Shown here: positions 1 to 64,000 of the stretch, in pieces
Layout of the letters: the number at the start of each line of letters is the position of its first letter
Numbering within the stretch: position 1 is the first letter of the stretch
Assembly: GCA_964017155.1 (NCBI GenBank)
Contig: OZ024855.1
Span: 52,784,664-52,848,663 of the forward strand
From: Oasisia sp. SBJ-2009
Taxonomy: Eukaryota; Annelida; Polychaeta; Sabellida; Siboglinidae
Direction of reading: 5' to 3'
DNA length: 64,000 nt
Program-made: the position numbers and the translations under genes
Notes under the pieces: generated by a model
What the model was told of the DNA's origin: nothing
What the model saw: the letters and a program-made list of their open reading frames with translations, nothing else
Databases searched by the model: none

Positions 1-230
1 CAACATCACGTTATCAATCCACCGTAACGAATGCATGCAAACACATTTCATATAACATGTGGTTGTTAGATTAGCCGATTGTCAACATCACGTTATCAAT
101 CCACCGTAACGAATGCATGCAAACACATTTCATATAAAATGTGGTTGTTAGATTAGCCGATTGTCAACATCACGTTTTCAATCCACCGTAACGAATGCAT
201 GCAAACACATTTAATGTAAAATGGATCTTG
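1..230. repeat. 82-bp minisatellite, array A
   Basis: An 82-bp unit (begins caacatcacgttatcaatcc) is repeated almost three times with few changes. The same unit in the same orientation occurs at 52200-52600 and 61446-61700. It lies in the intron just 3' (minus-strand sense) of a kringle exon, as it also does at 61.5 kb. Confidence 0.95.
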
Positions 231-248
231 CCGTGGCAACTGACTCAC

Positions 249-396
249 CAGGACACATCGGAATGTCACACAATTCCCAACGCTTCTCGGAATTTGTTGT
301 ATAGCACCAAGGCTTAGCCTCTACGCAGTATTTATTTTTTAAGTTACGACAGTAGTTGCCGTGTGTACCATCATTATGGCAGTTATGACTGTGCGG
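249..396 (-). CDS. Kringle domain exon, second half
   Basis: Reading from 396 down to 249, the exon encodes [10 protein letters not shown], then NYCRN, KPWCYTT and CDIPMC, the hallmark second half of a kringle (disulfide-bonded extracellular protein- or lipid-binding module). The acceptor is a cttccag at 397-403 and the donor a gtgagt at 243-248. The start is phase 0 and the end phase 1, as in the other kringle B exons here. One departure is RWELCDIP where RWEYCDIP is usual. The partner first-half exon was not found between this exon and 23 kb, so it may be decayed, hidden in repeats, or absent. It probably belongs to a paralogue downstream of the main gene, since the main gene appears to end at 23.3 kb. 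Confidence 0.85.
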
Positions 397-488
397 CTGG
401 AAGAGCGAAACGCACATATGAAGCACGCAGAACAAGACATGTATGGGCCATTTCCACGACATAAACTTTCATGGATACATTTGTAGTC

Positions 489-492
<4 letters not shown>

Positions 493-549
<57 letters not shown>
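493..549. repeat. (TA)n microsatellite
   Basis: Uninterrupted alternating TA directly upstream (minus-strand sense) of the kringle exon; the matching (TA)n in duplicate copy B is at 61973-62034. Confidence 0.95.
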
Positions 550-552
<3 letters not shown>

Positions 553-2540
553 GTCAGTTAATATAATAGGTGTAGCTCTATTTTCTACCAATATGAATCC
601 GATCAGATCACAGATTCCGTTTCCATGCTATATAATCTCTAATCCACTTCGACACTTGCTAAATAAATATTAAGTTTGGTTTAACACATGCAATGGAAAA
701 TAAATGTCTTCAATTTTCTAGGAAAAAGGCTATGAAACGTTGGCTAAGAAAAATCAATTTGTCTATTAACTCTGACAGCTGCATATCATATTATAGTTTG
801 TATAGTTGTGGCGTCGATCTTTCTAACCGTGTTTTGTCTCCATTCTTGACAAGTATTGCCTGTTATAGTTTTCGCCAAATGGCCTCTGTAGCTAAATCCC
901 GACTCATCCATCAGACATTCTGCAACATATGCAACAAAACAATGACAATTATTGAGAACGTTGTTCGATATATATTACTTTGTGATGGTCAGGCTTTTCA
1001 TAGCGCTAAACCTAACACAATTTATTGGTTAGTTGGGTTAAAAGAATCTTAAGAGTACACCTTTCAATACGTTTTTTCTACGTCTGTTCTTTCCGTATAG
1101 AAATAAGCACACCGTAGCTTCAAACGGTTAAATGTGTGTTACTTCGTCGACAATATTACACCTTTATGAAGTTCTAGACCAAAAATAATCAAAACATTCG
1201 TGACTAGTTAAAATAACCAATTTGTTTACATTTTCTACAGCGAAACCTTTATTGTATATTATATAAATAACCACCTTGGCTAAGGCAACGCAACAACTGC
1301 AATTGTTATATTGACTGGTACAATTGTCGGGAACGTCAATGGGTATTTACACAGCAACATATTTGGTTGTGACATAAATCGTGATGCGCAACCGCGGGAA
1401 TTACGTGGGTAATGGGTGTAAACGTGCAGAAGCGCCGAAAAATGGACGACATTCAGGTTGGAGTGGTTTTGGTATGCGAAGAGAAGGACAAATAAGGAAG
1501 ATATAAGAGCCGCTATGGATGGGAAGTTAGATGGTAAATGAGCGAAACGGATGCTCAAGTTGAGACGACAGAATACAGTGAAGAAATATTTGCAGGCATG
1601 GCAGCAAAGGTATGAATGGGTTCAGCGCAGGAGGAAATGGAAGATACTCTCAAAGACCGGCAAAGGGACGAGAGGAAAGCTGAGTGAAGATTTATTCAGA
1701 CCATACCTTTTGTATACATTAGTGTCATCACCGAGTACAGTTCAAATGATAGTACATGTGCAACATGCGTCAGCTACCCAGGCGTAAAACCTGGGAACTC
1801 AGCTAATATAAACATATTCATAGATACGGATACTTAACAATTTACTTCATATGTATTTATCCTGGTAATGAAGCACATGTAATCGTGTTATCTCTATACA
1901 CGTACCTCTAACTGCGTACGAGAACTGGACATTGAAAAATAGTATTTGCAGATATAGAAACAACAACCAGGCGTCCATGTTATCCTTTCAGTCTAGGAGA
2001 CGAAACACTTCATTCTGAAGCAAAGAAAATATTTGGTTCTAAATTGAATACCATGTCCTACACAGGTTTAATTTTCTATTTTATTTGTATTTAGCAAAAT
2101 ATTATTAATATATGCTAATCAATAAGAGTGCCACACATTTGTCGATATATTTGGTGCGTTTGTTTGTAAAACAGCAGACAAAATCATTATGGTAACAACA
2201 AACTGGAATGTAATTATGTTCAAATGTGTGTGTTGTGCCGTTCGTCCTATAAATGTTTCTTACGCAATCTTGAAACCAATGACAATGTCGCTGATGGTTG
2301 AACCAAAGAATAACCTTTGCCAATAATGTACCTGTGGTCTCTCCAATATACGATTTATTAGAAATGGTTATATTGATCCTTGGACTTTGACATTTAGAAG
2401 TAATAATTATAATGGATTTCATTGGTGCCATAACTATATAGATCAACGCATAGGATGGTAGGAGACACGATTCTTGTAAGTTGGACCACTGTGTTGTATG
2501 ACTGATTCTCAAATTGAGGGTCGCCACCCCTAAATGATCC

Positions 2541-3535
2541 TTTGAAACTTTCAGGGATCGTCCTGTGACATTGTTTAATTTCGTGTCGGTTACCCCATAA
2601 ATGTACGCAATTTATCGCATGTATTTAGTAAGATATGATCGAAATGGCGGCGGCATCATATTGACACACAACACTTGACAATTTTGGACAATGTCACTTG
2701 TACGCTTTTCCCAAACAATAATCAGCAAGGTTTGGGGAAGATAGTACAGAAAAATGCTGTGAAAGTATGTGTCTCATATCAAAGAACCCATGATACAATA
2801 ACTAAGACATGGGAAATACTAATATGTTCAGCATCCAACTGGAAGGAACATTAGCCATTGGGTCCTGTTAGTAAACGATACTATTATACACGATATCAAT
2901 TGTTTAAAATAATTCCCATGTTTTAAATTAATCCACCAAAGGCAACGATGTTATGAAGATGCCATCTGTATTCTTGAAGCAAACTGTTCATGTATGCATT
3001 TATGTTCGTTGTTCAAATCAGTGGCTACCCATGTCCATTGCTGTGTTGCCGCAACAAAAGTAGAAATTTAACTTACATATAACAAGCAATGTAGATCTAC
3101 TCACAACTTCAGTTGAAGAACGTCTATAATTAGAACTACTTTCCTGTTATTTTGTTGTCACAAATGGATCTATCTATCAAAATGGGAGAGTAAATATGCT
3201 AGGTTGGATACATGTCAAATGTTAATGCATGATTTACGTAAACAAATCCAAAACAGATATGATGCCATTATCGTGGTAACCGCCAAGAACATTTCTCAAA
3301 AGACCCACGACACGATTTTGTATACCAGGTACTACACATCATGATAATGATAATACATTATGGTAATGTATTACAAGAGTATTAAGTAGTAGTATTAAAT
3401 AATGTCTAGTAGATGTGATATATGTCTAATGAATGAGCGTATTGTATGATTCTAACTTTCTTTATAGTGCAAATCCCTTACTGGGGCTTCACGCACTAGT
3501 AGTAGTATGGTTGGGGATGATAATGATAATAATAT
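2541..3535. other. Intergenic or intronic DNA without recognised features
   Basis: AT-rich, with no ORF of note, no repeat partner in the window and no domain-like translation on either strand. Confidence 0.5.
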
Positions 3536-3862
3536 ATTGAATTGAATTGAACTTTATTTCAACAACAACAATTACTACTACTACTACATTATACATACAG
3601 TGCATACAATACAAATTGTTGGAAAAAGGGTAAAATAAGTACAATACTTATCATGTTTACCCTTATAATTGCTTAATTACGTACATAAAGCATCTGAACA
3701 GTGCAATAGAAGGTTCGACAACACTATTTACATGTATAATCATACGACATTTCATCGGAAAAAAGACATTGTGAAATTTATTGAAGAACAAACTTTATAA
3801 CAATAAGCAATCTGAATGTTTAATTTAGTTATCTAATTTATGTTCGCAAAAATAGTCTAGGA

Positions 3863-5243
3863 CTATAACACATAACTATTCAACAGTCTATCAGTATAAC
3901 ACTTTTTAAAAAGATGAACATTTTTACAACTAATCAGTGAATTATGGAGGGTGTTCCAAAGTTTTACCCCCGTTACAGAAATACACATATTGTTTAAGTT
4001 AGTACGTACATCGATTTGCTTGAACTTACATTTATGCCTGGATGAATATCCTGATTCATGTATTCTGAATAGTTTTTGTACATTCATTGGTAATATATAA
4101 CGATATGCCTTAAACATAATTATAAAAGTTTTTAGTTTTACAAGATCTGGTATTTTAAGAGTATGTACATTGTGAAAGAGTAAGTTTGTGTGATCAAGTC
4201 TTTTGGCACCAATTAACCTTATAACCCTTTTCTGTAATAAAACTAAACAATGAATAGTTATAGCATATGTGTTACCCCATACTTCAGCACAATACATACT
4301 ATAAGGCATGAAATGAAAAGAGAATAGTACAAAATATGCATACCTTGTTTGTTAATCAAGGAACTGGCTACATACATAATAGCACAACATTTTTACAGTT
4401 TAGATCTTATTGATAAAATGTGACTTTTCCAGTTTAATTAATCATCAATTACTACACCTAAAAATGTGTGTAATTTACTCTATTGATTTTCTCTTTATTT
4501 ATTCTAACACAAATATCTGCAGTTATTCTGCAATTACCAAAAATCATGTAATTTGTTTTTGATATATTAAGATACAATCTATTAACAGAAAACCATGTCT
4601 ACAGTTGTTCTAATCCACCATTTATCATCCGAAGCAGTTCATTTAAGTCTCTATGACAACATAAAAGATTTGTATCATTAGCAAATAAAATATATTTGAA
4701 CACTTGTGAGACATTACAGTTGTCATTAATATATACGATAAATAGTTTTGGTCCCAAAATGGAACCCTGAGGGACACCACACGATACATTTAGTATTTCT
4801 GAATGACAGTTATTAAAACTGACAAACTGCTTTCTATTTTCTAAATAACTCTGAATCCATTCCTGTGCGACACCATGCAAACCATAGAAATGCAGTTTTT
4901 TGCACAGTATATCAAAATTAACAGTATCAAAGGCCTTCTTTAAGTCAATAAATACTACAACAGTATACTTATTTTTTCTAATGAAATTGTAATTTCTTCT
5001 GCCAAATCTAAAAGAGCCTCAGTTATTGACATGCTAGATCTAAACCCATGGCCATACTGATTTGGACTGAGTATGTTACTTTTATTAATGAACATGTCCA
5101 ATCTATTGTTATATAGTTTCTCCAGAATTTTTGATAATTGTGGTAATAAAGATATTGCCCTGTAATTTGTAAAAAGGTTTTTTCTCCATACTTATATAGC
5201 GGAATAACTTTAGCTATTTTCATTTTGTTTGGAAAAACACCTG
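3863..5243 (-). pseudogene. LINE-A reverse transcriptase and C-terminal part
   Basis: Reading down from 5243, the translation gives KMKIAKVIPLYK (start of the reverse transcriptase core), then GVPQGSILGP, a FANDT box and a C-terminal VKLWNTLHNS motif. The catalytic YADD-type box reads F-A-N-D, so one catalytic aspartate is lost. Several frameshifts lie between 4310 and 5020. Confidence 0.85.
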
Positions 5244-5339
5244 GGCCGCAGACTCAGATTTCCTGCTCAGCTGAGAATGCGTGCTCACGGTGGTTATAAA
5301 ACGTCTTGAGTACGTACTCAACTTAGTCCATGGGCCAGA

Positions 5340-5560
5340 AGCCATTTAATCGATTATTATGATGGTTGCCATGGCAACGCCGGCTTGTATTTGTGTTTGG
5401 CGATCTTGACTAATAATGAAAAGTGCCATTTTTAGCGCAGTACAACCTTTTTGGAGCAAACGTATACATGTGTTATGATTATGTGCATCTACACAACTTG
5501 TCAGATATAAGTGTTTATCGAAACCACAACGTACAGCTATGTAAAATGCAAAACCCGTAA
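5340..5560. repeat. Dispersed repeat, inverted relative to 22470-22680
   Basis: The reverse complement shares long stretches with 22470-22680, including the words around cttatatctgac, agtcaagatcgccaa and aataatcgatt. It lies near the left end of the inserted DNA element and may be part of its terminal region. Confidence 0.75.
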
Positions 5561-5799
5561 AAAAAACATACGGCTTAAATGTGTGGGCAGTGTCTATTAT
5601 CTGCACTACATAAATCGCTATGTCTATGATAGTGTTGTAAACTCAATATTAAATCGGACATTTAAGATAAGAAAGGTATAACACAAGATATTTATGTCCT
5701 GATTTTCCTAATATTCATCAGTTGGAAGTTATAACTGTCATCCATCGAATATTATTCTATTGACCAGTCCCCAAATCAGATTAACCAAACAAAAAAACC

Positions 5800-6720
5800 T
5801 TTGGTGACATTGCCAAGACATTGTTGAAGATAGTTATTCGCGAAGAAGAAAAATGCGACAGGGTCGATGTTGGGTTCGATGTTTATCGAGAAGGTTCAAT
5901 CAAAGATGCAGAAAGAATGAATCGGGGCTCTGGGTCTGGTGTGAAGTTCAGAAGTCTTGCCACAGGTCATAAGGTCAAGCAGTGTCGAAGTTTCCTCTCC
6001 GAAGCCCAAAATAAGACCATGCTGATTGAATTCATCACAGAGGAATGGAAGTCCAATGAGAGCAAGTCAATGATTGGCCAAAACACATTATTCGTCACAT
6101 GTGGTCAGAAGTGTTGGCGCATTGGTCAGATGGGAGCGTCCCTTGTCAAAGATTTGAAGTCCTCTCAAGAAGAGGCAGACACACGGATTCTTCTGCATGC
6201 AAAGCATGCATCTGACCAAGGATATACGTCAGTCATAGTTGCATCAGAGGACACTAACGTGTTTGTGCTCCTCATTGCATTCGTAAAAGAAATACCTGCT
6301 TCCCTTTATCAGAAAAGGGGAACTTCAACTATGGTGCGATACATGGACATTAGGAAACTGAGGGCAGTGTTGGGAGACAAATTGTCACAGGCCTTGATTG
6401 CTGTCAGCGCCTTTACAGGCTGTGACACTGTAAGTGCCTTTGCTGGCCGAGGGAAGAAGGGCCCTCTGAAAGAACTGAAAAAGAACGAAGTAGCAACTGA
6501 TGCATTTGTGCAGCTTGGCCTTGGAACATCCTGGAACGTGGATGAATCGCTAACAAGCAAACTGCAGGAGTTCACGTGTCGCATGTATGCTGCTCCTTCA
6601 AAAACATGCAAAGTGATCATTCTCCGACATGAAATGTTTCTTTCGAAGAGAGGAGAAGTTGATTCCAGCACACTCCCCCCATGTGAGGACAGTCTCAAGC
6701 AGCACATACAGCGTGCAAAT
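5800..6720 (+). pseudogene. XPG/PIN-like repeat-family protein, C-terminal half
   Basis: An open frame of about 300 residues carries, in order, a VDVGFDVYREGSIKDAERMN segment, SQEEADTRILLHAKHA, VIVASEDTNVFVLL, a Y-x-DIRKL segment, and FTGCDTVSAFAGRGKKGP. The EEADTR, SEDTDV and GCD..G.GKK blocks recall the XPG-I/helix-hairpin-helix region of FEN/PIN nucleases; that fold assignment is an inference. Such proteins occur in many copies in invertebrate genomes. The N-terminal half is missing, the usual second Asp of SEDTD is N, and the frame runs off the family just after LKQHIQRANY. A related full-length copy is at 26077-29365. Confidence 0.75.
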
Positions 6721-6834
6721 TACAAGCCGGAGTATTTTTTATTAAATATGTGTGTGATAACAGTATTATATCAATACTTGACGTATTACTAACGGAAACT
6801 ACGTTACTAACAAAGGCGAATCTTGGACCGAGTC

Positions 6835-6872
6835 GAATCTGGGACCGCTACCGTCGCGGTCCCAGATTCGGT
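6835..6872. other. Perfect-stem hairpin
   Basis: GAATCTGGGACCG is followed about 9 bases later by its exact reverse complement. Diverged versions of the arms (GAATCTTGGACC, GTCGAATCC) flank it, suggesting subterminal repeats of the DNA element. Confidence 0.8.
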
Positions 6873-7335
6873 CGAATCCTTGACTGGTCGAAACCTGGAC
6901 CACCACACCGCTTAAGTTTTAAGCACAACACAGTGCCTGTCAAATCATTCTTGTTACACCACCTCTTCGAATGGATCGACAACACCTCGTAAGCGACTCG
7001 GACGCTGAAATCGGACTGCAGATCTTGTCAAAAACGACGAACTTTGACTATGAAATCGACCAATTTCTATGTGAGCTGCTATCTTGGTTTGCTTGAGTAC
7101 GGCGTTGAGCATGGTCTTGAGCAAACAGGATTTGGACGTTCCGTGCTCAAGTCTGAGTACGGTACCGTACTAAAAATGTTTGGTGACCTACGTTGAGTAT
7201 GAGCACGGTGTGAAAGCGAGGCTTGAGCATGGAATTTGAGCACGGAGTACTGAGTACGGTTTATAACCTCGCCGTCCTCGGCCCTTGTTTGTTCTCAGGT
7301 TATTAATTCCAAACAGCCCAATATTGGGCTAACGC

Positions 7336-7571
7336 AGGAGTCACTGAGAATGGTGGTCACTGCCAGGGTGCTTGTCGTCCTCTGTGGTTCTTTTACGTCC
7401 CAAATTGAAACGGGACCGACATTAACGTGATTCTCCGATTCACGAGGGATACACAGTCCCCAATGTTGAGAGCCAGATTTTTTTTATATCACAACTGCCG
7501 GTACCGGGGATCGAACCCGTGACTCCGGCGTGGCAAGCGGGTGTGGTAACCACTACACCACCCGCGCTCTC
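7336..7571 (-). mobile_element. tRNA-derived SINE, copy 1
   Basis: On the minus strand the head (about 7569-7495) is tRNA-like: a TAGTGGTTACCAC A-box region, an anticodon arm with the TTGCCAC loop (as in tRNA-Gly GCC) and a GGTTCGATCCC B box. The body follows, with a short A run and conserved words such as gggacgtaaaagaacc. Confidence 0.85.
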
Positions 7572-7711
7572 TTAAAAATGAAATGAAACATTACATATAT
7601 GAGCAAATGGCTTAACTATTTTGGAAATTACTTTCTTAAGCAGGATCATGGTAATATCACTGAGATCAGTTAATCTTTTATCTTTACAATTTTGAACAGT
7701 TCTAATAATTA

Positions 7712-7947
7712 AGGAGTCACTGAGAATGGTGGTCACTGCCAGGGTGCTTGTCGTCCTCTGTGGTTCTTTTACGTCCCAAATTGAGACGGGACCGACATTA
7801 ACGTGATTCTCCGATTCACGAGGGATACACAGTCCCCAATGTTGAGAGCCAGATTTTTTTTATATCACAACTGCCGGTACCGGGGATCGAACCCGTGACT
7901 CCGGCGTGGCAAGCGGGTGTGGTAACCACTACACCACCCGCGCTCTC
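7712..7947 (-). mobile_element. tRNA-derived SINE, copy 2 of the tandem
   Basis: Nearly identical to copy 1 (tRNA-like head about 7945-7871); it differs by substitutions such as aaattgagacg for aaattgaaacg, showing recent amplification. Confidence 0.85.
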
Positions 7948-8087
7948 TTAAAAATGAAATGAAACATTACATATATGAGCAAATGGCTTAACTATTTTGG
8001 AAATTACTTTCTTAAGCAGGATCATGGTAATATCACTGAGATCAGTTGATCTTTTATCTTTACAATTTTGAACAGTTCTAATAATTA

Positions 8088-8323
8088 AGGAGTCACTGAG
8101 AATGGTGGTCACTGCCAGGGTGCTTGTCGTCCTCTGTGGTTCTTTTACGTCCCAAATTGAGACGGGACCGACATTAACGTGATTCTCCGATTCACGAGGG
8201 ATACACAGTCCCCAATGTTGAGAGCCAGATTTTTTTTATATCACAACTGCCGGTACCGGGGATCGAACCCGTGACTCCGGCGTGGCAAGCGGGTGTGGTA
8301 ACCACTACACCACCCGCGCTCTC
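8088..8323 (-). mobile_element. tRNA-derived SINE, copy 3 of the tandem
   Basis: Nearly identical to copy 2 (tRNA-like head about 8321-8247), followed by the third LINE-A segment and then continuous LINE-A sequence from 8464. Confidence 0.85.
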
Positions 8324-8463
8324 TTAAAAATGAAATGAAACATTACATATATGAGCAAATGGCTTAACTATTTTGGAAATTACTTTCTTAAGCAGGATCA
8401 TGGTAATATCACTGAGATCAGTTGATCTTTTATCTTTACAATTTTGAACAGTTCTAATAATTT

Positions 8464-9720
8464 CTAGGTCATCAACGGGACTTAGAAAAATAGTATGTTC
8501 AATGTTTTCTTCTAAGTAATTATAAATAAGGGGATATTTTTTGCTAAGTTTTTAAGAAGTTATTAAATCCACTAGCACTATCTTCTTTCTTTGATATTGT
8601 TTGTAGTTTTTTATCAAGTATTCTGGACATGTTGGCTTATTTTTGCGTTTGTTAATTACTTCATTTAGTATTTTCCAGGTCTTTTTAACATTTGCTTTTT
8701 GTTTTTCTAACATCGAGCTATAATAGTTTTTCTGTAATTCTTAATCTAGATGTTAATTTATTTTTGTATGTTTTGTATTTTTGTTCTGCTTCTGCAGATC
8801 TCATTACAATGTATGCTTTATATAAGTTATTTTTGTTTGTACAAGCACGTTTTAAAACTTTAGTGAACCAGGTTTTTTTTTCAAAGCTTTTTTGGGGAAT
8901 TTGTTTTACTGGACAGTGTTTGTTAAATATATCACATAAATATGTGTAGAAAAGAGTCATATGCTTGATTAACATCATCAGTATTTAGCACATTTTCCCA
9001 AGTTTGTTGACTTAGTTTATTGGAAAATTATGCCATTTTATCCTCATTCATATTTCTGATAAATTGAAATTATTTTACATTATACCTGCTTATGTTATAC
9101 TCACAGAGTGCAAAAATTGGTAAATGATCAATAATATCATTGAACATGATACCACTAGTTAGGTTGAAGCGTAATTCATTTGTGAATATATTATCTATTA
9201 ATGTAGTTGAGCTATCTGTGATCCTTGTAGGCTTATCAATTAGCGGGTAAAGACCTAAACTATACATTATGTCTAGAAACTGTTTAGTATTAGCATTGGT
9301 CTCATGTTTTAACAAATCTATGTTAAAGTCACCACACACAAATATTGTTTTAATAGATTTACCATCACTTAAGTTAAGTTCTACGTTTTCACAAAATGTA
9401 TCTATCGGTGATCCTGGTGTTCTGTAAACACAACTAACTACAACATTTGTGTGGTTCTTTATGGCTAATTCGACAGTAACACATTCAAGAATATTTTCTA
9501 CTACAAACGATTTACGATTTTAACACCACCCCCTCTTCGGGTACCCCTTGTGATATGAAATGCATTATAATTTTTTATATTAAAATCACTAATTAAGCTT
9601 GGTTCTATCCATGTTTCAGATATAGCAAGTATATCAAATTTTACGTTTAGTTCTAAAATATAGTCTTTAGTCTTGTGAACATTTGTTTTTTAGACTTCTG
9701 GCATTAAAATGTATAAACGA
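8464..9720 (-). pseudogene. LINE-A endonuclease and linker
   Basis: From about 9700 downward the minus strand reads FDILAISETWIEPS, then RGTRRGGGVKI, CGDFNIDLL, LIDKPTRIT and IIDHLPIF, the order found in the AP-type endonuclease of non-LTR retrotransposons. The linker includes KTWFTKVLKRACTNKNNLYK. Frameshifts and stops interrupt it at several points. Confidence 0.85.
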
Positions 9721-9817
9721 CAATCCATTAATCCCACCAATTTCCCCATTTAATTATAAGTCAGTATAATACTTACATTTTTATGTGTTATTGTAGAAAT
9801 ATTTGTTTGGGTCTATG

Positions 9818-10231
9818 TCATTTTGTGTCATAATTGTGAGGACTACAGTCTGAGTAATTGAAAGAATTTAAATTAAATTGTGAACATTTATCAATTAATT
9901 TATAATGGTCATAAGTATCTTCAACAGAAGAATTTTCATAAAATAAATCATCACCACTGATTTCCTGAAAGAGAAATACTTCACAGCATGATATACAAAG
10001 ATAATTTATATTTTTACAATGTATTAGTCTTAACTGTTGTTGTATTACGTTTGCACAACGTTTATGAAAAACTGCCTCACACAGGTCACATTTTACGGCA
10101 ATATATTTTAGTATTTGATTACATATTTGACATGAATTTAATTTAATCTGGGTATTAGGCATCATTTGGACTATAAAACCTAAAGGAAGTGCAATAATAC
10201 TACAAGGACAAGGCATACATGAATAATACAA
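9818..10231 (-). pseudogene. LINE-A ORF1 with PHD-type zinc finger
   Basis: The minus-strand frame contains CQICNQILKYIAVKCDLCEA, then FHKRC and a CISCC pair about 20 residues on. This is the C-x2-C...C-x2-C...H-x2-C...C-x2-C spacing of a PHD finger, known in ORF1 of some CR1/L2-type LINEs. It sits upstream of the endonuclease in the same orientation, so it is taken as ORF1 of LINE-A. Confidence 0.7.
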
Positions 10232-10240
10232 CTATTTGTT

Positions 10241-11090
<850 letters not shown>

Positions 11091-11155
11091 CTCACACACA
11101 CACTCACACATACACGCGCGCCCACGCACGCACGCACGTAAGCACACACACACAT

Positions 11156-13481
11156 ATAATCAAAGTGATTCTTAACTGCACACCAATACATGAGCCGATC
11201 AGAAAAACTGTTTATAAATACGATAAGGGAGACTACCCCAAAATGGAGGACATGTTAAGCATTGATTGGGATGCCGAATTTTTAGAACATGAGGGTGATG
11301 TGCAAGCACAATGGGACATTCTTACAACGAAGCATAGAGAAGCTGTAGAAAGGTGTATACCTAAAAAGGTGATGTCAGAAAGAACAAAAAAATACCCGGT
11401 ACCACTAAATGTAAAAATAAGAGCTAAAATCAGAAGAAAAAATAGACTGTGGAAGAAATATCTTCTAACTAGAGATGTCCAAGCTTACCAGGAATACTGC
11501 AGATTACGCAATCAGGTTAGGAGGTTAACAAGAAAGGCACAAAAAATATATGAAAAAAGTATCATTAGCCAAATAAAAGAGAATCCTAAGAAATTTTGGC
11601 AATATGCCCAGGCAAAAATGAAGACAAGAACGGGTATACCCAACTTAATAAAAAGTTATTTGAAAGATGACTTAACAAACTCAGACTCGGAAAAAGCAGA
11701 GCTATTGGCTGATTATTTCTCTTCAGTATTTACAATTGAACCACAAGAGAAAACTCCTGAGGAACCTATAAGATGTTATAATACAGTTGAAACGTGTACT
11801 ATTAACCCATCAGTAGTGGCAGCAAAACTAAAAAAACTAAAAACATTTAAATCACCTGGACCTGATGGCATACACCCCAGGGTCTTAAATGAATTAGCAG
11901 ACTGCATCAGTATTCCATTATCAATTATTGTTAACACATCTCTAACAACAGGCAAACTACCCAAAGAATGGAAACAGGCTAACATATCTCCAATCCATAA
12001 GAAAGGAAGTAAAACATTACCTCAAAATTACCGACCAGTCAGTATAACAAGTGTAGTGGGTAAGATAATGGAAGAAATAATTAGAGACACCATCACTGTA
12101 CATATGAAAGAAAATGAGCTATTGAGTAAATGTCAGTTTGGTTTTGTAAAGGGCCGCTCAACAGTACTTCAACTATTAAAGGTATTAGATATATGGACTG
12201 AAACGCTGGACAATGGAGGCTGTATTGATGTAATATATTGTGATTTTATGAAAGCATTTGACAAGGTCCCACATTCAAAACTTATTAAAAAAAATCCAGA
12301 GCTATGGAATAAAGGGAAACCTAATTAACTGGATCATAGATCTACTTTCACATAGAAAGCAACGAATACGAATTAACAACATATTTTCTAACTGGCAAGA
12401 AGTGATCAGTGGAATACCACAAGGATCTGTGATCGGCCCCCTTCTTTTTGTTATCTTCATAAATGATCTACCTGATGTTATAAAAAACTCTCATATTTTC
12501 CTATTTGCAGATGATATGAAACTTTTTAACCCTATTTATAATGAAGATAACTGCAACATCCTACAAAAGGATCTCACCTCAGCGGAGAAATGGTCAGAAA
12601 CATCACTACTGAAATTTCATCCTGATAAATGTTGTAACATGCGAATTGGACGTTCCTCCATAAGAAATGATGGATACACAATGGGTAAAGATCAGAAAAC
12701 AATTAATAAAGCAGAAACAGTAAAGGATATTGGAGTAACTTTTGACTCATCACTTAACTTCGAGGCACATATGTCAGAAAAAATTAATAAAGCCAATTCT
12801 ATGATGGGGATAATTCGACGCACTTTTGAATATCTAGATGATAAGTGTTTTTCTACTGTTTTTAAGTCTCTTGTCCGACCACATATCGAGTATGCAAACC
12901 AGGTATGGAGTCCATATTTAATGAAACACATAACAGCACTTGAAAATGTTCAGCGTCGAGCAACTAAATTAATTCCTGGATATAAGGAACTGGATTATAA
13001 AGAATGTCTAATAAGATTAAAGCTACCAACTCTTTCATACCGTCGACTTAGGGGAGACATGATAGAAATTTCCAAAATATTAACTGGGAAATATGATTCT
13101 ACTGTTACATCAAATTTTGTTACATTAAGGGATAATGATTCAATAACGAGAGGGCACAACCTAAAAATATTTAAAGAAAGATGCCGATTGAACATCCGAA
13201 AAAATTCATTTGTATACCGATCTACTGATGTATGGAATAGTCTGCCACAGTCTGTGGTAGATGCTCCATCAGTCCAATCATTTGAAGGTAGACTTGATAA
13301 ACTATGGAAAAATCATCCTATAAAAAATGATTTTACGGCACCACCTCAACTATGGACTGTGTCACCTTTAAACGCATGCGCACAGTCTCAAATCAATGAT
13401 CAAGACAGAGCTGGCACAAGAGGCAGAAATGCCTAATTCAGCCAGAAAAGGACCTGTAAGAACCTGTAAGAACCTGTAATA

Positions 13482-13488
<7 letters not shown>
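11156..13488 (+). mobile_element. Non-LTR retrotransposon LINE-B (5'-truncated)
   Basis: It starts near the end of the endonuclease domain (a QSDS remnant at about 11160-11172, where SDH is usual) and contains the linker, complete reverse transcriptase and C-terminal domain. The 3' end is three copies of a 10-bp unit (acctgtaaga) at about 13450-13478, then (TA)n. Apart from one homopolymer frameshift the coding part is open, so it is the youngest LINE in the window. Confidence 0.9.
11165..13436 (+). pseudogene. LINE-B reverse transcriptase ORF
   Basis: Two overlapping frames (11165-12328 and 12258-13436) encode one protein with a shift in an A run at about 12284-12292. Motifs in order: KNPKKFWQYAQAK linker (N is E-N-P in the frame), FKSPGPDGIHP, NYRPVSITSVVGKIME, FDKVPHSKLI, GIPQGSVIGPLLF, the catalytic FADD, and the C-terminal ENVQRRATKLIPGY and STDVWNSLPQSV. 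The last block is typical of CR1/Jockey-group LINEs. All catalytic residues visible are intact; only the endonuclease and ORF1 are missing. Confidence 0.9.
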
Positions 13489-13569
<81 letters not shown>

Positions 13570-13580
13570 ATATAATATAT
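13487..13580. repeat. (TA)n microsatellite at LINE-B 3' end
   Basis: A long TA run follows directly on the LINE-B tail repeats, suggesting the tail seeded it or the LINE inserted in it. Confidence 0.9.
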
Positions 13581-13964
13581 GGCAGTTGATATTGCACCGA
13601 CAGTCGGTCCATTAACGCACCATGCGGGCTCACGGCTTATTTGTTTGAATAAAATACAAAATCTTATGTATGTTGTATGATAAAAATTACTTTTATCCTG
13701 AAGCAAACAAATCAACGACAATGGTTGGTTGTTTGTATTTTCCAGAAATGTCACTACAAGCTATCCGAAATGAACATTAATGGTGTTTAAGCTGTTAGAA
13801 TTTTTACTTTCTCCGATGTGCAATGTTTTGCAAATAAGGTACGTACTTATTAATATCTATGATTATGACAATATAGGGTTATTCCACGCCAAATTGACCA
13901 ATATCCAGAAATAATAATGCGGGGTAACCATATCCAGTTTTAATGAATATTTACACATACCATA

Positions 13965-15267
13965 TGTGACCCGCCACGCCAAAATGAGACGCTTCTCGAA
14001 AATAATGGTAGGGCGTTTTATTGGATATTTGAATAGAGCAGATTCAAACGGAAATACTGATACCTCAATTTTATTTATAGTCACATTATTTCCAGAGAAA
14101 CACCAAGTTGAAGGTCGAAAATGCAAAATGTACTAATCTGAAGAAAAAAACGGCTTTAAAGTGTTCACTCCTTTATTTGTGAAGATTTCACTTCTTGCAG
14201 ACACGTTTTGCTCCAGATGGACCAGTTTAAATACACAATAATTATGATAGTGTATATTTATGCTTGAAGCCTAAAACCCATGTTTAAAATTTAGTATGAT
14301 CAGCACCAATACAACACTTTATAGGCAAGCATGATCATCATATGACATATCGACTCGAGTCTGACACGAGAGTGACAGGTGAGATGCAAACAGAGGACGT
14401 AATAGCAGTCGGCGTATTTGAAAGTTTTACGCAGTGCGTTTTCATAAGGTAGACAAACCAGTCAATACATTACACACTCATTACATTATTATTAAAATAA
14501 TATTTATATTAGATTGCTTTACGTACTGTATCTTTAGTGGTTAGAGAAATTAGTTACCAATGCCGGATTTTAGCGTAGTGCTAGACTGTAACACTAAACT
14601 GCCAAAAATACCCCGTCACAGTCATGCATGAAATAATCGATTGCTATATATATCTAATACTCGCATCGATGAGGCCACAGCGAGCAGTTTCATTTAGAAG
14701 ATACAATGTACTCCTTGCATAAATTCATATAATAGTACTGAAATCGTTCGTTATAACAGTGAATTGTCAAGGGAAAATGCGCGTAAACAAGATCGGAAGT
14801 TGATCTGACGTGCCGTAAATGACAGCTGGCCAATCAGAGAGCTGATTTTGGTCACGAGGTGACGCTTAGCCTTTAACCTCCATTAACATGCATGTTTTTG
14901 GAAAGTCTTTAATGAAAATGAAATCAGTGTTTAGAATAGAAATCCAGCTTTCCGGGGGTACCAAACAGCGCCATCGCCGCCATCGGAGACAATTTACTTG
15001 GATTATTCTTGAAGAGAAAGTGGTTAATTTGTTGTGTTTAAAACAATCACACTCATTAAACGACGTTTGATAGGAATCAAAACACACCCAGATAAACAAA
15101 TGTAAACATTAGTCATGAGATTTAAACAACTTACATATGTTGTTAGATGCTACTATTTGGGAACGTTACCCCTGGAAAGTCATTTTTGAAAATAAATGAG
15201 TGTCATAATGTTTTGGCTCGTATATCGTTCCAGCGAGAAGCGTCTCATTTTTGCGTGGCGGGTCACA
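13965..15267. mobile_element. TIR element without transposase (1.3 kb)
   Basis: The terminal inverted repeats are 34 bp (13965-13998 and 15234-15267) with a single mismatch; they start TGTGACCCGCCACGC. No transposase-like ORF lies inside, so it is non-autonomous. The right end runs straight into a (CA)n array. A clear target duplication was not seen. Confidence 0.75.
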
Positions 15268-15277
15268 CACACACACA

Positions 15278-15345
<68 letters not shown>
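15263..15345. repeat. (CA)n microsatellite
   Basis: CA units continue from the terminal GGTCACA of the TIR element, so it may have grown from the element end. Confidence 0.95.
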
Positions 15346-15349
<4 letters not shown>

Positions 15350-15399
15350 AATGATCGCTAAATGCAAAATGTTTGTGTTAAATTCTAATTAGTTATAAA

Positions 15400-16390
15400 G
15401 TTACGATTTAGTGAGTACTGTTACTGTTGAGTCGGTTACACTTTTTCCATGCACTGCAGTACTATTTGTTTTACTATTTTGGACTGCTAATACCTTCATT
15501 AATGTGTATGTTAATTTTCTGATTCTGATTGTTTGTATTTTTCATAGTTTCAGAGTTACAAACACTCATAAATGTTCACTCGAGAATAACATTATTCATA
15601 TTTTGGGGTACATCTACAACCTTCATCACCATTATCTACATTCATCACATACAGCATATATTAACTGTTTTGGAAGTATATACGTATATAGGTCTTTCTC
15701 TAAAACAAAGCTTGTCAGAATAAGCATAATATTCACATGTCGTTTGGGTCCAAATATTACAAGAAAATATAAAATGTTAAAAGAATGCCTTCTTGCCAAA
15801 GGTGATTTGGCCACGTGGGCAATTATTCAGCAGATTGAGCTTTTAATATGATTAACATACGTATATAACCTATATCTTTGCCAAGTTTTAACTTGTGGTC
15901 TCATATCGTTCAACTTCAACTAATTCCGTGTTTTTGCACTCGTGACTACAATAAATCTTTGTCATGATTTTGGAATGCAAATAACTATTATTAAGTTATT
16001 ATACTACAATTTACGATGAAACATACCTCCTATGTATGGAAAACTGGATTCTGAACTTATTTGGTTTTGTATATATGATAATTTCAGAGTTACAAGCACC
16101 CAAAGTTGGCGGTTGTTCACTCCAGAATTATATTTTTCATGTTTCGGGGTACGGATACAATCACATCACTCATCACACACCGTAAATATTACCTGGTTTG
16201 AAATATGTTCTCTAAATGGAAGCTTTTCAGAATAAGCATACTATTCATGCCAGAGGTGATTTGGCCATGTGGGCAATTACCGAAACCATGATCTTGAATC
16301 TGATTAACTTACGTGTATAACCAGTATATCTGCCAAGTTTTAATTTGTGATCTGAAATCGTTCAACTTCAAATAATTATGTGTTGATGAT
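15400..16390. repeat. Two diverged tandem copies of a dispersed repeat
   Basis: The words 'tttcagagttacaa', 'gccaagtttta', 'gtggtctcatatcgttcaac' and 'gatttggccatgtgggcaatta' occur once in 15530-15930 and again in 16080-16385. Related segments appear in the 18.5-kb hairpin, at 18.9-19.1 kb and at 21.72 kb. Open frames here are not conserved between copies. Confidence 0.7.
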
Positions 16391-16890
16391 ATTCCCTGCT
16401 CGACACCCGATAACATGCTGGGCAAACTACTAATCAACCAAAAATATAAATTTTCCAGTAAAGTTAGTAATATTTTACTCAAAATAATTATTATCTAACA
16501 TTGAAATATATAAATATTCAAACAGTTATCACAAAACAATGAAAGGTATCACTGTGATTAATTCCTATAACACTGGGTAGCTTGGTTGTCTGGCTTTGCA
16601 TGGGGGAAATATCCACATAAAACAGCCTCTGTGACAAAATAAATACCTGCAAATTCACTTTTGATGTAGGGAGTGATCCTATTGAAATATAATCTACTGC
16701 CAATCATTTACACTGACATCTGAGCCTATCTTATTTACGAAAGTGCTGTTTGCATAAATAAAAACAAAGAAAATTGATGAAAACAAAAGAACAGTCTTGC
16801 AATGTCAATGCATTTAAATCTGGCTCTAATTGCTACGTGGAACTTTGATCTATATCAAGCCCACATAGTAGTGGTACCTTTATCATTAAT
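16391..16890. other. No recognised feature
   Basis: AT-rich sequence; no domain-like translation on either strand. Confidence 0.45.
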
Positions 16891-16904
16891 GTGAATATTA
16901 AGCT

Positions 16905-17235
16905 TATTAGTGTTGGTAATCGTTCCTTCAATGTGATTGTATCTTAACTATGGAATTCGCTGTCAATTCATATAAAGTGTAGTGGAAGCCTATCAATGTT
17001 CAAACAGACTCTAAAGACGCACATGTTCAAAGCAGAATACTGCAACATTTTCTTTTCTTTCAGCCTTTACCATAACATTTAACTCCTACGTGTTATCTAC
17101 CCATTATTGTGTATATATGTAAATATTGCTTGATTGTGCTTATACATATGCTATGTTTAATTTTAGGTTATTAGTCTTGTACTGCGTTTTGAACATACTG
17201 GAAATATACTGGAAATTGCCCTTTGTAAAATTAAC
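16905..17235 (+). mobile_element. LINE 3' fragment
   Basis: The plus strand, with stops, reads NRSFNVIVS, LWNSLSIHIKCSGSLSMFKQ and TLKTHMFKAE, the extreme C-terminus of CR1-like LINE proteins (LWNSLP...F...LKTHLF). Only the tail survives. Confidence 0.6.
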
Positions 17236-17479
17236 ATAATTTAAGCCATTTGCAAATATAAATAATAACTGTTTCAGGAAAATACTTATTTTTCAATTGA
17301 TAGAATTGTTTAACTTATCTCGGGCACAATAAACACAACATTATTTGAAATTGAACGAATTAAGACAACAAGTTAAACCTTGGCCAATATACAGGTAAAA
17401 CATGTATGCTAACCCTAGGAATGGATAAGTTACTAGGTAATTTATTATTTACAATATTTTAAAACGTCAAACAAACTTA

Positions 17480-18310
17480 AGTTTGTGTATACAAACGCCA
17501 GCAAGTTTAATATGAAACCCAAACAATTACTTGATTCATCTTTGATTCAATGTAATTTTGATTACACATGTTCGGCATGGTATAGTGGATTGTCGACAAA
17601 ATTAGTGCAGAATGCAGCGTAGTCAGAACAAGATTGTCCGATTTTGGTTAAATGCTCCACCGAGATTCCATGTCGGTGCTAATGAATTGAAGACTGTTGG
17701 TTTACCACCTGTTGAATGTGGAGTAGAACAGTTAAAACTGGGTCACATGTTCAACGTTATAAATCTAAAGGCACCAGACTATTTAAGAACAAATGTCGAA
17801 ATGGTACACCATAGATACCCTACAAGAACCAGCAACTAGTCATGTGTCATTCCAAGAGTGAAGGGTTCTGGGCAAACTTCCCTTTTTTATACCAGCATAT
17901 GCCACTAGAACAAACTGCCTACTGAAATAAAGCAATGTCAAGTTAAAAAAAGTTTTAGAAAAAAAGGTAACGACCCTACTATACAGCAGATTTATGGCTG
18001 ACGAATTATCATCTTAAAGTGGCATTTTAAGTACTTTGTGTTAATTTAATCTTACTACGTATTGTCATGTTATTATATTTTAATAGAGCACCTTGTTAGC
18101 ACATTGTTATATTGATGACATTTGTTTAGCTGCCTTTGAAAATATTAACATTTTAATTATTGTATTACGGCATTTATTTATTTTTATATTTTCTTGAATT
18201 CATTCTTTGAATTTGTTTTGGAGGACCACATTGGAAACAAGTGTGCTATTGTGTGCTTCAATGTGTCTATCCTTGGTAAATATTATATATATATATATTG
18301 AATAAATGCC
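17480..18310 (+). mobile_element. LINE 3' fragment with 3' UTR
   Basis: Coding remnants read SLIQCNFDYTCSAWYSGL, QNKIVRFWLNAPPR and LKLGHMFNVIN, then in another frame FLYTSICHWNKLPTEIKQCQ. These are the C-terminal domain of a non-LTR retrotransposon. The 3' UTR runs to a (TA) run and TTGAATAAAT at about 18298-18308, giving a normal 3' end. Confidence 0.75.
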
Positions 18311-18462
18311 TAGATAGTTATGTACATTATATTAGGAACAATAAATTCCGAATCCAGTTCTCCATATGGAAACTAGATTATATAGCAAATTGTAATACAA
18401 TAACTTCAGAACTAAGAAAGTTAGCATTCCAAAATCGTAACAAATATTTACTGCAGTCGTGA

Positions 18463-18528
18463 GTGCGAAAACAGGGGAATCAACACAAACTTATTTGACC
18501 ACACGTTGAAACCCACACGTTGAAACTT

Positions 18529-18594
<66 letters not shown>

Positions 18595-18651
18595 AAGTTT
18601 CAATGTGTGGTCTCAGTTCATTCAACTTCAAATACGTTTGTGTTGATTCCC

Positions 18652-18708
<57 letters not shown>

Positions 18709-18710
18709 TG
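18463..18710. mobile_element. Inverted-repeat (hairpin) element with (TA)n centre
   Basis: The arm aggggaatcaacacaaactt... at about 18472 is matched by its reverse complement ending ...gtgttgattcccct at about 18654, and a second (TA)n follows at 18655-18703. A solo arm with the same end is at 21718-21745. It resembles a MITE or a tandem-inverted remnant of the repeat family at 15.4-16.4 kb. Confidence 0.75.
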
Positions 18711-20580
18711 TTAAGCTTATTAATAGCCCAATGACCGTACCGTTGATATAATGTTATTGCCTTGTCATATTTGGATCCCAGCCTCACGTTCATATTAACC
18801 TTGAATCTGAAAAACATTCTTTTGCAGAAGAATATGTAGGTATATACTTAAAATCAGGTAATAATTAGGGTATGTCATGAATGGTCAAACCCCCAACCGT
18901 AGGTGTTTGTAACTCTGAAACTATGATATAAATTAAAAGGAAGTTCAGAATCCAGTTTTCCATGTAGTAATTAGGTTATACAGTAATTTGTGGCTTGATA
19001 TCTTAAAATAATTTCAGAATGGTATTAGCCTTCCAAAATCATTATAAAAGCACATACGGTAGTCATGAGTGCAAACAAGTATATCTGGCATACTAAATTG
19101 GTCTTCTATTTAATCAACCATGACTTTATAGATAATTGTAATTTGGCGCTCTAATTGTGCATGTAGTCATCATATATACGGGTGCACATGTGAGTGAAAT
19201 GTCATAAAGATCGGAGATGGTCACCCATGGACCTCTGGTTGAGTTGACGCAGTAGCCAATCCTCAGACTTAAGGCTCTTCTCAAACCACTTTACTTTCCT
19301 CTTCAATTGGACACCATATCGATGTTTAGGAAGCTTTCAGCCATGCTGCAAATGATGCACAGAGACTTCATACAAAAATATCCACTAATGTCTATAATCA
19401 GGTAATAAATAATTAACACTGCAGCACAGGATTTGTACCCAGTTTCTTTAAGTCCGATGCTTTAGACCAAAATCTAAATCTATGACTAAGCGCAATGGCA
19501 CATATCATGTATTGCACTTCTCATGCCCGGCCAGAAAAGCACTTCTTTCGCGATGTGTATGTTGGATTCTGCTCCAAGGTGGTTAGAGTGGATACCGGGA
19601 AGCAATTATGAGTGCATGGACGAAGGTATGAATACTTGGAGACTGTTCTATATAGTTGCCGTCTTGGAACTGATCAAATGTGATTGCAAGACGTCTTCCA
19701 AGGGTCACTACTCGTGCAAGAAGAACAGCCTCGCCTGCACTGTTTTCTGCTAATGCCACAATTATGATTGCAGCAACCTTCCTGACTACAGTATGATTGC
19801 AGATGAAGATGATATATGCCTGTTGCAGAAGTTGAACAAGAATGACACAATCAGACGACTGTGTACCACCGATTTAACTCACTGAATTTCTGTATATACA
19901 TACATGTGCCTCGTTGGTGTTTGTACGTTTGTATTCTAGTATTATGCTGTAATTAAACAAATTGTAACGTGACCTAATTGTTGTAATTTTATTTTATTGA
20001 ATATTCATCATATGTTGACCTTTGTTTTGACTTTACTGCATAACTTTCGACTTGGAACCAATCAAAACGTTGCATTGACCTGACCTTGACACATATTCCT
20101 GATTATTCGCTACAATAAAGTCTAAACATCATTGAAGTTGGTCAAGTAGTTCCAGAGATATGCCATTTTCTGTATTTTCCATGACTGACGAGTGACGGTG
20201 GCCATCTTGGATTTTTAGCCTTACAGGTGTCTAGATATGTGTAACCTAAGATTATTCTTTAGTTTATACCAAAATAAAGTCAAATCAATCACTATCTCAC
20301 TTTGGACATCCGATTCCATCCCAGTCTACACTAGTACGATAGCCGCTAAAGCTATCAACAAAACCATCGACACCGTGAACCTTAGCAACATGCAAACAAA
20401 GCACACTTCCGGCCCTAGTTGCGTATCAGCGTCTCTAGCGATTAACTTGGATTTGTGGAACCACTTAGGGACCATACCGTAACTATTTCAACCAGCGGAC
20501 AGACTAATGTTCCGACTACTAAATAAATGGCGCAGCCTAAGAGCAGCTGTGGAGCACACTCGTAAAACGCAACTAGCGTA
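18711..20580. other. No gene seen; dispersed repeat traces
   Basis: 18.87-19.08 kb repeats words from the 15.4-16.4 kb family. 20.04-20.22 kb has the pattern 'gacctgaccttgaca ... agttccagagatatgcc ... gccatcttggattt', a common dispersed repeat style in marine invertebrates. No coding feature is supported. Confidence 0.45.
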
Positions 20581-20589
20581 ACTTTACGA

Positions 20590-21110
20590 CGCTTGAACCT
20601 TTCGAAGAGTCATCGCCCGCTGTAGCGTTTACAATTTTCCGGCGTTATAGACGTTCCGATTGACATTTCTGCGCATGCGCTATAAATGTAAAATCATCAA
20701 TATGCAGCGAAATGACAAAGCATGTATCGTATACATACTACGTGCTGTTCGTTAAGATGTATATTACATCTCAGCAAATTTATTGTCGCAAATTAACACG
20801 AGGCAAACAAGTTTTGAGACATGTTTTGATAGCAAGCGTAAATCACGTGACTGCAGAACGCCATAATCCGTGACAATGATCTAAATAAACGTAATTTTGT
20901 TTGTTATATTGAACGACATGTGAAGCAACTATTCACAGTAATCATACTGTGTTAACGAAACGCTCGTGGCATTTATAGCAAAAACACGTTTTAGTTTCGC
21001 TACATATTGATGATTTTCCATTTATCGCGCACGCGCTGAAACGTCAATAGGAACGTTTATAACGATCGGGAAAATGCTAGCGCGACACCGCTAGGACGAC
21101 GTATAGACGC
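20590..21110. mobile_element. Inverted-repeat element (about 0.5 kb)
   Basis: The arms at about 20600-20711 and 20996-21100 are reverse complements with moderate divergence; they contain gcgcatgcgc / gcgcacgcgc and gacgttccgattgaca / gtcaataggaacgt. The segment 20840-20960 recurs in direct orientation at about 21895-22010. Likely a MITE. Confidence 0.7.
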
Positions 21111-21439
21111 TCTATGTCTATGAGACCGGCCCATGGTGTTTGGTAGAGAGACAATTCCTGGAAGTACGTACAGGCTGTTGGTATTCGTTGGTTTCAGGAA
21201 GCCTGTAATCAGTCGGCAGGTGTCATTCAGCGTCGGGTTCAGTTTCTTTGGCTGACTGCTCCCATAACTGGCATGCGTACTGGAATGCGCCAGAGCAGCA
21301 GCTTCCAATATAGTTAGTACGTAAGTAAGAGCTTTATTTCCTGATGGTAACCATTACCATGTCACGTGGTAACTCGTGATTTTCAATGGGCCGCCATAAC
21401 CCAACACCCTTAAATACATGCAGTATATATGTATACTTA

Positions 21440-21545
21440 CATACGTACATACGTACATACATACATACATACATACATACATACATACATACATACATAC
21501 ATACATACATACATACATACATACATACATACATACATACATACA
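21440..21545. repeat. (ACAT)n tetranucleotide microsatellite
   Basis: About 25 tandem ACAT units; open frames on both strands across it are artefacts of the repeat. Confidence 0.95.
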
Positions 21546-21639
21546 ATAAAGCTTTATATAAAATTTATATAGTTCACGGTAATACTAATAAATAATAATA
21601 GTAATAAAAATAAGATAATGTGTAATTAAACCGTAATTA

Positions 21640-21664
21640 ATATATATATGTATATATATATATA

Positions 21665-21708
<44 letters not shown>

Positions 21709-21720
21709 TGTGTGTGTAGG
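21640..21720. repeat. Compound (TA)n(TG)n(TGCG)n microsatellite
   Basis: Successive TA, TG and TGCG runs, followed at 21718 by the conserved end of the hairpin family seen at 18.5 kb. Confidence 0.9.
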
Positions 21721-22469
21721 GGAATCAACACAAACTTATTGGTTACAAAGTGAATATATATTTAGTCAAATCAGTTGGTCACTGTGTCTGTGTTCAAAGA
21801 ATATCAACAAACTTGCCAAAAAATTATGTCTGAAATTAAAACTATGCAAACAGATTATTTTAGATTAGCCAATGTAGACATATTTTGTTAACAACCGCAG
21901 ATCCCGTGACTTCATCGTCGTGCGCCATAATCCGTAACAGTGATATAAACAATTGTAATATTTTAATTTATCGGACAACATTATAAGCAACTGTTCACAA
22001 TAAACACCACAGCCACAGGAAAGGCATCGAACAGCCCGCTTATGCAGTGAATGTGTTACGGCGTGTAGCAATGATTTTGAGCAAGACAAGTCAGAAACCG
22101 AGTGGTTCAGTTTGGATCTTGAAGTGAGTGTCGTTTTACAAAAATTGTAGTATTTCACTAAAAAAGTACTCATTTGACAATTTACTTCCATGCCATTGAT
22201 GAAATATATAGTTCTGATTCATAATGTTAATACGTTGCTAGAGGATTTAAATTGAAACGGAATATTATGGTTCTGTGCAGGCACACCTATTAACCGTCTG
22301 GTCCCGTAAATAGGCAGTATACTACAAGTACTAGGAGTGCGGATATGACATATATGTAAATTTATGTTCACTACAAATCACGACTTTAAATTTCAGCTAG
22401 GTCAACATCGTCTCATACCTTGCATTCGTAACGCTTTTACAGCCTATTTTAATCCACATGATCACGCAT

Positions 22470-22680
22470 AGATTTGCGGTCTTTAAATAAACACTTATAT
22501 CTGACCAGTTGTCTAAATGCACGTAATCATAAGACATGTACTCATTTGCCCCAAATTCACCCCAAAACAGGGTGTACTGCGCGAAAGATGGCATTCTTCA
22601 TTACTAGTCAAGATCGCCAAATACAAGTACTAGCCGGCGATGTCGTGGCAACCACTATAATAATCGATTACATTGCATGA
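22470..22680. repeat. Dispersed repeat, inverted copy of 5340-5560
   Basis: Shares long stretches with the reverse complement of 5340-5560; both copies read through in one frame (ITSQDRQIQ here), but this is a shared repeat rather than a supported gene. Confidence 0.75.
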
Positions 22681-23107
22681 ATTCCGTGATCATTGTTACC
22701 GACAAAATGTTCGCTGCTTCTGTTAGCAATTATACTTCGAACAACATAACTGTGAAAAATGATTTGGGGACAGTCCGATTATTACAACCAAAAACAAAAC
22801 AAAGTTCTATATGTCAACCTAGAGAACATGGATTTCCTGCCCCCATGTGCCCCCAACCTCGTTTTTGAGCGCGAGACTGACATGGCCTATACTACGTTAC
22901 TATAACGGTGATTGCATAATGAATTGGATAGGGAACTGCTGATTGACATATGACAACATATTGTGGTAGACGGAATATTCAAATTGGAATTCTGTTTTGA
23001 ATGGAATACCACAAAGCTAAACATGCGTACAATGTATTTTATATTGCAGTAATCTATTTCATCTTGCTCAAAGTAACAATGGCACTAATTCAACCAGACA
23101 TGTAAAA

Positions 23108-23113
23108 TTTATT
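23108..23113 (-). promoter_or_regulatory. Candidate poly(A) signal of the kringle/EGF/PAN gene
   Basis: AATAAA on the minus strand, about 230 bases past the stop codon of the PAN exon. Confidence 0.5.
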
Positions 23114-23340
23114 GTAGGCAATAAATTACAGAACCACCAATGAGTTTTGTAGCAACACAATTGAACGAATACTTATTGAAGTATAAGAAAGTAAGTCAAC
23201 CGTGTACATCCTAACAACTTTCCAAGTCATATGCATCGTTAACAAAAAAAAAAAAACGTCATCAATGGTGTTTTCATTTAAGCTCAAGCAGAGATCATTT
23301 TTGTGAAAGTGGATCCTTTCCAATTCGACGGTTTACGGAC

Positions 23341-23576
23341 TTAGCAAGGCACCACATAATAATGCATGGCACCTTTCACTGGTTTCAAATGTGTACCATC
23401 GTAATTGTCCTTGTAGTGGATGAAGCACTTTCCATTGAAGAAGTCTATTGCAGCACAGTCATCTACTTCATCCATGCATGCCTCTTTACAAAGCGTCACT
23501 GTGTTCGCTTCTTCTTTCTCCTCTACAGCATCACGATACATGCTGTCAGACTTCAATTTGAATACAGCTATACATT
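23341..23576 (-). CDS. Terminal PAN/apple-domain exon
   Basis: From 23576 down, the exon begins after a strong acceptor (tttttgcttttgcag), in phase 1. It encodes ECIAVFKLKSDSMYRDA, ANTVTLCKEACMDEV, CAAIDFFNGKCFIH and HYYVVPC, then a TAA at 23341-23343. The cysteine pattern and the C..AC..E...C.A..F..G.C..H core match PAN/apple domains, extracellular modules that bind proteins or carbohydrates. The domain ends exactly at its last cysteine, so this is the C-terminus of a secreted or surface protein. The phase-1 start fits the EGF exon upstream at 30181-30321. Confidence 0.8.
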
Positions 23577-23669
23577 CTGCAAAAGCAAAAATAATTATTT
23601 AAAGACAGATGCTTAAGATGCATATTTTAATAAAGCAATTCTCAACGTTTTTGCCTTCAAAGCACCCTT

Positions 23670-24115
23670 GTATCCAACGCAAACACCCATGCAGGGACCC
23701 CATACATTACATTATCGTCTTCATGGTCTTCCTTGTTTTCTTGACTCTGTCAGCGACAACATATTCTCAAACAGAGGTATCTCAATGAGAACCAAAACCA
23801 GATTGTATCGAGCCCTCATTCTGCTGGACATGACGGTCCCAGTAGATACAACCACTTGATAATTTCAAGAAGCGTTTCCTGAATATTAGAAGTACTACAA
23901 TGGCTGACAGACTGTGAAACAGTTAGATCAGAGAAGTGACGTTCGCTCCTGAATCTATCACATATGTCATCAGACATAGAATACTCCGGTGGTTTAGACA
24001 TATATGTCGTATGTCAAACGAAAGCTTAATTAAAATAGCCTTCAAAGAATATTTCTGGGGACTAAGAAAACTAAGAAGATCATGAAAAAAGATACAGCGA
24101 TCAAGTCAGGTATGA
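23670..24115 (+). mobile_element. LINE 3' coding fragment
   Basis: In shifting frames the plus strand reads SVSDNIFSNRGISMRTKTRL, YRALILLDM, then RMSNESLIKIAFKEYFWGLR and KLRRS. This matches the end of LINE proteins that close with 'SLRTKLRVYRALVLS...RRLRWFGHV...GRRKRGRP'. No full domain survives. Confidence 0.5.
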
Positions 24116-24444
24116 TCCTGGAATCCTGCTGCTAATAGCAGATTGGTGTGCAAATGGCGGGGTGTGTCATCGAGGAGGATAACGAATGGTCAGATTGACC
24201 TATGCGGTTGAGTCCAGTTGCCATGTTACTGATAATGTTGCGGTTTTGCCAACGACATCGTCTCAGTAATTTGTGGTTTGAAATACCACATCGGGTATTA
24301 GAACTTCCCTTTCCACAATTTGTTTTCGGGCAACGTTGCACATTGGACTGGATTGTGAACGTTAGTAATACTAATTAAATAACGTTGTGACACAATTATG
24401 TGAGGTTATGATAATTAATTGTGCACGGTGGGACTCAATTGCGC

Positions 24445-24445
<1 letters not shown>

Positions 24446-24502
<57 letters not shown>

Positions 24503-24513
24503 CATATATACAT

Positions 24514-24604
<91 letters not shown>
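24446..24604. repeat. (CA)n-(TA)n compound microsatellite
   Basis: About 22 CA units (24446-24491) then a long TA run with a few CATA interruptions; the many overlapping open frames here are repeat artefacts. Confidence 0.95.
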
Positions 24605-24605
<1 letters not shown>

Positions 24606-25077
24606 TTATATATAATATATTCATACATACATATATAATATATCTATACATATGCACACACACACATATTTATATATAACATATGATTCTTCTTCCGCGA
24701 TCCCTCGTAATTAGGATGATCGCTCACTGCATTGTCTCATATTGTGTGTTTGTAGGTGGCTTATTTAATATTCCTAGTTAACGCGCACATTTTCTACGAA
24801 GTCTCCAAGAACCTCTATCTTGTGCTCTGCTAATTACTGTCTGTTTCTGTGGATTTTCGCTGAACTGAGGATTGCGCAAACCACGAGTTGTTCGTGAAGA
24901 TACAGTGATCGTCACGGTATAGTTTTTATATGTAAATACATTGTATATCGTCTACAATTTTTAAAGGTTATATGTGAATGTAATCAGCCATCCGTGACGA
25001 GAACGAAGTTGGCGGTCATTTCAGGTGGCCACTGACAACTCCAGTCAGTTACGCAAGTTAGCGGCAACTAGTCGACG

Positions 25078-25376
25078 ATGTGCTTCATACGGGCTCTTTC
25101 GCCTGGCTCCAGGGCTGTCACACCACGCCTGCCTGATGCAACGTACTCCGTAATAAGACGTTTGGGATTGTCTGCATGCCGTGCAACTTCGCGTGGCAAA
25201 CGGGGAGGTAAGCACAAGCAGCGCGCGATCCAACCACGGATTACTAATCGTTTGGAGCCTGCTACGCGAGCTGAAAATGCAGCCAGAACAAATAATACAA
25301 TCCACCTCGTAAACCTATACTACATTAAACAGTTTACATGTGGCGTTCAACTCTCAGTGTGTTGTCTGAATGCCCA
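25078..25376 (+). pseudogene. LINE ORF2 N-terminal fragment
   Basis: The frame reads LPDATYSVIRRLGL, ATSRGKRGGKHKQRAIQPRI and LSVCCLNAQ. This is the lead-in of CR1-like ORF2 proteins, where RGKRGG...R is followed by a 'CLNAQSVRNK' start of the endonuclease. The coding match ends at CLNAQ, where the 21-bp array begins, so the array replaced or expanded from the endonuclease start. Confidence 0.6.
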
Positions 25377-25863
25377 GATCCCGTCGGCAGCAACAACGAT
25401 ACCGTCGGCAGCAACAACGATACCGTCGGCAGCAATAACGACACCGTCGGCAGCAACAACGACACCGTCGGCAGCAACAACGATACCGTCGGCAGCAACA
25501 ACGATACCGTCGGCAGCAACAACGATACCGTCGCCAGCAACAACGATACCGTCGGCAGCAACAACGACACCGTCGGCAGCAAAAACGATACCGTCGGCAG
25601 GGACAACGACACCGTCGGCAGCAACAACGACACCGTCGGCAGCGACAACGAAACTGTCGGCAGCGACAACAACACCGTCGGCAGCGACAACGAAACTGTC
25701 GGCAGCGACAACGACACCATCGACAGCGATAACGAAACTGTCGACAGTGACAACGATACCGTCGACAGGAACAACGAAACTGTCGGCCGCGACAACGATA
25801 CCGTCGGCAGCGACAACGAAACTGTCGGCAGCGACAACGACACCATCGACAGCGACAACAAAA
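25377..25863. repeat. 21-bp tandem array (about 23 units)
   Basis: The unit is accgtcggcagcaacaacga plus one base. The first half is nearly uniform; the second half carries a variant with ctgtcggcagcgacaacg. With a period divisible by three, several frames stay open: PSAATTI-type plus-strand frames, GSNNDTV-type, and V/A- or L/S-rich minus frames. No start, signal peptide or splice context singles out one frame as a gene. Confidence 0.95.
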
Positions 25864-26076
25864 CTTGTATATACGTCACCTGTGTAGTCATTATTCATAT
25901 AATATACCAATAGAAAGCATTGTTTATCCCCATGAAAAGGATGTAAACACTCGAACTACACACAGAGGTACACATGTAGTTTTTGGCCTTACTTTTTTGG
26001 CAAATTATTTATTCATCACCAAGGATTGTATATTTGTAAGTTGATTTGGTGTGGCAACTAGAAACATTCTACCCGC

Positions 26077-29000
26077 CTATGATGCACTATCATCCTCGTC
26101 ATCATCACGTAGAATGTCTAGGTCGCCAACTAACTGTGGATTTCCACAGTTTTCATTGCCATGACATGTGCACAGCTCTGTGCAACATAAACTGTTCTGA
26201 CTGTATGAACAATTGTTTTTGCAGCGACTTCTACTTGTACCCAATGTTTGGCTTGGTCACATGTGACGACATCCACACCTTCGTTGGCCTCTGAACTCGC
26301 CTTGCATGTTCCGCAAAAGTTGCTTTACGTGGGGGAAGTTTCGCCAACGACTTGTCTTTCGTGTTGACCAGCTTTAGTCGTAAACGGTTGAGGTTGGGAT
26401 GAGCATTCTTCTATCTGTCCCTTGGGTCGTATAACACTGCTGTGAATGCTCTCGCTGCTGATAGGGAAGCTTCTTTATGGCTGGTTCCGAGGGTAGTAAG
26501 AGCCATGAAATGGTCTACCACCTTTTGCATCACAACGTTGAAAACTGTTTTCTTTCCAATTCCAAACAAGGACGAAACTGAACCAAATCCTGTTAGTGAA
26601 TGCACGGCAGGAAGTACGTTGCATAACTTCGGACCGACAGCAGCACAAATCTAATGCACAGGAACAAATGAGCATTTATCTATTGTACTGGTAATGGTGC
26701 CAATTGCAAGCCACATTGTGACTGTATTCGCCATTTTGGGAAAATAGTTCACAGCAAGGACTAATACATATCTGTCTGGCGACCTAATTACTACCGTTCC
26801 CTCAATACCACGTGCTGCGAAGTCTGCATCAGCAATACGAGCATGCAGAAGCATCCTTGTGTCAGCTTCTTCTTGTGTACTGGCAAAGCGTCATTCTTCT
26901 TCTATACCTTCTTCTATGGATTGCACTACCTCACCGTCGGCGAAGCCTCCAACAACCAGAAGTGTACAGGTTGTGTGTATTTCCAACCAGTGAGATGTAT
27001 GACTGACCACATATTCACAAAGAAAGTTCTGTAGTGATTGCTTGTAGGATGGGACATGAGCAACCTTTTCCATGGGGGTACAGGACGTCCACCAACCACA
27101 TTGCTTGCAAGCAGTTGTTGATCCTGCGCGGCGCTCCTGTTCAGTTCAGCAGTTTTCACAGAGTTGTCGTCATCATATCTATCAAACACTTTGACAACCG
27201 TATCAGCTTTCTGAAATCCTATCACAAGTTGTTTGAAATATGACGAGGCTAATGCGTCATATGAACACAATTGACCACCCCTATCATTTGAATAACAGGC
27301 ATGGCATCCCTAGTATACACCTTGGTTGTAGAGTTGTTTTGCGGAAGTTCAGACACTCTCCCGACTTGAGCTTTCAGTTGATGGCCCAGTTCCGCTTTGA
27401 TACTTTTCCGCATTGTACCATCAGCAAGAAAAATATCTATCGGCACTGGACCTATCGGGTGGCCAGAGAAACGTCATCTCTGCACCTCGCCAACGACAAC
27501 GACAGGGCTCTGCGGAACACAATCACCGGACTAATAGCTGTTGTCACAACACATCCCTTGCCACACTTGAACTTGGTCTTTTTTGCCATGTCAGCAAATG
27601 TTTTCATCCCTGATTTTGTGAAGGTGCTGTACAAGCTACATGATTCACCTGATTCAAGTGTGCCATGCAAACATCTCTGCAACCTTTTCTCTCCAGCAAA
27701 TGCAATGCTCAGTAGCGAATTAAAAGAATTATGTGTAGCCCAGTAGAGAGCTTGATCAGTACTTGTGGGTGAAATTCAGGCTCCAACGGATTGGTCATAT
27801 TGTTAACAGCATGTTTGGTCAGAGCTCGCACATGCTCTTCACCCCACTTCAGCGTGGATGTCAATACTTCTTTGTGACCCTTATCTTCAGCACTTGTTGA
27901 TAAACCACTCCGTTCCCGCATTGCTTTTGTATGTTCACTCATGATTTGCCTCGTCAATGTCCACCAGATGAGTGCTGGCTTCTTTCTAGTCAGTCCGACT
28001 ATACCACTGGTTCCCTTTGCATCTCTGATGACTGTTTTCTCTGTGCCCACGTCGCTCCAGATCCCATTGAAACATCCTGGAATGTGCAGTACTGCAAATT
28101 CTCCAGCTTCGAAGCAGCTTTGAATCTCTGGTGGGTGGTTCAACATGTCAAGAATATAGACTGGAGTGCGCCTGGGATAGTTTTGTCTTTCAGCAGCAAA
28201 GAAATATGGAACCATGGTTCGTTGCGTCTGTAGATGATGGCCCCAGTCACGTTCCCTCTCCGCCCGAACATTCTGAAGAAGGATATGTAAGGCCTCGAGT
28301 ACCGTATCCCAGAACTGGAATGTTGGCGACTTGACATAACCCCACCTCTGGAATTCATGCAGTTTTGGCAACAAGTGCTGCTTTATTACATCACAAACTT
28401 CTTGCATGAGTGTTTGTTGTTTTGACTCAGGTGTGTATTCTTGTTGTGCATCTGCCAACTTTCTCCAGACTACTGGTGACACTACGTGTGATCCTACACC
28501 ACGCGACAAATGCAGCAAACTTCATAGCTGTGAGTGTTTCATAGGCGAGCGTCAGTCCTCTTATAGCCCCATTGAACTGCTTGCCAGCAAGCATTTGGTC
28601 TGCAGTATAAGCGACGAAAACACCAGAGTCGACAGGGAAATCCAACAATCCAGCGTCACCCCATAATTTGCCCACACCAGCAATGAAGCATGACAACGTA
28701 TGGAAACCTCCCATACGTAAGACGTTCCCACCAAGTTCACCCAGAAGAGCCCACTTCACTTGCTAAGCAATTGCATGCAGTTGCTGATCCATTGTTTCAA
28801 CAGCAAAGCGATAACCGAGTGCTGCACACATGTCCTTACATCTTCGCAAATTTGTGTACCCGGTGGCCATGTCGGCTGGTTTGGTATCAATGATTGGCGC
28901 ATACGTAACTGCTGTGTAGCTTGTTCTCTTCCGCGAAAGGTTGTGGTTGAATCCAGTCCAAAACGGAATTATCAAATTGGGAGTAATATCAGCCCCATTT

Positions 29001-29365
29001 GGCACGGGTAACACACCCGATGTAGTAGTCTGAGGAGACACCAGGCGATATCTAAAACAGGATTCATGTCCGTCTTACACGAATTCAACTTGTGAAATAG
29101 CATTTCTCTTGCTGACAAACGGCCAGCGATTTCGACTTCTTTTGCAGTATTGCAATATGTGTCGTTGCTGGACAGTCTGCAGAACGTTCTTAAAATACTA
29201 CCCTAGCCATCAAATGAAACATGTGCTTTCCATCTATCGTTCCGGCATTAATGTTGTCTTCTCCTTCGTGGATGAGGTGTCCACCATCAGCACATGACAC
29301 GATTCAGTTGGAATATAGACGCCGTCTTGGAGTGTTTCAATATCTGTTTCTGCTGCACTGGTCAT
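26077..29365 (-). pseudogene. XPG/PIN-like repeat-family gene, full-length but frameshifted
   Basis: The minus strand starts with MTSAAETDIETLQDGVYIPT (ATG at 29365) and ends in DDDEDDSAS before a stop at 26077-26079, about 1,090 codons. Blocks in order: PVYILDMLNHPPEIQSCFEA (28.2 kb), GIVGLTRKKPALIWWTLTRQ (27.98 kb), SGMKTFADMAKKTKFKCGKG (27.57 kb), FLADGTMRKS (27.42 kb), FDRYDDDNSVK (27.18 kb), MLLHARIAD...VVIRSPDRYVLVL (26.8 kb), SLTGFGSVSSLFGIGKKT (26.58 kb) and a cysteine-rich tail CCTELCTCHGNENCGNP (26.15 kb). The order matches the partial copy at 5800-6720. At least four frameshifts and lost acidic residues make it a pseudogene. No terminal repeats were recognised; the nuclease-like fold is inferred. 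Confidence 0.8.
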
Positions 29366-30025
29366 GAATCGCCGGGTCTATGATACCTATTATGAGTATG
29401 TGGGTGACGTATATACAAGCTACCAATGTGTAACTATTGCGTGGTGGCGCCATTTCCAACAATCATAGATTTACAGTGATGCGTTTTGAACGCCGCTCCA
29501 CACACACTGCTTCATCTCGCAGCGCCATGTCATACCGCATTATGACAGGGTGAAATTGGTCTTTAACACAGTATATGACATCTTCACAATCATGAAAAAA
29601 ATGCGCAACCAGTATAACTTTACGATGCTCGCTGCATTGTCAACTTTGTAATATCTGCCATTTTATGGGTGACCTTTTCGAGCGTGTCATCAGTTTTATG
29701 TTTTCATGATACAGCAAAATTATTTATAAAGTCTTAAAGCAGAGATAATGTGCTTTAAAGAACTATATGGCTAGACCATTTTCTCTTTAAATAAACTAGC
29801 TATACAGCCAATTAAATATCAAGATGTTTTCAGAAGCGCGTAATTTCTCAAATGGAACTTTTGACGGTGACCTTGTTTGAACTTGAATTACCGCTTACTG
29901 CACCACTTGGCAACTCTGCGACGGGCCTAATTATGACGGGGAGATGCATGGCTTTCTAATGATATAACATTTAGGTGTTTGTAGCGGGAGCCATTTAAAT
30001 CGGTATGTGGTGATTTTGCCGCTCG

Positions 30026-30092
<67 letters not shown>

Positions 30093-30180
30093 TGCCAGAT
30101 GATAATATGTGCAACTTATTGGAACAATACATGATGTGTTTAAAAAAACGGTGTAATTTCTTCTTACTAAATTGACTAAC
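29366..30180. other. No gene seen; one (TA)n run
   Basis: Contains (TA)n at about 30029-30090. The rest is single-copy-looking intron of the minus-strand gene. Confidence 0.5.
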
Positions 30181-30321
30181 CTTCGCACTTATCGCCAACC
30201 CAACCTGCAGCACAAGAACACTCGTACGACGGTACGTAAATCTTTTCGTCGTTATAGTACGCGAACCCTTCGCATGTCCCGCCATTCTTACAGGGATTTG
30301 GCTTGCAGACGGACTTGTCAA
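30181..30321 (-). CDS. EGF-like domain exon (divergent)
   Basis: The exon of 141 bp starts after ttgagacag and ends before gttagt, giving phase 1-1. It encodes VCKPNPCKNGGTCEG, a 15-residue insertion rich in Y, N, D and K, then YECSCAAGWVGDKCE. All six EGF cysteines are present. It differs from the three EGF exons upstream by the longer loop between the third and fourth cysteines, so it is not part of their recent tandem expansion. In the gene it lies between the EGF array and the PAN domain. Confidence 0.85.
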
Positions 30322-31430
30322 CTGTCTCAATAAAACATACACGTGGCACACAATTACTATTCGGATTGTCCACACTTTGTCCACATTTTGTGTTTACTGT
30401 GCAGTATTAAATACATTTCTCTACTAGGATCAATGCAATTATGTCCACTGCAAATATAAAATATGTCCAATTGTGCTTTATTCCAAATGATTTAACAAGA
30501 TTTAACAAGAGTGTCACCTAGAGAATCAACTCCAGATGGCAGGTGGACAAGGAAGCCCTTTGGCTTATCGAGATTCCAACGTATCTATCTAATTATACCC
30601 CGCCCTTTTGAGGTATATGGTGGAGTCGCTTAGGGGTATTATCGTGACACGCTGGGCCAAAACACAACATTTGGCACCGTTGTACCTTAGGACCATATAA
30701 CACTTTTTATAGGGGGCTGCCCGATGTTAAAGGCCAAGGTCAAGACAAAGGCCAAGGCCAAAGATAAATAATGATATAATCATAGTGTCCAACATCTCGA
30801 CATTTTAATGCTATTTTAAAAGGTTTTCAAAAGTTAATTTATTTACTGATCTTTCCATGAGATGATTATCTAATTTTCATAAATTCAAAATGGCCGATAA
30901 ATTTGAAAATATAATAAATATCGTTATTCTTTATCATAGCAATTTTTATAAAGGTTCTAACACAATGCCATGATTTAATGGTTTTAATGGTTTAATGGTT
31001 TTATCATCTACTAACACTATAACAATGTGCGTATTTCGGAAGATTTCAGGAGACGTTTATGGCTGCAAAACTCTATTTTATATTTTTTACTCTATACAAT
31101 TTGCATAAATTCAAAATGCCTGCAAATATGCTCAACACTATTTATTATAGTTTCAATGTGCAATGAGTGTAGCATGTGTTGTGACTATTGGACCAGTCAA
31201 TTCCTTTCTCAACGTAATACACCTGACTATGACACGTTACGCACATCAGGTGATTGTCATGTCCCTGGCAAACCTCCAGCATGATGCGTTCATAATAATG
31301 TGCAGTGCATTGGACGAAGACACAACGTTTGAACACTGGAAAGATCGGATGATGATTCAGAACAGTTGTTCTGGGATAACATCCTGCAGATTGAACTGTT
31401 GGTCCTCATCTGTGTCCGATAACACAGAGA
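30322..31430. other. Intron without recognised features
   Basis: Includes a short 'aaggccaaggtcaagac' stretch at about 30732-30765 and otherwise no repeat partner or domain. Confidence 0.45.
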
Positions 31431-31437
31431 AAACACT

Positions 31438-31602
31438 TCTCTCTCCCTCTCCCTCTCCCTCTCCCTCTCCCTCTCCCTCTCCCTCTCCCTCTCCCTCTCC
31501 CTCTCCCTCTCCCTCTCCCTCTCCCTCTCCCTCTCCCTCTCCCTCTCCCTCTCCCTCTCCCTCTCCCTCTCCCTCTCCCTCTCCCTCTCTCTCTCTCTCT
31601 CT
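31438..31602. repeat. (CTCTCC)n hexanucleotide array
   Basis: About 25 hexamers, a homopurine/homopyrimidine tract, ending in (CT)n. Mirror-symmetric tracts of this kind can form triplex (H-) DNA. Confidence 0.95.
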
Positions 31603-31639
31603 ACATAGATGTCCAGGCGGCACTGGTACTCTGGTTGTT

Positions 31640-32160
31640 TGCTCTTGAACTACGCCCGACTACCTGTTCACATTGAGGAACATGAAAGCCTTTCCACTTG
31701 AACTCAATTCCACACTGATCTGATACCTTCAAATCAGCACTAATAGTTAGCCCTAAGTCCTTTTCCTTTACGGTAGTATTTAGTACAGTACCACCCATTG
31801 TATATTGTGCGTCTTCATTTCCATGTCCTGTGTGGAGGAACTTACACTTCCCAATATTAAACAACATTTGCCTCTTCTCAGATCATTCGGTCATCTTATT
31901 CAGATCATCTTGTAATTGCTGTGTATCTGCGTCACTTTAAATTTGTCTAAATACTTTTGTATCGTCCGCAAACTTCAACACCTTGCTTGTTATATCATCA
32001 TCCAAATCATTAATATATAGTAAGAATAATATAGGTCCCAATTTTGATTACTGCGGTCCTTATCTCAAAACCGATTTCCAGTTTGTAACCTCTCCGTCAA
32101 CTACCACTTTTTGTAAAATGAACCCTTCACTCATCGTATTCTCTTAACATTGGTACTATA
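31640..32160 (-). mobile_element. LINE reverse transcriptase fragment
   Basis: From about 32050 down the minus strand reads LYINDLDDDITSKVLKFADD, TKVFRQI, then a region with MLFNIGKCKFLHTGHGNE, TVLNTTVKEKDLGLTISADL. This spans the catalytic FADD to the thumb of a CR1-type LINE. The fragment is flanked at 31.6 kb by the hexamer array. Confidence 0.75.
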
Positions 32161-32720
32161 TTCATGCCTTTCAATATAAAGGTTCGCCAGTTTATACCGA
32201 ATTCCAGAATTGCATTCCAATTATATATCATATTTTCGCAGGGTGTTAACTGGTCCTTAAATCAGCAATGTAGTACGCAATTGTACGCGTATATAAGCTG
32301 CTGCATGCGCGTGCAGCAGCGAAGCGTATATAGCAACTTGAATGTGACGTATTGTCCAACTCGGTGGTACGGCGCAGCCACGCTTATAATTCGTGACCCT
32401 GTACTGAACGATGCTAAAGATGGATGCAATACTCTCAAACAGGCAAAGATCAACACGTGTCATGCGCCTTTCCACAATTATATAACATATCAATACAACG
32501 TTGTAAGCGAAAACGTGCCTATAATCATTATTATTTTCCTTCCTTCTCTCTCCTCTTCACTTCGTCAAGGTTACATCGTATTACTATATTGGTGTTATAC
32601 GTTCATATGTTATATGTTGCATAGCAACATGTTGATTAGGACTATTAATTTATTAAGCAAACGATCAAAGAAGACAAAATAAATTAACCACAGTAATTCT
32701 CGGAAGATGCAAAAATAACA
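32161..32720. repeat. Direct repeat partner of 35120-35415, with a 248-bp insertion
   Basis: The sequence from 'atgccttt/cccctcaatataaa' to 'attctcggaagat' is shared with 35120-35415. This copy has 248 extra bases (32228-32475), flanked by a 9-bp duplication AATTATATA (32219-32227 and 32476-32484). Confidence 0.85.
32228..32475. mobile_element. 248-bp insertion with 9-bp target duplication
   Basis: Absent from the paralogous segment at 35.15 kb and bracketed by AATTATATA. It contains a near-palindrome gctgctgcatgcgcg/tgcagcagc at about 32299-32322. No coding or clear tRNA-like head was seen, so its class is unknown. Confidence 0.75.
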
Positions 32721-32779
32721 TTGCCCAAATGCTTTGATAAATTTTCGTTATTCATATATATATATATGCACACACATAC

Positions 32780-33810
<1,031 letters not shown>

Positions 33811-34298
33811 TACATCATGATATATAATACATAATGTAGCATTTTAAAGGACATCTTAAATATTTATTTATTACATAGCAATACTAATTTCTATCAGATA
33901 GTATTTCATTTTAAAGAACAACGATTAGAGGCCCACGAAGAAGGCATTAGATTCCGTAGTTACATATATGTCCTATTGATGGCGCCACTCTTCTAAAAAG
34001 CCATAATACCATAATTAGATATCATGTCAGCATTCAAAACCTAGGGCTAGACTTAGGAATACATGCAACACTGAATTTAGCGTGGTTAGACGAAAGGATG
34101 GAAATTCGTTAATCTGTGACACGATAATCTATGTTATGTGTAAGCTTTGGGACAGGTTGAGGTATGATATGGCAAAATGGTGAAATAATATAGGGGAGAG
34201 GTTGAGTTAGACTTAGTAAATCATATTCGGTCACCAGTGACCCCCGCGTGGTACGTCATTGTTTATGGATCACAAAGTCGCTGTGTCAAAATACTTAC

Positions 34299-34421
34299 CT
34301 TCAGCGCAAAAACGTCCAATAAAAGCACTCGGCACTTCAGTGCATTTGCATATATAACCTGGTTCCTCATTAGTCAATACGCAACTTCCGCCATTTTTGC
34401 ATGGTTGTGAATCACATATAC
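34299..34421 (-). CDS. EGF-like domain exon (copy 1)
   Basis: The 123-bp phase 1-1 exon has an acceptor tgttttag and donor gtaagtat. It encodes ICDSQPCKNGGSCVL, EEPGYICKC and FIGRFCAE with all six cysteines. It holds a 3-residue insertion (EVPSA region) relative to the other two copies, close to the fifth cysteine. No calcium-binding signature (D-x-D/N-E) precedes it, so it is a plain hEGF-type module. It is the most 3' member of the three-exon array. Confidence 0.9.
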
Positions 34422-34499
34422 CTAAAACATTGAATCCAGTTATCATCGAGCCGGTAGTGGAGATTGGCGCGTCGCACTGCAAGTTTAAAGGTTAAGTAC

Positions 34500-35770
34500 C
34501 GCCACCTGACAGACGGTGAACTGCATATTTAGGTCAAACGCCAATTGACGCCGGTCAAGGTCACAGTTACATCAAAAGTATGATATAGCATGAACTATGA
34601 CATGGTCATATAGCGCCCCTGGTGGTTATATGGTGTGGTACTCCCGAGGATACCCACTTTGGATGTATTGATCTAGCGTGACGTCAGTCGTGGTTCTGGT
34701 GTAATCTCGTGCAGTGCCGTCGCACGGTGTTCTGTAAATAACGCTGTGAACGCTGGCCATCCCGTCAGCGCAACGTTTTCCACGGCTGACGTCATGAATC
34801 TGCCCCTCGTGCATTTCCCGAAACTATATTTTTAAGGCTGCTTCGCGACAGATCCCGTTTAATGTCCATTTTAAAACGATCTGTCAAACTTGTGATTTCG
34901 GGGTTGTCGTTATAGTGCATACTACATATATACATGCATATCTTTTGAGTTATTTGAATTTTTGTTAGGCAAAATATGGCCTCATAGGCACGAATTTAGG
35001 TACGACCTTGTTCATCGACTAATCACAATTACATCATACAGATTACATTCTTACGCGTCAGCCATTAATTCGCACATTTCTAACTGACTTCCCTACGTAT
35101 TCTCTGAAAACTCGTATTTTATTCATGCCCCTCAATATAAAACTCCACCAATTTATACCGAATTCCAGAATTGCGCTCCAATTATATAACCTATCAACAC
35201 AACGTGATACACGACAACATGTCTGTAATAATTATTATTTTCCTTCCTTCTCTCTCTTCCTCACTTCGTTAAAGTTGTCTATATTACTTGATTAGTGTTA
35301 TACTGTGATATGTTATATGTTGTATAGCAACATGTTGAATAGGGAAAGAACTATCCATTAAGCAAACGATTAAAGAAGATAAGATAAATTTACCATTGTA
35401 ATTCTCGGAAGATAGAACAACATTGCGCTTTCGCAATGGCCTTTTCAATTTCCTATTTTGTTCCATTTTCATTCTTCACCATCTATTCGACGGATGAAGA
35501 TAAATTACCTAATTATACATTTTCTTAGTTATCCACTAAGGCCTGTTCTTGTTAACCACTTGTCACCTAAGTTGTCACACAACCTGTGTCATCATTTTGT
35601 ATAATTCAACACATATCCGCCTGGTGGCCGGACTTGACATTTCACTTTGATCTTATCTTCCCTTCGTTTGACGGAATTCTAGTTTGAGTGTTGCTTGCGT
35701 ACGTACATGTGTATGTGTTTTTTGGTGTGCGTGCGTGTGTGTGCGTGCGTGCGTGCGTTTGTGCGCGTGT
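34500..35770. other. Intron between EGF exons
   Basis: Holds the direct repeat 35120-35415 and a (GTGC)-type run near 35726-35770. The open stretch at 34626-34814 (minus) lacks EGF or kringle cysteines and is not conserved in the sister units. Confidence 0.5.
35120..35415. repeat. Direct repeat partner of 32161-32720
   Basis: Shares the same sequence in the same orientation as 32161-32720 without the 248-bp insertion, so it preserves the pre-insertion (empty) state. Confidence 0.85.
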
Positions 35771-36027
35771 GTATATGATTTACTATGGGTATGCATAGAG
35801 GAAATTGATATTGAACAATGAATAAAATACCAAAAAAGATCACATGGTTAAGTGGAAAGCTTCTTTTATTGTGAAATTTAGCTTAATGTAATAATTTAAA
35901 TATAATGTTTTTAATTGTACAGGACATTTTAGATATAAACTATTGACTTAGTAAATATACATCATTATATTTAATACATCATATATCGTTTTAAACGACA
36001 TCTTAGATATTTATTTATTATATAGCA

Positions 36028-36100
<73 letters not shown>

Positions 36101-36130
36101 CATTTTTAAATTTGTCATTTTAAAAAACAC

Positions 36131-36196
<66 letters not shown>

Positions 36197-36950
36197 TATA
36201 TGCAACATTTTGGTCTATTAACCTCGAATTGTTTGTGTGTCTAATGCAAATTATTAAAATTTGAGCCGTAATATAGCACCGCAAAAGTCATCATACCGAA
36301 AGGCAACTGACGCTCATTTCTCCTTAACGATTCTGGAATTACTACAGGAAGTTTGTCAACGATTAGAGACCCACGAAGAAGGCATTAGTTTCTGTAGTTA
36401 CATGTATGTCCTGTTGGTGTCGCCACTCTTGTGGAAGTGTCATAATATCATAATTAGGTATCATGTCAGTATTCAAAACATAGGGCTAAACTCAGGAATA
36501 CATGTAACACTAAATTTAGAATGATTAGACGATAGGATTGAAATGGGTTACCGGTGAGTTTAGCACGCTGATACGATAATCTGTGGTATGTTTACGCTTA
36601 GGGAGAGGTTGGGGTATGCTATGCCAAAATGGTGAAATAGCATAGGCGTGAGGTTGAGTTAGACATAGTAAGTCATATACGGTCAGCAGCGACGCTGATT
36701 GATAAGTCATTGTATATGGATCACAAAGTAAGTGTGTCATAATACTTACTATCAGTGCAAACACGTCCACTAAAAGAACTCGTGCATTTGCATTTATAAC
36801 CGGGTTTCCCATTCGTCAATACGCAACTTCCGCCATTTTTGCATGGTTTTGAACCACATGCACCTAAAACATTGAAACCGGTTATCACCGAGCGGTGAGT
36901 GGAGACTGGCGCGTCGCACTGCAAGTTTAAAGGTTAAGTACCGTTGTACT
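35770..36950. repeat. EGF-exon duplication unit 2
   Basis: Second member of the tandem; it carries an added (TA)n (36031-36098) and (CA)n (36134-36190) absent from unit 3. Confidence 0.9.
36750..36863 (-). CDS. EGF-like domain exon (copy 2)
   Basis: A 114-bp phase 1-1 exon (acceptor caatgttttag, donor gtaagtat) encoding ACGSKPCKNGGSCVL, GKPGYKCKC and FSGRVCTD. Six cysteines are intact. It is most like the copy at 40025-40138. Purifying pressure on the exon is suggested because reading frame, cysteines and splice sites persist while flanking intron has many indels. Confidence 0.9.
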
Positions 36951-37890
36951 GAAACATCTGGTCTTGAGAAATATGGTATTTTATCAATTGTGCGCGTGCG
37001 CACAATTTGCCCCGTGACCTTATATGGTTCATATGTTATCACCTACAAATTACCCGCCAGACTTAGCTGAAATATTCAGTCGTCAAATGTGAGTTGAGCA
37101 GGTGACGGTAAGTTCATTTGCACTGGACTAAAGTAGTGTTTGCATGTACTCCTTCAGCACTAGAGCTGTAGTTCCACGTTGTCGTTGTAGCCATCTGATT
37201 TGTCATTCTGTGGTCCACACACGGATAGCCTAATACAGACTCTCTAGTCTAGATCACGTGCGCTGATGGCAATGCCAATGAATGATTATACCTCAATTAT
37301 TAAGATGTAATCTATAAAGTTTAGTATATATACTACATAAAAGTGAAGGTAAGTTCATATCATTATATTTCAGTGTCCAGTGCTCAGGACTTCTTAATGC
37401 ACTTGCCAATTGGTGCGCTGTTATCTGTGTATTCTACAGATAACGGTCATTCCGAGTGAACGCAACCATAATTCCAGAAATTGGTTGCTGTCATCTCTTA
37501 GATTTTTAAATAGATCAGTATGGTGTGAGCCTTTGGAAAGATTAGCAAGAATCCAAAATGTATGCTTAAATAGTTTTAAAGTTACAGCAGTTTGATATTT
37601 GGGACGTTTTTCGACAGCTTATTAAAAATAAATAATTGTATTCACATTTCACTAGTCAATATCGTCTGCACTCTTTAGCCTGTATCTGTGAAATTGTGTG
37701 GAGTAGTTCTGTATAATATAAAGATTACATAACTACAATTAGAACATAAATACAGTGGATGGATAATGTGCAGCAAGTTGATTAACATCATGATTTATTC
37801 AAAATATCACACGCTGGAGGGTTCTCAGACCCTGATTGTGAGCAAAATACACATACCTTAGAACCAAATTGTACATATTTGGTACCACAA
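36951..37890. other. Intron without recognised features
   Basis: No domain, ORF or repeat partner beyond the duplication edges was seen. Confidence 0.45.
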
Positions 37891-37896
37891 CATAAA

Positions 37897-37932
<36 letters not shown>

Positions 37933-37936
37933 TGTG
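37891..37936. repeat. (CGTG)n microsatellite
   Basis: About ten CGTG units at the edge of EGF duplication unit 3; equivalent CG/TG-rich runs mark the same edge of units 1 and 2. Confidence 0.9.
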
Positions 37937-38662
37937 TGTACATGATTTACTTTGCATGTATGGAGGAAATTGATAATGAACAATGAACAAGGTATCAAAG
38001 ATTTATCTCATGCTGAACACGAAAGCTTCTTTTATTTTGAAATTTAGCTTAAAGTATTTTTGTAATATAATGTTTTGAATTGTATAGGACATTTTAGATA
38101 TAAACTATTGATTTATTACATTTACGTTATTATATTTAATTATATTTAATTTATTATATTTAATACCTCATGTATAGTTGTAACCTACATTTTAGATATA
38201 TATTTATGATATAACAATAATTATTTGTAATTCATAATTTGTCATTTCACGAACATATATGCAACATTTTGCTCGATTAATCTCGACTTGTTTCTGTGTC
38301 AAACGCTAATTATTTACTTTTGAACAGTAATATAGCACCCCAGATGTCATAATACCGAAAGGCAACTGACGCTCATTTCTATTTAACGATTCTGTAATTA
38401 CTACAGGAAGTTTGTTAACGATTAGAGACCCACGAAGAAGACATTAGTTTATGTAGTTACATATATGTCCTGTTGGTGGCGCCACTCATCTGGAAGTGCC
38501 ATAATACCATTATTAGGTCTTATGTCAGCATTTAAAACCTAGGGCAAGATTTAGGAATCCATGTAACGCTGAATTTAGCGTGTTTAGACGATAGGATGGA
38601 AATAGGTTAGCAGTGAGTTTAGCACGCTGATACGATAATCTGTGTTATATGTAGGCTTAGGG

Positions 38663-39896
38663 CAGACATGCCACATTTTTGGGATGGCAATCCGTATTTT
38701 TGACCTAAAATTCTGTAAGAATCCGTATCAATCCGTATCACTAATCAAATCTTCTAGTTAACTGGCCTAAGTTATTAAGGCCTTTTCAAGACGCATGTTT
38801 GTGTGTTTGGAATGTCATTCTGCACCACTCCCGCTAAAAAGAAGAGATATATATTTTTTTAATTGTGTTTTTGATCAATGTAATGCCGTCGAGTCTACGG
38901 AAACAAGCCGATGTCACAAGGTGCGATCAATTAAATTAGCGCAGCCTAGACACATCGGGGTCTCAAACCCCGGCTTTGTCAAAGGATGTCTAGCGTGTGC
39001 ATTGCGAAGTCGAAAAAACAATTAGCCATATTTGATCAAATTTATGCTTAAAACAAATATATCTGCATTATATAGAATAAAAAGTTAATGATGTAGCCTT
39101 AGTTTTAGGGACACATTCGCAAATCGCAATACGTCGGCTTTGCGTCGTGGTACGTCTGGGGAGCGCTATGTATTCCTCACGCCCAGTGACATCGGCTTAT
39201 TTTCGTCGTCTCGACGACATTAAATTGATATAAAACACAATTGTAAAAAATGATATCCGACCTCGTTTTAGCGGGTATGATGGAGAATGACATTCCAAAC
39301 ACATACACATCGAAAAAACGTGGTAAACCCGTTTTAAAAAGGCCCTAATAATTTAGGCCAGTTAACTGGAATATTACCGACATTTTAGTTCACTTCAGCA
39401 CGTTTAAACTGCATACCGCAAAACAGACAGTGTCATCAAATAATAACAATTTATCTCAGCAGTTCGCGCGTATATCGAAGTTTCAATTGCAAGCGTCAAC
39501 ATCTTGAAATCAGAAATATAGGCGGTTTCGCCGCGTCGAGCTCCATTTCTTGTACTGCTTTTCATAATCGTCACGCGCCTGCCACGCGCCCTGTTCACAC
39601 CCGTTGAGCCGCAGTTTTCAGAACAAATTTACCAGCGCGCCATCTATTATGCGCTACAATAAACTAATCGGTGGTTTAGTTCGTTCGTTTCGAATCGAAT
39701 TACTTAGTCACTAACAGTAAACGATTATTCCATTGTGCTGTAGTTTTGTGACACCTACAAGGACATAATGTGGTTAAAAATAATGTATCCGTAAATTTAG
39801 CTAAAATCCGTATTAAAATGGAGTACGGCCGTATCACTTAAAAAACGGCCAAAATCCGTATCGGATACGGGTAATCCGTATCATGTGGCATGTCTG
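38663..39896. mobile_element. 1234-bp TIR element with 6-bp target duplication
   Basis: The perfect 14-bp terminal repeats CAGACATGCCACAT and ATGTGGCATGTCTG are flanked by a direct TTAGGG on both sides, and sister units 1 and 2 supply the empty site. Subterminal repeats of AATCCGTATC occur at both ends. An inner pair of inverted segments (about 38755-38850 and 39260-39365) forms a second nested stem. There is no transposase-like ORF, so it is non-autonomous. A 6-bp duplication is not diagnostic of one superfamily. Confidence 0.9.
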
Positions 39897-40024
39897 TTAG
39901 GGAGAGGTTGAGGTTTATGCCAAAATGGTTGAGTTAGACTTATTAAGTCAAATACGGTCACCAGTGACGCTGCCTGGTAGGTTACTGTATATGGATCACA
40001 AAGTAATTGTGCCAAAATACTTAC

Positions 40025-40138
40025 TTTTAGTGCAATAAGTTCCCCAAAAACCACTCTTGCATTTGCATACATATCCTGGTCCCCGATCCGTAAATACGCA
40101 ACTTCCGCCATTTTTGCATGGTTTTGAATCACATACAC
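40025..40138 (-). CDS. EGF-like domain exon (copy 3)
   Basis: A 114-bp phase 1-1 exon with a strong acceptor (atgtttcag) and donor gtaagtat. It encodes VCDSKPCKNGGSCVF, RGPGYVCKC and FWGTYCTK with six cysteines. It is the first EGF after the kringle in gene order and sits 1.45 kb downstream of that kringle exon. Confidence 0.9.
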
Positions 40139-40259
40139 CTGAAACATTTAAACCGATTATCATCGAGCCGTGAGTGGAGATTGGGGTGGCGCATTGCAAG
40201 TTCAAAGGTTAAGTGCCGCCCTCTAACAGGTGGTGTACATCAGATTTAGGTCAAACGTC

Positions 40260-40982
40260 AATCATTTACACCGTTTCTCGTTGGTTAAATCACAGAAAAC
40301 AATAGTAATTGAAACCTCTAGTCACAACACGTTACAGCACATATCCAGCCACCTGTTGTATGTTACTTATGTGTGCTCTTTGCTCGCTGGGAATATAAAC
40401 CATCGGTAAAGGAACGCCACTGTTGTATGTTTGTGGCCATCTTCTCCATCTCTCTCCTGGTGTATCCCATATACTTTGTTTCTTAGTCCGTGTCTCTTTG
40501 CCTGGTATTTCGTGTCCTTCCCCCTCGCCTCTTCTCTGGGGGGTACCAAGCGATGGCTTGACGGTTGGTATTTTTTTTTTAGATTTCCTAAGGGTGTGTC
40601 ATATTCACCTCCGTTCTATCTTCTTTATTTAACTTTCTATTGGTTTTGTCCATTTCCCAAGATATTGTTGGATACCTTGTCTGATCACTTCAGGTGTAGG
40701 TTGTGCGCAGGCACTGGTTAATAAACGCAAGTATTTATTCTTAGTGTCTTCTGCGTACTTTGCGATTTTTACGATCCATGAATGAACACTACCTTGACAT
40801 TTGAGGTGAATATCCACAGTTTGGTGTTAAGCATGAGTTTTTGTCAACATGATTAATACTACTCGTACTTTCTGTATCCTTGCTTTTTCGTGGCTCTCCT
40901 TTCAAAGCGATATGTTTGTTGATATTTTTGTGTTGGCTTTCGTACTTTGTATTTTGCTTCCGTTGAGTTCTAGCTGTGCCGA

Positions 40983-41032
<50 letters not shown>

Positions 41033-41041
41033 TATATTATA

Positions 41042-41097
<56 letters not shown>

Positions 41098-41590
41098 CAG
41101 CTTTCTTACATGTGTTGATGGCTGTGGGACAGGATAGAGAGGTCATCCGTAAGGTCAACGTTCTCCATCTAGCTACAAGGTGTCCGCTGGGTCCCATTTC
41201 TTCTGTTTTCTGTAGTTTTGTTTATGATCCAATGCCATGATGCATGACAAGCAGGAATAGGAATTGTCTCACCTTTGTCTTCACTGTGAAAAATGTGTAA
41301 TACAAGTTGTCCTGCATGAATAATCTTGCATGTTGTATGTAGAAAAAGCTAATCATGAGGAATACGGAGATAACTGACAATCATTGCAAAAAAACATAAA
41401 ATGTCATATTATTTTTTATTTAAATCTTACATACTCAAGAATAGCTACGTAATCATTACTAAGTTAGACAATCAATGTTCGTTTTGAGTCGTCCTTGTAA
41501 ACAACTACCTAACTGATAGCATCATAGGATCATAAACCTTTCTATATTTCTGTATATTAAACACAGAAACAAAAATAGCGGCATGCTCAC
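40260..41590. other. Intron with (TA)n runs
   Basis: (TA)n at 40986-41029 and 41044-41096 are separated by a small palindrome (gtgtatattatacac). The minus strand near 40370-40550 hints at the arginine-rich end of a LINE protein (RQRDTD...KYMGYTRREMEK), too weak to call. Confidence 0.5.
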
Positions 41591-41750
41591 GATTACACAT
41601 GGGTATGTCACAATATTCCCAACGCTTGTCGGGATCTTCTGTGTAACACCAAGGCTTTGTCGAGGTGCAATAAGAAAATAAACCTTTGCGAGGTCCGTTA
41701 CGGCAGAACCTATACATACCTCCTAATCCGTGACAGTCGTTCAAGTGTGG
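41591..41750 (-). CDS. Kringle domain exon, second half
   Basis: The 160-bp exon follows acceptor gtttcttccag (phase 0) and ends at donor gtgagc (phase 1). It encodes [35 protein letters not shown] and PMCNR, a complete kringle second half. The extra residues between CRN and the CxxxKPWCY block make it longer than the other two B exons. Its partner first half is the phase 1-0 exon at 47722-47831; the roughly 6-kb intron between them hosts two nested LINEs. Confidence 0.9.
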
Positions 41751-42264
41751 CTGGAAGAAACACCTTTATATAGCAAATAGACCAGGATTAGTGTAGCTAA
41801 TTTGCACGAATACTTATCTAGTCGTTTCTATTATTATATGTGTCCCTTGTGTTGTTCTTGTGTGGCTGGATGGAACATATAAACATAAACCTCTAGCGTC
41901 GGAGCGAAATACACTGAATGCCTAATAAGAATATACTGTTGGTAACATTTCTATTTGGACTGAAACTGTATTTAATTCCGACATATTTGAGGGTATCAAT
42001 TTTTTCAGTCACTTATATTTTGATAATTAATGTGTAATGTATCAAAGTAGTTTTTTTATTTCCTCCCGCTGTAACTCGAGTTACACAATGACTAGATGCA
42101 TTTGAAATCATGTAATCTATTACATGTTTTTAATATATGTAGATATATATATATATATATTTTCCCACGTGGACAACATATTAAACTCATTATCAGTCAT
42201 CCATTCGCTGTGTTAAACCATTCTACGACGATAGCTTCCACAACGGCGTGGATAAGACTAAAGG

Positions 42265-42740
42265 GAAACCAAACCACTACACGATAGTGATAGGAAACTT
42301 CAATGCCCATCTAAGGAAAAGAATAAACCATATGGCGACGTCTGCAGGCACATTTGGGCTCGAAATGAGAAAAGACAGCGGTGATAGTTTCGTAGAATGG
42401 TCAAAATGAAGAAAGTACAAATTCATGAATAACGTGTTTCCGAAGGAAACAGAGAGGAGATGGACGTAGAAAAGCCTAAACGGTGTAACGAAGACCGAAA
42501 TTGGCTACATCCTAACTAACACGCCAGACATCGCCACAAGCGTAAGTGTCATCAACCTAGTCAACATTGGAAGTGACAACAGAATGGGTATAAGCAAAGT
42601 GAAACAAGACATAGAGGTGAACAGTAACACACTAATGAATAAGAGGCCACCACAATAGATACCACATAAATAGGATCAAAGAAGACCGAATTCAAACTCG
42701 AATTGAGAAACCCATTCTATACATAACAAGAGACACCATG
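42265..42740 (+). pseudogene. LINE-C endonuclease fragment
   Basis: The plus strand reads YTIVIGNFNAHLRKR, TSAGTFGLEMRKDSGDSFVE, then NGVTKTEIGYILTNTPDIAT and VNIGSDNRMGISKVKQD. This is the second half of a LINE AP endonuclease (its SDHR box is SDNR). It stops where the tail of LINE-D begins; the same family resumes at 46960-47560. Confidence 0.8.
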
Positions 42741-42754
42741 ACCGAAGGCATCAC

Positions 42755-45700
42755 ATAATAAATAATAATAATAAAAGCATTTATATAGCGCCATAAATCC
42801 AAGTTAGCTTGTTCGAAGGCGCTGTTACAACATATCATAGAAAGAGACGAAAAAAAAAAAACATGAAACATGGCGTCAAATATCAAAATAAATTATCATC
42901 AAAATACACATGCTAATAATAATTAAAAAAAATACTGATGATAATAATAATAATAGTACATATTATGATTGTAAAAATACTAAAAACAGCTCTGAATAAA
43001 AATAAATAAGTAAATCCTAAAAACTTAAAACGTCCGTCAGTGTTCAGTGTTCATGAGTAAAAAGCTCTTTTGAATAAATAAGTCTTAAGGAGTCTTTTGA
43101 ACTGGTATAACGAATCACATGTTCGCATATTGCGTGGTAGATCGTTTCATAAATGAGGAGCAGCGATGCAGAACGCTCGATCACCGAACTGGCGGAGATG
43201 TGCCCTGTTTACAACCAGTATGGACTCTGATGACAATCGCAATTGGCTGGTAGAACTCGAGAAGATCGGAGAGGTAGCTAGGCGCAAGTAGATGACTGGC
43301 TTTGTACGTTGTTAGTATGATCTTGTACTGAATGCGATATCGCACGGGGAGCCAATGGAGAGTCTCTAAAATTGGTGTTACGCGGTCGTAACGACTAGCT
43401 TTCACCACAACTCGAGCTGCTGCATTTTGTGCTCTCTGCAGCTTGTCTAATAGCAGGTCCGGTAGGCCGTAGAGGAGGCTGTTTCCGTAGTCGAGTCGCG
43501 ATATAACGAGGGCGTGGACCAAGAGTTCAGTAGCGTGCTGTGTCAGGCAATCTCTTATTGCACGAATTCTATGTAGATGGTAATACGCTGCCTGGCACAA
43601 CTTCGACACTTGGGATTTCATGTTGAACGCACTGTCAAACATAACTCCCAGGTTGCGAGCGACGGTAGTTGGTTTGAGGATGCTGTCACCGATGACAACA
43701 TCAGTCATCAGTTGTGTTTGCCAGCCGAACTTGGTGTGGTGAATACCAGTACTTCAGTCTTGCTGTCATTAAGCTGAAGCCGATGATGAATCATCCATGC
43801 TTTCAATTCATCAACACATGCAAGTGCAATGGTCTCGTCATTAGTGTCATTGATCTTAAATGAAACATACATTTGACAGTCATCAGCAAAGAGATGGAAG
43901 TCAAGACGGTGCCGTCTAATTATTTGCCCGATGGGTACTGTGTAGAGTGTGAACAGAACTGGGCCAAGAACAGACCCTTGCGGCACTCCCTGGAGCAGCT
44001 CCAGTGTGTCTGACTTGCTCTGGCTTAGGCAGACAGTTTGAGTCCTTGAAGACAAGTATGACTCAAACCACTGATGCGCAACGTATATGACACCTATCCT
44101 CTTCATGCAAGCCAACAAGAGCGTATGGTCTACAGTGTCAAAGGCCGCTGACAGACCGAGTAGGACCAGCACGACACCTCTCTTGTTGTCCAGGGCCATC
44201 AGGATGTCATTCTGGATTCTCGTCAGCGCAGTTTCCGTACTGTGATTCGGCTTGTAGGCTGACTGGAATGTGTCATGTAAGTTGCCGGACGAGGCTTGGT
44301 CGATAAGCCTCCTCAGCACAACCCTCTCTTTCAACTTTGAAATAAAGGACAACTTTGAGATAGGGCGAAAGTTGTTAATGACATCCTTGTGCAGGGAAGG
44401 CTTCTTTAGATACGGCGTCACGAGCGCACTTTTCATTGCTGTAGGCACAATTCCTGTTTACATAGACAAGTTGACAATGTTTGTAATGGTTGGTAAGAGA
44501 CAAGTTAAATATTCTTTCAGTAGCCAAGTCGGCACTGCATCAAGTGAGCATGATTTTGAGGGGCTCTTGTTGATCAGCCCTCTTACTTCGTCTTCTGTTG
44601 CAGGCACGAGAACGCTTAGTTTTATTGTCCACTGCGTCTGGATTATCCTCAGGCACGTAGTTGGGGTCGGCATTGAGCGTTAAATTCTCCTGGATCATTC
44701 GAATTTTATCTTGGAAGAATGCACTGAATTTGCTGGCAAGTTGGTCCATTGAACCGCAATCAGACAGGCCAGGTTCTGGTTTGATCAACAGGGCATTCAC
44801 AACATTGTATAACTGCTTAATGTCACACGCTGCTTCTGTGATTTTTGCAGTGTAATGTGCAGATTTAGCGGAGGCGATGAGTTGATTGACGTGACGTCTC
44901 TTCTCTTTGAAGAGGTCACGGTGAATTGTGAGCCGTGACTGTCTCCATCTTCTCTCCAATTGGCTTCTTTTCTGCTTTGCCATCTTGATGTCACCATTAA
45001 ACCAGGGAACTTTGGGTCGAATCGTGATTGTTCGTGTCAGAACTGGGGCATGCTTGTCTAACAGAAGTGTTAGAATAGTGTCATATTGTTCGAGGAGACT
45101 GGCTGCTGAGGTGGCAGAGTCAAGGCACAAAGTAGATGTCGCGATGTCGCCACGAAGCACATGTTTGTCTATGGTAGCATAATTTTTATATTGAATTGGG
45201 TGTCGGAGGGGCTGAGGTTTTGGCAGATGTAGACAACAATGAACAGCGCCATGATATGTCAGGAAGTCAGAGACAGTAGTATTCGATACCAAATTGTCCG
45301 TTGATTTGGTGATAATCAAGTCTAGCGTATGACCATCCATGTGAGGGGGCCCCGACAAATGCTGGCAGAGTGAGTGGGTCGAAAGGATGTCACGGAAGCG
45401 GGAAGCATCAGCGTTAAGTGGGTCCTCATAGTGGAAGTTAAAATCACCGACAATCAGGATGTTCCGGGATTTGATCATGTGGTGCTGAAGGAAGTCTTGG
45501 AACTCACTCAGAAAGAGGCCAACTGTTGACTTGTTTCTCTTTGATGGAGGAGGACGATATATCACGACCAGTTTCACTGTTGAGGAAGAACTAAGCGTAA
45601 CTTGAATGTTTTCGAATTATTTTGCTTTCCATGAAGACTTCGATGTAATTTTTATATTAGATTTGTGCAAGATGGCAACCCCACCTCCTCTGGCTGCGGT

Positions 45701-46640
45701 GTTCGTGTGTTGTCTCCTCGGAACGTGGGTGAAGGTGTAGCCAGGCATCGTTAAGGCTCTGATAATCTGGCTATCCCCGGACGTATCACGTAGCCAGGTT
45801 TCAGTCATAGTCAAATGTCGAAGTCATGATCTGATATAAAGTCACAAAGTGACGACACTTTATTTCTAACTGACTGTGCGTTGATCAGGCAGATTGTCAT
45901 GGTGTCCAGCTTGTCGCACTTTGTGCGGCACGCAAGCAGGTCCAGAAGATTGCCCCGGTGAGGATGTCGCGGTTTCGTAGACACCCTAGATTGTGTGGTT
46001 ACAACAGTGCGAATGGGATAAACCGCTGCCATCACCGGCGCCGCTATCGCTGGCGCCGCAGCGGCTGTCGCAGCCGGTGTCGCTGTTAGTGTTACTATCG
46101 TCGGTGACGCTGTTGGTGTAGCCGGTGTCACTGATATTGTTGCCGGTGTTGTTATTATTGTCGCCGGTGTCGTTGTTGTCACCGGTGCCGCAACTGTTGT
46201 CGCCAGTGTTACAATATTCGTTGCCGGTGCCGCCGTTGTTTTCGCCTGTGGCGCCATAGTTATCGCTGGTGACGCCGTGGCTGTCGTCGATGCCGCCATA
46301 GTTATCCCGGGTGACGCTGTTGTCACCGGTATTGCTGTTGTTGTTGCTGGTGCCGTTGTAATCGTTATATTATTGCCTCGGGAAGTAACTGGCAATTTTC
46401 TTAACGTTGTCGGACGAGACATTACAATGACTGGTATATTTCGTTGCTTGTGGGCACCAGCACGGCAGCCCCGGTGGGTGGGTCGGTGGAGTGCCACCCC
46501 TGCATCGCACGCTGCTCTCCAGGCAGCATTGTTCAGACGGGTGTCTCTGCAGGGGCGTAGGCGGTGTAAACATTCTGCCGTGAATGTGATCATGCGAGAC
46601 GGGTACACAGCTCTGGCAACAATGGTTGCGCATGATCACA
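42755..46640 (-). mobile_element. Non-LTR retrotransposon LINE-D, near full length
   Basis: Runs on the minus strand from an N-terminal T/A/P-rich region (about 46600-45950) through endonuclease (45890-44900) and reverse transcriptase (44500-43720) to a stop at 43051-43053. The 3' end has GCGC..TATATAAATGC followed by an (ATT)n tail at 42757-42773, typical of CR1-type LINEs. It is inserted head-to-head against LINE-C, splitting it. Confidence 0.9.
43051..46608 (-). pseudogene. LINE-D polyprotein (endonuclease, reverse transcriptase)
   Basis: Ordered motifs: TICLINAQSVRNK (45.9 kb), TETWLRD and RGGGVAILHK (45.7 kb), LVVIYRPPPS and LIVGDFNFH (45.5 kb), LDLIITK, VPWFNGDIK, then KSALVTPYLKKP, NFRPISKLSFISKL, FQSAYKPNHSTETAL, GVPQGSVLGPVLF, the catalytic FADD and a C-terminal LHWLPVRYRIQYKI and LYQFKRLLKTYLFK. 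About five frame breaks are visible (near 45815, 45600, 44500, 43708 and 43190). Catalytic residues of the reverse transcriptase are intact. The part upstream of CLINAQ is a T/A/P-rich tract of over 130 residues. Confidence 0.9.
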
Positions 46641-46959
46641 TAAGCATGTCAATGCAGGCAGAACATTTCAAACGTCATGAATTCACGAATATGCGTATAT
46701 ACTTGCCGTGAGATGAGGTATATCGTAGATTCGATGCTTTCATAAAATGATATGTAAAATTGTACGACTGTAGACTCTCTAAATCTGGTAAAAATTGCGC
46801 TACCGCTACAATGCGCGCCCAGTCACGTGACAGTTACAGACGTGATCCCACAAAGCGCGACATGAGTAGCCAAAGCAATCATCAAGCCATTGAAACGAGG
46901 ATACTGTCACAAACACGAGCCTTGATGACGAAACGACGAGAAAATTGTGCAAATGGCGA

Positions 46960-47560
46960 TGATAAATAACGAATAGAGTACGCATAAATATGGAAGACCA
47001 TCAAAAGGAAAGCAAAATATCTCAGTCATCTTCACTTTGCCGACGACAAACGCATGTGCGCTAATACACCGCCGGAACCTCAACAAATGCTGCAGGAACT
47101 AACTGATCAAGGTAAAAATCGGGATCTGAAGATGAACAAGTCGAAGACAAAGATGATGATGGCAAACGACATACTAATCTGTCAACACTACTCAGACAGA
47201 GAAAGTTGAAAGCTACGTCTCCTAAAAAAAGATACAGCACCATAGACAAAATACAAGATAAGGAAATTCCAAGATGAATCACGGCCGGATGGACAGCATT
47301 CGCCAAACACCGCATCATCTTCAATGGTAACACTAGAACGTGCTTGAAGAGACAAGTCTACAAAGCATGCGTACTTCCAGCAAAACCTGGAGACCCTTCG
47401 AAAGGAACCGATCTAGAGGAAGGCCTGCGAGACGGTGGAGAGGCGAACTAGACGACTACTGGAAGGATACCATCTTGCAGAAGATAGCGCAAGATAGGCA
47501 GATGTGGAAACAGCATGCTGGGCCATTTACCCAATCACGGGATGCTACGGCTGCACAATG
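46960..47560 (+). pseudogene. LINE-C reverse transcriptase C-terminal fragment
   Basis: The plus strand reads YLSHLHFADDKRMCANTPPE, then LTDQGKNRDLKMNKSKTKMM, TAGWTAFAKHR, and ends RSRGRPARRWRGELDDYWKD...IAQDRQMWKQHAGPF. It holds the catalytic F-A-D-D and the arginine-rich end of the protein. Together with 42265-42740 it brackets LINE-D, but the reverse transcriptase fingers are missing, so sequence was deleted as well as interrupted. Confidence 0.8.
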
Positions 47561-47721
47561 ATGATGGTGAATGATGACGATGAATGGATTCTTATGAACA
47601 CATATAATGTTTATATATAAGTAATCGATGTTCCGAAACCTGTGTGATCTTAAGTAAATCAATATTGACAGAAAGGTTCTGAATGCCAGTGCAATGCATG
47701 TCTTCTCAGGTGTTTGCTTAC

Positions 47722-47831
47722 CAAGTCTCTCTGCCAAACTTGGCAAGGGCGGCCTGATTTTGTTTTGTGTATCAGACCTTTGTATTCATAGCCACTTTTT
47801 GTTTTGAGACATTCCAACGGAGGTTTATAAT
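47722..47831 (-). CDS. Kringle domain exon, first half
   Basis: The 110-bp exon starts after acceptor tgtgaccgcag (phase 1) and ends before gtaagc (phase 0). It encodes ECLKTKSGYEYKGLIHKTKS then GRPCQVWQRDL. The C...G..Y.G....T.SG..CQ.W spacing is the first half of a kringle. Phase 0 at its end matches the phase 0 start of the kringle second-half exon at 41591-41750. With 61725-61869 (ends phase 1) upstream, a two-kringle order is frame-compatible. Confidence 0.85.
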
Positions 47832-48610
47832 CTGCGGTCACAATGATATTCGTTTTAGTGTGAACACATATATAATCCATGGCACATTCAGTTCGCATCG
47901 CGTGGATGGGTCACGTGATATCTCGTGATTATATTTCAAAGTAGAGCTAACGTTTAGGCTCATGAAACCCCAACTGCGGCCCTGCCGTAGTTACGATCAA
48001 CTGTACATCGTATTAGTTTCATCACGAAATACAAACTGCACATTAAAAAGGTAGTAATCTGGAGTATTTTGGGGGCTTTTCAATAATCCAAACAAATGGA
48101 TGTGGGTGGGTGGGCGAAGGTTATATTTGGAAAATGTCTTTTAAACAAAAAATGAATTTAATACTCCGTAGTGAACACAAAATGTAGATGCAGATCATGT
48201 TTTTTTAAATACATTTTCATCTGTGCCTGAAAACAAGTGGTTACGGTCTGATATAGTAAACCAATTGCTAACGTGTAATATATTCTAACCATTATTTGGT
48301 TTCAAAAGAAAGAATCGAATCTTCGTCTATATGTGCACCTGTCATTAGCATGGTAATTTGAAGACACACATATACGCACGCATTCACGCTCGCACAAACA
48401 CACGCACACATACACATATGTCAATATATCACTGAAATGTATTAGTTTCCCCAATTTTGTGTTGAAGATGGTTCGATGGCATCGTTCTTCGGTTCTATCC
48501 AATCGTCTGTGGATGTTTTATGTAAAGTCCTTTACTGGATGGACGATAGTTTCAAAGTAACTGTGACTCCCGGGTAATCTTGGAATATTGGCTGGTAGAA
48601 ATACTACCCA
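47832..48610. other. Intron without recognised features
   Basis: AT-rich; a stretch of CA/CG-rich microsatellite-like sequence near 48360-48420; no coding evidence. Confidence 0.45.
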
Positions 48611-48612
48611 TT

Positions 48613-49100
<488 letters not shown>

Positions 49101-49470
49101 TCAGTTATCACGAAACGTCGTCAAAACTGTTTTGTAATCTAACCGTTATATAAAGGCATACAGCACGGCATTGTAATGGTGGTCACGGCAACCGCCTCGG
49201 TGACAGGTACCATGGTAACCCAACTTTTACTTGTGTGTATCTTCAAAATTATGGAAGATACAGGCACATAAAGGGTATTTTTGACCCATTTTTGGAAGTT
49301 TTTTCTGTAGTACTATTATACTAACACGAATTATGCATTAACCAATAATCACAGGTGTATGGTTTATTTACCCATTTATCGGTGTGTGGTTCGACATAGT
49401 CTTAAAAATATGTCAGCATTTTGTTGAATGGGCGCGCCGCAAGAAGAGTATAATAGTAGGGTAGTTTGGC

Positions 49471-51800
49471 CGATACCGAGCGTATGCAAATTTTCAACAA
49501 AGCGTATGCAAGGGTAAATAATGTAGTACAACAATACTAATTGTATCTGTATGTTAATACTTCCATTTAGATAACACCTGTATAGGTTAAATTGGCTTCC
49601 CAATTTTTTTAATCCTGTAGTAAAATATAATAGTCTCATATTTCGACGTGGGGTAGTTGTTAACGATACCGATCGAATGACATAGACTCACTGATTTTGC
49701 AGAGAGTTTTAAATATTAGTGGACGTTTTTTTTTCACATATTTGTCTGGTGTTACTTAAGGTATGTGACAATGATAAATTAGAAATGCAGTCATGTTTTT
49801 CTTATATATGTTATGAAGTTTATACGTGTGGTGATACCGAGCGTATACACGAGACCGAGCGTATGTAAATCATATATCTAAAAAATGACGTAGTGCTGCC
49901 ATTACCAGAAGAAAGGGAGAGACACAGGAAGGCAATAGCCAATTCACGGAAGATAAGATGTCGGTAGCGGAATGTCTTAGGAGATCAGAAAACAGCAATG
50001 AGTTACTTCGAAAGAATTATTAAAACAGGGGAAGAGAAATCTTCTCACCGACAGACACTATGCAAAACATCTACAGGAAGTTCAGCCTTGAATTCAGCGA
50101 GAGTAAGATATCATTTACTGCATTCTGCAGGGGGAGACCATCCAATGTCAAGCTCAGAGATACGTGTGCCTATGCCAGCGTCACGCCAACATGTCCATGA
50201 CGGCGAATGCCTCCAAAGTACTGCTAAAGTCCTTACCTGAAATAACCTCGATGAGTGATGAAACTATAACGCAGAAACTGAATGACGGGGACTGCACAAG
50301 ACGAACCAACTATAAACTGTGGATCAAGAAAGACGTGCAATACAAGACCACCCTCAGCACAAATTGAAGTGGTGGAGGACACTGACACATTCTCCTAAAC
50401 ACTGATGAGAGAACTCCCAGAATTCAGAGGACATTGTGGCAGGCCATTCACACAGTACGAACAAATCAGACATATCAGAGGTTTATCTTAACCTTATGAC
50501 GGAAGCCACGTGCAGTGAATGGCTTATTGGAGGCGCGCGCCATTGTGCCAGTGGACAACCCTCTTATGGTGAGAGGCAGCTCATGTTACCATGAATGTTG
50601 CTATGAAGGGGCGGATATTTCACCCAAACTGCGACGGGTGGAGAAGTATCCCTGTCGCTGTCATCCGGGATCAGTTGGAGGAAGATCCACGTGAAGCAAG
50701 CTCCAGCAATGGACGTCGTTACAATTTTAGACAATAGTCTCAAATGATCAGATGGTTTCAACTATCGAAGAGTAAAACCATGTTGGCTGTGTTGCACACA
50801 TTGCTGAATAAAGGATATGTTCAGTTCATATCATGCTTTCGTAGAATATGAGTATTGTACTAGAGAGGTTTAGTTTGTCGATGAGGTTATTGCCATGGTT
50901 ATCACTTACCAATGCAGCAAATTATTGTAGCAGTTAGCACATCAGTAGAATAAGTTGTTTATTTGTTATTGTGATTAGCGGATTGTATTCGATGCCTACA
51001 CATAATTAATTTGGTTAAGAGTAGAATTTCACGTGATCTCCGCCAGTTATTGATTCATTAAAAAGTATAACAAATTTGTCTGATGTCCAATATTTACTGA
51101 ACCACTGTGTATATACTAAAACTATTGTCTTTTGTCGAGACGGTTCGAGACGGCGTCCGTTAGCTGAAAGGAAGACTGTTTAATCATCCCGAACATTATA
51201 AAATAATCGACATGACAATTACTTGGTTAAAAATATACTTCTTGCCACAATGGCGACGTCTGAGTTAAACGAGAACTGCGTTTCCTTAGAAATGGTGATG
51301 ACTGGGGAATATTGCACATACCTATCTCAGGGTAACACGCCGAGGCCAAGCAGAATAAAACAAATGCCCCTTAGAACAAGTATTTTCTATTTTGAAAATA
51401 CCACTGAAAAATGTTTTTCAGCGATACCGAGCGTATACCTATTTTAAACATCCTTATGAAGACTACAGAAGACAGTATCCGCATAAGGTTTGTTCCGTTG
51501 AAAAGGTAATTGTTCATTTTATACCTGCATTTACGGTGACAGTATACAAGCAGTTCCCCTTAGAATAACAAGTAATTATATGACCGCTTTACTCTTTTTA
51601 CGGGGTACTAAAAATGTATTCTAATTTTTAAATTGCATACAAACAAAAGACTGTTTACAAACATTGCCACTTCTGTCCATTTGGAACCATAAACCTGTCA
51701 CATGGTCAAACAAAATAAACTAGAGCACTTAGCGAATAAATTAAATACCATAACATATACATTAGATACACTATGTGCGTGCATACGCTCGGTATCGCGC
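49471..51800. repeat. Repeated 16-bp motif GATACCGAGCGTATRC
   Basis: Copies lie near 49472, 49663 (diverged), 49833, 49852 (partial) and 51422 on the plus strand and near 51781-51797 on the minus strand. They cluster toward the two ends of the 2.9-kb TIR element, as expected of transposase-binding sites. Confidence 0.8.
50060..50480 (+). pseudogene. Decayed transposase-like ORF
   Basis: In shifting frames the plus strand reads EFSESKISFTAFCRGRPSNV, then VCLCQRHANMSMTANASKVL, LKSLPEITS and later ELPEFRGHCGRPFTQYEQIR. This order (S..SFS.FC.LRP..V, C.C..H.N, then a H-C...QY.Q...L block) is that of large multicopy invertebrate proteins thought to be transposases. The usual acidic domain that would follow is not visible. 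Assignment is by pattern only. Confidence 0.45.
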
Positions 51801-51982
51801 AACACAGACACCCAACTTCAAAGCGATGCCAAAGAGCCGATTTTAATAATTAAGCTACCCACATTTATTTCCAGTATACCTTGACATGTTATTTATTAGT
51901 GACTAAAGGGAAAACGTGAAATATTGAATTCTAAATGTACCCCCCTAAAGCAGTTTCTGACGACGTTTCGTGATAACTGACC

Positions 51983-51988
<6 letters not shown>

Positions 51989-52073
<85 letters not shown>
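51989..52073. repeat. (TA)n microsatellite
   Basis: Right flank of the 2.9-kb TIR element; likely one array with 49018-49098 before the insertion. Confidence 0.9.
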
Positions 52074-52077
<4 letters not shown>

Positions 52078-52199
52078 AGCAGATCGATGCAAGAAGAAGT
52101 TTAATAATGCGCTGAACTGACCCCATTAATTTCTGAATTGCTTTGAAAAGAAACATACGTAATATAAACCGATACACATTTCTCCACTATCCAGTGACA

Positions 52200-52600
52200 C
52201 CCATGTGGTTGTTAGATTAGCCGATTTTCAACACCACGTTATCAAACCACCGTAACAAATGCAGGCAAACACATTTCATTAAAAAATGTGGTTGTTAGAT
52301 TAGCCGATTGTCAACATCACGTTATCAATCCACCGTAACGAATGCATGCAAACACATTTCATATAAAATGTGGTTGTTAGATTAGCCCATTGTCAACAAA
52401 ATATTATCAATCCAACGTAACGAATGCATTAAAACACATTTCGTATGAAATGTGGTTGTTAGATTAGCCGATTGTCAACATTACATTATCAATCCACCGT
52501 AACGAATGCATTCAAACACAATTCAGATGAAATGTGGTAGTTCGAATAGCTGATTGTCATCACACGTAACGAATGGATGCAAATAAACAGTATAGTAAGT
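52200..52600. repeat. 82-bp minisatellite, array B
   Basis: Four to five diverged copies of the 82-bp unit in the same orientation as arrays A and C. The last copy is broken at about 52600, where the 8.8-kb unit begins. Confidence 0.95.
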
Positions 52601-52639
52601 AAAGATCAATTGACCGTGGCGCAGTGCGAAGGGGAGGGG

Positions 52640-52900
52640 GTCAAACGTCAAGGGTCGAATGTCAAGGTCAAGGGTCACGTGTCAAGGTCAAGTGGCGCCC
52701 CATGGCGGATATGTCATGAACTAGTGGTACCCCCTTATGGACAGGTCACGAACTACAAACTAGGTCAAGGAACAAGTGGAGCCATCTGACGGATATGTCA
52801 GCTAATACCCCATAAATACGTGTGTCTTCTTTTTTAACCTACTTTTTATAATATACAAGATTTCAAGAGGCGATCGTGGCGAGAGCGGCGCGAAGAAGGA
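52640..52900. repeat. Left inverted arm of the 8.8-kb unit
   Basis: Matches the reverse complement of 61210-61440. Includes two TCAAGGTCA words (52644-52695), the extended half-site of some orphan nuclear receptors, and ends near the CCAAT cluster. Confidence 0.8.
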
Positions 52901-52999
52901 TGTACGGTTTTACTGTCCCGTCCTTGCTGTTTTTGGCCTACTACCACCACGTCCGCGCTATTTTCTAAAAATATAATTTCTACAAAATAATTTTTAGCA

Positions 53000-53130
53000 C
53001 ACCCACGTGTCCCCGAGACCACTCGTTTGTGATTGGTTGGTATTTTTCGGCACACTCGATTGTGATTGGTTGGTAATTTTCGGCGAAATTGATTGTGATT
53101 GGTTGATTTTCGGCACGCTCACGTGACCCA
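53000..53130 (+). promoter_or_regulatory. Promoter-like cluster: three inverted CCAAT boxes, two E-boxes
   Basis: A 33-bp unit repeats three times, each with GTGATTGGTTG (ATTGG at about 53032, 53065 and 53098). CACGTG occurs at 53004 and 53120. Spaced CCAAT boxes next to the outer arm suggest an NF-Y-type promoter reading inward. Confidence 0.5.
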
Positions 53131-53311
53131 AGTGTCGACTTGTGAACGTGTGTAAGACGAACGTTTTTTGAGGTTGTCATTATTCACTTGCATTCACATA
53201 AGCGAAAACCTAGAGTTATGCTGAGAGCAGGTTATACGTATGCAGAAGCCGCCAGCGGCCCCGTCCCTGTACCTCCCAGTGGTGGGACTGCGGGGTTAAC
53301 ACCCATTTCTT

Positions 53312-53720
53312 ATGGGGAGGCATTTACCTAACGCCAACACCAACACCACCACCACCCCCGGCAGCGACAGCGGATGGGGTTCGTGTGGTAAGTCTTTGTC
53401 AATGGCATATTTCGATTTACATTTTTTCGTGTTAACAATTTTTGAAAACGCGAATACGTATATTCTTGTAAATTACATGACTGAATCTCTCGTTCCTTCT
53501 TATTGTCGGAAGTCACCACCATCGCGGGGAGAGTTCAATTACCCGCACTGTGCGACGAGGCGGGACAATTTAACAAGGCACATCCGCCCCGGTCGTTGCA
53601 CTCGCAAGAGGACGACAGAGGACGACGCTTTGCACGCCATCGTGGTGAAACGTTATGGTAATATACTGTGCTATGTTTTCGCTTCCGTAAAAATGCCGCT
53701 TCCTACCACATGCAAAACAT
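53312..53720 (+). pseudogene. Decayed partial copy of the minus-strand zinc-finger gene
   Basis: A donor gtaagtc at 53388 follows an exon end like that of exon 1 of the minus-strand gene, and the intron start is conserved for about 150 bp. The acceptor is destroyed (attg where the intact copy has gtag). Downstream the zinc-finger halves are fused without the intron: FNYPHCATRRDNLTRHIRPG, then RCTRKRTTEDDALHAIV. The first zinc-binding cysteine is Y. It lies in opposite orientation to the gene at 56443-58497. Confidence 0.7.
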
Positions 53721-53975
53721 AACTTCCGTAAAAATGTCGCGTCCCTAACGTCCGTAACAAAATTTCCGGCAAAATGATGGCACGAACATACGTGCGTACC
53801 ACAACTTTCGTAAAAATGGCGGCGTTTCCTGTCCCATTCGTATCCTAACTTCCGTCAAAATGGCGGCGCTTCCCGTCCCAACCGTATCATAACTTTCGTA
53901 AAAATGGCGGCGCTTCCTGTCCCATCCGTAACCTAACTTCAGTAAAAATGGCGGCGCTTCCCGTCCCAATCATAT
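53690..53975. repeat. 44-bp tandem repeats with ETS/YY1-like words
   Basis: About six copies of a 44-bp unit with TAACTTCCGTAAAAATGGCG. The reverse complement contains CGGAAGT (ETS-like) and the plus strand AAAATGGCGGC (YY1-like). Inverted relatives occur at 55190-55350, 55470-55510, 56125-56210 and 57150-57235. Confidence 0.9.
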
Positions 53976-54255
53976 TATAAGTTATTGTGTCTTTTTAAAA
54001 CTATACCAAACAGGCCTTAACGCAGCGCCCTATGCAGTGTGCCGCCTCTCCTGGTAGTTAGGTCCCACGTATGCGACTAACATACCTTGTAACTTCAACG
54101 TTTCACCGCTATGACTTTATCAAATTCACGTATGTTTGGTGTTTACATGCGATAACTTTGACAAATTTTCATATTTTACTAGTGCGTACGCCTGCGTGTG
54201 CGTGTCGTGTCGTGTCTGTGTGTGACCGCGTATGTCCGTAAATGTTCGCGTGTGT

Positions 54256-54415
54256 CCGTGTCCGCGACCGTGTGTGTGTGTATGTGTGTATGTGCGTGCG
54301 TGCGTGCGTGCGTTTGTGTGTGCGAGTGCGAGTGCGAGGCGAGTGCGTGTGCGTGTGCGTGTGCGTGTGCGTGTGCGTGTGCGTGTGCGTGTGCGTGTGC
54401 GTATGCGTGTGCATG
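54256..54415. repeat. (TG)n/(CGTG)n/(GTGTGC)n compound array
   Basis: The hexamer part (54345-54412) is followed by tgcatgggatataatgcaagtt. The whole, with tgtctgtaaac-type flank, is repeated in inverted orientation at 59560-59660. Confidence 0.9.
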
Positions 54416-54589
54416 GGATATAATGCAAGTTGACAGACACCGTGGGTTTACAGACATGGTATGATTACAAAAAGTTGGGGTTAACTGATCGAAAATTGCT
54501 ATGTTTTTGTCCAGGACAAAACCATACCAATTTTTGATTAGTTAACCTGAACCTGTTTCTGTGTCTAACCCTAGTTAGTTGTTGTTTTG

Positions 54590-55630
54590 TCCGCTAGATG
54601 TCGCTGGCGTCTAATATAGTGAGTAGAGCGCAGTGGCTCAGGGGTAGAGCTTCGGACTCTCGACTACGAGAACCCGGGTTCGAATCCTGGCTGCGGCGTT
54701 AAAACCTTGGGCAAGTTTTTTCACTCTACATTGCTCCAGTTCACTCAGCTGAATTAAATGAGTACCTGGCTATAGACAGTGGTGGATATGTGTACGAGCA
54801 GCCTTCGCGCATTAATTGTAGCATATGGCTGGATGCTTCCCAGAGAAGCCGAGATGGTGTCTGAGTGAACAGGTCTGTCAGGGAAGTAAAGTGTAAAGCG
54901 CTTTGAACGGTCCTGAGGATTGGATATTGCGCTATATAAGAACTGCCTTTACTTTATGGTTATCCTCGAGATGGCGCTAACGTATAATGTAGTGTTAGGG
55001 TTATCCGCTAGATGGCACTGGTGTCTAATGTAGCGTTAGGGTTATCCGCTAGATTCGGGTTAGCGTTTAGCGTCGTGAGGTCGCAAACGAATATTTTTTC
55101 ACAAACCAACATTTTTCTAGATTTTGTTGGAAAGTTACAATAATGACTTAGTATAATACGAATACTTGACATAGTTGCCACCTCAAAAAGTTAAGTTATG
55201 TTATGGCTGTGGTCGAAACCACCATTTTCCCGGAAGTTGTGTTTTACACGTGAGAGGAATCATCCTGTTTATGGAAGTTATGTTTCTGCACGTGACCGGA
55301 AGCTTCATTGTTTACGGAAGTTACGTTTTACACGTGATAGGAGCCCATTTTTGGCAGATTCCTCTTTCTATCTCGTTAACTCGCTAAATGTTATGAAATT
55401 ACCACGTTGACTTTAGTAAAATACGAATATTTGCCAAGGTTATGGCCTCGAAACATAAAAAGGTATGTCATGACTGTGACCGAAGCCGCCATTTCACAAG
55501 AAATTCTGTTACGGAAGTAGTCTTGGTCTAGCCATGGTTTTCTATGTCAAACACTAATTAGTGGCTGTTTTGTTCGCTAGATGGGGCTAGCGTTTAACGT
55601 AGTGTCAGGTGTATCCGCTAGAGGGCACCA
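54590..55630. repeat. About 41-bp repeats with CTCF-like words
   Basis: Copies with CCGCTAGATGGCGCT-like cores lie at about 54591, 54964, 55005, 55045, 55573 and 55615, all in one orientation. Several match the general CTCF core (CCASYAGRKGGCRS) at all but one position. The unit also has gtctaatgtagtgttaggg. A SINE interrupts the array at 54626-54955. Confidence 0.8.
54626..54955 (+). mobile_element. tRNA-derived SINE
   Basis: The head (about 54626-54700) has a TGGCTCAGGGGTAGAGC A box and GGGTTCGAATCC B box. The body contains ggatgcttcccagagaagcc and ends in gcgctatataagaactgcc, a tail like the 3' ends of CR1/L2 LINEs such as LINE-D. Family differs from the SINE at 7.3-8.3 kb. Confidence 0.85.
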
Positions 55631-55789
55631 GGTTGTAAAGAAGTGCTGTCACAATGCAAGATTTTTCCACATTGTTTTAGATTTGATTACGAAAATGGTG
55701 GGAGTCGTAAGAAAAAAACATCAAGGTTCTAGGTTTATGATAGAATGTGCCAAAGTTTTCACACAGAAGGTTATGAAAGTACCAAGATG

Positions 55790-56065
55790 ACTTAGAAAAA
55801 TACGTCAAAGTTACAAAGTCATTGCGGTGAAATAAGTAAAATATGAAAAAAACTTGACAAAGTTATCACGTCGAAGCAGAAAATATTCTATTTTAATACA
55901 AGTTACAAGACTAACTTAGTTAAATTTGTGAAAACACCACCTGTCTAACGCAATGAAACGGTGAAACCATACGAAATGTTACGTAGTTAGCAAACTGACT
56001 CAGTCAAATAAGAAACCTTGGCAAGGTTGTCGCGTCGAAACTTTTAACTGGCACCAGTTTTAAAC
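55790..56065. repeat. Direct repeat partner of 59820-60095
   Basis: Shares long words (tctattt.a.tacaagttacaagactaac, caccacctgtctaacgcaat, aaccttggcaaggtt) with 59885-60090 in the same orientation; part of internal duplication within the 8.8-kb unit. Confidence 0.85.
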
Positions 56066-56341
56066 ATTATGACAATGGTCGATGGTGTAATTTTGCAAGA
56101 AACTGTGTTATGGTCCTGATCTGACCCGTCATTTTTACGGAAGTTGTGTGTTGCACGTGGTAAGAAGCGTCATTTGTAACGGAAGGTATGGTTTGCACAT
56201 GACATAAAACTGTCCTAGCCTCGTGAGTATGGATAGCACAACGACATATGTAAGTTACGTGAAGAACTTGATCTATGTCACATGCGACGTGTGAACTACA
56301 ATTTCATACTGAGAGAGAGATCATCCAATAAGGTTTGCACA

Positions 56342-56347
56342 TTTTTA
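56342..56347 (-). promoter_or_regulatory. Poly(A) signal of the zinc-finger gene
   Basis: AATAAA on the minus strand, about 96 bases past the stop codon at 56443-56445. Confidence 0.65.
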
Positions 56348-56442
56348 TTGAAACACAACACATGTATTTAGTCATTCCTAAAGCAGCTACATAACCTAAC
56401 GTTAAAACGTTATTTCGTCGTCGCTCTGCACAACACATGTAT

Positions 56443-56922
56443 TTACAGGTCATCTTTTAACGCGGCAAGTACCATAAGTTTAACATTATTTCGCGATAGC
56501 TCTGAAGGATACTCCTCCAACCAACTATTGATGGCATTCAACTGTTCGGGCGCCACGTCGGCTTGTGTAAGATCTACCTCGAGTAAAAGGGTCAACCAGT
56601 CTCGAATAACTGAAGTGGAGTTAACTTTCTTCACATCCTCGTCAAAGTCCATGTCAATTACAATATCATCAGGCAAGAGACAATCGTGTTTGAGTTGGCC
56701 ATGGTGGTCTAACTCGCAACCGTTGCAGCGTAGTTTCAAAAGCTCAGCGACACCGCATGTAACAGGATAGTCAATGGTAATGTTCACCTTACACGTAGAA
56801 GAAGTAGTAGTTGCGCAGTCAGACGGCTCCGTTGTGACATCGGTAGTAGGGTACGACGAACTTGGAACAGGGGATGTAGAACCTATACAAGTGGAGGCTT
56901 CGTCGCCGGTTTGAAGTTCGGC
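56443..56922 (-). CDS. Last exon of the 8.8-kb-unit gene (acidic protein with CxxC...HxC)
   Basis: The 480-bp exon starts after acceptor cgtgctgtttcag at 56923 in phase 0. It opens with a Ser/Thr-rich stretch (about residues 1-50), then RCNGCELDHHGQLKHDCLLP (a C-x2-C...H-x-C cluster that may bind zinc), an acidic DIVIDMDFDED, and helical RDWLTLLLEVDLTQ to ...MVLAALKDDL and stop. I do not recognise the family. Frame preservation, splice site and poly(A) signal argue that it is or recently was a real gene. It is the 3' exon of a four-exon model with 57258-57354, 58044-58151 and 58282-58497. Confidence 0.6.
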   Translation of the reverse strand, partial: AELQTGDEASTCIGSTSPVPSSSYPTTDVTTEPSDCATTTSSTCKVNITIDYPVTCGVAELLKLRCNGCELDHHGQLKHDCLLPDDIVIDMDFDEDVKKVNSTSVIRDWLTLLLEVDLTQADVAPEQLNAINSWLEEYPSELSRNNVKLMVLAALKDDL

Positions 56923-57257
56923 CTGAAACAGCACGCACGGATGCAATATAATGCAAAACCTCTAGGTGAGTGACGTTGTAGTTGGTGTGGCCGTTTCGTT
57001 TACTTTTCTTAATGGTGAGAGACACACATGTGCCTACCAAAAGTGTTCAGCTTGGACATCCGCATGCTTTCGTTTATAAGAGAAAGGTCTTTTGCACCAA
57101 CGTGGTACGTACATTAGCGCCACCGTTTTGGCGGGTGTTTTTGTTACGGACGGTATGTGAGCCGCCATTTTTTACGGAAGTTATGTTTCGTATGTGGTAG
57201 GAAGCGGGATTTTTAACGGAAACATACCACAGTATATTATTATAACGCTTAACTCAC

Positions 57258-57354
57258 CAAGACGGCGTCCAAGGTGTCGTCCGCCGCGGCCCTATTGCGA
57301 CGGGTGCAACGACCGTGGGACATATGTCTCTTCCTGTTACCCCGCCTCGAAAAA
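57258..57354 (-). CDS. Exon 3: second half of a C2H2-type zinc finger
   Basis: It follows acceptor acaatacag and precedes gtgagtt (phase 0 end). It encodes FSRRGNRKRHMSHGRC, then TRRNRAAADDTLDAVL. The F-x5-x2-H-x4-C pattern completes a C2HC-type zinc finger started in exon 2. The fused homologue at 53.6 kb reads RRDNLTRHIRPGRCTRK. The required start phase (one leading base) does not match the phase 0 end of exon 2 at its best donor, see finding. Confidence 0.6.
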
Positions 57355-58043
57355 CTGTATTGTGTCCAGGGGGATGCAATATAATGTTGAGGCCAGCCCG
57401 GAATGAAGCTAGGCACACGAAACGAATGGAGGCCACCTAAGGTCAACGTTTGCCGTCGCCCAGCCCCGGGCAGGAGAGGGCACTGTGACAGCCACCTGGC
57501 CGGTGACCTCGAACCGGCAGTTCCGCTGTATTCGATGACTTGGCAACAGGGTTTGTCGGTATCTCTGTTGGTTTTAACGAAATTTTCATCCCGCTGTCTT
57601 CATTGACTATACAGCGCGGTATTGTAACTCTGCGGGAATCCACTCTGCGATCTGTGCCTGGGGGGTTGGCTCCACTGTTCCAGTGGAGGGTGGGGTTGTT
57701 TTCCCCCCTTTACGGTTTCTGTCAATGTATACTTTCGCTTAACGCATGTATTTCTGTCGATACACTATTATGCATTACATTGTATCAGTATACATGCAAG
57801 TAGCTGATTGTACGATAGGCTTTTTGTTGTACTAGGATGCTTATCATTTACCATAGTACTGTATGCCTTTCAAGGTACAATCAGCCGAGCGCACACTTCA
57901 AGTGAGCGCCAGGCAATCCAGTTGTAAATAAAATATCTAGATTGCCATATTACCATTACAAGGTATTTTGTGTCTTATTGATCTACCGTAAACAGAGCCA
58001 GGCCCAGCTGTGGTTTATTAGGGAGTATTAAGGGCACACTTAC

Positions 58044-58151
58044 GAGCGGGAAGGGCGCAGACACGCAAAATGTCGTCCCGCAGTGCAAGCAATCGAACCC
58101 TGTCGGCGATGGTGGTGGTAGTGGTGGTGGTGGGACAGCGCGGACTTCCGA
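58044..58151 (-). CDS. Exon 2: proline-rich segment and first half of zinc finger
   Basis: A 108-bp exon between acceptor cgttcttgtag and donor gtaagtgt. In the frame continued from exon 1 it encodes PPPPLPPPSP then FDCLHCGTTF, the C-x2-C knuckle of a zinc finger. The donor is strong but leaves phase 0. Confidence 0.55.
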
Positions 58152-58281
58152 CTACAAGAACGAACGAACGAACGAACGAGATTTTTAGTCATGTAATGTA
58201 CATTAATATTTGTATTCGCGTTTTCCAAACTTGTTAACACGGAAGATTGAAATCGAAAATATGCCATTGACAAATACTTAC

Positions 58282-58497
58282 CACATGAACTGTTTCCGGG
58301 TCTTTACCCGACGCTGTCGCCACTGGGACCCGCTCAGTCGGATGACTGGTTGCCTCGTCGCTCTCGTCACTTGTGTTTTGCATGCCGACAACCGGGTTGT
58401 AGTAGCAGTACTCTGGGTGGTTCAGCATAGCGTTAGCCATGTCGTTGTCGTAGAACGAATGACAATCTCGAAAACCCTCCGTGTTATATACGTTCAC
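58282..58497 (-). CDS. Exon 1: start of the 8.8-kb-unit gene
   Basis: Begins at ATG 58497 and encodes 72 codons to donor gtaagtat (phase 0). The protein starts MNVYNTEGFRDCHSFYDNDM, has HPEYCYYNPVVG and an acidic/Ser-rich DESDEATSHPTE. Exon end and first about 150 bases of the intron are conserved in the inverted copy at 53.33-53.5 kb. An upstream non-coding or coding exon is possible, e.g. near 60594-60781. Confidence 0.6.
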
Positions 58498-58789
58498 ATG
58501 TTTTTTTTTATGGTAACGTGGGTGTGCTGAAAATTATTTTGTAGACAATATTTATTGTGGAAAATACAGCAGTCGTCGTAGTACGCGAAAAACAGCACGG
58601 ACGATGGATGTGACTACGACGTGTTTCTATTTATATGTTGGGAATGTTAGCGTCCTGGTACGTTCCAGAGTCAGGTATGATATTACTGCGCAGGCGCAAG
58701 TGTTCCGGTGTGGACTGTTTCAAGTCGACGAATAGGTAGCCGTGAGGTACGAACGTTGCGTCCCTGAATGCCTCTTGCATGTATTTTAC

Positions 58790-59570
58790 ACGACCCGTAA
58801 ACATCTGTTTTGTAAACGTAACTTGTCTGTCAACATTTGTTTTGTTTTGTAAACATAACTTCTCTGTAAACTTTTGTTTTATAAACATAACTTCTCTGTA
58901 AACTTTTTGGTTTGTAAACATAACATGTTTGTAAACAGGTTTTGTAAACATTTGTTTTGTCGTGTTTTGTAAACATAACTTGTCTGTAAACGTTTTTGCT
59001 TTGTTTTGTAAACATAACGTGTTTGTAAACTTTTTGTTTTGTTTTATATTTGTAAACATAACTTATCTGTAAACCTTTTGTTTTGTAAACATAACTAGTT
59101 TGTAAACTTTCTGTTTTGTTTTATTTGGTAAACATAACCTGTTTGTAAACGTTTTGTTTTGTAAACATAACACTTTCTGTTTTGTTTTGTAAACATAACT
59201 TCTCTGTCAACATTTGTTTTGTTTTGTAAACATAGCTTCTCTGTAAATATTTTTGTTTTGTTTTGTAAACACAACTAGTTTGTAAACTGTTTTGCTTTAT
59301 TTTGTAAACATAACGTGTTTATAAATTTACTGTTTTGTTTTGTTTTGTTTTGTTTTGTTTTGTAAACATAACGTATATGTAAACTTACTGTTTTGTTTTG
59401 TTTTGTTTTGCTTTGCTTAGCTTTGCTTAGCTTTGCTTAGCTTTGCTTTGCTTTGCTTCGCTTCGCTTCGCTTCGCTTCGCTTCGCTTCGCTTTGCTTTG
59501 CTTTGTAAACATAACGTGTGTATAAACTTATTGTTTTATTTTATAAACATACCTTTTCTGTAAACCCACG
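58790..59570. repeat. Degenerate TGTAAACATAAC minisatellite (forkhead-like)
   Basis: About 20 copies of ttgttttgtaaacataact with spacers ctgtaaac, period roughly 30-45. Each has GTAAACA, the core bound by forkhead factors. It passes into (TTTTG)n (59335-59410) and (GCTTT/GCTTA/GCTTC)n (59408-59508). Minus-strand KTNVYK-like frames across it are repeat artefacts. Confidence 0.9.
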
Positions 59571-59819
59571 GTGTCTGTCAACTTACATTATATCCCATGC
59601 ACACTCATACGCATACGCACACGAACACGCACACGCACTCGCTCTTGCACACGCACACGCACACACGCACACACACAGTTCAATTTGTCAAAACAACACC
59701 TGTGTAACACAATGAAACGTCGAAACGTTACGAAATGGAACGAGGTTAGCACACCGACTTAGTAAAATATGAGAAACAGGAGAATGTTATAGCATGTAAA
59801 CACAAAAAATACGTGAAAA

Positions 59820-60095
59820 TGACAAAGTCATCACGGTGAAACTTTGAAAAGTTGTGAAATGGTACAAAGTTGGCACACCGAGTTAGTAAAATATGAAAAA
59901 CTTGACAAAGTTATGGTGTAGAATAGAAAAATATTCTATTTACTACAAGTTACAAGACTAACTTAGTTCAATTTGTTTAAAACACCACCTGTCTAACGCA
60001 ATGAAACGGTGAAGCGTTACGAAATGGTATGTTGTTAGCACACTGACTCAAGCAAATAAGAAAACTTGGCAAGGTTATTGCGTGGAAACTGTACA
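59820..60095. repeat. Direct repeat partner of 55790-56065
   Basis: Same-orientation diverged copy, as described for the partner. Confidence 0.85.
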
Positions 60096-60110
60096 TGCTA
60101 CTAGTTGCAC

Positions 60111-60450
60111 AACATATGTAAGTTGGCTACGTGGAGAACGTGACATGTGTGTGCAACCTAGATTCTGGACATGGTAGCGGCGTGTGAACTACAAGTTTGT
60201 ATTGGTGGAAGAAATTATGTGTGACGTACATACGGGACAACACGCATGCGCACGCACGACATATGTAAGTTGCTTACGTGGCGAAGGTGACCTGTGTGTG
60301 CAACCTAGATTCTGGATATGGTAGCGACATGTGAATTACAATTTAGTATTGGTGGAAGAAATTCTATGTGATCTACATACGGGACAACATGCATGCGCAC
60401 GCACAACATATGTAAGTTGCTTACGTGGAGAACGTGACCTGTGTATAACA
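60111..60450. repeat. 147-bp tandem repeat (2.3 copies)
   Basis: Units start at 60111, 60258 and 60405 (aacatatgtaagttg...). A diverged single copy is near 56238-56330. Confidence 0.9.
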
Positions 60451-60593
60451 TAATGGACATGTGGTGATACCGCCATATGAATTAACGTGTTCAGACTTGT
60501 GAAGGAAGGGCCACTACGTGACAGATACAATGTATTAAACTGTTTTTTTCCCCACTGGTTGCCTAGCAACGTATTGTTCAACCGGTGACTTAC

Positions 60594-60781
60594 AGTAGCA
60601 GGTGGCCTAGCAAGTTGCACCGTCGATGGTTAGTGTACCAACCACTTGCAACATTACAACGTCGACCACTGAAGCTGACCGAGCCAGTGTCCCTCGATGA
60701 GAACACAGCAACCGACTGGCCTGGTCGGGAGGCCGTAAGCTTGGGTAGATGACAAGCCCGTGTTGCACCCAGACTGGACAT
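60594..60781 (-). CDS. Candidate 5' exon (low confidence)
   Basis: An ATG-initiated frame (MSSLGATRACHLPKLTASRP...) is followed by a consensus donor gtaagtc just before its stop. It lies between the right-end CCAAT boxes and exon 1 of the zinc-finger gene on the same strand, so it could be an upstream exon. No domain is recognised, and its frame link to exon 1 is untested. Confidence 0.25.
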
Positions 60782-61159
60782 GAAGGACCAGGTATGTTAG
60801 TCGCTTACGTGGGACCTAACTACATAACATTTTTGCATACTCCGCTCCAGTTGCATTAAGGGACACTACGTGACAGATACAATGTGTTTCATTGTTTTAT
60901 TATTTACTGCTGGTTGCCTAGCAAACTATTGTTGAACCGGCGACATGTGTACCATAGTGTGGTGTATTAAGCTCTGTTTTGGTATAGTTTAATACAATAA
61001 TTTATAACATTTTACCTATCTCCATGTTATGACACAAAGATGTATTCGGTTTTGATGATAAAGCCTTTTCATTAAAAATGTTAAAACCCTATTTGCTTAA
61101 AGGTATTGCTCCTCCAAAACTGCCTCCCCCCCAAAAAAAACATTTCCTACCTTCTCCGC

Positions 61160-61205
61160 AACAGCCAATGAAAACTCTTCTTCGTGCGCAACAGCCAATG
61201 AAAAC
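61160..61205 (-). promoter_or_regulatory. Two CCAAT boxes at the right end of the 8.8-kb unit
   Basis: A 30-bp unit with GCGCAACAGCCAATGAAAAC repeats twice (CCAAT at 61165 and 61195 on the plus strand). Mirrors the left-end cluster and may drive minus-strand (inward) transcription. Confidence 0.45.
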
Positions 61206-61209
61206 GCTC

Positions 61210-61440
61210 GCCAAGTTAGCCTCTTAATCTCTTGACAATTTTTAAAAGTAGTTTAAAAATAAGACACACGTATTTATGGGTTATTAGCTGAAGACATACC
61301 CGTAAGATGGCTCCACTTGTTCTTTGACCTACATGCCGCTCTCGCCAGGGTCGCCTCTTGACCTCTTGTCTATTTTTAAAAGCCCCACTTGACCCTTAAA
61401 CAAATAATACGCACGAATTTGGACAGTACTAGTTCGTGAC
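61210..61440. repeat. Right inverted arm of the 8.8-kb unit
   Basis: Reverse complement of 52640-52900, diverged; ends where the minisatellite resumes at about 61446. Confidence 0.8.
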
Positions 61441-61445
61441 TTAGA

Positions 61446-61700
61446 TTGGTTGTTAGATTAGCCGATTGTCAACACCACGTTATCAATCCACCGTAACGAA
61501 TGCATGCAAACACATTCCATATAAAATGTGGTTGTTAGATTAGCCGATTGTCAACACCACGTGGCACGTTACCCATCCACCGTAACGAATGCATTCAAAT
61601 ACATTTCATATAAAATGTGGTTGTTAGATTAGCCGATTGTCAACACCACGCTACCAATCCACCGTAGCGAATGCATGCAAAAACATTTCATGTAAAATGG
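61446..61700. repeat. 82-bp minisatellite, array C
   Basis: Three copies, one carrying a 5-6 bp insertion (gtggcac). Same orientation as arrays A and B, and in the same place relative to the kringle exon as array A. Confidence 0.95.
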
Positions 61701-61724
61701 ATCTTGCCGTGGCAACTAACTCAC

Positions 61725-61869
61725 CATGACAAAATGGAATGTCACAATATTCCCAACGCTTCTTGGGATCTGTTGTATAGCACCAAGGCCTATAATTTCC
61801 GCATTCTTTAGTGGGTTCGTTACGACAGTAGTTGAGTTCACCAATTCGATGGCAGGCGTGTTGGTGCGG
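61725..61869 (-). CDS. Kringle domain exon, second half
   Basis: The 145-bp exon follows acceptor cgctcttccag (phase 0) and ends before gtgagt (phase 1). It encodes [37 protein letters not shown] and FCHG, a well-conserved kringle second half with its cysteines intact. Its first-half partner should lie beyond 64000 or in unread intron. As the most upstream domain exon in the window, it is frame-compatible with the kringle first half at 47722-47831, giving a second kringle in the same gene. Confidence 0.9.
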
Positions 61870-61967
61870 CTGGAAGAGCGAAACACACATATGAAGCACG
61901 CAGAACAAGACAATATGTATGGGCCATTTTCACGACATAAACTTTCATGGATACATGTGTAGTCGTT

Positions 61968-61972
<5 letters not shown>

Positions 61973-62034
<62 letters not shown>
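61973..62034. repeat. (TA)n microsatellite
   Basis: Counterpart of 493-549 in duplicate copy B. Confidence 0.95.
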
Positions 62035-62038
<4 letters not shown>

Positions 62039-64000
62039 AGTTAATATAATAGGTATAACTCAATTTTCTGTTACTAATATGAATCAGATCAGATCACATA
62101 TTCCGTTTCCATGCTATATAACCACTAAGCCACTTCGACACTTGCTAAATAAATATTAAGTTTGGTTTGACACGTGCAATGAAAAATAAATGTCTTCAAT
62201 TTTCTAGGAAAAAGATTAAGAAACGTTGGCTAAGAAAAACCAATTTGTCTATTAACTCTGACAGCTGTATATCATATTATAGTTTGTGTAGCTGTAGCTT
62301 CGATCTTTCTAACCGTGGCATGTCTCCATTGTTGACAAGTTAAACCTGTTCTAGTTTTCGCCATATGGCCTCTGTAGGTAAATCCAGCCTCATACATCAG
62401 ACATTCTGCAACAAATGCAACACAACAATGACAATTATAAAGAACGTTGTTTGATATATATTACTTTTTGATAGTCAGGCTTTTCACAGCGCTAAACCTA
62501 ACAAGATTTATTGGTTAGTTGGGTTAAACGAAACCCTAAGAATACACCTTTCAATACGGTTTTTTTCTAAGTCTTTTCTTCCCGTATAGATATTAGCATA
62601 CCATAGCTTCAAACCGTTAAATGTGTGTTAGCTCGTCGACAATATTACACCTTTATGAATTTTTAGACCAAAAATAATCCAAACATTCGTGACTATTTAA
62701 AATAACCAATGTGTTTACATTTTCTACAACGAAACTGCTATTGTATATTTTGTAGATAACCATGTTGGCTAAGTCAACACAAGAACTACAATTGTTATAT
62801 TACTGTTACAATTGTCGGGAACAGCTGCATATTTGGTTGTGACATACATCATGATGTGCAACCACGGATGTAAGAAAAATAATGGGTGTAAATGTGCAAA
62901 AGCGCCGGAACATGGACGACATTCTGAAAGAAAGTATTGTTGTTGTCACAACGAGAAGAAGGTTGGAGTGGTCTTGGTATGCGAAGAGAAGGGCAGATAG
63001 GGAAGATATAAGAGCCGCCATGGATGAGAAGTTAGATGGTAAATGAGCGAAACGGATGCAAGTTGAGACGGCAGAATACAGTGAAGAAATATTTGCAGGC
63101 ATGGCAGCAAAGGTATGAATGGGTTCAGCGCAGGAGGAAATGGAAGATACTCTCAAAGACCGGCAAAGGGACGAGAGGAAAGGTGAGTGGAGATTTATTC
63201 AGACCATACCTTTTGTATACATTAGTGTCATCACCGAGTACAATTCAAATGATAGTACTTGTGCAACATGCGTCAGCTACCCAGGCTTAAAACCTGGGAA
63301 CTCAGCTAATATAAATATATTCATAGATACGGATACTTAACAATTTACTTTATATGTATTTATCCTGATAATGAAGCACATGTAACCGTGTTATCTCTAT
63401 ACACGTACCTCTAACTGCGTATGAGAACTGGACATTGAAAAATAGTATTTGCAGATGGAGAAACAACAACCAGGCGTCCATGTTATTCTTTCAGTCTATG
63501 AGACGAAACACTTCATTCTGAAGCAAAGACAATATTTGGTTCTAAATTGAATACCATGTCCTACACAGGTTTAATTTGCTATTTTATTTGTATTTAGCAA
63601 AATATTATTAATATATGCTAATCAATAAGGGTGCCACACATTTGTCGATATATTTCGTGCGTTTGTTTGTAAAACAGCAGATGTCACTAATGGTTGAACC
63701 AAAGAATAGTGTTTGCCAATAGTTTAGTCTGTGGTCTCTCCAATATACGATTGATTAGAAATGATGGTATTGATCCTTGGACTTTGAGGTTTAGAAGTAC
63801 TTATTATAATGGATTTCATTGATGCCATAGCTATATAGATCAACGCATGGTAGGAGACACGATTCTTGTAAGTTGGACCACTGTATTGTACGATTGATTC
63901 TCAAATTGAGGGTCACCACCCCTAGGTGATCCTTTGATAATTTCAGGAGTCGTTTTATGATATTGTTTAATGTCGTATCGGCTACCCAATAAATGTAGTA

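What the first reader, a model, noticed from the sequence alone, without database searches (positions are those of the whole stretch)
52610..61445. 8.8-kb inverted-end unit with its own spliced gene, inserted in a minisatellite
The 82-bp minisatellite lies on both sides. The outer 200 bp are inverted copies, both ends carry paired CCAAT boxes facing inward, and further inverted and direct repeats lie inside. No known transposase, integrase, polymerase or replication protein was recognised, yet it contains an apparently spliced gene. That combination fits no standard transposon class I know and could be an undescribed large element or an inverted-duplication amplicon.
Basis: partly seen in the sequence, partly recalled or inferred. 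Interest (0 to 1): 0.85.

Follow-up and report, generated by a model that had tools for sequence, protein, structure and literature searches.

The report
Worn palindromic Polinton in tubeworm-like genome
The 8.8-kb unit is a worn, non-autonomous relative of a Polinton (a virus-like jumping DNA element) in a tubeworm-like animal genome; its family includes giant near-perfect mirror-image copies that look like fossils of faulty viral DNA replication.

Summary
The unit is real, but it is neither an unknown class nor a local rearrangement. It is a degraded, non-autonomous Polinton (Maverick) derivative. A search with its left end gives 40 further main matches in the host genome, on 12 contigs counting the window's own (capped list, a lower bound). 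The best-kept relative has exact AG termini and a 6-bp target duplication.

The window copy keeps its left terminus (52589); its right end stops about 145 bp short, at 61443. The "spliced gene" is a promoter and first exon leading to a zinc finger, which in four other copies precedes a PolB N-terminal piece. Fused to it are remains of an RPA-like gene. The last 63 residues of a Polinton packaging ATPase lie just upstream (58822-58634).

The mirrored genes have a likely cause: some relatives are palindromes with the same terminal genes on both arms (12.5 kb, arms 96% identical; about 27 kb, 94-96%). I infer snap-back during protein-primed replication; this is not shown. No copy with integrase was found between such ends. 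One salmon precedent is in print (PMC2584663). Verdict: new variant of a known kind.

The parts
52203..52567 (.). 82-bp minisatellite, left flank (host)
   Evidence: Tandem Repeats Finder, 4.5 copies
52589..52760 (+). left terminus (begins AGTATAGTAAG) and subterminal repeats
   Evidence: aligned to the ends of four relatives; scores 109, 115, 97 and 61 against shuffle maxima 56, 68, 59 and 58, so narrow for C1
52761..52883 (+). left inverted-repeat arm
   Evidence: pairs with 61331-61207, 83%; found in 20 of 20 loci fetched by their match to the left end
53020..53110 (+). three inward ATTGG (CCAAT) boxes, putative promoter
   Evidence: same arrangement in translated relatives P0134 and P0153
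53106..53793 (+). left, broken mirror copy of the gene's 5' part: leader, intron piece 53379-53499, finger 53513-53647
   Evidence: inverted match to 58534-57107; frames; relatives
53803..53970 (+). 44-bp tandem array
54054..54181 (+). inner modules mirrored at 60781-60823 and 59760-59848
   Evidence: second module repeated in both arms of the C8 copy, L039
54347..54472 (+). inner module mirrored at 59539-59664 (90%)
   Evidence: also in both arms of L039
54624..54960 (+). tRNA-derived SINE-like insert
   Evidence: tRNA at 54627-54698; body matches 19414-19248 at 68%; the name SINE is mine
55776..56067 (+). direct repeat of 59824-60115 (79%)
56446..56923 (-). last exon: tail of the RPA-like protein (family motif CxxCxxxHPSQxxHxC, altered here)
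   Evidence: 68 relatives besides the window's own record; alignment
56951..57108 (-). frame-shifted remnant of the end of the RPA-like OB-fold domain; the core is missing
   Evidence: matches in two frames, 57101-57042 and 57040-56951
57258..57350 (-). distal part of the C2HC finger
   Evidence: score 72 to the left finger, 0 of 5000 shuffles; relatives
58046..58151 (-). proximal part of the finger, separated from the distal part by about 690 bp
   Evidence: frames
58280..58440 (-). first coding exon (MANAMLNHPEYCYYN...), followed by GTAAGT
   Evidence: matched by RPA-like relatives
58634..58822 (-). C-terminal 63 residues of a Polinton packaging ATPase
   Evidence: 81% to Ridgeia P0122; 61% to L003 over 51 residues
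58797..59540 (.). TGTAAACATAAC-type tandem array that cuts into the ATPase frame
61165..61199 (-). two inward CCAAT boxes
   Evidence: read
61207..61331 (-). right inverted-repeat arm
61332..61443 (-). right subterminal piece; the terminal ~145 bp present in relatives are missing
   Evidence: position of the 61440 match inside relatives, e.g. L019
61447..61699 (.). 82-bp minisatellite, right flank (host)

Best explanation
The unit is an old, worn copy of a non-autonomous Polinton (Maverick) family in a tubeworm-like genome. Shown: its ends are shared with many other places; well-kept relatives have AG termini and 6-bp target duplications; copies carry pieces of PolB's N-terminal region, the packaging ATPase and an RPA-like gene; some copies are palindromes with the same terminal genes on both arms. 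Inferred: an autonomous Polinton replicates by protein-primed synthesis from either inverted end. A nascent strand that snaps back, or switches to the displaced strand, makes a molecule carrying the same end twice. Such molecules keep both origins and both integrase sites, so they can be copied and inserted in trans while coding for nothing complete. The repeated end carries a CCAAT promoter and a first coding exon, which explains the inward promoters and mirrored genes. The window copy is such a palindrome, later rearranged: about 145 bp of its right end were lost, tandem arrays and a SINE-like insert were gained, and the genes decayed.
For: Copies: 40 further main matches to the left end. 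Ends: C8 has target duplication AATGGG with AGTAGTAATGTA at both termini; C6-17.6 Mb has CACATA with AG on both sides; C1 has ATCGAG with AG on one side. End and gene together elsewhere: P0153 and P0183 start in the inverted end and run into the gene start; P0134 runs from the ATPase end through CCAAT boxes into the gene. ATPase: 58822-58634 is 81% identical to P0122; full-length relatives lie with PolB and/or integrase in L009, L003 and L004 and with PolB in four own-genome loci. PolB: in four copies (C8 on both arms, C6-52.03, L044, L048) the finger module is followed on the same strand by an N-terminal PolB piece, 48-54% identical. RPA-like: PF08646 in 30 of 33 members at E <= 0.1. Palindromes: C8 96.0% over 1,620 columns and 96.3% through its interior; C6-42.4 Mb 95.7% over 1,564 and 93.8% over 8,878 columns.
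Against: No integrase in 42 of 42 loci L011-L052, nor in L057-L060, so the autonomous partner is not identified. The four intact ATPase/PolB loci L053-L056 (3.6 kb held each) show neither a window-type end nor the RPA-like gene. PolB pieces were found in 4 of 42 loci, all N-terminal, none catalytic; the ATPase in 1 of 42. Target duplications are clear in 2, fair in 1 and 5 of 6 by eye in 1 (C14) of the 8 pairs examined; the rest are unclear or absent. The window's own target duplication cannot be seen. The 27-kb palindrome shows no Polinton protein apart from the RPA-like gene starts at its ends (L027, L028), so its identity rests on its ends. Window arm order is not symmetric. The snap-back step is inference.
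Confidence: 0.85

Rival explanations
1. The element is Polinton-derived, but the mirror symmetry arose after integration, by host-driven inverted duplication or by head-to-head insertion of two copies, not by faulty replication.
For: The 27-kb C6 copy has a third family end near its middle; the C6 52.9-53.6 Mb matches share one score and look segmentally duplicated; the window arms differ in order.
Against: The C8 palindrome is bounded by a single exact target duplication with different flanks on each side, as expected if it was inserted already symmetric; in L022 the inverted arms include the whole RPA-like gene.
Confidence: 0.3
2. It is a Helitron or Helitron relative, since RPA-like domains are known from Helitrons.
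For: RPA-like domain; [quoted passage not shown]
Against: Inverted termini and target duplications; Polinton ATPase and PolB pieces in the same elements. Rep/helicase was not searched for specifically.
Confidence: 0.02
3. A local inverted duplication of host DNA in a minisatellite, with no mobile origin.
For: The minisatellite and an adjoining stretch are duplicated at the window's start (85.6% over 436 columns).
Against: 40 further main matches to the end; target duplications at relatives; 68 relatives of the last exon.
Confidence: 0.01
4. The large palindromes are chimeric-read assembly artefacts, and the family is an ordinary deletion derivative with long inverted repeats.
For: Raw reads were not available.
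Against: Arms differ by 4-6% in two copies and by more in others (82%, 89%, 89%), not expected of one molecule folded back; C8 has a clean target duplication.
Confidence: 0.08

Closest known systems
Polinton / Maverick elements (gene set per PMC4028283 and PMC6431247, passages seen)
   Same: FtsK/A32-type packaging ATPase, PolB, inverted ends, AG termini and 6-bp target duplication in relatives (the last two as hallmarks are recalled); protein-primed replication of the class per PMC4028283.
   Different: No complete gene in the window copy; no integrase seen between such ends; RPA-like gene at the end; mirror symmetry.
Palindrome-containing Polinton-like insert near Chinook salmon gh1 (PMC2584663, passages and section 8 seen)
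   Same: About 20 kb with a 10-kb palindrome that is part of a Polinton-1.
   Different: One locus in fish; no family, end or mechanism analysis in the parts I saw.
End-duplicated defective genomes of adenoviruses (recalled; not found by the one search)
   Same: Same end on both sides, needs a helper, protein-primed replication.
   Different: Free viral DNA, not integrated germline copies.
Helitrons with an RPA-like domain (PMC6431247, passage seen)
   Same: RPA-like single-strand-binding domain.
   Different: Different ends and replication genes.

Membership tests
Polinton / Maverick | inverted terminal repeats with AG termini | tested here: met
   C8 and C6-17.6 Mb on both sides, C1 on one side; window left end 52589; window right end truncated
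Polinton / Maverick | 6-bp target-site duplication | tested here: met
   relatives: AATGGG and CACATA, fair ATCGAG, of 8 pairs examined; not testable for the window copy
Polinton / Maverick | FtsK/A32-type packaging ATPase | tested here: met
   only the last 63 residues in the window; nearly whole in L045. Pfam on L009: Adeno_IVa2 and also RNA_helicase above cut-off, Pox_A32 below; on L004 Pox_A32 above cut-off
Polinton / Maverick | protein-primed DNA polymerase B | tested here: inconclusive
   N-terminal pieces in 4 of 42 loci; in the window only the finger
Polinton / Maverick | rve integrase | tested here: not met
   0 of 42 loci L011-L052 and none in L057-L060; present in L009 and L003, which are not shown to share the ends. 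Filed therefore as a derivative, not a complete Polinton
Polinton / Maverick | capsid proteins and adenain-like protease | not tested
   no query was run
Helitron | no inverted termini and no target duplication | tested here: not met
   both are present in relatives
Local inverted-duplication amplicon | single locus without shared ends | tested here: not met
   40 further main matches

The most novel reading that the evidence does not exclude
End-duplicated palindromes are a regular, heritable by-product of Polinton protein-primed replication. In this lineage they became a self-sustaining parasite of autonomous Polintons, an integrated counterpart of defective interfering genomes. Their repeated end is a compact cassette (replication and integration end, CCAAT promoter, first exon, RPA-like gene) that may compete with the parent element and dampen it.
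Probability: 0.3. Interest if true: 0.85.

Novelty: new variant of a known kind. Interest (0 to 1): 0.6.

Why it matters
Polintons are thought to be integrated viruses (PMC4028283, passages), but I know of little direct observation of their replication (recalled). A family of palindromic copies with intact ends would be a fossil record of how protein-primed replication goes wrong, and breakpoints and arm identities could be measured in one genome. It would also mean that some large palindromes in animal genomes have a viral origin, and that animal Polinton derivatives can carry an RPA-like gene at their ends; two searches gave no report of that.

Tried and rejected
Transcription-factor arrays. 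Several words are enriched in the element (CGGAAGT 9 against 0.78 expected; AAAATGGCGGC 5 against none in the rest of the window; TGTAAACA 17 against 1.28), but others are not (RCCAAT 8 against 10.9; CACGTG 7 against 3.9, within the shuffle range). I chose the words after looking, they sit in tandem repeats, and the TGTAAACA array cuts into the ATPase frame, so I claim no function.

Searches that led nowhere: five IMG/VR scans gave no relative (the two loci are not relatives); the first genome-contig scan gave none. Of the 8 stretches, 5 encode ATPase relatives (L003, L004, L005, L006, L009); L007 and L010 are weak or chance and L008 showed none. Pfam, PHROGs, NCBIfam and PDB do not name the ATPase part of P0122. 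Pfam finds nothing in the window's exon, finger and tail pieces that were given. Both AlphaFold models were too poor to use (mean pLDDT 34.8 and 43.3); no fold search was run. Finger against the L009 PolB start by sequence alone: 9 of 5000 shuffles reach the score for the left finger, 415 of 2000 for the right distal piece and 939 of 2000 for the right proximal piece; that is weak or nil, and the claim rests on adjacency in other copies. My first tests of the left finger used a wrong frame (protein 8, the 'left' row); searches use the right one. A Polinton paper search on adenovirus-type defective palindromes gave 9 papers, none opened.
Full report
What was checked. The 82-bp minisatellite stands on both sides of the unit and again at the window's start. 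Self-comparison gives inverted arms 52761-52883 and 61331-61207 (83%, E 6.5e-28), a second piece 52842-52889/61382-61335, mirrored gene-like segments (52919-53008/58603-58516, 53106-53181/58534-58458, 53379-53499/58290-58170, 53556-53793/57349-57107), mirrored modules and a 292-bp direct repeat. Elsewhere in the window only the minisatellite with its right neighbour, a SINE-like body, a short match near 41.6 kb and simple-repeat-like sequence match it.

The host. Every relative with an informative name comes from the vent tubeworm Ridgeia piscesae (one search has one record named only 'hypothetical protein'). The own genome holds 764,102,534 bases in 33 contigs. I infer a vestimentiferan or close kin; the species is not identified.

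The gene. The minus-strand last exon (56923-56446) finds 69 proteins among 109 candidates, its own record included. One relative, P0068, joins a similar first exon and tail to a Rep_fac-A_C domain. Searches with P0068 residues 1-190 and with alignment A3 give 45 of 207 and 117 of 5617 candidates. The hits list 158 distinct contig lengths, 94 of them at least 100 kb, which I take as a stand-in for distinct contigs. PF08646 matches 30 of 33 members of A3 at E <= 0.1; the best solved relative is 'Replication factor A protein 1', 6i52 (E 0.0019). In the window the core of this domain is missing and only a frame-shifted end remains (57108-56951). So the family gene encodes an RPA-like protein with an unusual tail, and this copy is broken. 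Splicing is inferred from sequence words only.

The Polinton link. P0122, a Ridgeia gene model, runs from the RPA-like part into a sequence whose last 63 residues match window 58822-58634 at 81%. Family libraries and PDB did not name it. A degenerate DNA pattern in the prokaryote genome collection found 8 stretches, 5 of which encode a relative. Two of them are contigs in a bin of an endosymbiont of Escarpia laminata, a tubeworm (recalled), so presumably host DNA. L009 carries PolB (DNA_pol_B_2 2.8e-9), the ATPase (Adeno_IVa2 8.5e-5 and RNA_helicase 2.4e-4 above cut-off, Pox_A32 0.0013 below) and an integrase with chromodomain (rve 3.5e-13, Chromo 3.2e-8); L003 has the ATPase and integrase; L004 the ATPase (Pox_A32 5.5e-5, above cut-off) and PolB (2.3e-45). 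That is the gene set given for Polintons in PMC4028283 (passages). The own genome gave 151 matches to this ATPase, 223 candidates and 150 scored, many in open frames. The four fetched stand beside the C-terminal third of PolB, but show no window-type end or RPA-like gene in the 3.6 kb held.

Copies and ends. One search returned 65 matches to the left 501 bases. I kept 41 as main (the window included; 24 small pieces dropped), on 12 contigs; two of them adjoin (C2 50.09 Mb), and pairs belong to one copy, so copies are fewer than ends. The first look had 840 candidates and scored 40, so this is a lower bound. Seven inward-facing pairs span 1.07 to 26.5 kb, plus one nested pairing. All 20 loci, chosen by their left-end match, also match the window's right end, as mirror ends must. 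Of 8 pairs examined for target duplications: C8 is exact (AATGGG, AGTAGTAATGTA on both sides); C6-17.6 Mb has CACATA with AG on both sides; C1 has ATCGAG with AG on one side; C14 matches 5 of 6 by eye; C11 and C6-52.03 give ambiguous coincidences in repeats; C5 and C6-42.4 give none. The window's left terminus is 52589. Its right end stops about 145 bp short, judged from where 61440 falls inside relatives, so its own target duplication cannot be read.

What the mirrored gene is. The finger recurs as peptide in L015, L019, L021, L023, L024, L025 and L026, and the surrounding module as DNA also in L017, L018, L044 and L048 (L044 repeats L018's place). In C8 (both arms), C6-52.03 (L026/L040), L044 and L048 a PolB N-terminal piece follows on the same strand, 48-54% identical. 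So the 'spliced gene' looks like the 5' part of a PolB-type gene sharing promoter and first exon with the RPA-like gene. The RPA-like domain is seen in 16 of 42 loci L011-L052, several of which repeat a place. In L022 an RPA-like gene lies inside each 1.27-kb arm (89%). In L045 the first exon is followed by the ATPase.

Palindromes. C8 (44655866-44668392, 12.5 kb): outer pieces 96.0% over 1,620 columns; the 9.3-kb interior piece folds on itself at 96.3%, with PolB pieces at mirrored positions. C6 42.378-42.406 Mb, about 27 kb: 95.7% over 1,564 and 93.8% over 8,878 columns, with a third family end near the middle and no Polinton protein inside. Others are partial: L025/L026 82%, L022 89%, L046 89%. 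L047/L048, L043/L044, L045, L051 and L049/L050 showed no long inverted arms in the stretches held, and L052 only a short one of 248 bp, so not every copy is shown to be a palindrome. Arms differing by 4-6% are not expected from folded-back reads; raw reads were not available. The window copy reads as a worn relative: arms 73-90%, changed order, arrays and a SINE-like insert added.

Mechanism. Shown: shared ends, target duplications in relatives, Polinton gene pieces, symmetric copies. Inferred: protein-primed replication from either end, snap-back or strand switch giving end-duplicated molecules, insertion in trans. I hold Polinton derivation at about 0.9 or more and this origin of the symmetry at about 0.55; the joint confidence field is set for the derivation with the mechanism as favoured account.

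What is known. PMC2584663 reports a 20-kb Polinton-like insert with a 10-kb palindrome in Chinook salmon (passages and section 8), found among 44 papers, 12 listed, one opened. 'Polinton' with 'RPA-like': 0 papers; with 'replication protein A' and 'single-stranded DNA': 2, one opened by passages without such a report, one not opened. PMC11071308 has no 'RPA' or 'OB-fold' (word counts and passages). An annelid survey mentions Maverick in Capitella (PMC8556966, passages). PMC9921365 does not contain 'Helitron' (word count). The interest lies in the palindromic family more than in this worn copy.

Noticed in passing
L003, L009 (QGON01000010.1, QGON01000029.1); L004, L005, L006: Contigs in prokaryote bins (endosymbiont of Escarpia laminata, Photobacterium, Ignavibacteria, Bathymodiolus symbiont) encode animal-type Polinton proteins, so they are probably host contamination.
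   Followed up: partly
own genome G000: 151 matches to the Polinton packaging ATPase, many in open frames: the genome seems rich in Polintons (capped list).
   Followed up: partly
G000 C12 2755017, 2857980, 2958989; C6 52.9-53.6 Mb: Matches of identical score at regular distances suggest segmental duplications that contain Polinton pieces.
   Followed up: no
7336-8462: Three 376-bp tandem copies at 99% match, each with a predicted tRNA-Gly.
   Followed up: no
61654-61929 (-): Kringle domain piece (PF00051, 9.1e-10) beside the right minisatellite; window 1-427 is an 85.6% copy of 61470-61900.
   Followed up: no
53803-53970, 54954-55054, 58797-59540, 60107-60444: Short tandem arrays rich in words resembling transcription-factor sites; enrichment tested only after looking.
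   Followed up: partly
57360-58045: About 690 bp split the right finger; whether it is an intron or an insert is unresolved.
   Followed up: no
P0016, P0078 families: Tail motif CxxCxxxHPSQxxHxC conserved in the family; no Pfam domain for it was found and no IMG/VR match to its DNA pattern.
   Followed up: partly
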